Source: Gloeopeniophorella convolvens
Lineage: Eukaryota > Basidiomycota > Agaricomycetes > Russulales
Length of the DNA stretch: 64,000 bases
Direction: 5' to 3'
Assembly: GCA_022496205.1 (NCBI GenBank)
Contig: WTXD01000023.1
Coordinates: 186,001-250,000, forward strand
The position numbers were made by a program, and so were the translations under genes. The notes below the pieces were generated by a model, which was given only the letters and a program-made list of their open reading frames with translations, was not told where the DNA came from and ran no database searches. Shown here piece after piece: positions 1-64,000 of this stretch; position 1 is the stretch's first letter; every line of letters begins with the position of its first letter.

Positions 1-460
1 AACCATTGCCATCCCATCCTTGAAGTCCCGTCAACGCCGTGAAGAACTAGGCTGGCCCTCGAAAGTAGACTTACATATCAAAGAACGGGATGGTCGGTCG
101 GTCCAGGTATATATCTCCGCGTCGTTCGAGCAGGTCCTTCGCGGCTTGATGAGAGTTCAGAACGACAATCACGTCGCCGGGAACTTGGATAGAGATGACG
201 TCTCCTGCGGGGCTACATCAGCTAACGCGCAACAAATATCAAGTGTTGAATACATACCATACTGTTCACCCCATTTCGCATACTGGACCCAGGAGAACTT
301 CTTGGGAACGTCGAGCAGGTTTCCGATGAGGGGCAGACCCGTCGGACCAGGAGGGTACACAAGCCCTCTCCGCCTTCGGTGCTCGCCGAAGGCCTTCACA
401 AGGAACAGCAACGCTGTGAGCGCTAATACATCGGCGGCCGCCAGATAAGGGGCCGGCATG
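1..460 (-). CDS. Cytochrome P450, OrdA-like, N-terminal part (cut by window edge)
   Basis: Amino-terminal part of a microsomal P450 monooxygenase; the rest lies beyond the left edge. Exons 460..258, 204..75 and 18..1 are joined by introns of 53 and 56 bp with GT-AG ends. The first exon encodes a hydrophobic ER anchor (residues about 5-22), a basic stretch with four arginines, the proline hinge YPPGPTGLPLIG, and the segment KWGEQYG. The second exon carries the GDVISIQVPG and AAKDLLERRG segments typical of this family; the third begins with MGWQW. The start at 460 is the first ATG in frame before the anchor. Exon order and phases match the three other P450 genes in this window, so it is a paralogue. 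Heme and ExxR motifs cannot be checked. Substrate unknown. Confidence 0.9.
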
Positions 461-1296
461 ATATACCACGCGGCAAGAGACTGGAGGACAACGATGGGAG
501 CTGGCACGAGTTGCAGGGAGTAGATCGGGCCTTCAGCAGGTGGATCGGGCTTTATGTACCATCCGGGGTAGTGGCATTTAAGCGAAAAACTGGGGACGTA
601 CAAATTGGAAGTACGTATCATGCGCCCGCAGAGGCCGCAAGAACCCCCTCCCCGGCGTCTCCGAGTTTGCACGTTACAAATATACGCGCGGACACCACAA
701 ACCTTGAAGAACAGAACGCCCACCTACGCCCACTCGACACTGGAGCGAGAGACAGCGAAAGACTGATGGGTTAAACGAATGCATGGACGGGGGTTCTTGA
801 AGTGGTTAGTAAAAATAGGCGAGAGAACGGCTGACCGGGCTTTACGGGATCGAGATGATTCGGAAGCAATAAAATGGATTCTGGAACCTTACATGGCACA
901 GCTACCGGTCAAGAAGGGGCGCTGGGATTCATATTGCTATTACCGGTGAACAGGGGGTTGTCTTCAGAGTGACAGCATGATGGTACGCCGGGACGAGAGT
1001 AAGTCGAGACGAGCGAATCAGTCAATCAAACGTATACCACGTCCACAATGGGTGAAAATAGGCGAATGAGCAAATAGCCGCAAAATTGAAGCACCGTACG
1101 ACCATGCAGCGAAAGATATGCTCTGTAGCCAGAGGCTTGCGGGAGACGACGGAACCCTGCTATGATTGTAATGATTGCCAGAGTCGTCCACATCTGTAGG
1201 CCGCCTCAGCAAGGCAAGACCAAAAGTTGAAACGTCAGATTGAAGATACCTGCAGATAACCTCATGAAAGGTCATAGTTGGCTATATCGCCACGCT
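461..1296. other. Intergenic, two minus-strand P450 genes
   Basis: About 0.8 kb between the start of the left-edge P450 and the stop of the next one. It should hold the promoter of the first and the 3' flank of the second. I see no coding frame with domain or splice support and no RNA gene. Confidence 0.5.
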
Positions 1297-3432
1297 TTAC
1301 TCCATTGCACTCTCCGAGATCATCTCCTCTGCCCGGCGATCCCTCGGTGTGATTGAGCACTTGAACGGCAACGGGTTGCTGAATTGAAGAACGATAAGCC
1401 TTTGCCTCACAAAGGCAAGGTTCAGAGACCAAACGCACCTGACAACACCATCGGAGTACGCGATCTCAATAGGAATCTCGCGACCTTCCGCGTCCTTGGC
1501 CTTCCTGATGTTGAACGCAGCGAGCACGGATGCGAAGACGATGAAAAGCGTCCCATCGACGAAGTGCCGACCTGGGCAAACTCGCCGCCCAAACCCGAAC
1601 GCCGCGCTCAGGGCGGGATCGTCTCGTAGCTGTCCGTCAGGAGCGAGAAAGCGCTCTGGAATAAAAGCTTCGGGGTCCTCGTAATTCGCGGGGTCATGCA
1701 ATATCGCCCTGTGGAGGAAAATATTTAGGTAGAGAAGAACGAGGGATAAGCAGGACGTGCCATGCATTAGGGATGATGATGGAACCTAACAGGAATCAGT
1801 TCGCTGAAAGTTGAAAGGGCTAAAGAAGAGACCTTTCGGAATGAAATATCCTTGATAGATATCGTCTTCCATGCAGACATGCGGGAGAACTAAATGAACG
1901 AATCATGGTCATGTCAGGGAACTCTAGGTTTTAAACCCAGCACGTACTCAAAGGTGCGACCGGTCTCCAGCGAGTTACTTCTCTGCAAATTGCGTCGATA
2001 TATGCCAGCTGCGGGCGATCGCCAAAGTCAGGAAGTCGCGAACATCCTGTAACCGTATCAAGTTCTTTCTGTGCCCGTTCCTGCGCTTCGGGATGCAGTG
2101 CCATCGCGAGGAAGAACGTCGCAAGTGAAGAAACGGTCTTCGCGGAGCCCATTAGATAGGACCTCCGGTAGCGACATGCTGACCTACCGTGTCAGAGCCA
2201 GCTGTACGAAGGGCTGGTATTAGTGATCGCTAACGATGGTTTCGAGATGTCATACCCGCGTATACAGATCCTAACGCCTCTGCGATGATAGTTTCTGCAT
2301 GCTCTCGCTCCGGCCCGCTGGTGCCCTCGATTTCCTGGAGACATGCACGTGTCATTGATGGACGAGCAGACCCATCCGCCTACACGACGAGTCAGAGGCC
2401 TGCATCGCGGAGAAAAGATTATATGATGTAGCGCACTATGCCCTTCTTCACGAATCGGAACGGTTCATTGATCATCTCTTGTCCCATGGCTCTCGCCAGG
2501 CGCGCACGGGGCCAGTAGCTAAGGTAGGGGACCCAAGCGGGGATGTAACGCACTGATGTGGCAGTCACAGTCAAGTCTGATACCTAGTAAAGCCACAGGA
2601 GCAGGATCTCACGTATAGGGATATCATTGACCAGAACAGAGCCAGGGAGGGTGGCGTTTTGGCCGATGACATTCGCATCGTGTGCAATAGTGAGAAAACG
2701 GTCGTCGTGACCTGTTGCGTCGTATCCGTAGGTGACCGACATAATCATCTCCCCTTGCAACCTTTCAGATATAGTCAGTCAAAATCAGCACCGAAGTCGG
2801 AAGGATGACATACAAAGCTACATGTGAGCGAAATTCCTCCGGACTGCTAAGCAGACGAGCCAGGAAAAGTCGGGCTTTTGCTGTCTGCATGGGATAGTAT
2901 GTGCTTGCGACACTGGAGCGGAGGCCTCGCTCGAGGACCTTACGTCCTGCTCTCCAGCGTTCCCCGTATCGCGAGAGAGGACTGAACCACTCCCACCCCA
3001 TCCTAGCCAGGATTTGTGAGTGATGCAATAGTCAAAAGGCGTGCACGTACATCGAGATGAACGGGATATGAGGCCTGTCCGAGTACGTACTCCCTCGCTT
3101 GTCAAGCAAGTCTCTGGCCGTCGCAAGTGAGTGCAGAACGATGATGCGCTGTCCCAGAACATTGATTGAGACAATGTCACCTGCGAGGATCAGCAAGTTG
3201 TCGAGCCTGACTTGGAATGGATACACGTACCCCATTTGCGGGACCAATCCAGATATGTCAGCCAAGGGGCTTCTCTGGGTAGGTCAAAGATGTTGCCCAG
3301 GAGAGGAAGTGGCTTCGGGCCCGGAGGAACGGGAGGGTTGTTCGTAGATCGACTCTTGAGCACTAGGATGGCGAAAAAGACGAACAAAACGAGCGCAACG
3401 ACATCAAGAGTAGTAGGCTCGGTAAAGGCCAT
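1297..3432 (-). CDS. Cytochrome P450 monooxygenase, OrdA-like, complete
   Basis: Class II microsomal P450 (heme-thiolate monooxygenase using NADPH-P450 reductase at the ER). Twelve exons can be joined in frame from 3432 to the stop at 1297. Visible in order: N-terminal anchor (residues about 8-25), hinge NPPVPPGPKPLP, C-helix segment MGWEWF, I-helix AGSDTT with acid and threonine, K-helix ExxR (EVTR), the PERF loop, and the heme loop FGFGRRVCPGRHF with its cysteine ligand. All catalytic motifs are present, so it should be active. Two features of splicing stand out: the I-helix is interrupted between the two threonines, and the intron that follows NAW uses a GC donor at 1760. A TATA-like TATAAG lies about 40 bp upstream of the start (near 3472-3478, minus strand). 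Substrate is not predictable; such genes are highly expanded in wood-decay fungi. Confidence 0.92.
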
Positions 3433-4078
3433 GGTGGAGGGGATGTTACAGTGACGCTAACGTCGCGCACTTATATCTCCCGTCAGTGCCGCGGAAACAA
3501 ATGGTCGGATGGTGGGTGGTGATGGAGACCGGGTAGGCCATGCGGATTCGGACCCCCTAGGTGCGTACGGACTGCCCCATTGGGCAGATCAGCAGGTACC
3601 GTTGCATAGGCGCCAAGTGGGTGTTGCGGAGTGTTGCGGCTGCAAAATAGCGATAAGTGCTTCAGCAGGGTCACCGGTCACCGGCCACCGGCCACTGGCC
3701 TAGAGTTGAGCGTGGAGGCACGACCGACAAGCAAGGTGGTGCAACTCGAGGTGACGACCGAATGAACCTCTCGGAATTTCAAAAAGAGCCGAAAGAGCTG
3801 TGGGTCGCAGTGGCGGAGTGGTGGTCGTGAGTTGGCCGTGATGTAGTGATGCATGATGCATGATGTCGAGAAAGTTCTCTTCACTGTTCTGTTCAACGCG
3901 AGACGGTGATCTACCGTAGGCCGGCCGCAGAGCCGGCGCCCGTTGCCGCGGCGCGCGCCGAGAGGCGCCAAGGTTGCCCATTGGGAGGGGTTTGCTTAGT
4001 AAGCCAGACCATCTTCCGTCCAACCAACAACGCGCTATCCCGACTCTCTGACGCGCTTGTCCTCACTCCACCTTCAAC
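3433..4078. other. Bidirectional intergenic region, P450 / CWC15
   Basis: 646 bp between two divergent start codons, so it must carry both promoters. It contains a short imperfect tandem repeat of the unit ACCGGYC around 3669-3697. No coding sequence seen. Confidence 0.5.
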
Positions 4079-5048
4079 ATGTCCACCGCACACAGACCGA
4101 CATGGGATCCCGCGCAGGCAAAGGATGTCAAGGGTGGCTCGCGCCAGTTCTCTGTGCGCGATATGGCCGCGCACACGAAGCTCAAATTCCGGTTTGACTA
4201 CTTCCACTACCAACTGCAGTCGTCCACTTATGCTATTTTCCCAGGCAACCTGGTCAAACTTCTGTTGATGAAGTTCAAAAGCGCGACCTGCGCGCGGAGC
4301 TTATTGCGGCCGAAGCAGAGGCACGCGCGAAGAAGCGCAAGGCCGCAGGACTGCCAGTAGAGGATGAGGCCGCACCACTCGCAGCAATCGAAGACGGTGA
4401 GGCAAACAAACGGAGGAAGGTGCTACAGGAGGCGTTGGAAATGGATAAGGATGCAGATAGCGACGAGGAAGAGGAGGCAGAGGGCTCGAAGAAAGGTGAC
4501 GGGTACGCGACGTGTTTCCTTTCTCCATGATCACGTGCTCATGGCACAACAGCGACGAAGACGGCGAGGGCGATGATGATGATGACGATGACGACGACGA
4601 AGAAGACGACACCGCCGAACTGCTGCGCGAGCTGGAGAAGATAAAGCGCGAACGGGCAGCAGATAAGGCTCGCGCCGACCAGGCAGAAGCCGCGGTCACC
4701 GAAGCGGAGCGCGACGAACGGATTGCCACCGCAAATCCGCTGCTCAACCTTGCTGCCGCACTTGGCAACGCGCCTGGGATCAATACAACGGCAAAGGGTA
4801 CCTTTGCCGTCAAGCGACGGTGGGACGATGGTGCGTAGCGAAACCGTATGCGCTGGCTCGAGCTGACGGATCCGCTTAGACCTGATCTTCAAGAATCAGG
4901 CCGTGAGCGAGAAGGACAAGCCTCAAGGTGGCCAGTTCGTCAATGATCTACTCCGAACGGAATTCCACAAGTAAGTCTCTGCACCTTTCGGCGTCGCGAC
5001 GTCACTCATGCTGTCGTTAGGAAATTCATGTCGCGTTTCGTCAAGTAA
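4079..5048 (+). CDS. CWC15: Pre-mRNA splicing factor Cwc15/Cwf15
   Basis: Component of the Prp19-associated (NTC) complex of the spliceosome, nuclear. Exons 4079..4191, 4245..4502, 4553..4830, 4880..4970 and 5021..5048 splice to 255 residues, close to the family size. The N-terminus has the family signature TAHRPTWDPAQ and AHTKLKFRQPGQ; the C-terminus has DLIFKNQA, FVNDLLRTEFHKKF and ends with a lysine. Between them lies a coiled, charged region with a run of aspartates (residues about 127-140) and an EL/EK-rich coiled coil. All intron phases agree. It is a single-copy housekeeping gene sitting between P450 paralogues, with no functional link expected. Confidence 0.95.
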
Positions 5049-5661
5049 TCTCATCTTACATACCTCACATGTTGTATACACTGTATATCATTCATTCGCC
5101 TTTCTATCGTGCTCCACTGCTCCGAAGTTGCTTCTCCTATTACCATCAAGCGCAAGGCTGGGTATTCCTAGCTAGGCTCGCAATAGCCCGTGATTCGAGT
5201 CCGCCTCAGTTGCGCAGGGGGGCATCTTTTGTAAGCGGCGTTGGTTCCATAGGAAACGTTCACGGTGCCAGCGCCCATTGCCAGGTCCCAAGATATCCGG
5301 GTCGTGCCTGCGCGAGTTCGCGCTTGATCACTCCCGTAAGATCACTGAAGCTGTATTTATAGAAGCAGCTGGTGCTTCCGTGCATCGACCTGATCGGTCG
5401 AGTGTCGCCTCCGGTGCCTCTGGACATGAATGGGTACAAGTACGGCTGAGCGAGTTGACAACTGTTGAGAAGTTATGCGTCTCATTTGACCCAAGCATTC
5501 GGCGTGGCAGGGACGGAGATGTTCCTGAAATTCTGAGGTGATATCAATGACCACAGTAATCCCGCCAGACCCCATTGGTTTGCATCTACGACGACGTTTC
5601 TCGACCGCACAGAAGCAGCCCTGTGCCAACCACTAAGTAATCACCTGTCACACCCGCACCC
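5049..5661. other. Intergenic between convergent genes
   Basis: 613 bp separating the stop codons of CWC15 (plus) and the pseudouridine synthase (minus). It should contain both polyadenylation regions. No convincing gene. Confidence 0.5.
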
Positions 5662-7721
5662 TCAAGAGTCGCCTCGTTCCCACTCCCAACCCTCCGCCGC
5701 CCACGCCGGCATCTCCGTCTCAAACACACCAAGACTCGTCGTATACCGCAGCGCGTGCAAGAAGATGTACAGCCGCTCGGGAGGTGGATCCGGGTGCAGC
5801 GGCAGGTAACACTCGCCGCAGTACAGCGCGCCGCCTGTCTGCTCCTGCACGGCCGCCTGGGCTGCAGCCTGCTTCGCGCGGCCGACCTCGGTCGGCGCAT
5901 CTGGCGGCGGTGGGACACGCACACGTGGGTCCTCCGCACGCGGCGCGCCGGGTTCCAGCAAGGCCAGCGCCTCCTCTTCTGTGAGCTGGATCGGCTCGGG
6001 TGGTGGAGGCGGGTCGGCCAGGGCTTCGGTCGCGTCGGGTGCCTCAGCCACCCAGGCTGGCCCTCCGCGTTGCCGCCGGCTCTGCGGCGGCAGCTTTTGC
6101 TTCGGCATGCCGTGCGGGTGAAGCCGGCCCTTCGCCTTGAACACGACGTCGCGCCACCGGGACCAGTCCTCGTCTTCGTCCTTTCGAAGGGTTTGAGCTG
6201 GTGGGCTGCGGCGCTTGGACTGCGATGCGCGTACCTTCATGTTGCGCAAGCGCGTGATGACGCCCACGGCCTCGGCGGAGAGCGGCACGGGCGAGCCCAT
6301 TCCAATGTCGTGCCCTGTTTCGCGTGGGAGCAGGGATGGCGTTGGCGTTTGTAGTGGCGTCGGGGGCGCGGAAGACGGCACGGGAGTAGCGCGGGTCGAG
6401 TCTGCGACATCCGTTCCGACAAGGTGCTCAGGCACAGCAGGCGGTGCGCGTTCCTCAGATGGGATCACGTCGATTCCTCCCTTGCCGAGGCTCGGACCCT
6501 GCGTGAAGCTGTATTAGCAAGGGGAAAGAGCAATGGTTGTAGCCAGGTGGAGCGCACCCAGATCTTCGTCTCCGAGTATACGGGATCGTTGGCGATTGGA
6601 TATCCTAGGTATTGGAGATGAACGCGGATCTGGTGTGCTTGGGACATGTCAGCTGGAAGAGGCTTGTGGAACCAACGTCGATGGCCTACAGCGACCCGTA
6701 AGTGGGCGACCTGAGTCAAATTCCGTTGTAAATTCAAGTCGGCGGTACAAGAGACTGGCACATACAATGAAGTACACTTGTATCCGTATTCTTGTCATAA
6801 TGCAACCTAGTGAAGATGGTTTTCGCAGGCTAGACATTTTGGAAGTCAGCCAACAGAAACTCTAAGCACAAATATGCTTACTTTTCCTTCCGGATGCACA
6901 ATGTTCAAACCCATCTGACGGTCGACGGTGAGTAGAGGTTGGTCTACGACAACCTCCTCCGCCGGGAACTCGCCTGAGCAGCGCGCTATATACTCTTTCT
7001 TGACCTCACCCTGAACGAACTCCTGCGATATGACGTGTGCGCGAGCGGAGGACAACCCGAGGATCATCATTCCAGAAGTGAGACGATCCAATCGGTTCAC
7101 AGCTGAGTCGAGGTGAGAAATTGCGCAGGTGAGGGGCTTGGCTGGCCTCACTGTAGACCTTCTTGTACCCAAATTCGCGTTGTAGAATCTCGACAAGGGA
7201 AAGGTAAAAATAGCGGCCGGTCGCGTGCACAGGCTTGGAGAGTGTCAGACAGGTGTCATATGGATTGAGTAGTACACGCACGATGCTCCCTGGTTTGTCG
7301 ATCACGATGAATTCGCGCTCCCGGTCCTCGTGCAGAATCTTAACGGGAGTAGCCGTGACCGGCGGCTCATGGCGATGCACGATATTCTCGATCCGGTCCC
7401 CGTTCTTCACAACTGTGTCAGGCTTTGCAACCTTCCCGTTGATCGTCGTGACTCCGGATTCAAGAGCATATCTCTGCATAGATGTTGGTCAGCTCAAGCT
7501 CAGGAAGCATCGGCTGTAAGGAATCACACATAGTACTCGATCGAGCGATCACGGAATTCCGTGGAGACTATTTCGAGGATTTCCCGTTCGAGCCAGCGAC
7601 CCTTGGCCATGGTAGTGTAGGGATACCAGTAAGGTGCGATCTTGCGCAAGCCAGGACGGGCGGGCGCTGGCGCTGGCGCGGGTGCTGGGACGGCATCCGG
7701 CGCCATGGCGGCGAGAAGCAT
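5662..7721 (-). CDS. RluA-type tRNA pseudouridine synthase (Rib2/Pus9 group)
   Basis: Converts uridine to pseudouridine in RNA; the closest fungal relatives are Pus9 and the N-terminal half of Rib2/Pus8, which modify U32 of tRNAs. Eight exons: 7721..7530, 7473..7282, 7233..7152, 7102..6882, 6829..6766, 6711..6691, 6637..6558, 6498..5662, giving 562 residues. The S4-like part is [14 protein letters not shown]; the catalytic motif is NRLDRLTSG with the essential aspartate; further motifs are [14 protein letters not shown] and ANDPVYSE. The last exon encodes a proline-rich linker and a conserved tail with [12 protein letters not shown] and LHALRY. No deaminase motif is seen, so it is Pus9-like rather than a full Rib2. 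Exon 6 is only 21 nt. The frame is open to an earlier ATG at 7835, which would add 38 residues, possibly a mitochondrial presequence. Confidence 0.93.
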
Positions 7722-7835
7722 GCGACGAAAGACGTGTCGAAACTGGGTAGCGGGTGGTACAAGTATGAGGGGTAGGTGGACCTTATTCGTGTGGAAAGGG
7801 AAAACGGGTAGTGAGGATGCCACTTTGGCCGTCAA

Positions 7836-8314
7836 GGAAGTCAGACGACGCAGCTGGTCGGCGGACGGGGTCCCGGTCAGTCGGCAAGCTCAGGTTCACA
7901 TATATAGGTCTGCGTACCGCCAATTTTATTTTCCACGAACGTGGAGAGGAGTCTAACAAAGTTCCCTTGAGACCGGGTCCGGCTCTCTTGCTTGGAGTGT
8001 TCAGAGAGTTTGGTGCAAGTCGTGATCCAACTTGAAGGCTACGGCTGCGCCCGGGCCGGTGCTCGGAACCGCGCCTGCCAATTTTCTGAACCTGCCACTG
8101 GCACCGCCGGGTGACATTTCGGACTTGCTTCTACTACTAATCGTTCAGGTATTCACTGGGAGCTGAAGCAGCCACTTTATTCGCATAATACAAACTCTAT
8201 ATCGAATCAACAGGAACAGAAAACGGGACGTGTATTCATCAGGCATTCAACGAAGGCTATTCTCTTGCATTCACCCCGGATGTCATCCGAGGGTGCAGTT
8301 TGGAGGGTGCGTCC
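7836..8314. other. Intergenic, upstream of pseudouridine synthase
   Basis: About 480 bp between the most distal possible start of the pseudouridine synthase and the stop of the next P450, both on the minus strand. Nothing coding is visible. Confidence 0.5.
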
Positions 8315-10487
8315 TCAGGCAGCCATGTTGGCAGCTACAATGAGGTCCCTTGCTCGTTCATCGCGAGGAGCGATGCTGCATTTGAACTCAAAAGGGCGGC
8401 TTGAAAAGGGGGAACACTGTCAGTTCACTACCATGTATCCTTGATGCGTTCATTCGCACCTTGTGAGGGTTCCACTGTCTATCACTTTCACCGCGACTTC
8501 ATTTCCATCATCATCCTTTGGAAGACCGACGTCGAAGACAGCAGAGACGGAAGATGCCAATATGAAGAGCGTTGAATCAACAAAGTGGCGGGCAGGGCAG
8601 ATGCGCCTGCCGAAACCGAAGGCGGAGCTTAGCAGAGGGTCGTCTCGGACGGTCCCGTCTGGGTTGAGGAAACGCTCTGGCTTGAACGAGAAGGGTTCAG
8701 GGTAGGCGACGGGGTCGTGGAGCATTCCCCTGAGGAGAGCGTCGGGAAATTAATCGAGAGCTGCCAGGATTTGTGACACCCACCATGCATTGGCGATCAC
8801 CGTGGTGCCTGAGGGACCTCACATTAGACACGCATATAGGGGTGGTGAGTAGTAAGAAAGCAGACCTTTCGGTATGAAGTAACCTTCGTAAACGTCATCC
8901 TGAGTCGTTGCGTGCGGAACCCCTGGCCAAAAATGTGTCAACGCCCCACCAAATACCAGCAAGGCTACTGACCGACTGGCGTGGCCATCCTCCATCTCAA
9001 CGTTTCCTTACATAGAGCGTCGATATAAGGAAGGTCGGGGCGGTCCTCAAAGTTTGGAAGGCGCAACCCTCCAGTCACTGCGTCAACCTCCTTTTGGGCG
9101 CGCTTCTGAACTTCTGGGTGCAGGGCGAGAAGTCGGAAGAATGCCGAGATTGTCACAGATGCCTGTAATTTGGGTGTTCAATCCTCGCGTTATTAGCCAG
9201 GTAGTCCACCTTTCACTCACAGAATCCGACCCGGCTACGGACAGGGAGGTTGAGAGACAAAACGACGAAGGAATGGTGACTCACAAGTATACAACGATCC
9301 CAACACTGCGGCCAAGAGAGTCTCAGCTTGCTTCTTATCTGGTTCAGACATCTTCTCTATATCCTTCAGATTCTCGAGCGCCAGCGAAGAGCGTGCCGTG
9401 CCATTTTTCTGTTCAGACGAAGGGTATTAGTCAGAGCCACCTGCCAAGGGAAACGGGCGTAACGTACGAAGCCCTCTCTAACAAACTCCATTGGGTAGCG
9501 AAGTACGTCCTGTCCAGCGTTATAGCCCGCTTGTGCCGCGGGCTTGTAGCTGAGCCACGGCACCCAAGCAGGGATGTGCCTCACTATTCTCACAAAAAGA
9601 GTCATCAGAATCCACAACGTCACGAGGTGAAGTAATCCGCATACACAGGGGAATCTCATTGACGAGGACGGTCCCGGGCAAGAACGTGCTCCCAAGCTCG
9701 GCCATCTTCCTGGCGATTACGAGCAGATGGTCATCGTAGCTCTTGACATCATACCCGTATGAGAGTGACATCAGCACCTTCGACTGATACCTATCGCAGT
9801 GACCCACGAGACCGATGAGCACTGTATCATCGGACATCCGGGCGTCTTTTACTCACAATTCGATCTGGTGGAGGAAAGACTCGGGATCGGAGAGCAGCTG
9901 ACCAAGTAGCTCCGCGGTCTTAGCGATTTGCATTGGACGATACTGAGCCACCGCTCCCGTGCGAAGGTTCTGGTCAAGGATCTTTCGGCCTGCCTTCCAA
10001 AATTCGCTGTACCGCGTAGTGGGATGGAACCAGTCCCAACCCATCCTGGGAACGGTCGCGATGTCAGCCCGGCAGCCGAGTCGAAAAGACACTCGCAACC
10101 TACATCTGATAAAAGGGCATGACATGGCGATCCGAGTAAATATTCGCACGCTTCTCAAGCAGGTCCTTTGCTGCCTTCGGCGAGTTGAGGATTACCACGC
10201 GTTTCCCTAGGATCCGAACAGACATGATATCCCCTGAAGATCCTCGGAATCAGTCACAGGCAGCATTTCCGGTGTACCGTCTTACCGTATTGCTTTCCCC
10301 ACTCGGCGAACGTCAGCCAGGAGTAATCCCCTGGGAAACTAAGCAGACTTCCAAGTATTGGCAGCCCGCGCGGACCAGGAGGATAGGGAAAGCGGTTGCG
10401 CTTTCGCCTGTTGTTGAACGCGGCAACGAGGAGTATGACAGCTGCAAGAGCCAGTCCGTCTACGACGTTGAAGGATGTGAGAGACAT
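8315..10487 (-). CDS. Cytochrome P450, OrdA-like, with altered heme loop
   Basis: Microsomal P450 paralogue of the other three here, with the same exon layout. From the start at 10487: hydrophobic anchor (residues about 8-24), basic stop-transfer NRRKRN, hinge FPYPPGPRGLPILG, MGWDWF segment, K-helix KETLR, PERF, and a terminal exon (8399..8315) ending SIAPRDERARDL. The reading frame is intact. Two departures from consensus: the heme loop reads FGFGRRICPARHF, so the glycine two residues after the ligand cysteine is alanine, and the I-helix reads AGSDSA where the paralogues have AGSDTT, replacing the proton-relay threonine by serine. Both are conservative, so activity may be kept. A TATA-like TATTTATA lies near 10565-10573, about 80 bp upstream. 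Confidence 0.92.
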
Positions 10488-13400
10488 CGTGGCTGTAGGG
10501 TAGGAGAGAAAGACTTCGAGACGATAGGAATCGAGTCTGCAGAGTGGAAGTCAAGTGTTTGGGAGGTATAAATAGCGTAGGCAAGTTTCAGGTGCATCTA
10601 GTCATATGAATATCAATGCGCCGTTGAACTGACGCTATGCATACCATATCAGCTCTACCGGGCTGAGCAACCAGCTGTTGAGCGAAATTGGGGGAGGAAC
10701 GGGAGAGATGGTGGCGTATCACGCGCAGTCTACGATGAACAACTGGAGCAAATGAGGTTAACAGTGCTCTCCAGACTAATCCCTGAGCTTTGCGAAGCAC
10801 ATGCAAGTTGCAAGGTGATCCTCCAGGCTCGCATGCGACCCAGCTATACGGAAATGAGGACTGAGATCAATAATCATAGTGCTAGGTCTTGGGCCGAAGT
10901 CCGCACGGCGGGCGTGCTGTGTTGAACCCATGAGGGTGCTTGCAGCCGCGATGCCGTATTAGAAATCAGCAGAACCGCGACTGTTGGTCAAGACAACGCG
11001 CAACTCAGAACCCGAGACGAGGTAGCATACGGGGACTAGCTTGGAAACCGATCCTGTGATTGTCTGTGTGCCGATCTAAAAACCTTCGCTCGTGCATTAC
11101 GAAGAAAACGGAACGGCGGAAGGACAAGTAGTGACGAACAGGCAGCCCCGAGCAAGCAGTCCCCCAAGATCGTGGTAGAGCGAGGGGTGCCAGCAGCTAC
11201 TAGGTCGGGGCGTGGCACCAGAGATGCCCGGGATAACGTTGCTTCGGGAAGAGCAAACCTGTACCGTAATGAGTGGTTGCCAGACTCAGTTCGGCTAGGA
11301 GAGCATCTCCTCACGCACACTACGCTTCACCAAGCCCGCCAATCTATCTTGAGACAGGGCGACGATTCATCGCCTGAAGGTTTCCTCCTCTCTAGCATTC
11401 CAGCGATGGCGATGTCTCCCTGTAGAGTCTGCGCAGAGGAAGTGCTGCAATTGCAACCACGGAATCCATAATCCATAATAGGACCAAACAATACCTAGTC
11501 GTTGCCTTTCTTAGCACTGATCGATACCTGGGAACGGCCCTCATCGGCATCTGCAACCGCAATAGCAACATTCCTGCCCTGAGGCCTGAGGCAGAGGCCT
11601 GACTCGGCATCCATAATGAGGCGTAGACCCGGTACTTGCATTGAGGAGCAACACAGAGAAATATGGGGTTTTCCTCACCATGCATGATTCATTAACCAGT
11701 ACCTGCATTGCGCCACATCCCGGCGGACCCCTGAGAGCGCAGTGTCACACGGTCCACCTAGTGTCCGAGTCAGCATGGCGATAATATCCTGATATTATCA
11801 CCCACCTTTTCCGCGAGTGTTTGATGTTCGACACCAGTGCTTCCGTCCACACAAGATGCTTGCATCGAACTCTCGTCGGACAATCGGTGGGGTTGACTAT
11901 GATCTGCGTGCATCGCGTCACGCGAGTCCTGGTCAGAGGACTGACGAGCGGACAAACGTACAGTAGGTATGCTCACAAATTGGAGAGACAGTGTGTTGAA
12001 CGCGCCAGACCCACCCCCGTGGATCTGAGTACCATACCGTGTCCCCGGTACGCGGTGTCCGGGAGTCGTATGAGTGACAAGCTGGTGACACGAACGAAGC
12101 CCTCCACCATCAAGCAGCTGCTGTAAATTAAACCATGAGCATGAGTCGTGCTACATGGGGCCCCATACGCCTAGGCGCGCGTTAATGGACTCGAAAAATC
12201 ATGAGCCTGTAGTGCTGAAAGTTTGACGCAAGAGGTACCAGAAGCGATGGTCATAGCATACCCGCGAGACCCAGCCATGAATCGGGACGCGGGACGCGGG
12301 ACGTGAAGCGCCGTGCCCTGGAAGGAAACGGAAGATGTCTGATGAGAACACCACGGAAGGAAGTAGGAATCGATTCGGGTTACCGGGGGGGGGGGGGGGG
12401 AGTTCAGGCACATTGAAGACGAACGCCTCCAGTGGTTTATTGCCCGTGCTATAGCTAATTCGGCTGCCACCTCGTGGGTCTGCTAAGCACTTCCCCATAC
12501 CTCGGATACGAAGAGCGTGCGGCTTGGAGCTTGAATACGTATTGTTTATGTGATATGGAGATGCTTGCGCGAAATGCTCGTTCGGTAGATCTTCCCAATC
12601 AGCCGCTGAACGACCGGCCCTCCGCATATTTCTGCGCTGTGATATTTGGAGGATGCCTGGCGGTGAGAAGCGAATGAACATCATCCGACTATCTGGAGTA
12701 ACTGGAAGATCGTATAGAACATGGATGCAACATGCATGATACTCTGACCGTAGTGGTGCTTGGTGACATCAGACGTGGGGTGTTTAGGGACGCCGGGGCC
12801 GCAAGGGGAACCTCGGTTGCAGCCGTGTGGTGGACCCGAGCAAACCCGAACCACGCGGTGCCGCGTGCGCGTGTCGGCAGACACGGCGCGTCCAGGCGCG
12901 TCCGCTGCTCCGCCCAGACCCGCCTGGTTGCCATTCGATCTGCGTCACTCCCAAGCATCGACGCCATCCTTCCCGCAGAGCATCCTCAACGTGTTGAACC
13001 CAATTCAGCGAACCCAATTCAGCCTTTCTCTCCTTCTCCTTCACATAACGCTCGACGTGCGACACGTCGGCATCAGCTCACGACCCTGAGGATCCAGAAC
13101 TCAGGAGAAGCACCATCACGATTCACTTGTATATAACAAACGAGTTGACGTCACCGAATCGAATTAAGCAAGAGGCCAGAGCAGTGCGGCGCGAACAATA
13201 TGAACAGCCGCCAAGCTCCCAAACACCGCATACATGTTGGCCAAGGCTCCGATTTTGAAAGATAGAAGTGCACAGCGTATCCCTGACGGTCACCCCAACA
13301 GGATTCCTACCTAAGCAAGTATGTGCTGCCCGCCAAATCACCACGCTGGCATTATTTGTCGTGTATGCACTCTCCATGGCGGTTCAAGGGTACCCGAGTA

Positions 13401-13896
13401 CTCACGCCAGCTCCAGATTCTCCATACACGTTGCATTCCGCAAGCGTAGGGGTTTGGTGGGGCGTACCAATGCCTGCGCCCCCGCGTTTGGCAAGAATCG
13501 GTTCAATTCAATTCGACGACGAGTGGTGCAGAGAATAAGGCCCCGATGAGATGCCCAATATTAGGGACGTATTCTGTGCCAGTCTGCGCCACTTAACATC
13601 ATCGACCCCAATGCGCGTAAAACGCGCGTCATCTACCGATATGGACTGGCTGTAAGTACCGTGTTCGGATTCCCCCACACATACCCACAGGGTTTCTCAG
13701 ACCACCTGACATCGAGCTACAAGGTCTCCGTGTGAACCAGTGTCTGACGTACTCCAATCTTCCGTGCCAACATGTCAACCTTCTGATCTCGGCGTTCGCT
13801 TTGTCCGCTAGCATGCACAGATATGTAAGGGCTTGTATTGGCTGATGACAGCGCGGGTGCGAACTTCGCACCATGACCCCATCCCTGCCGTTCCCA
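10488..13896. other. Gene-poor interval between P450 genes
   Basis: About 3.4 kb between two divergent P450 genes. Open frames are short and show no domain or convincing splice pattern. A G16 homopolymer lies at 12385-12400. The ends should carry the two P450 promoters. A non-coding transcript or decayed gene cannot be excluded. Confidence 0.5.
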
Positions 13897-16042
13897 ATGA
13901 CTCCCATGTTGACCCGCTTTACGGTGGTCGACTGCCTCGCGTTCTTGCTGTCCGCCTACATCTTTTCCGCGTTATGGGATCACAGAAGGCGAAGAGGGGT
14001 CCCGTATCCCCCAGGTCCGCGGGCATGGCCTATTATTGGCAATATGTTTGATGTTCCAAAGCGGTCTGCCTGGGCCTCGTATGCGGAGATGTCGAAGAAG
14101 TACGGTACGTGCGTCTCATCCTCACTTTTCCCCCGCCTGAGCTGCAGCATCAGGTGATGTCATATACCTTCAGATATTCGGGCAAGCGGTGGTGGTCCTA
14201 TGTTCAGCACAGGCCGTGAAAGATGTGCTAGAGAAGCGCGGAGAAGTACACTCAGACCGTCCCACCCTGCCAATTCTGGAGATGTGGGCCTCGTTCTTTT
14301 CAGCATCAATGGAAACTGATGACTCGCGATCTGCAGATTGAAACTTGACTGGATGCTCCCCAATATCAACAGGAGCGAACTTTGGAAAGATGGTCGGAGA
14401 CTACTGGATCGTAGCCTCCGGCCAAGTGCAATTACGACCTCGTACCAGCAAATGATAGAAGAGCAAACACGCCTTTTCCTCGGGAAGCTCCTCGTAACGC
14501 CGCAAGGGTTCCGAGAACACATAGAGCTGTCCGTTTTTCGCATGCACTATGATTGCATCGCTCACCGTTCCGACTACTAGCTTGCAAGGAAAGCTCATCA
14601 TGGCGCTTACCTATGGATATGATCTCAAAGCGCCAGACGATGAGATGATCCTTGCCCCGATCGAAATCAACAATACCCTTTCGAAGCTTGTGCTACCTGG
14701 AGCAGTCCTCGTGAATACCCTGCCGTTCTGTAAGACAGTTTGTCATGACTACAGGTCCAACGCTCATGGAAACCCACAGTGCGGCACATACCATCCTGGG
14801 TGCCTTGGTTCAGCTATGAGCCGTTGGCGCGAAAGGGAAGAGACATGAGCCAGCGAACGCTGAACAAGCCCGTTTACTTCGTAAAAAATGCCATGGTATG
14901 TTGTACCAGGCGGGGTTCTCAGCCATTAGCTCATGAGACCCCAATAGAGGGACGGCACGGCTGTCCTCTCACTGACAAGTGAAGCTTTGAGGGATCTAGA
15001 CCAACTCGACCCCGAAGAACGTCAGAAGCAGGAAGCATCTGTCAAGTGTACCTTTGGGTCGATGTTCGCCGGCAAGTGTTTTCTCTTACCTCGAGAGCAT
15101 TGAGGTCCGACCTAAACGATTGTGATTAGCTGGCTCCGATACGGTGCGCACGGACCATCTGGTTTACGTTTGTGTTCTTCATTTGACACGTACATGTATC
15201 GTGGCAGACTGTTTCTGCGCTGACGTGGTTCTTCCTCGCTCTGACTCTTCACCTCAACGTGCAGACACGGGCACAAGCCGAACTTAATGCAGTCATCGGC
15301 AGGGAGCGATTGCCTACTCTCGACGACAGGCCTCGCCTACCATACGTTGAAGCCATATGTAAGGAGGTGATGAGGTGGCAGATGGTGACGCCGATGGGTG
15401 CGTATCTCGTTTGCATCACTCAGCGAAAAGCATGAACGCAGCATCTAGGTCTTCCCCATGCGTCGAGCGAAGACGATGTGTACAAGGGTTTCTTCATCCC
15501 AAAAGGTTTGACCTAATAATTGCACTGCTGCGAGTATGCCCTGACGTTTAACAAGGTTCCATCATAATCGCCAATGCTTGGTACGTCGTTGACTTCCGGA
15601 TCTGTTTTGATCATGTCCTCAAAGATCGTCAGGGCTATCCTGCATGACCCAGAAGTTTATCCGGACCCCGACACCTTCATGCCTGAACGCTTTCTCAACG
15701 CAGATGGAACTGTGCGTGACGACCCCGCGCTTAGCCTCGCTTTTGGCGTAGGGAAGCGTATCTGCCCTGGGCGGCATTTTGTCGACGCGACCATTTTTGT
15801 TGTCGTTGCATCGGTTTTGTCTGTTTTCAGGGTTAAGAAGGCTAAAGATGATCTCGGTCGGGAGATCGATGTCAAGGTAGCGACAGTCGATGAGAACGGG
15901 ATAATCATGTGAGTGAAACCCTTAGGGAAGACGGTGATAGTCTGACGAATTCTCACGCAGGCACTCAAGTGCGTTCGAGTGTTCCATCACGCCACGAGAT
16001 CAGGTCGCGGAAGGCCTGATTACAGCGAATAGTCTAGCGTGA
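13897..16042 (+). CDS. Cytochrome P450 monooxygenase, OrdA-like, complete
   Basis: Fourth P450 paralogue, on the opposite strand. Start chosen at 13897 because the peptide from there aligns with the N-termini of the other copies; an in-frame ATG at 13873 is possible. Visible: anchor (residues about 8-25), DHRRRRG, hinge YPPGPRAWPIIG, GDVIYLQIFG, I-helix AGSDT followed after an intron by TVSAL, K-helix KEVMR, PERF, heme loop FGVGKRICPGRHF, and the terminal CSITPRDQ. Splicing is consistent throughout; the intron before the I-helix uses a GC donor (GCAAGT at 15072) and AG at 15129. All catalytic residues are present, so it should be functional. Substrate unknown. Confidence 0.92.
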
Positions 16043-17052
16043 TGTCTTGACGCCGCATGATACACTTTCTCAGTTGTATTCTCAACTAAATCGAAGATCC
16101 GGCGCTTTGTTTGAAGTTCAGCATTCTAGACTCGGGCGGTAAAGTTGACATCCCACATTCGACATAGTAGTCGCCAGCCTTTCCATAGTTCAATGCAGCA
16201 ACCTGATACACGCACTGCCCCAGAGAACACTCTGATGAGCTACGATGCTTGAGCCAAGCTTGCCGTGCACAATGCTCAGCCCCCAGATTTCGAATGTATT
16301 AGTCGCATTATATCATTCCAAACTTAGTGGGGATTGTCTGCGGAAGGTCAGCGTCTCGTGCACAAGCTACGGAACCACCGTTGCACATGCTCACCGCACG
16401 GCTTCCGAGAGCTGACACACTCGACTGTTGCACAACGCCAGGGACAGGGCAGCAACGGAGCTCAAGCGCTCATGGCGGTGAACTGTCTGACGTACTTAGT
16501 ATGAACCTCGGATTACTGCATCATTCCATAGGCCCACACGTGTGCGCATCAACATTTCATTAATGACGCCCCTGCCTACTATTGTTGTGTATCGAAGGTG
16601 CCTAAATATGCAACGATCAGCCTCTGCTGTTATCTTCCCGTGGGGTGAGACATGGGATCGAAATGGCACTGGCGTGACCGGCGGATAGTGAAGCGTGAAC
16701 GAGTCATCGCTTCGATGTCTCTATGTAGCCTAGCAATTGGTCCTAAAGCACTAAGCCCGTAGCGGTGCTGACGCCCGAACCAGCAATGACATGAAGGTAA
16801 ATCGGTAGCCCTCCTGTAGGGTCACACCAATTTAATGGCCCTACCGAATCGACGCGGCAGCATTCTACGTCATGATCGAGTCTACTCGAGTCTACCACAA
16901 GGCGAGACAGAGTGTTCGAGGATGACCGTATACAATGGGGGCAAAGGCGCCGCTGGGCCTGTGGCGCTCCCCTCTAACCAACAGTGAGGAAGATGTGCTG
17001 CGCTACGTGTAAATAACTTACCAATATACTGGCGAAGGACGTTGTAACACGT
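16043..17052. other. Intergenic between convergent genes
   Basis: About 1 kb between the stop of the plus-strand P450 and the stop of the minus-strand orphan. No coding or RNA feature recognised. Confidence 0.5.
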
Positions 17053-18157
17053 TCAACATGACTGTATTATGGCACTGCGCTTGGCACCTGCAAGCCGTCG
17101 CCCGATGGTTTCGATCCTCTGCTTGCCAGTCGCGATGTCGATCAATGCATCCCATATCCACTGATCGTCCGCCTTGGAAACCCGTTTCCAGTCCCGTATG
17201 AGTGAGACCACAGCTCGCCTCTCCCCGGCCTCTTGCTCTTCATCCTCCTCACTATCAAGCTGACCGCTGTCTTGCAGCGAGAACCCGAACAGATGATACA
17301 TGATCAACATCCCTAGGTCTGCCTGCAGTGCGGTCCGCGCGCGAGGATAGTCCACGATCATCCTCACGACGGCGGCATAGACCGCGCGAGGATGCGGGAC
17401 GCGGATCGGTATCGGCTTCATTTCGTCTTGTCCTTCCGCTACCCGCACTCCGGTCCAGTCTTCGTGTGTGTGCCACGTACTGGGTAGCAGGTCGCCGGGC
17501 GGGATGCATAGGAAGGAGAGGGGATACAGCACGATGGAACGAGGTTCGGGTGACAAGGAGTGCCAGATGGCCTGTGTAGCGAGCTCGCCGAGGGTTTTGG
17601 TTATGAGGGTGGAGGGAATAGTGCGCGGCAGGCCCATACTTTCAAGGACGGATGAGGCGGTATCCAGAGAATCATCAGGGAGGGCAAAGGAGAAGTCCTG
17701 GGAATAATGTTGGCTATGCAAAAAGCTGGGTTTAAAAACTCACCTTGACGATGACGGGGACATTCATCCGCCGGTATACAGTCGCGCGCCACTCTATAAG
17801 CTCGATACCAGCATCGCGGAGGCGGACGAGTGCGAGATCAACGAGAGCCTCTGGAGGTAAGTCGGGGGTTGGAGGTGGAGAAGGGGGTGGAGACGGGTAG
17901 AGAATATGAGTAGCAGATATCGTGGGCGAGTGGTAGGTCTTGTTGCCTGAGTACATTTCAGATTGAGGTGTCATCGAGTAAAGCTCGCTGGGGGCCGGAG
18001 AAGGATCCTGGCCAGCGGGTGTTATCTGCGGCGAAGGCGGAGGCGAGAAAGCAGGAGCATCGATAATCTCGAGCGGGTAGGACTTTTCGTCGAGAAATCC
18101 ATGATTTTGGACGAGAGCGTTGGTCATGGTGGTGGCGACGTCGTAGTCAGAGGTCAA
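17053..18157 (-). CDS. Agaricomycete orphan protein
   Basis: Two exons, 18157..17744 and 17697..17053, joined by a 46-bp GT-AG intron at a phase-0 site, give 352 residues. The N-terminal 90 residues are low-complexity, rich in proline and serine (SPPPSPPPTP). The rest looks globular, with predicted helices and a highly acidic loop (SEEDEEQEAGE) near residue 290. I do not recognise a catalytic motif. The layout of one such protein beside a nucleotidyltransferase-fold gene is seen with fungal orphan families, and the segment around IEWRATVYRRMNVPVIVKDF could be a degenerate member of that fold, but this is a guess. It is divergent with the next gene, with 159 bp between start codons. Confidence 0.75.
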
Positions 18158-18316
18158 GTCAGTTGTTGCATTGAAACACAGCCACTGGCTCCTTTGTGGG
18201 AGCGTTCGGAGAATGACTAGGAGGCTTATGTAATTGGATCCGAGCCGCGATCGGGCACACTTCCACTTTTGGGCACGCCGAATTCCTCAGCTCGAGCCTC
18301 GACCCCTCGTCCAACC

Positions 18317-19330
18317 ATGGATCTCAACCAGGGAAACAGAAGGAAACCACAGACCATTTCTATTACAACCTCACGCGATCATCAGGAGAGCGCAGCGCAC
18401 AATCTCTCAAATCACCTCCGTGCCATGGGCATCCGGCATGCGTACATCGGCGGCTTCGCTTGGTCTCTCCTAGGCAGTCCACGACCCACCGAAATGAGTA
18501 TCTTCCGGGCTGAGCACTGAGTCCTGTACTAATCATGATGGCCGCACTTTTACGATATCGACATTTTGATCGAGCCGACGTCTGAGATGGATGTTGAAAA
18601 AGTGCGCGAGAGGCTGGAAGAGATGGACCCGCATTACTTCACGAACGTTATCAAGTTCTATTTCATGCCGGTACGCATCACCATGCTAACAAGATCTAGC
18701 GTCGAATCCCATACCGGCACCTTCTGCAGGTCATTCCCCCCGGACCCCCCGCGGAAGCTGCGAATCCACCGGATGGGACAGAGCGCGTCCGACAGAGTAG
18801 GAACAATGTCCTCATTGAGACACTACAAGCTGGCACACTGGGCCTCCCCAGCGTTGCGCATCCAATTTTAGAGATGGCTTCCCGCCGTGAGCTCTCTTAC
18901 GCTTGCGGTGCCCGCCTTGCACAAATGTGGATTTGACCCACGCGCAGAGATTCCCATCCTACACCCGTCAATTCTTCCTCTCACAAAACTTAAGCGTTGG
19001 TGTTCAATCTACACCTCGACATGGGTCAGATTCCAGACCAAGGCGGCTTCCGACTATGCCGATATTGAGTACATGTTCCGGTGGATGCACGAGCGTGGTC
19101 TCACCATCAAGTTTGAGGAATATCACGGGCGACCAAAAGAGAATCTCATGCTGCTCGTTCGAACGTACTGGGATAAGAAGCTATTGGATGGCGCTGACCC
19201 AGAGGAATGGGAGGAGGTCATGAAGGTTATTCTGATGCATGACGATTTTGTGGAGATCAAGGAAGCGCAAGAGAGGGAGGGAAATGTGGCAGAGAAGGCG
19301 CTAGGTCGGGTCAGCCCCCCACCACCGTAG
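18317..19330 (+). CDS. Nucleotidyltransferase-fold protein
   Basis: Exons 18317..18493, 18554..18670, 18730..18886 and 18948..19330 give 277 residues. Residues about 45-66 read GGFAWSLLGSPRPTEDIDIL, which has the G-S, R-x-T and D-x-D pattern of the polymerase-beta nucleotidyltransferase fold; the DID pair would bind the metal. The C-terminal half is helical (LTKLKRWCSI, then YADIEYMFRWM), as in bacterial and fungal proteins of this type. Substrate unknown; relatives include antitoxin-like and tRNA-modifying enzymes. Introns 2 and 3 are ordinary GT-AG. The first intron (18494-18553) appears to start with AT and end with AC. An upstream in-frame ATG at 18269 would add 16 residues. Confidence 0.8.
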
Positions 19331-19698
19331 CATCTTGGCCGCATGTTGGAGCACAGAGAGAGTAGTTTGGCGTCACGGTCGCCTGTTATGTATCAACAAA
19401 GGCGTCTCTATAGGAGCGCACGTCGTGCCGTGTATCATAGGCCCATCATCAACAATCGCCAGGCCGCTTGTCGCCTTGACTTTGACCCGGCCGGCATTGC
19501 TCTCACACCCGTTCCCAGGTCGGCGCAGGTCGGCGCCTAAACACCGCGATGCGCATCCCCGAAGGCCCGATGGTGCTGAAACTGAAGCGCTGATCCAGGG
19601 TGTGGTGACTCGAAAGAAAACCCGTCTCATCAGGTCCGATCGACGGCACGTCATGACAAAAAGGCAACTCGACGTGTAGTGCGACGGGAAAGGAGCTG
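19331..19698. other. Intergenic, no gene seen
   Basis: About 370 bp between the nucleotidyltransferase stop and the terminator of the split tRNA gene. No supported coding sequence. Confidence 0.5.
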
Positions 19699-19703
19699 AA
19701 AAA
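19699..19703 (-). terminator. Pol III terminator of the split tRNA-Ala
   Basis: Five T residues on the minus strand start directly after the discriminator base of the tRNA. Such a run is the normal RNA polymerase III stop signal. Confidence 0.6.
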
Positions 19704-19777
19704 TGGACACATCCGGAATTGAACCGGACACCTTTCGCAAGCACATGAATGCGAAGCGAACGTGATAAACCAACTAC

Positions 19778-19846
19778 CACTGGCCGATGCCAAACTCTTG
19801 TCGGAAAGAGCGTGGAAATGGTGAGAAAAGAGGATAACTATATCCA
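19778..19846 (+). repeat. Left terminal inverted repeat of the MITE
   Basis: Pairs with 19998-20068; begins CACTGGCCGATGCC and ends ATATCCA. Confidence 0.9.
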
Positions 19847-19997
19847 GGCTCTTACGGCGTAAAGTAACCTAAATAAAGTTTAACTTCTTCCTGAATTTCA
19901 GGGTAATTTGCGTGAATAGTTTAACTTTTGAGCCGAACACCGAGAAAACTCTGAGTAGAGTTGAATTATTTTCACACATATTTGAAATACAAGAGTG

Positions 19998-20068
19998 TGG
20001 ATATAGTTATCCTCTTTTTCTGACTATTTCCACGCTCTTTCCAACAAAGAGGTTGGCATCGGCCAGTG
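19998..20068 (-). repeat. Right terminal inverted repeat of the MITE
   Basis: Inverted copy of 19778-19846; ends GGCATCGGCCAGTG, followed by the TAC target duplication. Confidence 0.9.
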
Positions 20069-20082
20069 TACACCATGTGCCC

Positions 20083-22628
20083 GCGTCAGCGCCTCTCGCA
20101 CGTGCCTCCGTTACCGGCCCGCGCTCCCGGAAGGCGCCCATTCGCGAGTTGTTCGATTTTCGCTAATCGTCATCGTTGCAACCGTCTTGGTTAAGTTCGA
20201 CACGCTCCTCCAACTACACCTCACAGGTGCCCACTCATCCCCACCTACAAGGCTAGGGTTAGACCACAGCGCAAATTGTACACTCGGATACAACCCTTAT
20301 CTTCCGCTGAGCTCGTCACTTCCGCTAGCGCTGTTGCCCCAGGCCCCCACCTCACAAGCCGCCGAAAATGTAGGGATGGGCTGTTTGACGCCTAGCACCA
20401 GCTTGACACGGGTCTGTTTATGCAACATTTCTGTCGTCGCTAGCGGACATAAGCTCACGGGTTCACAAGCCTGAGTCTCGGAGTATGCGCTTGAACCGGT
20501 ATAACAGGGGCGAGCCTTCGTGGTTGCCATCAGACTTCTGCGGCGTTCTTCGGAATGGGGCAATCGTCATGCGAAGAGAAACCTACCTTCGAACGCTGGA
20601 GAACGCCCTAAAATGCGCAGATCTCCTTCTGTCATCTTCAAAAGCAAGATACGAACTATTTGGCTATGCCACATTTGACGCGTTGCTACCAACCCATGCC
20701 CTGCCCGTCAGCTCGGCCATGGGACAGTTGTGAGGTCTCAGCCAGGCTTGGATGGCGCTCGCCCTCCGCGCTGCAGCGTATTACCTATCAGGACCTCTTC
20801 GCTCCCTGATTTCCAATACCAGTGTCTCGCCTCCTTGGCATACTCACCGTCACACGTTGTATTCACAGTCTGAGCCATGGCGGAGACACTCTATGGGGAT
20901 CCGACCTGCATTCTCGCGCTTCCTTGCTATCGGTCCCACGAACATGCCGCGGCTGGGCAAGCCTGGCCCGCTGGGTGAAAACGCTCTCAACCGCGGTACC
21001 GTTCCTCTCGCGCTCTCCCACGCTGTTGGTCGTTCTCTTCTCAAGCGCTACGCTGTCCCGAAGGCTTTGCGTAAAGGACCCCACCTCGAAAAAAATTGAC
21101 GTGTGGGCGCGGCGTCAATTGGATCACTGATGAGACATCTAGGGGCATCGATGTCCTTTGGGGCTTGCTTTCACCCGTGTTGGCCGATTCGCGTTTGCAA
21201 GTTCGGCTTATGTGCATACTCCGCGATACATGGGCGCGATCCACATGGCATGGTTGCGGAGTTATCAGGGTACCATGGTGAGTATTGCAACTCAGTCACT
21301 CAAAACATGCACAAGGCTCACATTCAAGCGCCTGTCTAGGTGGGCGCCCCGTGCGACAATCCTGCTGTAAGTTTATGTATCACTGTTACTTGCCAATATA
21401 CGGCTTACTGAACTGCGTTGGTGCTCGTGTTCACGGTGTCCTTGATGTCGGAGATTTATGACCATCTTCAGTAAGCTGGTCGATCTTGGCAAACTTCTGG
21501 CGGGACGGCATGGTCTGCATCACACAATGGCTGGCGCGTGGTGTTGCACGCGTGTGAAGATGCGTACGTTCACGCGACCACAAATCCGGGTCTCGCTTTC
21601 CCTCCGTCGCGCACCCATGACGTCGCGCTCCCGTCACCCGTCGTCTCGAAGTCACCTCGGCCTGCCCGTTACCCGCCCGCTGCTGACTAAGCTGTGAGCG
21701 GTGATCCTCGGCGCACCCCCGAATGTGAACGTCCCGGAACTTTATTCAACGCTCGCGACGACTCACGGACTCGTTATGACCACGTGATATCTATACAGTT
21801 AATGCAGCGCGGTGTCGCTAATTGCAGCTCACGAAGCATGCTGGTTCTACAGGCTAGTTGGTGTCTAAGGGAGACTTCCGCATGATCATGTGTTGGACTC
21901 GAAGGTGATGTACTTCATTTTGTGAAGTGCCAGCCGTCCTCATTGTCCATCGTTTAGTTCGGGTAGCGGAGTATTAAGACATCACCGGAAACGGAGCAAT
22001 GGAGGCAAGCACTTTTGGGAAGGGCCTACAGGGGCCTACTTACACAGGGTCGTAATGAAGGTCCCGACCCTTGACGGCACGTCACCCCTCGGTATCTTTA
22101 TCTCCCCTTCGCGTTAGAATTCTAAATTGCAGATCTGACCTACTTCTTTGGGGTATTACAAGATACGGAATGGCGCCAAATCTAGATTCTTCCCAGCGTG
22201 CCCATCCCAGATCCAGCACTGCAGCATGATCCAACTCGTCTGGAATCTGGATAGCGTTATCGACGATTCGATTCGGTCGCAGGGCCGCCATGACGACTGC
22301 AGACTCATAGCGTCGTCTTGACATCCGACTTGTGGTACGACCTCACATTCTTCTCACTCTGTCATAGAGAACGGAAGATCACTCAATGAAAGTTTAGGCC
22401 AGTAAAAATTATCACGACATGAGGACATTGATTTGGCGCCTTTCTCAGAACAAGCGTGTCCGCGTTACTTAGTTTTGACACATCGGCCTTCATACCAAAT
22501 CCGTATCACCGATTCGAGGACGGCGAGCATTAGCCGCTGGTGGTGTACGTACTCTCGAGAACATATGTATCCTGCAGCCACTCTGCCATGACTTGCTTCA
22601 ACTGCCTCGCATTTCGTTCTTCCCCACC
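20083..22628. other. Gene-poor interval
   Basis: About 2.5 kb between the split tRNA and the FMO gene. Several open frames of 60-115 codons overlap on both strands, none with recognised domains, consistent splicing or codon bias. The right end should hold the FMO promoter. I see nothing else that can be supported. Confidence 0.5.
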
Positions 22629-24436
22629 ATGCATGGCTTGCTTCGCTCTGCCCTCTCTCTGCTTGCGCTTAACCCCAGCCAATTGCCTCTCGACTCGAAT
22701 GCGAATGGGGTCCAACTACAGACCCCGCCTGCTCCGGCTGCATTTAGCAAACGAATAGCCATCGTTGGTGGTGGCATGAGCGGCATCTACACGCTGAAGA
22801 CTCTCCTGGCAGATCTCCCACAAGAGGTCACAAAAAGCTGGGAGATCGTGCTGTTCGAGGAGCGCGGTGGTGTTGGCGGTGTATGGTAAGTTTGCTCTCC
22901 CTGTTTCCAGGAGCAGCACACGCTCATCATTGCAGGCTTCCCGACGGAACCGAGCCGCATCCGCCGAACGTGCCTAAGACGCCGCTATACCCGCGTCTCC
23001 GGACAAACACACCCCACCCCATCGGTAAGTGTGCTTCTGGTAGACCCTACACTTCGTATTCGAAATTGACCCAATGCCGCAGTGATGCTTCCTCACTTCC
23101 CGTTCCCTCCCCTAACGCCGTTATATCCGAACCACACATTCGTGCTGCACTACCTCGAGTCCATCGTCTCGCATTGGAACCTGTCCTCGCATGTCCGTCT
23201 GCGCCACGAGGTTCTCGAGACACGATGGGCCGGCACGAACGCCTCCGGACATTGGGCGCTGACTGCACGCGGTGCGGAAGGCGATCTCGTGCACGCAAAG
23301 TTTGATCACCTCATCGTCGCCAACGGGCACAATCGTTACCCCGCCGAACCCTATATTGAGGGTCGCACGGAGTGGGAGACTTCTGTGCCTGGTCGCCTGG
23401 TGCTGCACTCGGTCTACTACCGTGATCCTGAGGCGTACCGTGGGCGTAACGTCATCGTCGTGGGAGGCGGCCCCAGCGGGCGCGACCTCGCGCTGCAAAT
23501 TGTGGGGTCCGCGAACTCGGTGCGTAGTCGTGCGCACGCGGGCCATCCGCGGCTTGTCCTGACACCGCGGCCCCACAGACATATGCCTCAGTACGTACCA
23601 ACCCCGCCTACCCCGACGACTTCCCCGATATTCCCGGCGTGACTCGCGTGCCGGAGATCGCACGCTTTACGCGCGACACCATCGTTTTGAAGGACAACAC
23701 CACGCTCACACACATTGACACCGTCCTCCTCGCGACGGGTTACGACCGGCGCGTCGACTTCCTCGAGGCGGGCGGCGGGCTCACACGCATCCCGCGCGGT
23801 GCACGCGTGCACGATCCCGCCGACGCGCCAGAGCTGACGAACAGTGGGCGGTACATGCGCCCGCTCTTCCGACACGTGCTCTCGCTCGCGCCTACCTACC
23901 CGCTTGGCGCGCTCTACTTCGTCGGCGTGCCGATCATCGTATCCAACGCGATGTCTGACTCCGCACAGGCGCTCTTCGTCGCTCACACGCTCGCAAATCC
24001 CGCACTCCTCGCGCAGCGCAGTACGTTCCTCGCGGACCTCCGCGCGCAGGAGGCGCTTGCGGTGGCCCGCGCCGGGCACGTCGACACCCCGGGGCATCGG
24101 ATCGTCGGCCCGGGTGGTGGGGCAGACTATCAGGACGGGCTTGTTGGGTTCCTGCAACAGCACGGGCTTGGCGGTCGCGGAGGCGTCCCGCCTACAGGAA
24201 CGCCGTTCACAGAGGGTTGGCGCCGCCTCTGTGCAGAGCACACTGCCGGTATGTTGCGTCGTGCGTGGGCGCGCGTTGAGGGTGGAGGCTATAAGGCTAT
24301 ACGTCATTGGCTGCGAGGCGTGCACACTGAGGCACAGTGGGCAAACCTCACGGCGCGGTTGTTAGAATGGGAGAGGCAAAAGGAGGACACAGAGGGCTCG
24401 TACACGCCATCCCCAATGTTTATACCTGACTGGTGA
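22629..24436 (+). CDS. FMO-type flavin-dependent monooxygenase
   Basis: NADPH- and FAD-dependent monooxygenase of the flavin-containing type, oxidising a soft heteroatom or similar small substrate. Exons 22629..22885, 22936..23024, 23083..23519 and 23579..24436 splice to 546 residues. The FAD-binding GxGxxG is VGGGMSG (residues about 42-48), with the family pair GGVGGVW near residue 82. The NADPH-binding motif is VGGGPSGRD, preceded by the FMO-like HSVYYRDPEAYRG, and ATGYD follows. The first 17 residues after the start are hydrophobic and could be a signal or anchor. The start at 22629 is the first ATG in frame. The C-terminal 60 residues have an alanine/glycine-rich stretch. Three GT-AG introns of 50-59 bp are all in agreeing phase. 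Confidence 0.9.
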
Positions 24437-24600
24437 AGGGCCCCACAATCCACATTATCGATGTATCCTAGTTGCCATAGATCTCATATATGTAAGTCAA
24501 GTATGCCGCCGCCTCCTGATTGAATCGCTTGAAGACCACCAAAATAGACTAGTCCCAAAAAGAGATGGGGAAGAGAATGGGCCAGCGATGACGCGGACGC

Positions 24601-25327
24601 TTAATCCCACACTTTCACCACGTTCTTTGCGGCAGCGAGGACCGCCTCATCTCCGCTGAGCATCTCGTCGTCGTCTTCGCCCGTCTCTGCCTCATCGTCA
24701 TCTTCAGAGTAGTCTCCGGCGACAACGCTCTGGGTGTCTGCACGCACAGAGGCACCCTCAAGCCATTCGCTATCGTCCGGATCGTCCTCGGGATTCCCAA
24801 TGCTCTTGAAGATTTCATACAGAGCATCGCGCGGCTCGTCGGTAAGTACCTGAGGTGTCGTGGTCTTCACGCGACCCGCAAGCACGGCTTCGTCGCCACT
24901 TGCAAGGCCCTCGTCGTCCTCATCATCGTCTTCAGAGTCCGACTCTGATTCCCCCTCCATCTGGGCCGAGACGTCCGCCCACTCGCCGTCATCTTCGTCC
25001 TGGCCGTCCTTCTGGATGCCCCTGAAGAGCTCATAGAGCCCAGAATTGCGTGCGCTGCGCGAACGCTCCGGTGTCTGGGACGACTCGGCTCCGTCGTCGA
25101 GGTCCATCTCGGCGTCTGAGTCATGTGGCGGGCCCACCAAGCTGCGGGGCTCAGCAAGCTGCACGGCGTCAGTGCGCTGGGTGATGCTTGCGATCTCAAT
25201 TGCCATAGCGTTATCACTATCAACCTGACGAGTAGAGTGGTTCTAGTGAGGTGAGTACCTGAATTAAAGAATGCAGGAATACCTGGTGAGCACGAGGCGG
25301 AGCGTCGGGGTTCTGGAAGCCGTTCAT
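24601..25327 (-). CDS. Acidic protein with internal duplication
   Basis: Orphan. Exons 25327..25283 and 25224..24601 (58-bp intron) give 222 residues. It contains two tandem modules: LYELFRGIQ followed by an acidic stretch with EWADV, then LYEIFKSIG followed by an acidic stretch with EWLEG. Each module is followed about 40-50 residues later by SGDEAVLA. Asp plus Glu make up roughly a third of the chain, so a nuclear or chaperone-like role is possible but unproven. The duplicated short helix plus acidic tail looks like a repeated peptide-binding or histone-binding element. The first exon is supported only by splice signals; translation could instead start at the methionine at 25206. Confidence 0.7.
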
Positions 25328-25863
25328 GATGGAGCAATACGGCGTCCTGTGCCGATGGCAGGTAGGTGACAAGGGCTGATGGTGGTTCGAGTTTAAGGCT
25401 ATTTGGTGGAAGGAACGATCCGAGGGCATGCGGTTCTCATGATAGGGTTATCGAATAAGGAAGTCTTGCATTGCTCATTGTCGAGGGTCACGCGCATCAC
25501 GCGTCCACTTTATCCAGATTCCACACTCACGCGCTTGGACGCGTATCGACCGGCCCTAAACTGCCCTAAACTGCTCTCTCGGCATCTGCCGCTCTACCCA
25601 CGACAGTCGGTCCCCCTCTTGGCGTTAATCACCCTTTCTCCGAGGCTGGCCACAGGGGATGGTGTCTGTGCTTGTCCTACCACCGGACTGCATTGCACTT
25701 TCCACAGAGACTGCGAAGCTGTGTTCGCCTTCTTTTCATTCCTACCCCTAGAGCCGTTGGCACTGCTTTGCGTTTTCTATGCAGCATACTTGATGCTGTA
25801 ACTGACCAAGGGTACCGTCATACACCCCTAACCTGCATTCCCATCTTGCTCCACCGCTGTTCA

Positions 25864-25869
25864 TATAAA
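25864..25869 (+). promoter_or_regulatory. Putative TATA box
   Basis: TATAAA, 47 bp upstream of the ATG at 25916. The spacing is plausible for a short leader. Confidence 0.4.
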
Positions 25870-25915
25870 CTCTACAAAATCTGTGCTGGCACTTACACGA
25901 ACACACACGTCCATC

Positions 25916-26107
25916 ATGGCTTCACCCATCGCATCTCTACCAACTCGCAGCATCACGGCAGAGGCCGACTCTATGCCTCGTTTGTTTACCCATTGGAAGC
26001 CATCTCTGGCGGCTCCTCCATCACCTCCGCGTCATACCCGTATCACGCTCTTGGTATGCTCATGTTTGGATGAGACGGTTGGTGAAATGCTCAATCTTCG
26101 CATCTAG
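25916..26107 (+). CDS. Possible small orphan protein
   Basis: A 63-codon frame placed shortly after a TATA box, starting MASPIASLPTRSI. It is rich in proline and serine and shows no signal peptide or known domain. A GTATGC at 26054 could be a donor, so the true C-terminus may differ. Weakly supported; it may be a chance frame. Confidence 0.3.
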   Translation: MASPIASLPTRSITAEADSMPRLFTHWKPSLAAPPSPPRHTRITLLVCSCLDETVGEMLNLRI

Positions 26108-28881
26108 ACATTACACAAGGTTGTCGAAAGCGCAAACGTCCGAGCTGAAGCTAGGCTCTTGGCTTCTCATCACAATACCGCCTCATCCTGCACGTCGTCA
26201 CCTAGCACTGTCAGTTCTTCCCTGGGGGAGTCTTAGGCTGGTGTCGGCGACAGCTACCTGGTTGCACAGCCTTGCTACGCAGACGCTATGCGCACGCTGC
26301 GTTCACTCCGCAGGAAGACTACGGCGCTGGATAGTCACTGCATGGCTTCGCTACCCACTTCGGCTCTGGAATGCTCATTATTAGAGGGTCGGGTCGTCGA
26401 CCCGTGTCGCCTGCGGTCTTCTTTCTGACCTTCCGTATATCCTTCCATGAACGTTCATGGCTACTACCGTATTCTTTCGGCCGAGTGCATCGTCTATACT
26501 TACAATAATTACCTAAGTACCATGACTCGTGTATGAACATCTTGCTACCCTAATCTTGTCGAAGTTGAGCGCAAGTCCTGCTCATATCACTCGCAAATTC
26601 TCAGCCGCGCCAGTCATGTGGTTGGAACGCGGTGCGAGTTTCGTTTTCACGGTTCGTCGAGCTGTTACTGAGTTGAGTTCACGATTTGTCTCTGAATATA
26701 ATGAAGTCAAGTGTATTGCTACTTGGCTAAAGTTGGGGTGTTCTGCATGCGGTAGGATATCATCAGCATCATTGAACACGCAATTGGCTCTTGTATCTTG
26801 ACGCGTCTGCGGTAACAGTAGAGAAGCATTGAACCTGGTAGCTTGAACGTGCTCGGTCGATCCGTGGCGCCTCGGCCCCCTGTTTCGTCACGCGCCTCCG
26901 CTCGGGGAGCTGCTCATCATCGATATCACCTCCTCCAGTCGTAGCATGTCCCGACTTCCGCACTTCACAGTAATCGCGTGCCTATCCTACTTGGCCCGAG
27001 CTGAGTACCTTGTTCACCCCTGAAGACGGTCGTGACAGCTGTGAGAAGATAGTTTAGAACGTGGCCCCGTTCGCAAGAAAGCACTGCCGCACGTGATGTA
27101 TGTCCGCCAACTTGTGCTGTGCGACTGCATACCAGCTGCATCTGACTGAATGCAGTCCGCCGGTTTTGTCACCAATCTCGCGCGCGGATGTAGCGTCCCC
27201 TGATTGACGACGCCGTTGAACGATACGGTGAAGCCTCGATAACGCTATGCCCGGAAAGGCCTATAGTAGCTGGGCACCTCAACGCTTCCTGAGTATCCCC
27301 TCGGTGATCCAAGTCACTCTCACATGGCAGTAGCACTTTATGGTATCAGATATTTTTCTATATGGAGATTCAGGTTCCTTTCGAGCAACTTAGTACCGTG
27401 CCTGCCGTGAGCGACGCCGGGCCAGATACAATGCACTCAGCTTCTCTTCCGGGATTCGCCGGAAGAGAAGGCAATGCACTGCAAGTTCCGGAAGTTGACG
27501 GAGAGAAGAGCACAGTGGTTATGGAAGGACGAGCAACGGAGTCCAGAGAAGCGCGTTACGGCAGCCTGAGAGCGAGCACAGGTGGATGTAGCATCTTACC
27601 ACAACAGGGTGAATCAGCCGTCAGGAAAGATTTTAGGATGGAAAACGCCTGGAAGTACCGGTCCATCATCTGGCTGTCAGCATAAGTTGAGATGCTTCAC
27701 GTTGGCATATTGCGAATGGTGGCTGGCAGCATTACGGCAGTTGGCTCGTCAAGCCGGGGCGATGCTCTTGAGTAAGCGCAAAGATCATCTTTGCATTAAC
27801 CCGAGCAACGGGTGCGCGATTGTGGATGGATCACGGTGAGAATACTATGGCGGATAGACGAAGTTTGAATGAGGCTGTGGCCCCGGCTCGATGGGAGAAG
27901 CTGAGCAAGACCGATCGGGAGATGCCGAGCAACAACGTGTGGCCTCGGCGGCTGCCGGCCTCGGTTTTCCCATTCGGTTAGAGAACTGGCTGATCCCGAA
28001 CCACCTCGGACAGGTCAAGTAGGGTCAAGTACTCAAGTACTCACTTAGTACGCTACGGATCTTGCATGCCTCTGAAACGGTGCGCTTGGCTGCTATTTAA
28101 GATGAAATATTCGAACTCACCTCGCTGGCTATCAGAGAGAACTACATATCTCACATCTATCTTAGGGCGGCCAACCGTCCAATACTCGTTCTAAGTTCCG
28201 GCTCAGACAGGGAGACACTGGGTAGAGACTCTTAAATTCTTATCCATCTTGCGAATCATCCCAGCCTGGAGGATCGCAAGTAATCTGTGTGCTTTCTCTT
28301 CAATATCTCCCTACAGGACCGACCGGAGGGAGTCCGTAACTGGCGTCCAGATGAGCCCCCATCACCAGCTACCGCTGGGTTCTTCAGCTGCGATCCGTTC
28401 TTCCTTCTTTCTCCAGCTCAAGCTCACGACGCAGAAATCACCAGCTCATTCTATACCTGTGCACCCTGAGGCGTTCAATCCTGCTATCCAACTACAGCAT
28501 CACATTACCTATTCGGTGGCGTTGGGCTCTTTCGTACTGCCGCGCGCTCTGGCTCCAATCCAGTCACGACCATGATAGTGCTGCAGCTCTACTATCGCCC
28601 ATCTGTTAATAGCGTTGCGCTTGTCGCGCTTCTATCATCTGGTCGCACAGTTCCGATCAGCATTAAGATTACCGGTAAGAGCCCTCATCTCAATGTCTTT
28701 ACTTAACACCGATCACAAATTGTCGAGCAAATATGAATCATTACTATCGATAAGTGCTATGCTACTACGTGGCTCGCACCCTTTCTCTCCTACCCCAGCT
28801 TGCCATCTTCGTCATCAGTCCGGTTGCACCATCCCGTCCTTTCCCGCAATCTACCTATCTCGACCCTCTCATCGCCGAAGT

Positions 28882-29481
28882 CTACTGATCGCCTCTATGA
28901 GCGCGGGCACGGACAGGTCCTGACGGTGTCGGTGAGCCTGGCGATACCGGCGCGGGCCTGGAGTTGCGGCTGTCGCGGCACTCCGGGTGGCGGCAATCCC
29001 ATTTCGAGCAGGGCGTAAACACGCTTCCGTCATGGTTATCCCACTCGGAAGATAGTTTCGGGGTACGGCTACCGCTGTTGCTAGCGCCTTCTACTGACGG
29101 AGAGAACGTGGGCCGCGGGGGCGTTTTGGGAAGGACGAGCATGGAGGTGGTGGGCCAGTGCGGAGCGCCCGCAGGCTCCGGCTCCGGGCCGTTGGGCGGC
29201 AGTACGAGGCTACCCGGGACCGCTGGTTTGGGACGCGCGTTTGCCTCCACCAGCTGCAGCCTGTTGAACTCATGCGGCGTCGAATTTGTGGTGGTGTTCT
29301 CCATCTGGGACTCCTGCCGTGCGTGACTCGCGATATAGTCGCGGGCATAGCTGGACTTCACATCGTCGAAGTCTTCGTCCGAGTCTTCAGGTAACGATAT
29401 CGTGTCCAGGTAATGTTCAGCGGGATCTTCCCGGAAGGGGAGTAAGAAAGGCTGATTGGAGTACGGAGATGAGAAGTGCAT
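28882..29481 (-). CDS. Orphan proline/serine-rich protein
   Basis: Single-exon frame of 199 codons beginning MHFSSPYSNQPFLLPF. It is acidic near residue 35 (PEDSDEDFDD), then proline- and serine-rich with PPNGPEPEP, and ends basic with several arginines. One C-x-x-x-x-C-x-x-x-x-C pattern (CSKWDCRHPEC) might bind metal. A TATA-like TATAAAAA on the minus strand at about 29596-29603 is some 115 bp upstream, which supports a real gene. Function unknown. Confidence 0.55.
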   Translation of the reverse strand: MHFSSPYSNQPFLLPFREDPAEHYLDTISLPEDSDEDFDDVKSSYARDYIASHARQESQMENTTTNSTPHEFNRLQLVEANARPKPAVPGSLVLPPNGPEPEPAGAPHWPTTSMLVLPKTPPRPTFSPSVEGASNSGSRTPKLSSEWDNHDGSVFTPCSKWDCRHPECRDSRNSRPAPVSPGSPTPSGPVRARAHRGDQ

Positions 29482-29595
29482 GATTCAGTGGGTAGTGATG
29501 GAGAAGTCTTTGGGTGAGATTAGACCAATTAGTTCGGAGAGATACGTGGGGCGGAAAATGTGCGATTGGATGAGCCTTGAGAGTGCAACAGCGGT

Positions 29596-29603
29596 TTTTA
29601 TAG
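29596..29603 (-). promoter_or_regulatory. Putative TATA box of the 28.9-kb orphan
   Basis: TATAAAAA on the minus strand about 115 bp before the start codon at 29481. Confidence 0.45.
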
Positions 29604-31691
29604 CATCGCGAATAAAGTTGGGACTCTGAGTGCCGTTCGGTGATACATATCAGTCTCCGACGCACGTTTACAAAGGAGGGCTGGCCGTCGAACGACGGGC
29701 GGGGGGCTCAGGAGGCGCGCCCGCCACCGTGTCTCGCCACTCAAAGACTCCACCGCGGATGGATAGCACTGCCTCGGCAGCAGAGAGCAACAAGGCAGCC
29801 ACCCGTTGTTAACGCCCGCCTATTCCTTTGTCCTATCTATGCGTATTTTGGGTATCTCGGGGACAGCAGCCGCACGCCATCGAGTTCCGGAGAAAAGGCC
29901 CCAGCCACCTACTCTGCGGAGTCTGTAATTGCCAACCTTTGTTATTCCTCGAAATGCCCCTGGAGCCAACCTTTGATAGCCCAACGAGAGAGAAATTGAA
30001 GGGCGATTGAAAGATACAGGTCCTGGGCAGTATGCTGGTTTGGGCTAAAACAAGGACGTAACGTCAGGCCATGTAGTTAGCGAACTGCTTGCGAGCCGTG
30101 ACAGTAACCACCTATTAACCCACGCCGGTTGTTGTCCCTTCTGTAGTAGAGTGTAAACAGGTCGCCAAAAAACAGGCAGACATGTGATGCAAACCGAGCT
30201 GCAGTTCACTAGAGTCACCGACTCAGCGCACGGAGAATGACAGCAACAGCGTACGTCCCGGCACGGCCCTCTGAATCAAAGCGCAAATGAAACCTTCTCA
30301 GCGGATGGCGGCATGAAGGGAAAGCCTTACGATGGTTGAAGACATCAAGGCCGAGCGAAGAACCGGAACGGCGCCAGATGCGTGTATCGGGTGCGCTGCA
30401 GCACCTCCGATTCGTATGATGGAGTATAGATGACAACTGGCTTAGGGAGATTGTCAACTAGCGCCAATGTGAGTCAGACTAAGAGAACCGGGGTCACTGC
30501 GCTTCCTCCCCCCGCTACTCCTTGCCACAGTAGTGCTGCAAGAGCCCACGCCGGCGGCGTCCCGGCATCAATTACGAGTCACAAGGTGAGAAAAAAACGA
30601 TGCGCGTGGTGTCCGCGTGGAAGTGGTATGACAGAGTGAACCTCCGATAGCTGCCAGCCTCTGACTCGGTGTTCTGCCGTAGAATTACGTCGAGCCAAGC
30701 AGCAGTTGAGACGGAGTGGGAGGCGCGAATACCGGAAGAAAAGGGATCACTGTCAGCATCTAGTATCTCTGATATTACATAGAGTGTACTGTTGCGTCGA
30801 GTGCGGACGCAGAACCAACAACCGCAGGTGGGGTGGGCGGACTCGTGACGGGGTTCGACGATGAATGGGTCTGGTGGCTGCCAACCGTCACGGGCCACGA
30901 TCAGGAAAACGCTGAGCCATTTTGACAGAGCTCCGACAGAGCTGAAGAAAGCCATGCACGCCACTGAGGCGCGGGGCTCTAGGCATGCAAATTGAGTAGT
31001 CGGGACCAAAGGTATAGTGGTGGATGTTGTCCATCCCTACTAGATGAGGAGTCGTCCGAGTCGAGGGCCCGGGTCGCGACTCGCGCCTGGTCGCGTCGGC
31101 AACTTGTCGGCAACGGCCTTTGTTGGGCCGGCCCGATTTGGCGGTGGCTGCCACGTGTTCGCGTGCGCGTGATCCATCGCCGTCGCCGTCGCCACCGCCG
31201 CCAACCGCCGACGCCGACGCCGCCGCCATGCTCGAGTCGCTGATCAATATTTCAGTTGTGACCAGAGACTCTCGTCCACCACGTCAAGCATTGACCAGCG
31301 GTCAATTACCGTTCTGCAATGTCAGTGACGCTCGCCATCGGTACCCTACTCTCTTCAACGACCTACTCTGGATAATCTATCCTGCGGTACCTTTCCCTGT
31401 TCCCCAAATGTCTGTGTCAATGCGGAATCGCCACCACCGCGTAGCCGAAATGGCCGATCCCATGATGTACCCCGCCGCCGCCACACCGGGCAGCGACACG
31501 GCGTCGCGGGTGTGGTTGAGGATGCTTCTTGTGGATTTGGTACGTCCTTCCAACCACAAATCATTGTGCGGGAGCTGATTAGAGCTGATTGCAACGGACA
31601 CAGTCCCACCCGCCAGACGTGTCTTAAAAGCCCTGCCACGACAAGAGTCCTCACATCCCGCACCCACTATCAGACCGCCAGAGACTTGCTC
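29604..31691. other. Gene-poor interval
   Basis: About 2.1 kb without a supported gene. A GCC/GCCGAC-rich stretch lies at about 31170-31228. Overlapping open frames on both strands of 80-150 codons here look like consequences of local GC bias. Confidence 0.45.
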
Positions 31692-32822
31692 ATGTCGTAC
31701 TCGAGCACTTACATTGCCTCTGCGCCACCTCGTCACTTGCGTGACGAAATAGGACCCAGAGTATTCCATCGCCCTTCGGAGTCACCGAACGCCGTGTCCT
31801 TCACAAACCAGGTAGGATGACCGTTTTCACCGTCACACCTTCCCGACGTCTTTCTCATATATCTCGTTCAGGCCTCGAATTACAGATTCATAGATAGTCC
31901 AACTCGCTCGATTGGCTCGCAGCCGCGTGTAGTCCCGGGCTTATCTCAACACGTCTCGGCAGCTCTGAGCACCGACTGTGAAGCTTCCAGAGTTTGTTCA
32001 TCATTAAGGGATGAGCTTATTGCCGCACTCCTGGCCGAGGGGTTGGCCCTCGGGATCGCTGCGAAGAAGACATATCCTTCACCTCATCACCGTTGGTCGG
32101 GCCATCGAGGCCGCAAGGACACATTCTACTCGCCATCGCCGACTGATTACCTCCCGATCCAAACTCACACCTCCGGAGTCCATGCAGCCACTGTGGTAAC
32201 TCCGCCGAAGGCTGAGGAACAGGGACTGAATGGCCACCTCATCCAATTTCAGCGTCTATCCCTCTCCAGCTCATCTTCCCGGTCAGGTTCCTCTCTATCG
32301 AGCGATGGTGGTAGACCATCTCGTGTGGCCATTTCTGCGAAGGCAACGTCCAAACTCTATTACAAGACACCGACTTTCATCCAATCTCCGCACCCTGATG
32401 AGCTTCCCCCTCCGCCCCCTATATTCCGAACGCAGCAGCGACCTGGAGATGTTTATCGTTCAGCTGCTCCGCTCGCATCGGATCTCTGGAGTGAAACGAA
32501 AGGCAATGTAAGCCCATCTCTCCACCAGACTTCCAGTCGCGCGCTTACAGGGTATTCCTGCCTCGGCGCTACCATGTTTCAGTCTCTGCGTGCTGGCGTG
32601 GGGTCATCAGAGGAGCTCAAGCGCCCACTGCGATCCAACCTTTCAGTTGATTACGACCGCATGTACAACGCGCCTTCCCCGTCAGCACCCGGTTTTCCCC
32701 TGCTCCCGTTGCACTGGCTTGAACCACAAGCCGCCTACTGTGACGTCCCCATCTTATCCCCGACGCCAAGGTATGCCTACAAGACGGCTACCATCCTACT
32801 CCCGGCATCACTCAATAAGTGA
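31692..32822 (+). CDS. Orphan serine/proline-rich protein
   Basis: Two exons, 31692..31811 and 31872..32822, joined in phase 0 by a 60-bp intron, give 356 residues. The long second exon has no stop for 950 bp. A short helical part near residue 85 (LRDELIAALLAEGLALGIAAKK) is followed by a disordered, serine-rich region (SLSSSSSRSGSSLSS), a PPPPP stretch and a tyrosine/proline-rich C-terminus. No recognised domain or signal peptide. The first exon is inferred from a well-placed ATG and donor; the second exon is the stronger part of the call. A regulatory or scaffold role is possible but not shown. Confidence 0.55.
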
Positions 32823-34801
32823 AACACCCTCCCGGTCATGTCATGGCTGGCGACGCTCTGCATAAAGGAGAACCCAAACGGATCACCGTTGGCCCACCTC
32901 AATGTTATTACATTTACCCGTTCTCCCCAGATCGCTTCAAGCGGCGGTAGGTTGACTGAGGGTTCGAGTTGGGGATACCGGTGCTGGGGAGGGCCGATTG
33001 AACGCAGTGTCAGAATTCTGGAACTCCAGATGTACGCTTACGCCTTTGCTCCTGCGAAGTTGAATGATATCCTTGATCAGCCTCGCGACTCAGAGCAGCG
33101 AACTTAATCCGGCAGTACGGTCCGAGAGACTCTTGGGGTAGTACGCGCTGCTTCTGAAGGAGCCATGAGCCCGCAGGTAGCAAAGTTACCGTTGCCCCGT
33201 GCCAATCATCTCGGTGTAAATCTGCCGCACACAACAGGGTGCAGACCAATAGTACAGACTCGATCGACCTGAAATACTATTCTTCCAGCGTCGGTTCTCT
33301 GGTATCGTCTATGACGTTCGTCCTTCTCCCATCTCTCGCCTCCAGAGGACTTAGTATCACGGACTTCCCTCATTTAGCGTCGCTTCCTGAGACTGCCGAT
33401 ATCTCAGAAGCACTTACCGAATTTACGGCGTTGTGCTGCTGCCTCTACTCGTACAACCCGAACTTGTTGTGCTTACTCGTCAAGCCGAAATGACGGAATT
33501 CCAGAGGTATGACTCTTGCTTTAGGACGAACAGCCTTGGAACAGTGCATCACTGATGTTACTTTTCTGGAATCTAGACTTACCAAGTGTTCTTGGCGTGC
33601 CCGTCTTCTCGGACCAAGACGCAAACCCAAATGCTACAAGTTTCTCACGTGAAAAGGGCAGCACGGAAGTAAAGCGGCCAGTAAGTCAACCCTATCTTAT
33701 GTTCACACTGCAGTTGGCGTGATTCACGGAGACTATTGTAGCAGCCTCCATCTTGTTAACTACCGCATACACTGCATTCTACACTCTGGGACCACCGGAA
33801 CTGGTTTGTTGTGCCACAGAAAATCTTATGATCGGAAGTGCCAAAGTGGTACACCCATAAGATAGCTTTGGCACACCTTCCATGGATGTTTCGACGGGCT
33901 TCACTGCCGCCACGTCCTCTGCGTGCGTGATGTTTGATCGCTCAGGGTCTTTTAGCTCGCCGAATGCTTAATGACAATGGTGTGATGTCGCCGCTTCACG
34001 CCGAGCCCTATTGGCCTTGTCTGCTTCAGGCATTGGTGAAAATACATCTGTATCAAAGCCCAGGGATGTTCTTCGTTGAATGCAATCGTGATTTAGGCTT
34101 AACCGCATATTTCGACAGCGGACAACGAGCGCCTACATCTAAACAACGTGGACTTCTCAAACGGGAACCAGATTCGGTGTGTCGGGGCACGCTGCTTATG
34201 TCAAGACGCACCGGTACTTCCACAGCGGCGAGAGATAGTGATGCGAATGCGGTATGACCGCGACAGTGCCATACTACAAGTGCCGTGACATGAGCTTGTC
34301 CAGAAGTTATAGAGGGGTGCAACTATTTCAGGCTAGAGAGCGCTTGCAACGTAGCCGTCCAACGGTCCCTCTTGTCTTCTGAATATTCCCCCTTCGGATT
34401 TTTCATGCTCTTCAATCATCCGCACTTGACGATAGCGCCCCTATCACGAATTCACCGTAGCTTCGATGAACCTCACTTCCCCCTTGAGTCCATGACACGG
34501 AGCTCACAAAATCACCGATTCCAAGAACTGGTTGAAGGAAGGGCGATTACGACCTGCGAATCGATGGGACAGCCTGGGCTACACGGACGGCCTGGTCCAC
34601 CCGTTATCATCATGCCCACCGCGTATTACCTATGACCCTCCCATTCATTCATGGCAGACTATCAGACGGGACGCTATAACGGTGTGGCTCACATGAGGCA
34701 TCAATCGATTTGCTCAAATACCAGCGCAACAAGCCCCCCCTCCTCACCACCCACCCACTCTCGAGCACATACACACACACCCTATACAACCACCGACTCA
34801 A
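32823..34801. other. Gene-poor interval
   Basis: About 2 kb with frames of 60-107 codons and no domain or splice support. The last 120 bp are rich in C and CA and probably belong to the promoter and leader of the thioredoxin-fold gene. Confidence 0.5.
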
Positions 34802-35339
34802 ATGGCCATCCAAGAAGTCACCACCGCTGAGGCATTCCGCGCCGTCGTGAGTGCACCCAGGACCAGCGGTGCATGCTGTGCGCCACGACTGACCCGCCCC
34901 CCATCGCCGCCCGCCGGCCCCAGATCAGCCAACACCAAGTCGTTGTGATATTCTTCACCGTGGGCCCCTGGGGCCGTGTCCGCACGCGAATTATGACGTT
35001 CCTGGAGGGGCTCTCCGAGGACAGCAACTACAGCGGCGTCACGTTCGTCTTCGCCAACACCAAGGACTATCCCAACGTCGCCACCGAGGCTGGCATCCAA
35101 GAGGTGCGCTCGTCATAGGCAACGGCCGTACACTGTCGGGGCTGACTTCTGGCTTGCGCACTACGGGACAGGCCCCCATGTTCGTCACGTACAAGAACGG
35201 CAGGACGTACGACCAGCTCCTCCGTGTCGACGAGGTCCAGCTCTTGGTGCGGTCTTTTTTCCACCGCCTGCGCTGTCGTCAGTTTAATCAACCAATTTTT
35301 TCACGGTAGACCCTCATCCATGAGACCATGGAAGCTTAG
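34802..35339 (+). CDS. Thioredoxin-fold protein without redox cysteines
   Basis: Exons 34802..34846, 34924..35103, 35172..35246 and 35310..35339 give 109 residues, the size of a single thioredoxin domain. The second exon has the beta strand HQVVVIFFTVGPWG, where a thioredoxin would have WCGPC; here the residues are GPWGRVR and no cysteine occurs anywhere in the chain. The cis-proline loop is kept as APMFVTYKNG, followed by a helix. The fold therefore seems intact but dithiol chemistry is impossible; it may be a binding or scaffold member. The start at 34802 opens with MAIQEVTTAEAFRAV, a normal thioredoxin beginning. Confidence 0.82.
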
Positions 35340-37349
35340 AATTTCCGAACTTTCGAATGCGGGAGGCAACGTAGCTACCCTTAGTGCATTACAGTCCGTG
35401 CGCGTGGACGTGGCCATGTACTATACGGTGTCTCCCCCCAATTTACAGCCGCTGCTGCCTGTTTTCTTATGACGTTGCAAAGCCATCGATCGCTGGCTGA
35501 TTCCCGAAAGAAAGACTCCGTGTATCTGAATGAGGTCCACAAGAATGGCCTGCGACCCTCGGGCCCCGAAAGCCCGCATCTTCCCCGTCCGAGCGTAACA
35601 CAGACTCTGGGGGTTAGAATTGGAGCGGCTCTGACGGCGCATGAACCGTCAACGCTCCTCTACAGTAGATGTACCTTCTAACGGCGTCATGCCGACCCTG
35701 GAAAGACGCCGCCGGGGTAAACAAATTAAATGTCAAACAAGGTGGCCTGCATTCTTCAGTCTCGCGGTTGTCGAAGGGCCGGTTCTCCATTCAGCGAGAC
35801 AAGACGGAGAAAGGGCAGACACAGAGTGGTGCTCACAGAATGGACACGCTAGTGTCAGGTGTGCGTGCGCTCCCCTCGGCAATGCCATGGTGGTGCTGTC
35901 GATCAACGGGCGTGCGGTGGCACGCCTGAGAAACCAACATACGCACCCGGAAGTTGCCGCAACGCTTTGCTTCTGTGCTTGTGCTTGGTGGAGACCGTCG
36001 CGTTTGGGCGCCCGAAGGCGCCTAAGCGCCGCTCAGGCGGATCTACGGCCGTCGGACCGGGAACGGAAACCCAGGTTCTTCCCCGGCATTCATCGTCTGA
36101 AGAGACTAAAGCTTAGCCCCTTGACATGAAACGGCCACGCGGAGACTCAGCATCCTGATTCGTTTGCTCTTCCGGGTTAGACAGAGCGTCAATCTATGCC
36201 CATGTACAAGGAACCGAGCTTCGCTGACACAGAGGTACCTTGTTACTGTCCAGCTGTGCGTAGCAACGGGTCAGAAGACAAACTAGAAATTTTAGACACT
36301 GAACTGCGCCAACGTAAATCCTTGAAGATCTCGCTGTGCGTACCTCGGAATGCGTAGGCAGTGCTGCCCCCTCGCAGGTTCCGAAGTCCCAACGATCCCT
36401 GGGCCCCCACGAGGTGCACGCTAATGGATTCGAAAAAAATATCCCTGGGCCCTTGGCTAGCGGAACGAACTGGCCGACGGTAGCGGATGGTCGAGAGTTC
36501 CGAACTACAAAGTGAACAAGTGATGCACAGTTCCTTGAGACGCCCCCTCGGGAGCAAAGAAGTCGTCTATATGCGCTCGGCACGAGCATGAGATTAGCTT
36601 GTGAGCACATGCCAGCTTTGTAGAGCCGGTCGGAAGGAGTGTCAGAAGCGTGCGCTTGGGGAAGGAGGGCAGCCAATTCGAAGCGCTCGTGGCTCCAACC
36701 AGAGATGGTGAGACCTGGGTGCACGATCCCAGTGCGAGAGGTGACCGATAAAGCATCAGCAGGAACGCCCACAGATCTCTCGAGATTCAAGTCCTGTGTA
36801 CGCGTTTGCCGAAGGTGCGACAAACCCTCTGGTCCGGACCTGAATATGATGTCAACGTCGACGTGCATGGAAGTCTCGATGATTACGTTCCTCGATTGAG
36901 CCTTGGTTTTCTGAGCAAAGGTCACAAAGAATGTCTTCTCGGTAGAGGCTCGTCCTGGATGTCTTGCCAATCAAGACCCCCTGAAACACTCTGCGACAGA
37001 CCGTCGTTGGACATGTCTCATTGAACTACACCGTAGTGCAGTGCCTTTAGGGGATTTGCCCAACCCGAGCAATCGAACCCGAGTTGCAGGGCTTGTTAGA
37101 AAATTGATACAAATGAACCGTACCATCATGAGCTCAGTGTTTCATACGGCGAGAGTCGCGTGGGCAGCTGGCGCCCGAGAGCGAGGCTGGCGCTAAGAAG
37201 CGCCATGACTCTCTTCTGTTGTTTCGACACGAAACGGAAGAAGAGGGTGGTGTCCAAGGTCCCGCGTCAGCAGTTGCGATGGGGCACGTGATAGGACACC
37301 ACGCCTGCAGGACATCTGTCACCCCTATAGGCTTTTCCCCGCTTCCGCC
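35340..37349. other. Gene-poor interval
   Basis: About 2 kb. A 258-codon minus-strand frame (36970-36194) has no ATG at its start, no domain and no codon bias, so I do not call it. Nothing else is supported. Confidence 0.45.
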
Positions 37350-38760
37350 ATGGCGAGCAAAACTCGCGACCTCCCGCCCCACATGGCCGCGGACACACAT
37401 CCGCCGACGAAGCCCGCAGACAGCAAGGACAGTGAGCGGGAGCAGAAGCGAGAGCGCTCTCGCTCTCCGCGCCGCCGCCGGCCACGCATGGACTCGTACC
37501 GCCCCAGTGCGGCGGCCTCGCGCAGAGCGCATCGAGCCCGCCGGAGTAGAGAGCACCGCCGGCGCCGGGATTCCCGCTCGCGATCCAGGTCGCGTTCGCG
37601 GTCCAGATCCCGCTCTTGGTCCCGTCCGAGGTCGGGGTCAAAATCCAGGTCGAGGTCATTGTCAAGGTCGAGGTCGAGGTCGAGGTCGAGGTCACGATCG
37701 CGAGATCACAAGCGGAAGTCCCGGTCAAGAACCAGGTCACGGTCTCGCGGGCGGGGGCGGGGGCGTGCCCGCTCCGACTCGCGGTCTCGCTCCCGGTCGC
37801 TCTCTCGTTCAAGGTCACGCACAAGGTCCCGCTCGAGATCCCGTTCGCGGTCGCGGTCGCGCGATAAACGGTCCAAGAAGCGCAAGCGCACCCGGAGGTC
37901 GCGCAGTCGCAGCGATAGTCGGAGTCGGAGCAAGAGTCGAAGCAGGAGTCGTAGTCGGGAACGCAAACGGCGCAGAAAGCGGGGCGGTAGGAAAAACGTA
38001 CGCACCGGAATCACCGTTCATCTTGGTCTCTTACCGAGTTGTCGTTTTTAGCGGGAGAAGAGAGAGAGGAAGAAGAATGGGATGTTGGCGGCGGCGGCGG
38101 CGGCGGCAGTGGGCAAAGAGTGGGGCAAGTACGGTATTATCAGCGAGTCAGAGTACGCCTTCATTTTCACCTTCCCTTCAATGAGACTGCTGACGCGAAC
38201 GCCGCACTTTCTCGCAGCATATTCTCGAAAGAGCCCGAGTTCCGTGCCTGGCTTGTTGAAGAGCGCAAGATGAACCCGGAAACGATGTCCAAAGACCAAA
38301 ACAAGAAAGAATTTGCGCGCTTTGTTGAGGATTACAATACTGGTGCGCTCGGCTGTCCTTCCGATCTCCCCATCAACGATTTAATAGTTCCCTAGCCACC
38401 ATGCCTCATGAAAAGTTCTATAACATCGAGACTTACGAAAAGCGTATGAACGCAATGCGTGCAGGGGAATTTGTTCCACCCGCAGAGGACACTTATGACG
38501 CGGCAGCGGACATGCGGGCCCATTCAAACAATTTGAAGAAACCAGCTGCCGAGCAGGAGAGTTACTTGGATAAGGAACAGCTCCAAGAGCTACGGCGTGT
38601 GCAGCGCGAGCGTGCCGAGGTGAGCCGTGCTGGATGCTCCCGATCAATTCGTGGCGTTGAACATGACTTCCTCCAGGCGGGCAAAATGAAGCTTCTTGGC
38701 ATGGAGATGAAGCAATCCTTGGGAGTGCGAATGGATGGTCCTGTGGTGGAGGGTCCATGA
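37350..38760 (+). CDS. SR-rich nuclear protein with SCI1-like C-terminal domain
   Basis: Exons 37350..37986, 38110..38152, 38218..38342, 38396..38619 and 38677..38760 give 370 residues. Residues about 25-210 are an extended arginine/serine domain (alternating RS dipeptides), typical of splicing-related proteins in nuclear speckles. The C-terminal part is globular: KEWGKYGIISESDIF, then FRAWLVEERKMNPE, KEFARFVEDYNTATMP and KFYNIETYEKRM. This resembles the domain of plant SCI1 and its animal counterparts. The tail is helical (QLQELRRVQRERAE). The donor of intron 1 (GTAGGA at 37987) is required by phase; that intron ends in a CGG repeat. The family link is from memory, so the precise name is open, but the SR character is certain. 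Confidence 0.85.
38087..38107 (+). repeat. Trinucleotide repeat in intron
   Basis: About seven GGC units lead directly into the 3' splice site of intron 1 of the SR-rich gene. Confidence 0.85.
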
Positions 38761-39352
38761 GTTCCCTGACGCGCCCACTGTCACTGCCTTGATCTACCAG
38801 AATCTGTACATGCATCTCGAACCGCATCTCCTTGCACTTGCGCTGCAGCACGCTTTACAGCGCTTCCCAAATTGTAGGCCCTTTCTCGCGCCTCCGAGAG
38901 CACAAGCGGACCTTCAACCCGCTCCTTTGCCTGGTGTTACGGAGCACTCCCACCACCCACAAATCCGAATTATGGGGCTATCTCGCACTGGACATGTCTA
39001 GGGTGGCTCAGGGCTATGTATACCATTTGTTGTGTTTTCAACGATGTCTTTGATTAGTGTCCACGCTCCAGCTTGGCTGCGCTCTCCGACGAACCCAGCT
39101 CATATAACCAGATGTCAACAAGGGGCCTACGATTGTGAGAAGCGCTGTATCTCTTCAAAGGTTTGGCATTCGCACGAAGGCAAGTTCGAGTTTTTGGCGC
39201 CCACCGGCAGCGGAGAGTCTCGATGCCGATTCGAGGGCGTGCCTATGTGATTATGTAATCTAGGAGTCCCTCCACTGCCCATCACCGCTGTTGGCACCTG
39301 GCGTCACTGCGTCTTTCGCTTCCCCTACGCCTTCCATACCGTTCCTTTCACC
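38761..39352. other. Intergenic region upstream of the reductase
   Basis: 592 bp between two plus-strand genes, containing the 3' flank of the SR-rich gene and the promoter of the reductase. No coding feature seen. Confidence 0.5.
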
Positions 39353-40855
39353 ATGGTTGACATTCTCGTAATCGGTGCGACCGGTTTCTGCGGCCGGCAC
39401 TGCGCGAGATACGTGCTTGAGCACCGAGAGCGTTCAAAATACACAGTCGGGCTCACTGCGCGTTCGCGCTCAAAGTTGGCCTCCATCGGACTGCCCACTG
39501 ACGACTCTGTCCAAATATTTGAGCTTGACATCGAGGATGAGGACGCTGTCGAAGCTGCGGTCAAGCAGGCCAAAGTTGTCCTCAACTGCATTGGCCCGTT
39601 CTGGCTCTACAGCACTCCAATCGTGAGGTGCGTCGTGCCACCCCTACAATAGCCTCGTGCAAATACCGTGCTAACGCCAGATTATCCTGTACTATTCCAG
39701 AGCTTGCGCGAGAAATGGCGTCCACTACGTCGACATCACCGGAGAGACACCCTGGATCTTTGATATGATCCAAAAGTGCGTGAGGGCGCAACGGCGCCGC
39801 CGGATTTGTGCCCGCCTATTCACACCCCATCGCGCAGATTCGACTACCTCGCGACGCAAACGGGCGCCATCATCGTGCCCTCCTCCGCCATCGACTCCGT
39901 CCCCGCGGACGCCTCCGTGCACCTCGCCGCCAAGGCCTTGGGTCACGTGCCCTTAGGGGCGAGCACGTCCGCCGTAGGCATGAGCGGCGGCGTGCCCGGC
40001 GGCACGCTCGCAACCTTCATCACCGCACTCACGAAGATCCCACGCAACATCGCGCTGCGCTCGTCGCGCGACTGGGCGCTCTCGCCGACGGTCGGCGCGA
40101 AATCGCCCCCCGGCCGGTTCGTGTACCGCCTCGGCGCGCGCCGCGGCGGCATCGCGCTCTTCGGCAGGATCAACCGCGCGCTCATACAGCGCACTGCGGG
40201 GCTGCTGGAATTCGCACGTCTCACCGGCGCACCTGCGTATGCACCGTATGGCCCGCACTTCACGTACACCGAGTTCGCGCCTGCGCGCAGCGCGATTGGT
40301 GGGTTCTTTTGGAGCCTCACACTCGCGGCGACCTTTGTCGGGCTTGCATTCGTCCCTCCGGTGCGTGCATGCGACGTGTGTGTGTGCCCCTGCAGAAATG
40401 GCTGACGACGCGGGTGCAGTTCCGGTGGTTCCTGACGCGCTTCTTGGCGCCCGCCGGCTCCGGGCCGGCAGACCAGTGCGTTCAATTGCCTCGCCTCCAC
40501 GCACGTCGGGCGCTGACGCTCAATCATTCTTGACAGCACGCTCGAGAGCGGCTCGCTGAGCTACGTGAACATCACGGCGTCCGACGAGTCGCCCCCGCGC
40601 TACGCCAAGACCGTCATTCGCGGGCGCGGCGACCCCGGCACGCTGCTGACCGCTGCGTTGGTGGGCGAGTCTGCGCTCGCGCTGCTGCTGGACGAGCGCA
40701 CGCCGCTCGCTGCGCGGGGCGGCGTACTCACACCGATGACTGCATTCGGGGACGCGGTCATCAAGCGCATCGAGGCTAGTGACCGGTTCGAGGTGAACTG
40801 TGGCCTCGTGGACGGCCCTGATGGGGAGATCGAAGAGAACCGCAAGACGCGCTGA
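39353..40855 (+). CDS. Saccharopine dehydrogenase-like oxidoreductase
   Basis: NAD(P)-dependent reductase of the SCCPDH/trans-acting enoyl reductase group. Exons 39353..39627, 39701..39775, 39838..40360, 40396..40475 and 40537..40855 give 423 residues. The Rossmann motif is VIGATGFCGR (residues about 6-15) followed by the expected beta-alpha-beta region and NCIGPFWLY. GVHYVDITGE and SAIDSVPAD are the conserved active-domain segments. A hydrophobic stretch at residues about 270-290 (FFWSLTLAATFVGLAF) may attach it to lipid droplets or ER membrane, as in animal homologues. The substrate is not predictable. Third codon positions are almost all G or C, as in PMR1 and the FAD oxidase. All four introns are GT-AG and in phase. 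Confidence 0.9.
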
Positions 40856-41132
40856 GCCTTGGCTCGTCTTACTCTATTCTTGGCTTCCGTGGCCTGGGGA
40901 GGCGATTGGTCAACGACTGCATAGACATTCACTTCTTGGCTTTGTTCTGCGTTGGTATTTATTTCCCGCAAAAATTGTCCAAGCGCTCACGCCTCGCTAT
41001 TCATACAATACACAAACACACACCCTCGCTCGTACATGCCTCCCATACATCTCGACTACATATGAATCTGCCTCCCCGCTAGCTGGTTCTGATGGTACGT
41101 GTGATATGATATGTGGCGCCAATGCAGCGGCG

Positions 41133-41630
41133 TCAATCAACGAAGACCATCCGTACGCAGCCGTCCACCTCGACCTCCTGCTGCACAGGCCGCTTGCCCG
41201 CGCCAAAAATGTCGCCATCGAGCCACGGTGCAGGCGGCATATCGTTCGCGTCGCACACGCACCAGAGCCCGTACATAGATGGCGGAGGCGCGTGTGCGCC
41301 GCCGTGGTCCTGCGCGTCCCAGATGGAGGGCGTCGCGTCGAGCTCAGGGCGCGATGGCGACGCAGGCGGGCTCGAGTCCGAACCAGATGAGCCGGAGAGG
41401 TCTGGCCCGTCTGGAGAATCTTCCGCGCCCACGGCGGGTGCCGCGTCGCGCCTCAGCGCAAGGTCCAGAGCGGCCGCGCGTGACCGCGAGGCTCGCACGT
41501 CCTGTCGGGTCCATGGAGATCAGCACCTTCCATGCCAACTATCCAACACGAGATGGGCGCTCACGTGCACACTTCGCGAGCGCGAGGCAGACTCCTGTGA
41601 CGGCGCCGCAAATTTGGTGGGGACGGACAT
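41133..41630 (-). CDS. Small orphan protein
   Basis: Two exons, 41630..41565 and 41501..41133, joined in phase 0 by a 63-bp intron, give 144 residues starting MSVPTKFAAPSQESAS. The middle is disordered, rich in serine, proline and acidic residues. The C-terminal 50 residues have tryptophans and paired cysteines (YGLWCVCDANDMPPAPW) and look folded; the final VRMVFVD ends in a hydrophobic strand. No family recognised. A TATA-like TTAATATAAG lies about 95 bp upstream on the minus strand (41721-41730). Confidence 0.65.
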
Positions 41631-41720
41631 TGCGCTAGGTAATTGTTGGGTGCGGGGCTAGTGCGGGGAAGAGCGTAGCGGTGGCACAAGCCAATGGTGC
41701 CCGCTGCCGTGCGGCGCTGC

Positions 41721-41730
41721 TCTTATATTA
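41721..41730 (-). promoter_or_regulatory. Putative TATA box of the 41.1-kb orphan
   Basis: TTAATATAAG on the minus strand, about 95 bp before the ATG at 41630, inside very GC-rich flanks. Confidence 0.4.
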
Positions 41731-43358
41731 AGCGCGGCGCGCGCGCGCGGTGCGGAGCACGACACTCGGTGCCTGGCTCTGGTCGGGCGGAATGCTCGAG
41801 TCGGACGTGCGAAACGGTGCGCCTGCGCGCGGCACGATCGGCGACAGGCTCGAGGTGGGGTGCCCAAACGCCCGAGTCGGGCGCGGTGCAAAGTCCGTTG
41901 GCCGACTCGCGGCGGCGTACCGGCACGTGCGCCTGCACTATCGCCTCCGATTCGTCTGGCCGAGCCTGCTGGTCGTGGCGCGCTCCGCTCGGCCGCCGTT
42001 CATTTTTGCTCTGTGTGTATTGGTTATTGTGCGGGGCTCGACGGTTGGGGGGAGAGCGCGATGAGGGCGGGAAGGTCCAGGAAGGTGCGCGTTGCGGGCA
42101 CGCGAAGCTCGGCCGCGGGCCGGGCTCGAGTCTGGTCCTGCGGCCGGTGCCGCCCGAGGCGCGAGTGATCACCGCGACTTCCCAAAGCTGACTGGCACCA
42201 TCATGCATCTGCATCGACATCAGCGACCATCGACTCATCACCGATGGTGGTTTTATGTATTCAGCCAGAGACGCTTCATTTCCTCGACGGAAGCGTAATG
42301 CAGCGCCTCGCTCAGCACATAGAGGCGCCGTTGAGGTGCGAGCTCTGATGCGTGCATCAGAGTCCAGATCAAATCCATTGAAAACCTCAGAACAGGCGTA
42401 CATATTCGGTTTCCCGTTCACCCGCGGGGTAGCTGCGGACGTACACATGTGCACCAACGTGCGCGTTCGTCGACTTGTTGTTACTCCTGAGTATGACCTT
42501 TTGCGCTGCAACGAGGCAGCGGTGTCTGACAGTGGCAATAGCAAACGGGAATCGGCATCGCGCAGGACGGGTGGCACCTGTCGTGTTTCCATGCTTGGCC
42601 TCGGACGAGCCACATATCAACAGGTGATTCACAACAAGAAGCCTTCAAATTTCATCGAATCCTTCTGGACCACGGTGTTGTGGGCGCCCCTCTGGTGGAC
42701 GGTTGACGTTGATGCGTGGAGACCATATTCCCGGAACCCAAGCCGGCGCTCTTTCCGACGGGACAAGAAAGAATGTTGACGTGACAATTCTCTGGCTTCG
42801 ACGGCTTCCGCTCCACTTGGCCAGCTCTCGAGGCCCTCAACTTCCGTTTCTTCCTCTTTGTCGCCTTCTTTCGAGGATCTCTTTCGTCCCTTGCCTGCGC
42901 TCAGGTCGGGCTGGGATCACGGACTACGCGACACGGTTTGACGGATGCATGGCACCGGACCCAAGACCGTGAGACTCGAAATTTGCGGCGGTGGTGGTCA
43001 TTTGCCATGCTTTTGTCTTGCAGCATTCATAGCGGCGGTGCCGTTGTGACGTTTGGGCCGCTCAGTTGCCTACGAGTTTGAATTGCTAGCGCCAAGCGAT
43101 GCAGAAAAGGCTGGAATCTCCTCGGGTATCGAGTGACGATGCGAAGAAGTTCGTGTCAATAAACGTCACCCAAGAGTGCTTCTCTTCCAGAACTTTGACG
43201 CCGCACCCTTCTCACCTCTGTTTCATGTCCGAATTGCGCAGGAACGTTGCCTGTCTCGACTCATTGGTGTATGCCTTCCCGCGGTTTGCACTCCGCTGCG
43301 ATGCTTTGCTGGGCAGATTCCGAGACAAGCACCGGCCGGGAACTGCCCACCTCGAATG
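41731..43358. other. Gene-poor interval
   Basis: About 1.6 kb. A long minus-strand frame (42613-41723) is open for 296 codons but shows no domain and is proline/arginine-rich, as expected for shadow frames in GC-rich DNA. Not called as a gene. Confidence 0.4.
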
Positions 43359-43365
43359 TATAAAT
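43359..43365 (+). promoter_or_regulatory. Putative TATA box of the secreted-protein gene
   Basis: TATAAAT about 100 bp upstream of the ATG at 43467. Confidence 0.5.
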
Positions 43366-43466
43366 GCTGAGCGAGCTTTGGGGATGTCTCTCCAGTCTTG
43401 CAACGTCCCCAACTCGTTCACAAGCATCTTCTCTACCGCTCCGTTCGCTTTTACCGCTACCTCACA

Positions 43467-44183
43467 ATGCTTTCCTCGTTTAAGCTTGCTCTCTTTGCCC
43501 TTGTGGCCTTTGCTGCACTCGTCCTCGCCAGTCCCACTGCCGAGACCCGCGGTTCCACGGATGTGAAGGGCCTCTTCACCGACACCAACAACCAGCTCAA
43601 GGGGGTGTTCGCTTCCTGGGGTAAGGGATCCTGTGAGTTGATCGGTGGACCGTAAACTCACGCAAGGCCTTTGGCTGCCCTCGCAGGATCGGGCACGGTT
43701 ACGCCTGCCGTTTTCACCGCCGGTGTTAGCCAGGCCAGCACCATCGTCCGCACCCTGACCGTCAACCTCAAGGGTGCCAGCCTCGATGGCTGTGGATGCG
43801 GCTCGGACATCCTCGGGCTCGTCGCTGAGCTGCTTTTGGTCAGCGCTTTTGTCATCTCGCATCCTCAATGACTCACAACCATCGCGCGCTCAGATCATTC
43901 TCGGCCCTATCAACACTGCCTGCGGCTACAACAGCGGTCTGCTTGGACTTGTCGGAGGGCTCATGTAGTCATCTGTTGTGCATCCTTCTTTGCAGTTCTA
44001 ATTCTTGGTTTACCGCGCAGTGCGCTCCTTGTTGAGCTCATCGAGGTTGTCCTCGCGCTCGTCGGTGTTCTCGTCGTGGAGCTTGTTGTTCTCCTCCTCG
44101 GCAATGGATGCCTTACGATCATCCTGGGGCTCAGCGTGAGCGTCGTCGGTCCCCTCCTCAGCTGCTTGGGCCTCGCCCTCTAA
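43467..44183 (+). CDS. Secreted or membrane hydrophobic cysteine-containing protein
   Basis: Exons 43467..43620, 43687..43838, 43894..43964 and 44021..44183 give 179 residues. Residues 1-21 are a clear signal peptide (LALFALVAFAALVLA) with cleavage likely near ASPTAE. The middle holds a C-G-C pair (GCGCGSD), another cysteine (TACGYN), and the C-terminal 55 residues are almost wholly hydrophobic (long runs of L, V and I) with two more cysteines. The last exon is phase-compatible and keeps this hydrophobic character, so it is preferred over a stop at 43968 in the intron. Cysteine number and spacing do not fit a hydrophobin. Function unknown; cell-surface or membrane-associated. Confidence 0.75.
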
Positions 44184-45595
44184 TTCCCCAAAATTGCGAG
44201 ACCCTCCTACATTCTTTTTGTGCGGACTTGACATCCCTTCGTAATATTTGTCTTCCCTCTATGACCTTTGTTCGTGGTCGGCGCCCTCTCGTTCATACGT
44301 CGTACACCGTACACGCAGTCTTGATTTCTCTATGCACGACACTCGTGGACATTATGTGCTTGTCGATACCGTCATGCCCTTGATGATGACGATGCGGAAT
44401 CATGCTGTCTTGTGTATATCGGCGCAGGTTCATCACACTTTCAATAAAACGGTATCATCGGTTGGCTAGGACGTGACATGGCTAACATGTTGGAAAGGTT
44501 ATCGCAACAATTGACCAGAGTGCGATCAAGAAGGAAGTATGTATTCTGTCTAGACAAGATGGTGGCCTACATCACATTAGGCTCCTCCACATGTGTTGCC
44601 TACATCGAAGCTGGATTGCTGCGGAGTGTGATGCGTGCAATGCGAATTCCAAGGGGCTGAAACAGTAATGAGGCGAATACGAGCGATAGAGTGCTTGAAC
44701 TGGCAATCTCATCACCTTGGGCGCTGTCATCGGTGTATGATGGGCTTCGCATACCAGAACGACAGCCCAACGAGTGTGATAACGCCAGAAACGCCGTCAG
44801 CTGGTTGGCATGAACAGCACGACGAAGAGCCGTGGGCTTGGCCGCAGGACATGCGTCGCCCTTAGATCGACGTGTCTAGGCTCATTAGCATCGAGGCATG
44901 TTCCTGTTGGTGGGTAGCACCGTGCGGTGTCAGCAGGATCGTCGCTGTCACTTGCGGTTGGCGCAGGTGTCGACGCCGGAGGAGGTGCCGCACATCGGCA
45001 CGACGGAAAGCCAGCGGAAGCCCGTGCGTTCGCGGGAGGGACTGTGCACGTCTGCGGGTGGCGGATCCCTGCACTGCCAGCTGCAGCGTGCACGCGCGGT
45101 GCCAGTTAACGATCTGCGTGTGTATGCACGTTGCACATTGCACATTTCCGCCGACGCGCTGTAATGGCTAGATGCAGCCAGTGCCAAGGGCTCGGCGAGC
45201 TCGAGATCGGCTTAAAGGCGCGCCTGCAGGCCGCGGACGAAGGTGGGTTGCTTGCTGCGGCCCTCGCTGCTCCAGGGAGTCGGCGGTGCGTGGCGCAGAG
45301 CCACCATGTTCCCGCAGCGGCGGTTGGGCGTGCGTTACTCGATCGGGAGCGCAGAGATAGTCTTTTGGGTGCGGATCGGACTTGGGTGGTGCGCCACTGC
45401 AGATCAGCGATTGGCATCCAATGCCTGCGCGGGGGACGTCATCGAGTGAAGTTGGTAGCTTGGTTTCCTTCTGCGTGCACAGCGCTGGCGTCCGTACTTA
45501 TGCGTACGTCGCTCGGCGCTGACGGCGTCCAGCGCTGGGCCACGTGCGCGTGCACGTGTTTGTATGGTCTACGTGCACTGGTATATAGCGACAAA
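44184..45595. other. Gene-poor interval
   Basis: About 1.4 kb between convergent genes, with short overlapping frames on both strands and no supported feature. Confidence 0.45.
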
Positions 45596-48500
45596 TCAGC
45601 GAGAACAAACAGCGTGCACGACCGATAAATTACTCGTCGCCCCGCCCCTACGCCATCTCCTCCACCGCGCCCGCCCACGTCTCCTGCGCGCCAGCGCGCG
45701 CTCATACCGCCGCCGGCCCTCGTGCAGCGCAAACGCGCCCGCCGCGAGCGCGAGCAGCAGCAGCAGGTCGTCGAGCGGCAGCGCCTCGGTCTGGAAGACC
45801 GCCTGCATCAGCGGGACGTACACGAGCGCGAGCTGCGAGGCCGCCGAGACGCCGACGGTCAGCAGCAGCATGCGGTTCGCGCCGAGCGCGCAGCCGAGCC
45901 CGCGGTTCTGCACCGCCGAGACGAGGTCGAGGAGGACGAAGCACGTGAAGGTCTGCGGGCGGGTGTCAGCCCGCGCACAGGGGGGGGGGGGGGGGGGTGG
46001 GGGCGCGCGCACCATGGTCTGCTCGCGGCGCGACATGTGCTCGTCCGAGAGCGCGAAAAAGTAGATGAAGAGCGTGCCGGCGACGATGAGCGACGCGGAA
46101 AAGACGACGCGCGCGAGGATGCGCCGCGTGATGATCGGGTCGTCCTTGCGGCGCGGCGGGCGGCGCATCACCGCGCGGTCGACGGGGTCGACGCCGAGCG
46201 ACTGGCTCGGCGGGCCTGCGCGCGCGCAAAAGTTAGCATGCGCGGCGAATGGGAGTGCGCGCGCGCACCGTCCATGAGGATGTTGATGAAGAGGATCTGC
46301 ATCGCGTTGAGCGGGTTGCTGAGCCCGAAGCACGTGCTGAGCGTGATGAGCGTGAGCGCGGCGGCGGCGGTGCTGAGCTGGAACGAGAGGAAGTTCTGGA
46401 TGTTGTGGAAGATGGACTTGCCCTCCTCGATCGCGGGCAGGATCGTGCTGAAGTTGTCGTCGACGAGGATCACGTCCGCCGCCTCCTTGGCCACGTCCGT
46501 GCCCGACTTGCCCATCGACACGCCAATGTCCGCCATCTTCAGCGCCGGCGCGTCGTTCACTGCGCATACACCGTCAGCGCACACACATCGACCGCCGAGG
46601 AGCGCGCGCACGCACCCCCGTCGCCGGTCATCGCCACCACCTCCCCGCGCGCCTGCAGCGCCGCCACGATCGCCATCTTATGCCGCGGGCTCGTCCGCGC
46701 AAACACGCCCACCCCCCAACGCGCGCGCGCAGCTCCCCCGGCGCCATCGCGTCGAGCTCCGCGCCCGTGACGCACGCGCCCGCGCCCGCCGCGCGCAGCC
46801 CGAGCGCGCGCGCGATCGCGCGCGCCGTGTCGGGCGCGTCGCCCGTGATCATCACGACGCGCACGCCGCCGCGCTGCAGGAGGCCCACCGCGTCCGCCGC
46901 GCCGCGCCGCGGCGGGTCGAGCATCGCCGCGAAGCCTGCAAACACGAGCGGCGGGTCGTCGGGGTTCGGCGAGGGCGTGCGCGCAGGCGTGCCGGCGGGC
47001 GTGCTGGTGGTGGTGGTGGCGGAGCCGTAACCGTACGCGAGCGCGAGGACGCGCAGCCCGCGCGCGGCGGCGGCGCCTGCGCGGGCGGTGATGGCGGCGC
47101 GCACGCCCGCGTCGAGCGCGGGCGTCGAGCCGTCCGCGACGTGGTAGAAGCGGCAGCGCGGGAGGAGCGCCTCGAGCGCGCCCTTGGCGTACAGCATCTC
47201 GCGCGGCGAGCCGGCGGCGGCGTGGGTGCCGGACACGACCATCGTCTTGGTGTCGGAGCTGAACGGCCGCTCGGCGGTGCGCGTGAAAGCCGGGCGCGGG
47301 TCGGGCAGGCCGAGCGCGGCGAGCGCGCGGAGGAGCGCGACGTCCATGGCGTGGCCGACGGGCGCGCCGTCGGGCGTGTCGGTGCGCGCGTCGTTGCAGA
47401 GCGCGCCGATCTCGAGCGCGCGCCGGAGCGCGGGGCTGATGTGGTGGTGGTGGTGCTGCGGGGGCGCGGGCGCGCCGGAGGTGTCGAGGGGCACGAGCTC
47501 GTCGACGGCGTAGAGCTCGGCGACGGCCTGCTCGTTGCGCGTGAGCGTGCCGGTCTTGTCGGCGCAGATGACGCTGACGGCGCCGAGCGCCTCGACGGCG
47601 TGCAGCTTCTTGACGATCGCGCGGCGCTTGGACATGCGCAGCACGCCGAGCGCGAGCGTCACGGTCGTCACGATCGGCAGGCCCTCGGGGATCGCGGCGA
47701 CCGCGAGCGAGACTGCGCGCGGAGCGTTAGCGGGGAAAGTGTGTGTGTGTGTGTGTGTGCGCGCGCCGCGCACCTCCGATGGTGAACATGTCGAGCCAGG
47801 GCCGGCGCTGCACGACGCCGACGAGGCAGATGAGCCCGATGATGGCAAACGAGAGGAGCGAGAGGCGCTTGGCGAGGTCGTCCATGCTGAGCTGGAGCGG
47901 CGTGCGGCGCGCGGCGACGTCCTGCACCATGCCAAACACGACGCCAAACTCGGTGCGCGCGCCGGTGGCGACGACGACGCCCGCGCCGCGGCCGGCGCGC
48001 ACGAGCGTGCCCATGTACGCGATGCAGGCGCGCTCGGCGAGCGGCGCGGCGCGCGGCGCGGGCGCGGGGTGCTTGCGGCGCGCGTCGGTCTCGCCCGTGA
48101 GGCTGCTCTCGTCGATCTCGAGGTCCGCGGCGGCGAGGAGGCGCACGTCTGCGGGGACGCGGTCGCCGGTGGCGAAGGTGACGAGGTCGCCGGGGACGAC
48201 CTCGTTGGCGAGGACGTGGTGCGGCGCGCCGTCGCGGACGATGTGGCAGTGGTGCGGGACGAGCTTGTTGAGCGCCTCGAGGGACTTTTCGGAGCGGCGT
48301 TCCTGGACAAAGCCGACTGCGCGGGGGCGTCAGAGCGCGGGGGTGGGACGGGTGTGGAACGTGATGCGGGAGGGGACGCACCGGTGAGGACGATGAGGAT
48401 GGCGACGGTGATGCTGACGGCGTCGTCGACGTTGCCCATGACGGCGCTGACGACGGCGCTGCCGCAGAGGAGCAGGATGAGCGGGCTCTCGTAGATCGTC

Positions 48501-49143
48501 TGGGCAAACTTGAGGAGGAGCGGCTCGGGCGCGGCGACGGAAAACTCGTTGTAGCCGTGGGCCTCGCGGAGGGCGGGCACGGCGGCGGCGGCGAGCCCGT
48601 GCGTCGACGAGGTGCGAAAGTGCGCGACGACGTCCTGCGCCGCGCGGTGAGCGAGTTAATGAGTGGATGAGTGGACGCGGGGCGCACCTCTGCGGGGACG
48701 CTGGCGTACTTGGCCGCGGGCGTCTCCTCGTCCTCGGCCTTGGGCAGCGGGGCATAGCCGTTCTCCGCGGCGGCAGCCCCATCGCGGGAGCCGCGGACGA
48801 GGCCGACGAGCCTGTCCCAGAGGCGCGAGGGGCCCTCCTCGGCGACGGCAGAGCGGATAGACTCGAAGGCAGGAAAGGCGGCCGAGGCGGGGGTCGCGCC
48901 CGAGCCGTCGACGTTGTGGCGGCGGAGGGTGGTGCTGTAGGCAAAGTGGGCCTGTGCGCCGGGGGCGGGGTGCATGGGGTGCGGGTCGCCGGGGGCAAAG
49001 GAGGGTGAAAAGTAGGCAGAGGCGGGGGGCGAGTCGGTGCGCTGGAGCTGGGTCGGGCGGCGGGCGTAGGATGAAGAGGACGAGGCGGCGGCGGCGGCGG
49101 GGTCTGCCCCGGCGACGAACGTTGCACGGCGCTCGAAGGCCAT
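45596..49143 (-). CDS. PMR1: PMR1-type Ca2+/Mn2+ P-type ATPase, with one frameshift
   Basis: Golgi P2A ATPase that pumps Ca2+ and Mn2+ from cytosol into the secretory pathway. Eight exons: 49143..48688, 48634..48382, 48316..47774, 47712..46616, 46559..46269, 46215..46013 and 45952..45596, plus a one-base break inside the 47712-46616 exon. Motifs in order: [10 protein letters not shown] (actuator), IPEGLP (M4), DKTGTLT with the phosphorylated aspartate near residue 469, [18 protein letters not shown] and MADIGVSMG. Ten membrane helices are expected. Joined, the exons total 3200 nt, one short of a multiple of three. The break lies at a run of six C (46712-46717, plus strand), between PGELRARV and [10 protein letters not shown]. 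This is either a sequencing error or a disabling mutation. Third positions are nearly all G or C. Confidence 0.93.
45980..45997 (+). repeat. G18 homopolymer in a PMR1 intron
   Basis: Eighteen consecutive G (C on the coding strand) inside the last PMR1 intron, 46012-45953; it would form the intron's polypyrimidine tract. Confidence 0.9.
47739..47759 (+). repeat. GT microsatellite in a PMR1 intron
   Basis: About ten GT units inside the intron 47773-47713. Confidence 0.9.
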
Positions 49144-49657
49144 CGTAGCGAGCTGCTGGCGGGTTTAGAGCGGAAATAGGCGAGGCTGCTCGCGAACAAG
49201 GGACACTGGGACAGCTGGAGAATAGAGAACTTGCTGCTTTACGAAAATGAGGTGGTTTGTTGGCCACGTCGCGGGGCGGTGCACTTTACGCTCCCCGGCC
49301 CGCCGCCAACTCGGCCACTCAATCAGCACACAATCCACCATCTCAGCACAGTGCGAAGCATCTCAGAATAGCAGCCTCCGTCAAGGCCAGACACTCGTTC
49401 GTATGGACCTTCTTGCACGTCGTCAATTCGAGTGCAGATCCGTCAACGAACGCCGGTCCCTGCCCATGCCTGCTCGTACTCCACCGTGCGACGTACGCTG
49501 ATCATCGTATTACACCTACGTCAATTCCAGCACGTCCTGTACGAGCGTGCGGATCCCTCAACGAACGCTGCGCTCCGCCCATGCATAAGGACCGCTCGAA
49601 TGCCCGCCGCCCGCCCTCTCCACACCCGACCACTCTAACATGCCACATAGTCTAGCC
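49144..49657. promoter_or_regulatory. Intergenic with duplicated upstream element, PMR1 / gene A
   Basis: 514 bp between divergent starts. A segment with a GATCC-then-CAACGAAC pattern followed by CCCATGC occurs twice (about 49432-49468 and 49550-49584). The second copy runs into ATGCATAAGG at 49581-49590. The same block precedes genes C (about 52735-52783) and D (about 53588-53639), so it looks like the shared promoter of this gene type. Confidence 0.6.
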
Positions 49658-49995
49658 ATGGGAGGTATGCTCTCCCCCTTATGTTCCTCTTGGACGCTCT
49701 CTTATCCTGTCCCCGCCCGCCTAGCCAAATCATCAACCGTACTCTGCGTCGCCGCCGCCGTCGGCATTCTTGTTGGTGTCGCGCTCGTGCCCGTCATTGC
49801 CCCTGTCGCCCTCAATGCGATCGGCTTTAGCGCCGCCGGACCCGTCGCCGGTATGCACACACACACTCCTCCCCGTGCAGCGTACTCACGAACGCACCAG
49901 GTTCTGTCGCGGCTGGCATACAGTCCAAAATCGGCTCCGTTGCGGCCTGCAGTGCGTTTGCGTTTGCCGCTGCAATGAGCGGCGCGTCTCTGTAA
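49658..49995 (+). CDS. ISG12/IFI27-like small hydrophobic protein, copy A
   Basis: Exons 49658..49664, 49725..49850 and 49901..49995 give 75 residues. The first coding exon is only seven nucleotides (ATG GGA G). The second encodes a hydrophobic helix (VLCVAAAVGILVGVALVPVI) ending AIGFSAAGPVAG; the third continues SVAAGIQSKIGSVAA and ends at MSGASL. The GFSAAG-x-x-AGS-x-AAG pattern fits the Ifi-6-16 domain known from interferon-induced membrane proteins and scattered fungal relatives. It lacks the C-terminal LFALAQSVAMGG helix of the other type, so it may be a shortened form. Intron phases are the same as in copies B to F. Likely a small membrane protein; function in fungi unknown. Confidence 0.8.
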
Positions 49996-50466
49996 CCGTT
50001 GTCGATTGCGTGGCCCGCTCGTCTGAATGTTATATTTCTTGAATGAATTGTCGGCCGCGTTTGATATTCGCGGACGCTCGTGCAGACGGGCCGTCACGCT
50101 ATGGCTTGCTGTCGAGCTTCGGTTGACATCGTAGCACGTGATTCGTCGTAGATAAGATTGTATTACTTTGATACAAATGTTCACTTCGCTTTCTACCTTC
50201 TAGGTACCACCACAACAATGTCTATGAGGCCGTTCTGGATATTAACACTTGCACCTGCTCCCGTTCGGAACAGCAAGGTGCCGTACAAATGGCAGTGCGA
50301 CACTACATAGGACGGCCGTACGCGCGCGCCAGAAGAAGCGCGGGTGTAGCGCACGACTCTGAGGAAGGCGCCCTAGCGCCCTGTTCCCAGGTTCGTCCCC
50401 TCGTGTCTTTTCTCTCTTGCCGTTCGCCACCTCCTCCTCTCTGACCGTCGCCCAGTAGCCTCACCA

Positions 50467-51435
50467 ATGGTCTGTGAGTATCACTTTTCATCCGCCGACT
50501 CGGCCAGCCCACTCATGCCTTCCTACGACAGTTATAGTCGTTCCCGTGGTCGGCCTCGTCCTCGCCTGTGGCGCCGTCCTCGCATCCGTCCTCGCCCCAG
50601 TCGTCCTCGGCGCTGTCGGTTTAGTGGGCAGCGAGCCTCACGTTTCACTCGTATAGCCAATCGGCTCATGCCCTCCTACGACAGCTATAATTGCTTCCGT
50701 GGTCGGCTTCGCCTGTGGCACCGTCCTCACATCCGTCTTCGCCCCAGTCGTCCTCGGCGTTGCCGGTTTGGTGGGCAGTAAGCCTACGTTTCACCCGTAT
50801 AGCCAACCGACTCATGCCCTCCTATGACAGCTATAATCGCCTCCGTGGTCGGCCTCGCCTGTGGCACCATCCTCACATCTGTCCTCGGCGTTGTTGGTTT
50901 AATGAGCAGTAAGCCTCACGCTTCACCCGTATAGCCAACCGACCCATGCCCTCCTACGACAGCTATAACCGCTTCCGTGGTCGGCCTCGCCTGCGGCACC
51001 GTCCTCACATCCGTCCTCACGTCCGTCCTCGGCGTTGTCGGTTTAATGGGCAGTAAGCCTCACGTTTCACCCGTATAGCCGATCCACTCATGCCCTCCTA
51101 CGACAGCTATAATCGCTTCCGTGGTCAGCCTCGCCTGTGGCACCGTCCTCGGCGTCGTCGGTTTCGGCGTAGCCGGTCCCGTTGCAGGTCTGTCCATCTT
51201 CCCTATGCCCACCTTACGGACTGTGCGAACGCGCCACACAGGGTCCATCGCCGCCGGCATGCAGGCTCGCATCGGAAACGTGGCTGCCGGCAGCCTCTTT
51301 GCACTTGCCCAGAGCGTCGCAATGGGCGGGGACGTGCCCGCTGCCATCACGGCGCTCGGCGCTGGGGGAGCCGTCACCAAAACCCGAGCTTTCCTGCGGA
51401 GCCTTGCCGGGATTCCGGCTATCACTGGGGCCTGA
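50467..51435 (+). CDS. ISG12/IFI27-like protein with five amplified helix exons, copy B
   Basis: Exons 50467..50473, 50532..50630, 50685..50777, 50831..50908, 50963..51052, 51107..51187 and 51242..51435 give 213 residues if all are used. Exons 2-6 are tandem homologues, each starting at a CTACGACAG-type acceptor (once CTATGACAG) and encoding IIASVVGLACGTVL-like helices. The first four end in a V/L-G-L-V/M-G stretch. Exon lengths 99, 93, 78, 90 and 81 are all multiples of three and lie between phase-1 introns, so any can be skipped without frame change. Only the last cassette ends in AGPVAG and joins the single C-terminal exon (SIAAGMQARIGNVAAGSLFALAQSV). The first cassette has a GC donor (GCGAGC); the next three have GTAAGC. 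Gene E shows the ancestral state, with one such exon. Confidence 0.75.
50631..51106 (+). repeat. Tandem repeat of helix exon plus intron
   Basis: The unit is intron (about 54 bp, with TTTCACCCGTATAGCC and ATGCCCTCCTAC) plus helix exon. Starts of successive exons lie at 50685, 50831, 50963 and 51107, so the unit is about 132-146 bp and the copies are highly similar. The end of an exon plus its donor (ATGGGCA then GTAAGC) resembles the 7-nt first exon of gene E with its donor, which suggests the unit arose by duplicating first exon, intron and helix exon together. Confidence 0.85.
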
Positions 51436-52734
51436 CTTGCCCGATATGTAGCTGTAGTCGTCGATGGCAACCCCCATGTGGCGTTGCCAATGTCATCGGG
51501 TTCGTGGTGCAACCTTGTGAGATTGGGTTGGGAGTCGGCTGAGGAACTGCAAGGGCCTGGGGCGGCTTGTGGTCTCAGTCCAGATACACGTGGACAGGTA
51601 TGGTAGCAAGTGCAAGTCAATTGGTACCGAGTACATGAAAATGCAGTAAACTTGAACAAGTGGAACACACTGGTGCGCGGCAAGGGCGCCGGCGTGCAGA
51701 GGGAGGGACGCCGCCGGCCAGAGAATCGAATTAGGAATTGCACATGAATCTCGGCAGACCCTCGAGCGCTGGGTGGTTGATGGTGCGTGCCGTTCACAAA
51801 GTGTCTTTCTGCTTCCCAGGGTGCTGACTCGGTGCATCGACCAGCGATTTGCATGGGCCTACTGATGGGCAAGTTCACGGGGAACGACGCGGTCGCGGCG
51901 GCGATCATGCTGACAGAAACTCGGGCGGAGGGCGGCGAGGAAGGGGCGATTGAGGCTGCCATGTGATGGCTGCACACCGTAGGGGCGTGCGGGGCATTAC
52001 CATCTCTGTACAGTATATGGGCTACTATAATCTTCAATATAATTAATACTGCATACAATACCTGCCAGAGATTATAGCCACGAATTTTTACAATCGCTTA
52101 GATAGGCACGGAATGCACCATGGCCTGGCGTCCCTTGTGACCATTGCGGGACTTGTGCCCAGGGCCATGACAGAATTCGAAGGCAAATACGCAACTTCGA
52201 TACACGCTCGCGTCGAGGCTTAGTTCGTTGAAGATTCCCAGCGGCGGACGATTGGGACCTACTTATTGGGACGGACGTTGGAATGGGGTGCGCGAGATAA
52301 GATGGCGGGGATCCGGGCAGGCGAGGCGGAAGTCACGGGATCGTAGTATAGTGATCATGATTGCGGCAATGCAACAGGTTGGTAACGGGCCAAGCGCCAC
52401 ACCTTCTCGCGGAAACCAAGTACGCCAGCAGACGCCAGCGGACGGCTTCACCGTCTTCAACGTCCGGACGTCCAGACCCCGGGACAGGGAGCCGGGCTTG
52501 CACCCGCTCCAGTTTGGGACAACGAAGCACCTTGTCTCCTAAAGCCGGCCTTAGTAACAGAAGACAGTCGTTCCGTCGAAGCACCATACATGGTGCTGGC
52601 AGTGCGATACCAAGGTATGCTTCATCATTCCAGTATAGACACCCAAAGAAATCGGAGTGCAACATAGTCTTTGTAACAGATTGACCAAGTCAAAGCCGCA
52701 CAGCCGTTCACATGGACCCTCTTACACGCAGTCA
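51436..52734. other. Gene-poor interval within the ISG12-like array
   Basis: About 1.3 kb between B and C. A short plus-strand frame near 51855-51966 encodes GLLMGKFTGNDAVAAAIM, but I cannot place it in a gene. The minus-strand 332-codon frame at 52058-51060 is a shadow of gene B. Confidence 0.45.
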
Positions 52735-52773
52735 ACTCGAGTGCGGATCCTCCAACGAACACTGTGCTCTCTC

Positions 52774-52783
52774 CATGCATAAA
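52774..52783 (+). promoter_or_regulatory. TATA-like element of copy C
   Basis: ATGCATAAAG, 48 bp before the ATG at 52831, in the block shared with genes A and D. Confidence 0.5.
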
Positions 52784-52830
52784 GACGGCTCGAATGCCTG
52801 CTCGGATCACACCCCATCCAGAGTCTAGCA

Positions 52831-53556
52831 ATGGGAGGTACGCCCTCAACCTTCTGCTTCCCTTGGACGCTCTCTCATCCTGTCCTACCTGCCCAGCCAC
52901 ATTCTCAATCGTACTCTGCATCGCCGCCGTCGGCGTCGTGGTCGCCGTTGTTATCGCCCTGGCGTATGTCTTCGCACTTGCCGCCCTCGGTGTGATCGGT
53001 TTCAGCGTCGCTGGACCCGTCGCCGGTACGCATACACGCACCTCCGAGCTACGCGGCACACACTCACAACGCACCAGGTTCCATCGCGGCAGCCATACAG
53101 TCGTGCATTTGCTCTGTTGCGGCGGGTAGTGCATTCGCTGCCGCGCAGAGCTTTGCGATGGGTGGCGCAGTGCCCGCGGCCGTCTTGGCGATTGGCGGGC
53201 TGATCATGATGGGGGGTTGCCTGTGGAACCGCTTGCGCCGTGTCTCCGTAAAGGTTGCCACTCGGATGCGGATGTACTGTCGTACTTATTTTTCTTGGAT
53301 GAATCAACAGCTGCGTTTGATGCAGATGCTCTCGGACGAGGCTCGCAGCTGTCCGGGTGCTGGCTTGCACCTCAGGCTCCCGTTCTGGACAACGAATCAC
53401 CATACAGGGTATTGGCAGCCTGTGCGATACCAAGGTGTGTCATGTCTTGCGGATAACCCCAGTATATTGACATCCAAGGAAACTGATGCTACAACATATA
53501 TAGTCTCCGTAACAGATCGGCTAAGCAAAGACGCCCAGTCGTTCAGTGTGACATAG
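52831..53556 (+). CDS. ISG12/IFI27-like protein with extended C-terminus, copy C
   Basis: Exons 52831..52837, 52897..53025 and 53078..53556 give 204 residues. Seven-nucleotide first exon (ATG GGA G), helix exon ending VIGFSVAGPVAG, third exon SIAAAIQSCICSVAAGSAFAAAQSFAMGGAVPAAVLAIGG. In the relatives translation stops around here; in this copy the frame stays open for roughly 110 more codons. The extra part corresponds to sequence that lies in the 3' flanks of genes D and E (for example TGGATGAATCAACAGCTGCG here against TTGAATGAATTGTCGGCTGC in D). Stop loss is the simplest explanation; an unseen intron is another. The N-terminal 100 residues are well supported, the tail less so. Confidence 0.7.
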
Positions 53557-53629
53557 ACCCTAGATCTTACACGTCGTCAACTCGAGTGCGGACGCGCGGA
53601 TCCTTCATGACGAATACCGCACTCTCCCC

Positions 53630-53639
53630 ATGTATAGAC
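53630..53639 (+). promoter_or_regulatory. TATA-like element of copy D
   Basis: ATGTATAGAC, about 45-55 bp before the ATG at 53684, in the same upstream block as in A and C. Confidence 0.45.
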
Positions 53640-53683
53640 CGCCCGAATACCTGCTCGCACCGCACCCTATCCATAGTTTAGCA

Positions 53684-53997
53684 ATGGGAGGTACGCTCCC
53701 TACCTTCTGCTCCCCTTGGGCGTTCTCTCATCCTTTCCTGCTCGCCCAACCAGATTCTCAGTCGTAGCTTGCATCGCAATCATTGCTGCTGCCCTCGTGC
53801 CAGTCATCGCGCCGCTCACCCTCAATGCGATCGGCTTCAGCGCTGCTGGGCCCGTCGCCGGTATGCACACACACTCGTCCCCGTGCAGCGTACCCACGAG
53901 TGCACTAGGTTCTGTCGCGGCTGGCATACAGTCCAAAATCGGCTCTGTTGCGGTCGGTAGTGCGTTTGCCGCCGCAATGGGCGGCGCGTCTCTGTAA
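53684..53997 (+). CDS. ISG12/IFI27-like small hydrophobic protein, copy D
   Basis: Exons 53684..53690, 53762..53860 and 53909..53997 give 64 residues, the shortest copy. First exon ATG GGA G; helix exon VACIAIIAAALVPVIAPL leading to NAIGFSAAGPVAG; third exon SVAAGIQSKIGSVAVGSAFAA ending GGASL. The acceptor has moved downstream: the site homologous to that of copy C would run into TAG in the required phase, whereas TTCTCAG at 53755-53761 restores the frame. Its 3' flank is very similar to that of copy A, and gene E follows as gene B follows A, so A+B and D+E are duplicates of one module. Confidence 0.75.
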
Positions 53998-54223
53998 CCG
54001 TTGTCGATTGTGTGGCCCGCCCGTCTGAATGTTATATTTCTTGAATGAATTGTCGGCTGCGTTTGATATTCTCGAACGCTCGTGCAGCCGGGCCGCGCCA
54101 TGGCTTGCACCTGCTCCCGCTCAGGACAACGAGGTGCCGTACAAATGGCAGTGTGTAGGATGGCTGTACGTGCGCCAGAAGAAGCGCGGGTCCGCGCACG
54201 ACCGAGTCGGCAGGCGCTCTAGA

Positions 54224-54231
54224 TAAAAGCA
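54224..54231 (+). promoter_or_regulatory. TATA-like element of copy E
   Basis: GATAAAAG about 95 bp upstream of the ATG at 54322. The equivalent stretch before copy B is altered and lacks it. Confidence 0.35.
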
Positions 54232-54321
54232 GCGCGCCCTGTTCCCAGGTTCGCCCCCTCGCATCTTTTCTCTCTCCCCGTTCACCACCTCCTCTCCGAC
54301 CATCACCCAGTAGCCTCACCA

Positions 54322-54727
54322 ATGGGCAGTGAGTATCAGGTTTCATCCGTCGACTCAGCCAGCCGACTCATGCCTTCCTACGACAGTTATAATCGCTTCC
54401 GTGGTCGGCCTCGCCTGTGGCACCGTCCTCACACCTGTCCTCGCCCCAGTCGCCCTCGGCATCATCGGTTTTAGCGCGGCCGGTCCCGTTGCAGGTCCGT
54501 CCATATTCCCTATACCCTCCTCACGGACTGTGCGAGCGTGCCACACAGGGACCATCGCTGCCGGCATGCAGGCTGGCATTGGAAACGTGGCTGCCGGCAG
54601 CCTCTTTGCACTTGCCCAGAGCGTCGCAATGGGCGGGGGCGTGCCCGCCGCCGTCACGGCGCTCGGCGCCGTGACCACTGGCGCTGGGGGAGCCGCGGCA
54701 GCTGCAGTAGCCGCTATCATAATATGA
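54322..54727 (+). CDS. ISG12/IFI27-like small hydrophobic protein, copy E
   Basis: Exons 54322..54328, 54387..54494 and 54549..54727 give 97 residues. Clean three-exon form of the family: 7-nt exon ATG GGC A, a helix exon IIIASVVGLACGTVLTPVL that ends GIIGFSAAGPVAG, and a third exon TIAAGMQAGIGNVAAGSLFALAQSVAMGG followed by an alanine/glycine-rich helix. This is probably the ancestral type-2 gene from which B was built by exon amplification, since the amplified exons of B match its second exon. Likely two to three membrane-spanning or membrane-inserting helices. No signal peptide is distinguishable from the first helix. Confidence 0.82.
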
Positions 54728-55150
54728 TCTGCCCGCTTTCTGTTCGTCGTTTTGTTGTGATGGGTCGAGTAGCCCTAGGCCTCGTAATCCATTGTAAGTA
54801 CGCAGTCAGGCGGGTGGGGGGGTGCGTGTGGCGTCGCTTGTGCCGCGTGTTTGTAACATTGTCAATTGCGTTCGACGCGCATATAGTCATACTTATTTGC
54901 ATGAACCAGTCGTGTCCGTCTTCTTGGACGCTCGCAGCCGGGCCGGCGCTAGTTGACTTGCACATGCTCCCGTTCAGGACAAGGAAGTACCATACAGGGC
55001 AATGGCAGTGCGATACTGGGATGGCTGTATGTGTGCCAGAGGAAGCGTGGATCAGCGCACGACTCGGCACGCGCCCTACATAAGGGCAACCCCATGTCCC
55101 TCGATATCGCCCCTCTCCTCGTTCACCACCTCCACCCCCTATAGTAACCA

Positions 55151-55550
55151 ATGAATGGTGAGCCCCGCAAATTCCATGACGCCTCCCCTGTTTATTTCGC
55201 CACAGCTCAACGTACTGCAATCGCCTGCGTGGCCGGCGTCACCTGTGGCGCCGTCCTCACGCCCCTCCTCGCCCCAGTCATCCTGGGCATCGTCGGTTTC
55301 GGTGCAGCCGGCCCCGTTGCAGGTCCGTCCGCGTTCCTTACTACACTTGCCTCACATTGTGCGAGCTTTCCACGCAGGGACCATCGCTGCCGGCGTGCAG
55401 GCTGGCATTGGAAACGTGGCTGCCGGCAGTCTCTTTGCACTTGCTCAGAGCGTCGCAATGGGTGGCGGCGTGCCCGCCGCCATCACGGCGCTCGGCGCTG
55501 GCATTGCCGGCGCCGGCGCGGGAGCCGCGATAGGGGCTGTTGCCCCATGA
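55151..55550 (+). CDS. ISG12/IFI27-like small hydrophobic protein, copy F
   Basis: Exons 55151..55157, 55206..55322 and 55378..55550 give 98 residues. First exon ATG AAT G (7 nt), helix exon QRTAIACVAGVTCGAVLTPLL ending GIVGFGAAGPVAG, third exon TIAAGVQAGIGNVAAGSLFALAQSVAMGGGVPAAITALGAG and a glycine/alanine-rich end. Very close to copy E in the third exon, while the first intron and leader differ. ACATAAGG about 75 bp upstream may be its TATA element. It is the last gene of the array; tandem non-coding repeats follow. Confidence 0.82.
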
Positions 55551-58500
55551 TCTGCCGTGACTCCTTTCTTTCTTCTATCGCTCGGTTGTGGTGGCCCTCG
55601 TATTCCGTTGTAAGTAAGTACCCAGCCAGACGCATCGCGCCTGGTTACAGTAATCTGACGGATGTAGAAGCATTCCTCGTGTGTTCGGCTCGTCAGCCAC
55701 TGTATACTCGCAAATGACACTTTTGTTCCATACACGCGCGTTTGTCGCTGCCGCCAGTTTTCTCTAATCTGGGATGGCCGCTACCCGATGGTACGCGAAG
55801 TGGCCCTCGCTATACGTTGTAAGCACCCGGCCAGACGAATCTCGGCCACGGCACCCTGACCACGTGTGTTCATCTCCCACTGTATACTCGTACCACTGCT
55901 TTGTTCTAAACACACGCGTTTGTTACCGCTTCCAGTGTAGATCTTGCTTCTCCGACCTGGGATGGTCGTGATCCCATGGTGCACGGAGCGAGATTGCGTG
56001 GCGCTATTATGGACTAGCGTCCGAGCAGCCCGAACGTGCATCTCGCTGATCTGTCGTCCGAAACCTAGATCATGGCTTATACACGTCAAAGTGGGGTCAT
56101 TAGATTGCATCTACCACAACCCGCTCCACACTCCATAATGCGTTCGCAAGGCGTACCGAAGTCTGGGGATCGTCTCGATTCCACCTATCCTCTATTTTGG
56201 GATCCAAGGCCGCCCTCTAGGTAAACCCCTAGACCCCGACATTCGCCAAGATATTGACTATGTGCGGGTGCATCTAACCATACGTATACCTATGTTGCGA
56301 ACTGCAGGTGCCTTTCTCCCCTTGCTGGCGCCACATGTTTCTTGACTAGCTTGACTGGTCAAATAAGCTCGCCTCAAACGTCCCACTGGCGATTTGTCCA
56401 GCCTGCCTATTTGTTGTCATCAGCGCGATCGCTGTGCAGATTGTGTGGGTTGCTTGAACCACATCTAGCGGCGCGAGGCTGCTCATCATTGCCTAGCGGG
56501 GTTGCCCCGCGTGCTTACCTGCACCAGCTGATGCGTTGCGAGCCCTTACGAGGTTTACGCTGCCTTACGGTATTCGGGGTTGCGACCGGTATCCCGACGC
56601 TCCTTCCGTGGCGTGTGCCCGCCAAAGTTTGTCTGGGCACTGCATGCTGCCGACACGGTGGGTCTTCAAGCGACGCGCTGAGGGCGGCGATCGCGCGCGG
56701 CGGGGTGCGCGGAAATCAATGCGGGGCCGCGCTGGTGCATCGCGGACAAAGAAACACGGGGCAGGGAGCGCCGGTGGCATGCGTGTGCATCGCTTCGCTT
56801 GGGTGCCCACGACACTCGAAATTTGCGCAAGCGCAGGGGGAGTGGCCTGGCCCAGGGTTACACGGCATGGAGCCATGCTGTGAACGGCGTAAGCGAGGGG
56901 GCGTTTGGTCGGGCCGCCATGGAGGAGTTAAATGCAGATCATGGTGAATCGGGGGACCCGGCCCCGGTGGTGGTGACGCACCTGTGCGGCGCTCCGCTAT
57001 GTGTTGTCAGTACTGGCGTGCGCCATTACATACCGCTCTGAGCGTTATATCGAATCCAAAACACGGCGACGGCGACCTCTCGACATTATCTGAACAGCTT
57101 CTACTCCTTACGCGCTAGGCGGATCATGGAGAATCGGGGTATCTGGTCCCAGTGGTGGGGTGGACGGCGCACGAGGCGATATGGACAGATTGCTAGCCCA
57201 TGCGTAGCGCCGAGGAGCGTCCCGTGAAGCCGAAAAGGATCGCGAGATTTATTCGACGTGGGAGTCCCTGCACGCCGGGAAGTCCAAGACGAGAAAACAA
57301 ACTCGGCCCGTGTGCTTATCCAGTGCACGCGTCCATGTACTCGGTGTGGCATGGACGCCTTGTAGGTTCTGCGGCGGGATATGATGATCAGAGGGGGCAA
57401 ATGAACGAGCTGCGGCGCTGGGGGAGTAAACGGAAGATCATTTTGGGGTTCTGATCCATCAGTCACCGCTGCACAGTGCAGTCATGAGATGGTTTGGGAC
57501 ATGACAGCGTCGTGGAACGGCGAGTCGCCCGCGCGCCTGAATCATGTACTACGGCGCGTGCCGGGTGATTCGCGTACATGGGTCCTCGAACCACGGCGGG
57601 AATCCTGGCAAGGCAAGGCGCGCAAAGTGGATAAATGGGCGGTCGTGAGGGCCGTCGAAGCGCGTAGTGGAAGGTGAAGTGATGTGGAGAACCTGTTGTG
57701 AATTCGATACAATGCTTGCTGGGGTATGTAATGGTGCACGCGCAGTAAGTCACTTACCAGGACCCGAGGCCCCGGTTGGGTTCGGGTCCCCAGTGGCGGA
57801 CAGCCTGAGACAGGAGCTAGATCTTGAGCTTGAGCTTGAGCTTGGCCAACGGCACGTGCACGTGGAGCACCGCGCCACCTCGAATCTCGATCGGCCGGTG
57901 CGATGGGAACGGGCCTGAGCGAGCTCGGATTCACCGCGCCAGGGCCAGACCCGCGGTTACGCGTCGCCTCTGCTTGACGACAATCGCCCACCAGCTACTG
58001 CAAGTGAGCGCCGCGATACTTATATCTGTCTCTCCCAGGTCTCTGCTCGGCCGTTCCTACTACTTACGGGATTGCAAACTCGGCTACTACGCCTCAGGTG
58101 CTACTGCTGCTCTGGACTGTGACGCGGTGGTGCAGCTGGCTTATTTACGTCCGTGCTCCAGCGAGGCAGATTGTCATCGTCAGCAAGAGGCTGTTCGAGG
58201 ACGGCGCGCCGCGAGCGGGCTGAACTCTAGATCTCGTCCGTTAGATCTTCCACTGGGCGCACCAGCTCCAGGGGTGGTGCTCAATCCCATCAGTGTCCCT
58301 AGGACCCTGTTTACGGTGCGTGTGAGCACGCGCGGCGGCGCGCCAATCCGCCGTGCGCACCTGCCTCTTTCTCTCCTTCTCTTACTCCGTGCCCTTCTCG
58401 CCCGCGGTGCGCTAACGGCACCGCCGTTTCTTCGACAGGCCTCTGACCGATAGATCTCGAGCCTGCGCGCCCGCTTCGGGTTGGTCGGTTAGCTAGTAGC

Positions 58501-58657
58501 TGCGCCCGCCGTCTTGGGACTAGGGCTGGGGCCGGTTGCTGCATAGCGTAAGCGCACGCGGGCCCGGGGTACATAAAGTGCGGGGGCTACGCGGACTGGA
58601 GACGCAATTGCTTGGCTACTTCAATCTATACTCACTGCAACCACTGAACTGAAGACG
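55551..58657. other. Gene-poor interval
   Basis: About 3.1 kb. The first 450 bp hold two direct repeats (separate entry). The frames at 56342-56947 and 57824-58453 are long but arginine/cysteine-rich, lack domains and look like chance. A TTGAGC hexamer is repeated near 57825-57842. The right end carries the FAD oxidase promoter. Confidence 0.45.
55591..55980 (+). repeat. Two tandem direct repeats of about 190-200 bp
   Basis: Unit 1 (about 55591-55792) and unit 2 (about 55801-55980) share TGGCCCTCG, GTTGTAAG, CAGACG, CACTGTATACTCG, CACGCG, TTTGT, CTGGGATGG and CCATGGT or CGATGGT in the same order. They are diverged but clearly homologous. No coding frame spans them. Confidence 0.75.
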
Positions 58658-61273
58658 ATGGACGCGAACACGAACACACGCGCGAGTGCGGTGCAGGGCG
58701 GCCAGCCTGACCAGCCCGGCCCGACGCTCGAGCAGCACTTGTACGACGAGCTCGTGCGTGCCGTGCGCGGGCCCGTGTACCGCCGCGGCGACCTCTTGTG
58801 CGTTGTTCTCTCTGTGGCCGAGGAGGCCAGTGCGGTACTGACGCCGCCGCGCAGCTTCCACGAGCACACGCTCCTCTTCAACGGAAATATCGTCAACCCC
58901 GCGCGCGCCGTCGTGCTCCCGCTCGACGCGCACGACGTCTCCCAGTACGCCAGTGCCCGCGCGCTCTTCCCCGCGTCTCACCCACCCCACACCATAGGAC
59001 CATCATATTCTGCAACAAAAACAAGTTGTCGCCGTCGGTCAAGGCCGGCGGCTTCGGCACGGGCGGCTGGGCCGTCAACGGCGACATCGTGCTCGACCTC
59101 GCGCGCCTCGCGGACGTCGATCTGCACGCCGGCGGCGCGGGCTACACCAGCCTGCGCGACACGCTCCCGCCCGCGGCGAAGGGCAAGGCCCGCGCGGGCG
59201 CGCCAGTGCCCGACCCGGGCCCGGGGCCGCGCAAGCGCTCGCGCGACGCCGACGACAGCCCTGTGCGCGAAGACGCAGAACCCGCACCGGCGCCCGCGAC
59301 CGCCGACCGCGCGCTCGGCGTGCGCGCGTACGACGGCGCGAGCGCGACCATGGCAAGCTTCCTGCACGGGCCTGCGCTCCCGCCCGACACGAGCGGCGAC
59401 GCGCCGCGCCGCCCGGCCGCGACGCGCCGCCGGCTCAACGACGCGGGGGACGCGCTCGGGCTGTCCGTCACGCTGCCGCTGCCGCCTCTGCCGCTCGCCG
59501 CGCGGGAGCTGTCCGGGAGCAGCGGGAGCCTGAGCGCGAGCTCGAGCGGCAACGCGCCGTCGACCGCCGCGACGACGCCCGCGGGCGCGTACGCGCCCAC
59601 GCGCCCGGACCCGTTCGCGTATATCGATGGCATGTCGGGCGATGCGGGTCCGGGCGGTGGCACGCCCGGGTGGCGCGGCGACTCGGGGGAGGGCGACGCG
59701 GCGCAGAGGGTCCTCGCGCCGCAGCCGCCGCACCCGCACGCGTACGTCGTGTTTGGCGCGGGCGCGCGGCAGAAGGACGTCGACCGGTTCTGCGCGGCGC
59801 ACACGCTCGGCGGCGTGCCGTACCACGTGCCCTTGTGCGTGCACCGCCACAATTGCTGCTTGCGCGTCTATCTATGCTGATGCCGATGGGTGTATGCGGT
59901 AGCTCGGCGCACCCCGTCGGCGTGTCGGTGATGCTGCTCGGCGGGTTCGGGTTCCTGAGCCGCCTGCATGGGCTGAGCATCGACAACCTCGTCGAGGCGG
60001 AGGTCGTCCTCGCGGACGGGCGCATCGTCATCGTGAATGAGAGCGAGCATCCCGGTGCGTGATGCCCCCTTGTGCGTGCGTGCGGTGCGCGGGCTGAGTC
60101 GGCGCAAGACCTCTGGTGGGGCCTGCGCGGGGGCGGCCCCGCGCTCGGCATCGCGACGCGCTACATCGCGCGCGCGTTCCCCGTGCCCGTCGTCTTTGCG
60201 GGCAACCTCATCTAGTACGTCCGCGCGCCGCCTTGCATGCCTGCTGAGTGCGCTGACGCAGCGCCCGCCGGCCCGCCGGCAGCCGCTTCCACCGCGCGAC
60301 GGCGCCGTCGCTGCTGCGGCACTTCCGCGACTGCGTCAAGGGCGCGCCGCGCGAGCTGTACGCGAACGTGCTGCTTACCGCGGGCCCGGCGGACAAGGAC
60401 TCGCTCGTGGTGATCCAGATGTGCTTCGTCGGGCCGAAGGAGCGCGGGCTCGCGTACCTGCAGGCGCTCAGCGCGTGGGGCGGCGAGCGCTGCCTGCTCG
60501 CCGAGGTGCACGAGAAGACGTTCCTCACGCAGCAGGACAGCGTCGCGCAGGTGCTGCGCGGGCGCCCGGGCAACCAGTGGTTCATCCGCTCCGCGCTCAT
60601 CAGCGCGCTCCCGGACGACGTCATCAACAGCACCGTGCTCGAGTTTGCCGACACGCCCGTCGGGTGCAGTGAGTGCCGCCCCTGCCCCTGCCCCTCCTCC
60701 CCGTCGCCGAATTGCGCCCCGGATGCTGACGACGAAGCGCACCGTGCAGCGTGGCTGTTCGAGCTCGCCGGCGGCGCGATCGCTGACGACGCGGACGGCA
60801 CGTGTGTGCCCAAGACGCAGCGCGAGGCCGCGTTCACGATCGCCGCGCTGCACCAGTGGGAGATGGGCGTCGACGATCCGCGCTGCGTCGCGACCGCCGA
60901 GGACGTGCGTCCAACTTCCTACCCCTCTCTCTCACCCGCTCCCGCGCTGACTGCCCCGGGACACACACAGTGGCTCCGCGAGACGATCCGGCCCGTCGCG
61001 TGCGGCGGCTCGTTCCCCTCGGTGCGTGCGCCGCCGCCGACATGACCCCCTGCTGATGCGCAGACGCAGTTCTTCGGGCGGCGCGAGGCGCCCGCGCGTG
61101 TCCGGGCGTCGTTCGGCGCGAATTGGGAGCGGCTCGTCGCGGTCAAGAAGCGGTACGACCCCACGGGCGTGCTGCGCAACACGTTCTGGCCGCTCGACAG
61201 CGACGGCGCGGAGATCGACCCGGCCACGCACGAGCCCGCCGAGCCTGTCTTTGAGCTCGCCGAGAACCTGTGA
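58658..61273 (+). CDS. FAD-linked oxidoreductase, BBE-like
   Basis: Berberine-bridge-enzyme-type oxidase (PCMH FAD domain plus BBE tail). Nine exons: 58658..58797, 58855..58944, 58998..59834, 59903..60054, 60109..60214, 60283..60668, 60750..60904, 60971..61021, 61064..61273, giving 708 residues. FAD domain: SVKAGGFGTGGWAVNGDIVLDL (residues about 87-108), then GVSVMLLGGFGFLSR and DLWWGLRGGGPALGI. The C-terminus has KKRYDPTGVLRNTFWPL, the BBE signature. Two oddities: the position that normally holds the FAD-linking histidine (GGH) is phenylalanine (GGF), and some 190 residues of low-complexity, proline/alanine-rich sequence are inserted in the FAD domain (about residues 131-325). No signal peptide. 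Third positions are almost all G or C. Confidence 0.9.
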
Positions 61274-61344
61274 TGCGGCGCGGATACTGAGACGTGATCT
61301 GAGTGATGCTATCTATCCACGCAATCCTCTTCTGCCTTTTGCCT

Positions 61345-61362
61345 TTTTTTTTTTTTTTTTTG
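61345..61362 (+). repeat. Poly-T tract
   Basis: About 18 consecutive T roughly 75 bp after the stop of the FAD oxidase, in its presumed 3' flank. Confidence 0.85.
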
Positions 61363-61491
61363 CTCTGGCTGTAGTATACGAGATGGTGTTTTGTGCCTAA
61401 TGCCGTGCTTTAGTACTGGTTCCAGACTTACGGGAATACGTAGATGCTGAATGTTCAGATTGATATGCGCAACGGGGACCGTGCCCAATAT

Positions 61492-61575
61492 GGGCACATG
61501 GTGTAGTTGGTTTATCACGCTCGCTTAGCATCGGGCAATTGCGAGAGGTGTCCGGTTCAATTCCGGATGTGTCCA
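61492..61575 (+). tRNA. tRNA-Ala(AGC) with short intron
   Basis: Full cloverleaf: acceptor GGGCACA pairs with TGTGTCC, including the G3-U70 wobble that is the alanine identity element; D arm GTG...CAC; anticodon stem CTCGC/GCGAG; T arm TCCGG-TTCAATT-CCGGA; discriminator A. The 16-nt region between the anticodon stems starts TTAGCA, giving anticodon AGC, and holds a 9-nt intron after position 37. Total 84 nt, 75 without the intron. A T5 run follows at 61582. It is nearly identical to the tRNA-Ala(CGC) broken by the MITE at 19.7-20.1 kb. Confidence 0.92.
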
Positions 61576-61581
61576 AATTGC

Positions 61582-61586
61582 TTTTT
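61582..61586 (+). terminator. Pol III terminator of tRNA-Ala(AGC)
   Basis: Five T, seven bases after the tRNA 3' end. Confidence 0.7.
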
Positions 61587-61649
61587 CTTCTTCAAACGAT
61601 CCACCGAGTTACAGAGGCACCGGACGACTAACCATGTTAGGACGTGGGG

Positions 61650-62750
61650 CTACAGTTCGTCTCTCGCATTGGGACGTAAGACAGCCCCCGAGATGGATGC
61701 GAACCAGACTTTCTGGTCGCGTGGGGAAGCCCATTCCTGCGTGTGACCTGAGGGATGGTGTCTGAACTTACACGCAGCAGAGGCTTCTCTGACGACGACG
61801 CACCGCCAAAGAACGTCTGGAAGTGTCCGCCACGTATTCGCGCAGCTGCATCGTCGCACAGGGCGACGCCGTCGACGCGCAGTACCGATTGGCCGTCGAC
61901 AAACACCTCGATCTCGCCTAGAACAATTTGAGTTATCAAATCGAGATCAAAACGACAGTCGCACTCACCATTCTGCGACCCCACGTCGTTCAGCTTTGCG
62001 CGGATGGCTACGGCCATCCACCGACCGGGTTCGAACTTCCATACACCACGGCCGAGAGAGAAACCGTAGTCAGAATTCTCGTGGGAGCCCGGGACAGCGC
62101 GCAAGCGTTGCGCGTTTGCCTCTGTTAGCGGGAGATACGCATAGAGCTCGCCGACGCCGTTCGCCCTGCGCACTCGGCGGTCTCAGCAACTGGGGTGAAG
62201 GTCCGAGGCGCATTGCCTACCGCCACATCAGACGCAAGTTGAAGCAGCGGCAGCGGTCCTCCTTCCGGCCGCCCGTACAGCTGTACGCCGAGTCGCCAAT
62301 GCCGCCGTCTGCGCGGCGCGCGTTGCGATCAGTCTCGCCACGGGGTGTGCGGAACGATGCTCACGCACATACACCGGGGAGCTTCCCACCTTTCGCCCAC
62401 TGGAAGCCATCCTCGAACAGCATCTCGTAGCCGACGACAGCCTCGCGCGCACCTGCAGCCATAGCATCGGCGAAGGCTTTTGGCCCTGCGAGATAGAAGC
62501 CAAAGCCGCCTTTCACAACCCCTGTTGGATTAATGCTGCCCTTTGGGTAGAGCGCTTCCCATGCATCCCTGTCGTGTACGTGCACTGTCGGATGCAGCAG
62601 GATCTTTGGGTTGTTGACCTTGTGCACCCCAAGGGCTGAGTCTTTCGATATCGGGACGTGCGCAATTTGTGGGCGTGCGGGAAGGTTATGGTTTGTCGTG
62701 AATCCCACAAGGATAGTATCCCGAGGGATGGGTAAGACTGTTGAGTGCAT
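61650..62750 (-). CDS. Polysaccharide lyase family 14-like protein
   Basis: PL14 enzymes cleave uronic-acid polymers (alginate, glucuronan) by beta-elimination. Exons 62750..62369, 62308..62221, 62165..61969, 61917..61772 and 61736..61650 give 299 residues. Diagnostic stretches: EMLFEDGFQWAKGGKLPGVYGG (start of the lyase core), then YSCTGGRKEDRCRCFNLRLMW with the family cysteines, ELYAYLPL, KFEPGRWMAVAIRAKLND, VFVDGQSVLRVDG, and HFQTFFGGASSS. The frame is open to an ATG at 62945, but the upstream part is not protein-like, so 62750 is preferred. No clear signal peptide, which is unusual for a secreted lyase. Catalytic residues not verified. Divergent with the MFS gene, 233 bp apart. Confidence 0.88.
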
Positions 62751-62983
62751 GTTCAAGAATATGTCAATAAGTGTTCGTGCCAGGCCGGTCGCAGGGACGC
62801 TGACTGCGGTGGAGGAGCATTCGGGCCGTTTACCACGCTCGGGCCGCTCTGTCAGGAAAGGGAAGATTCTTCTCACAGTCGACCAATTGCTGCTTACACC
62901 ACGGCGATGACCTTCGTGTTTGTGCTTGACCATCACCATCTCCAAGTCCGAGGCAAGACTGTGACTGGTAGACCATCCCGGTC
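62751..62983. promoter_or_regulatory. Bidirectional promoter region, PL14 / MFS
   Basis: 233 bp between divergent starts. The shortness suggests a shared promoter. No clear TATA box; I cannot name binding sites. Confidence 0.4.
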
Positions 62984-64000
62984 ATGTCAACTCGCGACTC
63001 GGAAAATGGGCTTGAGGAGGAGACGCCGTTGTTAACCACAGATGACGGGATTCATGCTCCGCGACCTGCGAAGACCCCATTACCTCTGAAGCAGGTCTTG
63101 CCTCTGCTCTCGCTCGACGTCGTAGAATATATCGTCACATCCTCAATCATGCCTTACGTCAATCAGGTGAGGGTGCAACGTTTATGGTCTCGTTCCCGCT
63201 AATACCCTTACTTGATAGATGGTCAGAGAGCTTCCGGGCGTAGACGAGCGTAGCGTTGGCTACTATTCAGGAATGATTGTGCGTACCATCGAGGCCCAAC
63301 GCGTTATGCATATCAACTGGAGCTAGGTTTCTGTGCTATTTGCAGGAGAAGCTGTCGCGGTGTTGTTTTGGAGCCGACTCTCTGATAGGATCGGCCGCAA
63401 GCCTGTCCTTCTGGTCGGCGTCGCTGGGATGATCATACCTGTCCTGCTCTTCGGACTCTCTCGCTCTTTCTGGGCACTTCTCATGACGTATGTCTGCGTC
63501 AGCTCATTCCTATCAGAACATCAACCGATGACTGTACAGACGTTGTCTCGTTGGCTTGGTCAACGGAAATGGCAGTGTGATCAAGAGCACAATCGTGGAG
63601 CTTACGGACGAAACGAACGTAGCTCTAGGGTTCTCTCTCCTTCCTGTAGCTTGGGCTGTTGGGGTCACCATTGGGTTCGTCTTGCCTCCTGCCCTCCTTC
63701 GACTGATGACCTTATATGCGCGCGCAGGCCGTTCCTTGGCGGCTTCCTCGCGCGCCCTCAAGTTCGCTGGCCTACTCTTTTCGGGCACTCGTTTTGGGCT
63801 GAATATCCTTATTTTCTCCCTGCGGCCGCGGCTTCTGTTTGCGTCGCGATTGCCTTCGTCGTGGTTGCCGCGTCCCTAGAAGAGGTATGTCGCTTAACCA
63901 AACCTACCAAATTGCAAAGCATGATAGTCGCGTAGACACTACCCTCCAAGAAAGCAAGCTCAAGAAAGCTGTCTCAGATGGAAGACGATACGAGCACCCT
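62984..64000 (+). CDS. MFS transporter (DHA1/ZIFL-like), cut by right edge
   Basis: Proton-coupled membrane transporter of the major facilitator superfamily. Exons 62984..63166, 63219..63278, 63327..63487, 63540..63674, 63728..63884 and 63936 to the right edge are all in phase. The N-terminus is cytosolic and acidic with ETPLLTTDD; helix 1 is LPLLSLDVVEYIVTSSIM; the loop 2-3 signature is WSRLSDRIGRKP; helix 4 contains GNGSVIKSTIVELTDE; helix 6 ends before LEE. This arrangement resembles fungal drug/metabolite exporters and plant ZIFL transporters. The second half lies outside the window. Pairing with the PL14 lyase might reflect uptake or export linked to polymer breakdown, but this is only a neighbour inference. 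Confidence 0.88.

What the first reader, a model, noticed from the sequence alone, without database searches (positions are those of the whole stretch)
50467..51435. Exon amplification: five symmetric helix cassettes in gene B
Exons 2 to 6 are tandem copies of one hydrophobic helix exon. All lie between phase-1 introns and have lengths divisible by three (99, 93, 78, 90, 81), so any subset can be spliced without frame loss. Only one C-terminal exon exists. The gene could make a five-helix protein or a set of isoforms by alternative or mutually exclusive splicing, which would be unusual for such a small fungal gene.
Basis: seen in the sequence. Interest (0 to 1): 0.85.

Follow-up and report, generated by a model that had tools for sequence, protein, structure and literature searches.

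The report
Fungal gene with copied start-plus-helix block
In a wood-dwelling fungus, a small membrane-protein gene has had its first part, start codon included, copied four extra times in tandem, so it could encode a protein with five near-identical helices; the copies look young, and nothing seen here shows that they are used as interchangeable parts.

Summary
The gene belongs to a local Ifi-6-16 (PF06140) cluster in Gloeopeniophorella convolvens. The single-helix neighbour E (54322-54727) shows the origin: each of exons 2-5 ends in a relic of the initiator exon (ATGGGCA or a variant) followed by a copy of intron 1, so the unit is start exon + intron 1 + truncated helix exon. The 'symmetric phase' is therefore inherited, since the same intron flanks exons 2-5 on both sides. 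Exon 6 is the parental exon and alone encodes the whole GFxxAGPVA motif, so exons 2-5 are poor substitutes for it. Intron 2 has a GC donor, intron 4 lacks the branch motif of its sister introns, and a TATA-like 12-nt stretch of E is absent upstream, though relatives show some of these gaps too. After amplification exons diverged about as fast as introns. Best reading: a young 5'-partial tandem duplication giving, if transcribed, an all-inclusive five-helix protein or intron-retained duds. No RNA evidence was available.

The parts
50467..50473 (+). gene B exon 1, initiator exon ATGGTCT
   Evidence: aligned with gene E exon 1 ATGGGCA
50474..50531 (+). intron 1, 58 nt, GT-AG, CTCAT 16 nt before AG
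   Evidence: 5 differences in 58 nt from gene E intron 1
50532..50630 (+). exon 2, helix cassette 1 (99 nt); all 6 counted changes from the consensus are nonsynonymous; ends in relic GTGGGCA
50631..50684 (+). intron 2, 54 nt, GC donor (GCGAGC); retention gives an in-frame TAG
50685..50777 (+). exon 3, helix cassette 2 (93 nt); ends in relic GTGGGCA
50778..50830 (+). intron 3, 53 nt
50831..50908 (+). exon 4, helix cassette 3 (78 nt); ends in relic ATGAGCA at 50902-50908
50909..50962 (+). intron 4, 54 nt; CTCAT of the sister introns reads CCCAT here
50963..51052 (+). exon 5, helix cassette 4 (90 nt); ends in relic ATGGGCA at 51046-51052, the same seven bases as gene E exon 1
51053..51106 (+). 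intron 5, 54 nt
51107..51187 (+). exon 6, parental helix exon (81 nt), the only one with the full GFxxAGPVA
51188..51241 (+). intron 6, 54 nt, the family's ordinary second intron
51242..51435 (+). exon 7, C-terminal part of the Ifi-6-16 domain; its last ~58 nt match contig C382 and not genes E and F
50207..50466 (+). upstream region of B; lacks a 12-nt stretch (GATAAAAGCAGC) present at the aligned place in gene E; the C335 paralogue also has a gap there
54322..54727 (+). gene E, single-cassette paralogue (exons 54322-54328, 54387-54494, 54549-54727), 97 aa, template for reading the duplication
55151..55550 (+). gene F, single-cassette paralogue, deposited as BC834DRAFT_970915 (P0024); the deposited model splices the second intron but reads through the 48-nt first intron proposed here

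Best explanation
Gene B is a rearranged member of an Ifi-6-16 gene cluster. A tandem duplication joined the middle of the helix exon (after GGTTT) to the sequence just before the start codon of a second copy, in frame (GGT TTA ATG GGC A). The repeating unit became [ATGGGCA exon | intron 1 | truncated helix exon] and was multiplied to four extra units upstream of the parental exon 6. Exons 2-5 therefore lie between two copies of the same phase-1 intron, and any in-frame length keeps the frame. If transcribed, the six short introns (53-58 nt) are most likely removed one by one (intron definition), giving an all-inclusive protein of five first-helices plus the Ifi-6-16 core; failure to remove intron 2 (GC donor) or intron 4 (altered branch motif) would leave an in-frame stop. 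Shown: anatomy, origin of the junctions, paralogues, altered signals. Inferred: transcription, splicing outcome, membrane insertion, and that the amplification is close to neutral.
For: The four internal junctions align with the start of gene E, with 0, 1, 0 and 0 of 5000 shuffles scoring as high; in local alignment the E start scores 15-20 and the alternative source (helix-exon tail + intron 2) 5.5-7.5, near the shuffle means of 5.8-6.1. Junctions at base level. E has the same exon 1, intron 1 and exon 2 in single copy. Weak constraint after amplification: exon changes per site 0.037-0.077 per copy (cassettes 3-6) against 0.051 in introns 2-5; S 8, N 8, ratio about 0.46, p about 0.10; cassette 2 has S 0, N 6. 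Altered signals: GC donor of intron 2, CCCAT in intron 4, 12 nt absent upstream. One multi-cassette locus among the 6 DNA matches in the assembly (a lower bound by the tool's own note).
Against: The frame is intact through five cassettes; the exon length differences are all multiples of three while the two intron length changes (4 nt and 1 nt) are not, which hints at coding constraint, although slippage between in-frame GTCCTC repeats could do the same. Cassettes 3-6 show a non-significant deficit of nonsynonymous change, and pairwise ratios among them are 0.23-0.67. The altered signals are not decisive: intron 1 of gene F has no CTNAY motif at all, and the C335 paralogue also lacks the 12-nt stretch. 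The deposited model of F does not splice the corresponding first intron. No RNA, protein or strain comparison was available.
Confidence: 0.72

Rival explanations
1. Functional multi-helix protein: the cassettes were kept because a longer hydrophobic helical array (residues 1-156 have no charged residue, N or Q) is useful, for example as a larger membrane bundle or pore.
For: Open frame, in-frame length changes, ACG kept in 5 of 5 cassettes; first D/E/K/R/H/N/Q at residue 157; one Armillaria relative (P0003) has a comparable run of helix segments before the core motif; ratio about 0.46 in cassettes 3-6.
Against: Exon and intron divergence are about equal after amplification and the ratio is not significantly below 1; cassette 2 has only nonsynonymous changes; splice signals are altered in two introns.
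Confidence: 0.2
2. Isoform generator: cassettes are skipped in different combinations, or used mutually exclusively, to make proteins with one to five helices.
For: Lengths and phases permit any subset; introns 3-5 share GTAAGC donors and GACAG acceptors.
Against: Only exon 6 carries the full GFxxAGPVA, so exons 2-5 are poor replacements. Exon skipping is rare in coding regions of one studied mushroom (PMC5034255, passages) and comparatively low in fungi (PMC6142364, passages). Skipping one cassette means an intron of 185-211 nt in place of 53-58 nt (from the coordinates).
Confidence: 0.07
3. Decaying pseudogene: B no longer makes protein, and the repeat is a minisatellite-like expansion that has not yet gathered stops.
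For: GC donor at intron 2, CCCAT in intron 4, absent 12-nt TATA-like stretch, replaced C-terminal tail; neighbour D appears broken too.
Against: No stop or frameshift in 213 codons. F's first intron and the C335 paralogue show comparable gaps in signals. B is missing from the proteins returned, but so is E, whose signals look intact, so absence says little.
Confidence: 0.3
4. Nested starts: the relic ATGs in exons 4 and 5 act as initiators for shorter messages, the exon-5 ATG giving an ordinary 93-residue single-domain protein.
For: ATGGGCA at 51046 is identical to gene E exon 1 and is followed by a copy of intron 1; the predicted product has one helix cassette and the core.
Against: The sequence before each relic is helix-coding exon, not the leader seen before E's ATG; exons 2 and 3 have GTG there.
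Confidence: 0.08

Closest known systems
Interferon-induced 6-16 family (PF06140; human IFI6 and IFI27/ISG12, recalled), fungal members
   Same: The product matches above the curated cut-off (36.6 against 29.1 bits, residues 124-195), and 30 fungal and metagenomic relatives share helix 1, GFxxAGPVAG and QAGIGNVAAGS as majority sequence.
   Different: Four extra copies of helix 1 precede the domain; of 76 relatives in which the motif could be placed, 58 have one hydrophobic segment upstream, 9 none, 6 two, 3 three or more.
Tandem exon duplication as described in animal genes (recalled; listing only)
   Same: Adjacent exon copies between introns of one phase.
   Different: The breakpoint lies in exons and the unit includes the initiator exon, so each extra cassette ends in a former start codon or its GTG variant.
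Mutually exclusive exons
   Same: Tandem homologous exons with compatible phase.
   Different: Exons 2-5 lack most of the motif that exon 6 carries, so they are not equivalent alternatives.

Membership tests
PF06140 Ifi-6-16 | profile match above the curated cut-off | tested here: met
   36.6 bits (cut-off 29.1), residues 124-195 of the predicted 213-aa product
PF06140 Ifi-6-16 | each extra cassette is itself an Ifi-6-16 domain | tested here: not met
   a single matched stretch; the four extra cassettes are copies of helix 1 only
PF06140 Ifi-6-16 | helical fold of the family | tested here: inconclusive
   relative P0025 modelled as four helices, mean pLDDT 71.9, pTM 0.50; weak sequence link of the 30-member profile to 2loq_A, IFI27-like protein 1, E 0.0033. 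Gene B itself was not folded and no fold search was run.
tandem exon duplication | adjacent homologous exons with homologous flanking introns | tested here: met
tandem exon duplication | duplication breakpoints within introns | tested here: not met
   the breakpoint joins the helix exon to the initiator exon
mutually exclusive exons | each copy can replace the other without loss of conserved protein core | tested here: not met
   exons 2-5 lack most of GFxxAGPVA (by sequence; no functional test)
mutually exclusive exons | transcripts contain one copy at a time | not testable with these tools

The most novel reading that the evidence does not exclude
A 5'-partial gene amplification that carries the start codon along turned a one-helix Ifi-6-16 gene into an expressed five-helix membrane protein, with relic start codons in exons 4 and 5 also serving as nested starts, so that one gene yields a ladder of proteins with different numbers of first-helices.
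Probability: 0.08. Interest if true: 0.7.

Novelty: new variant of a known kind. Interest (0 to 1): 0.36.

Why it matters
It is a clean example of how repeat-helix membrane proteins could arise in a fungus. Because a first intron sits right after a tiny start exon, tandem copying of the 5' end makes frame-neutral cassettes automatically, once the first fusion is in frame. Sequence alone can mistake this for an evolved splicing system. It also marks an Ifi-6-16 cluster in a fungus for study; that family is known mainly from animal interferon responses (recalled).

Tried and rejected
Cassettes as spread of introns alone: rejected, because exon and intron are copied together. Cassette 3' end derived from the helix-exon tail plus intron 2: rejected, local scores 5.5-7.5 lie near the shuffle means of 5.8-6.1 (no p-value computed for this). 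Selection shown by synonymous and nonsynonymous counts: not reached. Multi-cassette relatives by a protein search on residues 1-130: none at E <= 1 among 7996 scored candidates; the segment is of simple composition, so this says little. A second array in the genome: none among 6 DNA matches. Literature: eight searches, listings and starts of abstracts only; no listed title deals with fungal Ifi-6-16 genes or with tandem exon duplication in a fungus. Passages only were read in PMC5034255 and PMC6142364. Locus L018 (a weak match on contig C61, E 0.037) was fetched and not examined.

Dropped before counting: the split first codon, codons beyond alignment column 30 and gapped codons; 42 of 118 relatives without a placeable motif. 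The consensus was taken over six exons, gene E included.

Full report
Observation. The seven exons are at the coordinates given and join into one 213-codon frame. Exons 2-6 are 99, 93, 78, 90 and 81 nt, between phase-1 introns; the six introns are 58, 54, 53, 54, 54 and 54 nt. The tandem repeat is unambiguous. The five are not equal, though: exons 2-5 end GLVG, GLVG, GLMS and GLMG, while exon 6 runs on through GFGVAGPVA and is followed by the family's ordinary second intron.

Where it is. The window lies in a 36.7-Mb assembly of 404 contigs. Its contig is 422,830 bases long, and a deposited protein of Gloeopeniophorella convolvens from a contig of that length (P0024) is encoded at 55151-55550, so the organism is taken to be that Russulales species (lineage). 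The predicted product matches Ifi-6-16, PF06140, over residues 124-195 only. Related genes lie beside it on the same strand: E (54322-54727), F (55151-55550) and C (from 52831) were found by search; A (49658-49995) and D (from 53684) were recognised by reading the sequence. A scores 27.8 bits, just under the family cut-off of 29.1. Another gene is on contig C335.

Origin. Gene E is the single-cassette version: ATGGGCA, intron 1, one helix exon of 108 nt, intron 2, core exon. Laid beside it, each internal junction of B reads helix exon up to GGTTT, then (A/G)(A/G)TG(G/A)GCA, then a copy of intron 1 with a 4-nt deletion. Against E's start region 0, 1, 0 and 0 of 5000 mononucleotide shuffles score as high as the four junctions; against B's own diverged start the fractions are 0.0006, 0.014, 0.0008 and 0. 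The competing source, helix-exon tail plus intron 2, scores near the mean of shuffles. So the unit is the 5' end of the gene with its start codon, not a helix exon alone. Because a copy of intron 1 lies on both sides of exons 2-5, the 1-1 symmetry is inherited and needs no selection; only the first fusion had to be in frame.

History and constraint. Introns 2-5 share the 4-nt deletion and other changes, so one first unit was probably multiplied later. Their consensus differs from E's intron 1 at 11 of 54 sites, against 1 of 47 in the first part of the exon (p 0.005) or 6 of 81 over the comparable exon (p 0.034), so the exon had changed more slowly than the intron before the amplification; on E's own side the changes are 2 synonymous and 4 nonsynonymous, which shows no protein-level constraint. 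After amplification, exon copies 3-6 changed at 0.037-0.077 per site and introns 2-5 at 0.051. Cassettes 3-6 carry 8 synonymous and 8 nonsynonymous changes (ratio about 0.46, p about 0.10), cassette 2 carries 0 and 6. Pairwise ratios are 0.23-0.67 among cassettes 3-6 and 1.06-4.06 between cassette 2 and the others. The data do not show selection to keep the cassettes. Exon length changes are all multiples of three and the two intron length changes are not, which leans the other way, but in-frame GTCCTC repeats offer a mechanical reason.

Signals. Intron 2 begins GCGAGC. CTCAT stands 16 nt before the acceptor in introns 1, 2, 3 and 5 and in E's intron 1, but not in intron 4. This is no proof of failure: F's first intron has no CTNAY motif either, and the deposited model of F reads through that 48-nt intron. 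Retention of intron 2, 3, 4 or 5 brings an in-frame stop; introns 1 and 6 contain none in the entering frame. Upstream, B lacks 12 nt that in E read GATAAAAGCAGC; F has CATAAGGGCAA near there, and the C335 paralogue also has a gap. The last ~58 nt of the coding sequence and the following stretch match contig C382 (77% over 215 nt), so B's C-terminal tail differs from E's and F's.

What it would make. A model of relative P0025 has four helices, the first at residues 3-31, within the part that the helix exon would encode by alignment (mean pLDDT 71.9, moderate). Full inclusion would give five such helices, and residues 1-156 without a charged residue, N or Q. Replacing exon 6 by one of exons 2-5 removes most of GFxxAGPVA and turns the following glycine into arginine; of the seven named positions six are invariant or nearly so in 30 relatives, and the glycine is invariant. 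Mutually exclusive use is therefore unlikely. Exon skipping is 1% of coding-region events in Schizophyllum commune (PMC5034255, passages) and comparatively low in fungi (PMC6142364, passages). The likeliest outcome of transcription is full inclusion or intron retention. None of this was seen in RNA.

Comparison. Among 76 of 118 relatives with a placeable motif, 58 have one hydrophobic segment upstream, 9 none, 6 two and 3 three or more; of the three, only P0003 (Armillaria) has them in one unbroken run. The DNA search of the assembly found no second array among 6 matches. The two protein searches that returned relatives list F but neither B nor E from this contig (one search scored only the 7998 candidates sharing most words).

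Verdict. A real and well-described feature with a clear origin. It is ordinary as a mutational process, uncommon as a gene architecture, and without evidence that it is a splicing device.

Noticed in passing
53684-54000: Gene D, a paralogue of A, appears to have lost the acceptor of its first intron (CCCAA where C has CCCAG), and the next AG gives an early stop: probably a pseudogene, a sign of birth and death in the cluster.
   Followed up: partly
51377-51588: B's last coding bases and the following stretch match contig C382:71733-71947 at 77%: the tail and 3' region seem to have been exchanged for another sequence.
   Followed up: partly
52531-52577: A ~46-nt sequence matched at 84-96% at 21 other places in the assembly (rows with query about 1168-1220): a short dispersed repeat.
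   Followed up: no
51881-52154: A ~274-nt stretch with four other copies at 83-84% (two on contig C179) and a partial one at 78%: a dispersed element beside gene B.
   Followed up: no
50467-51240: Changes among cassettes are almost all transitions (introns 2-5: 10 to 1; exons B2-B6: 20 to 2), as cytosine deamination or a RIP-like process might leave.
   Followed up: no
52831-53556: Gene C's frame runs to 204 residues, well past the usual end of the domain: it may have lost the usual stop.
   Followed up: no
55158-55205: The deposited model of gene F (P0024) keeps this 48-nt stretch, read here as intron 1, as coding sequence.
   Followed up: no
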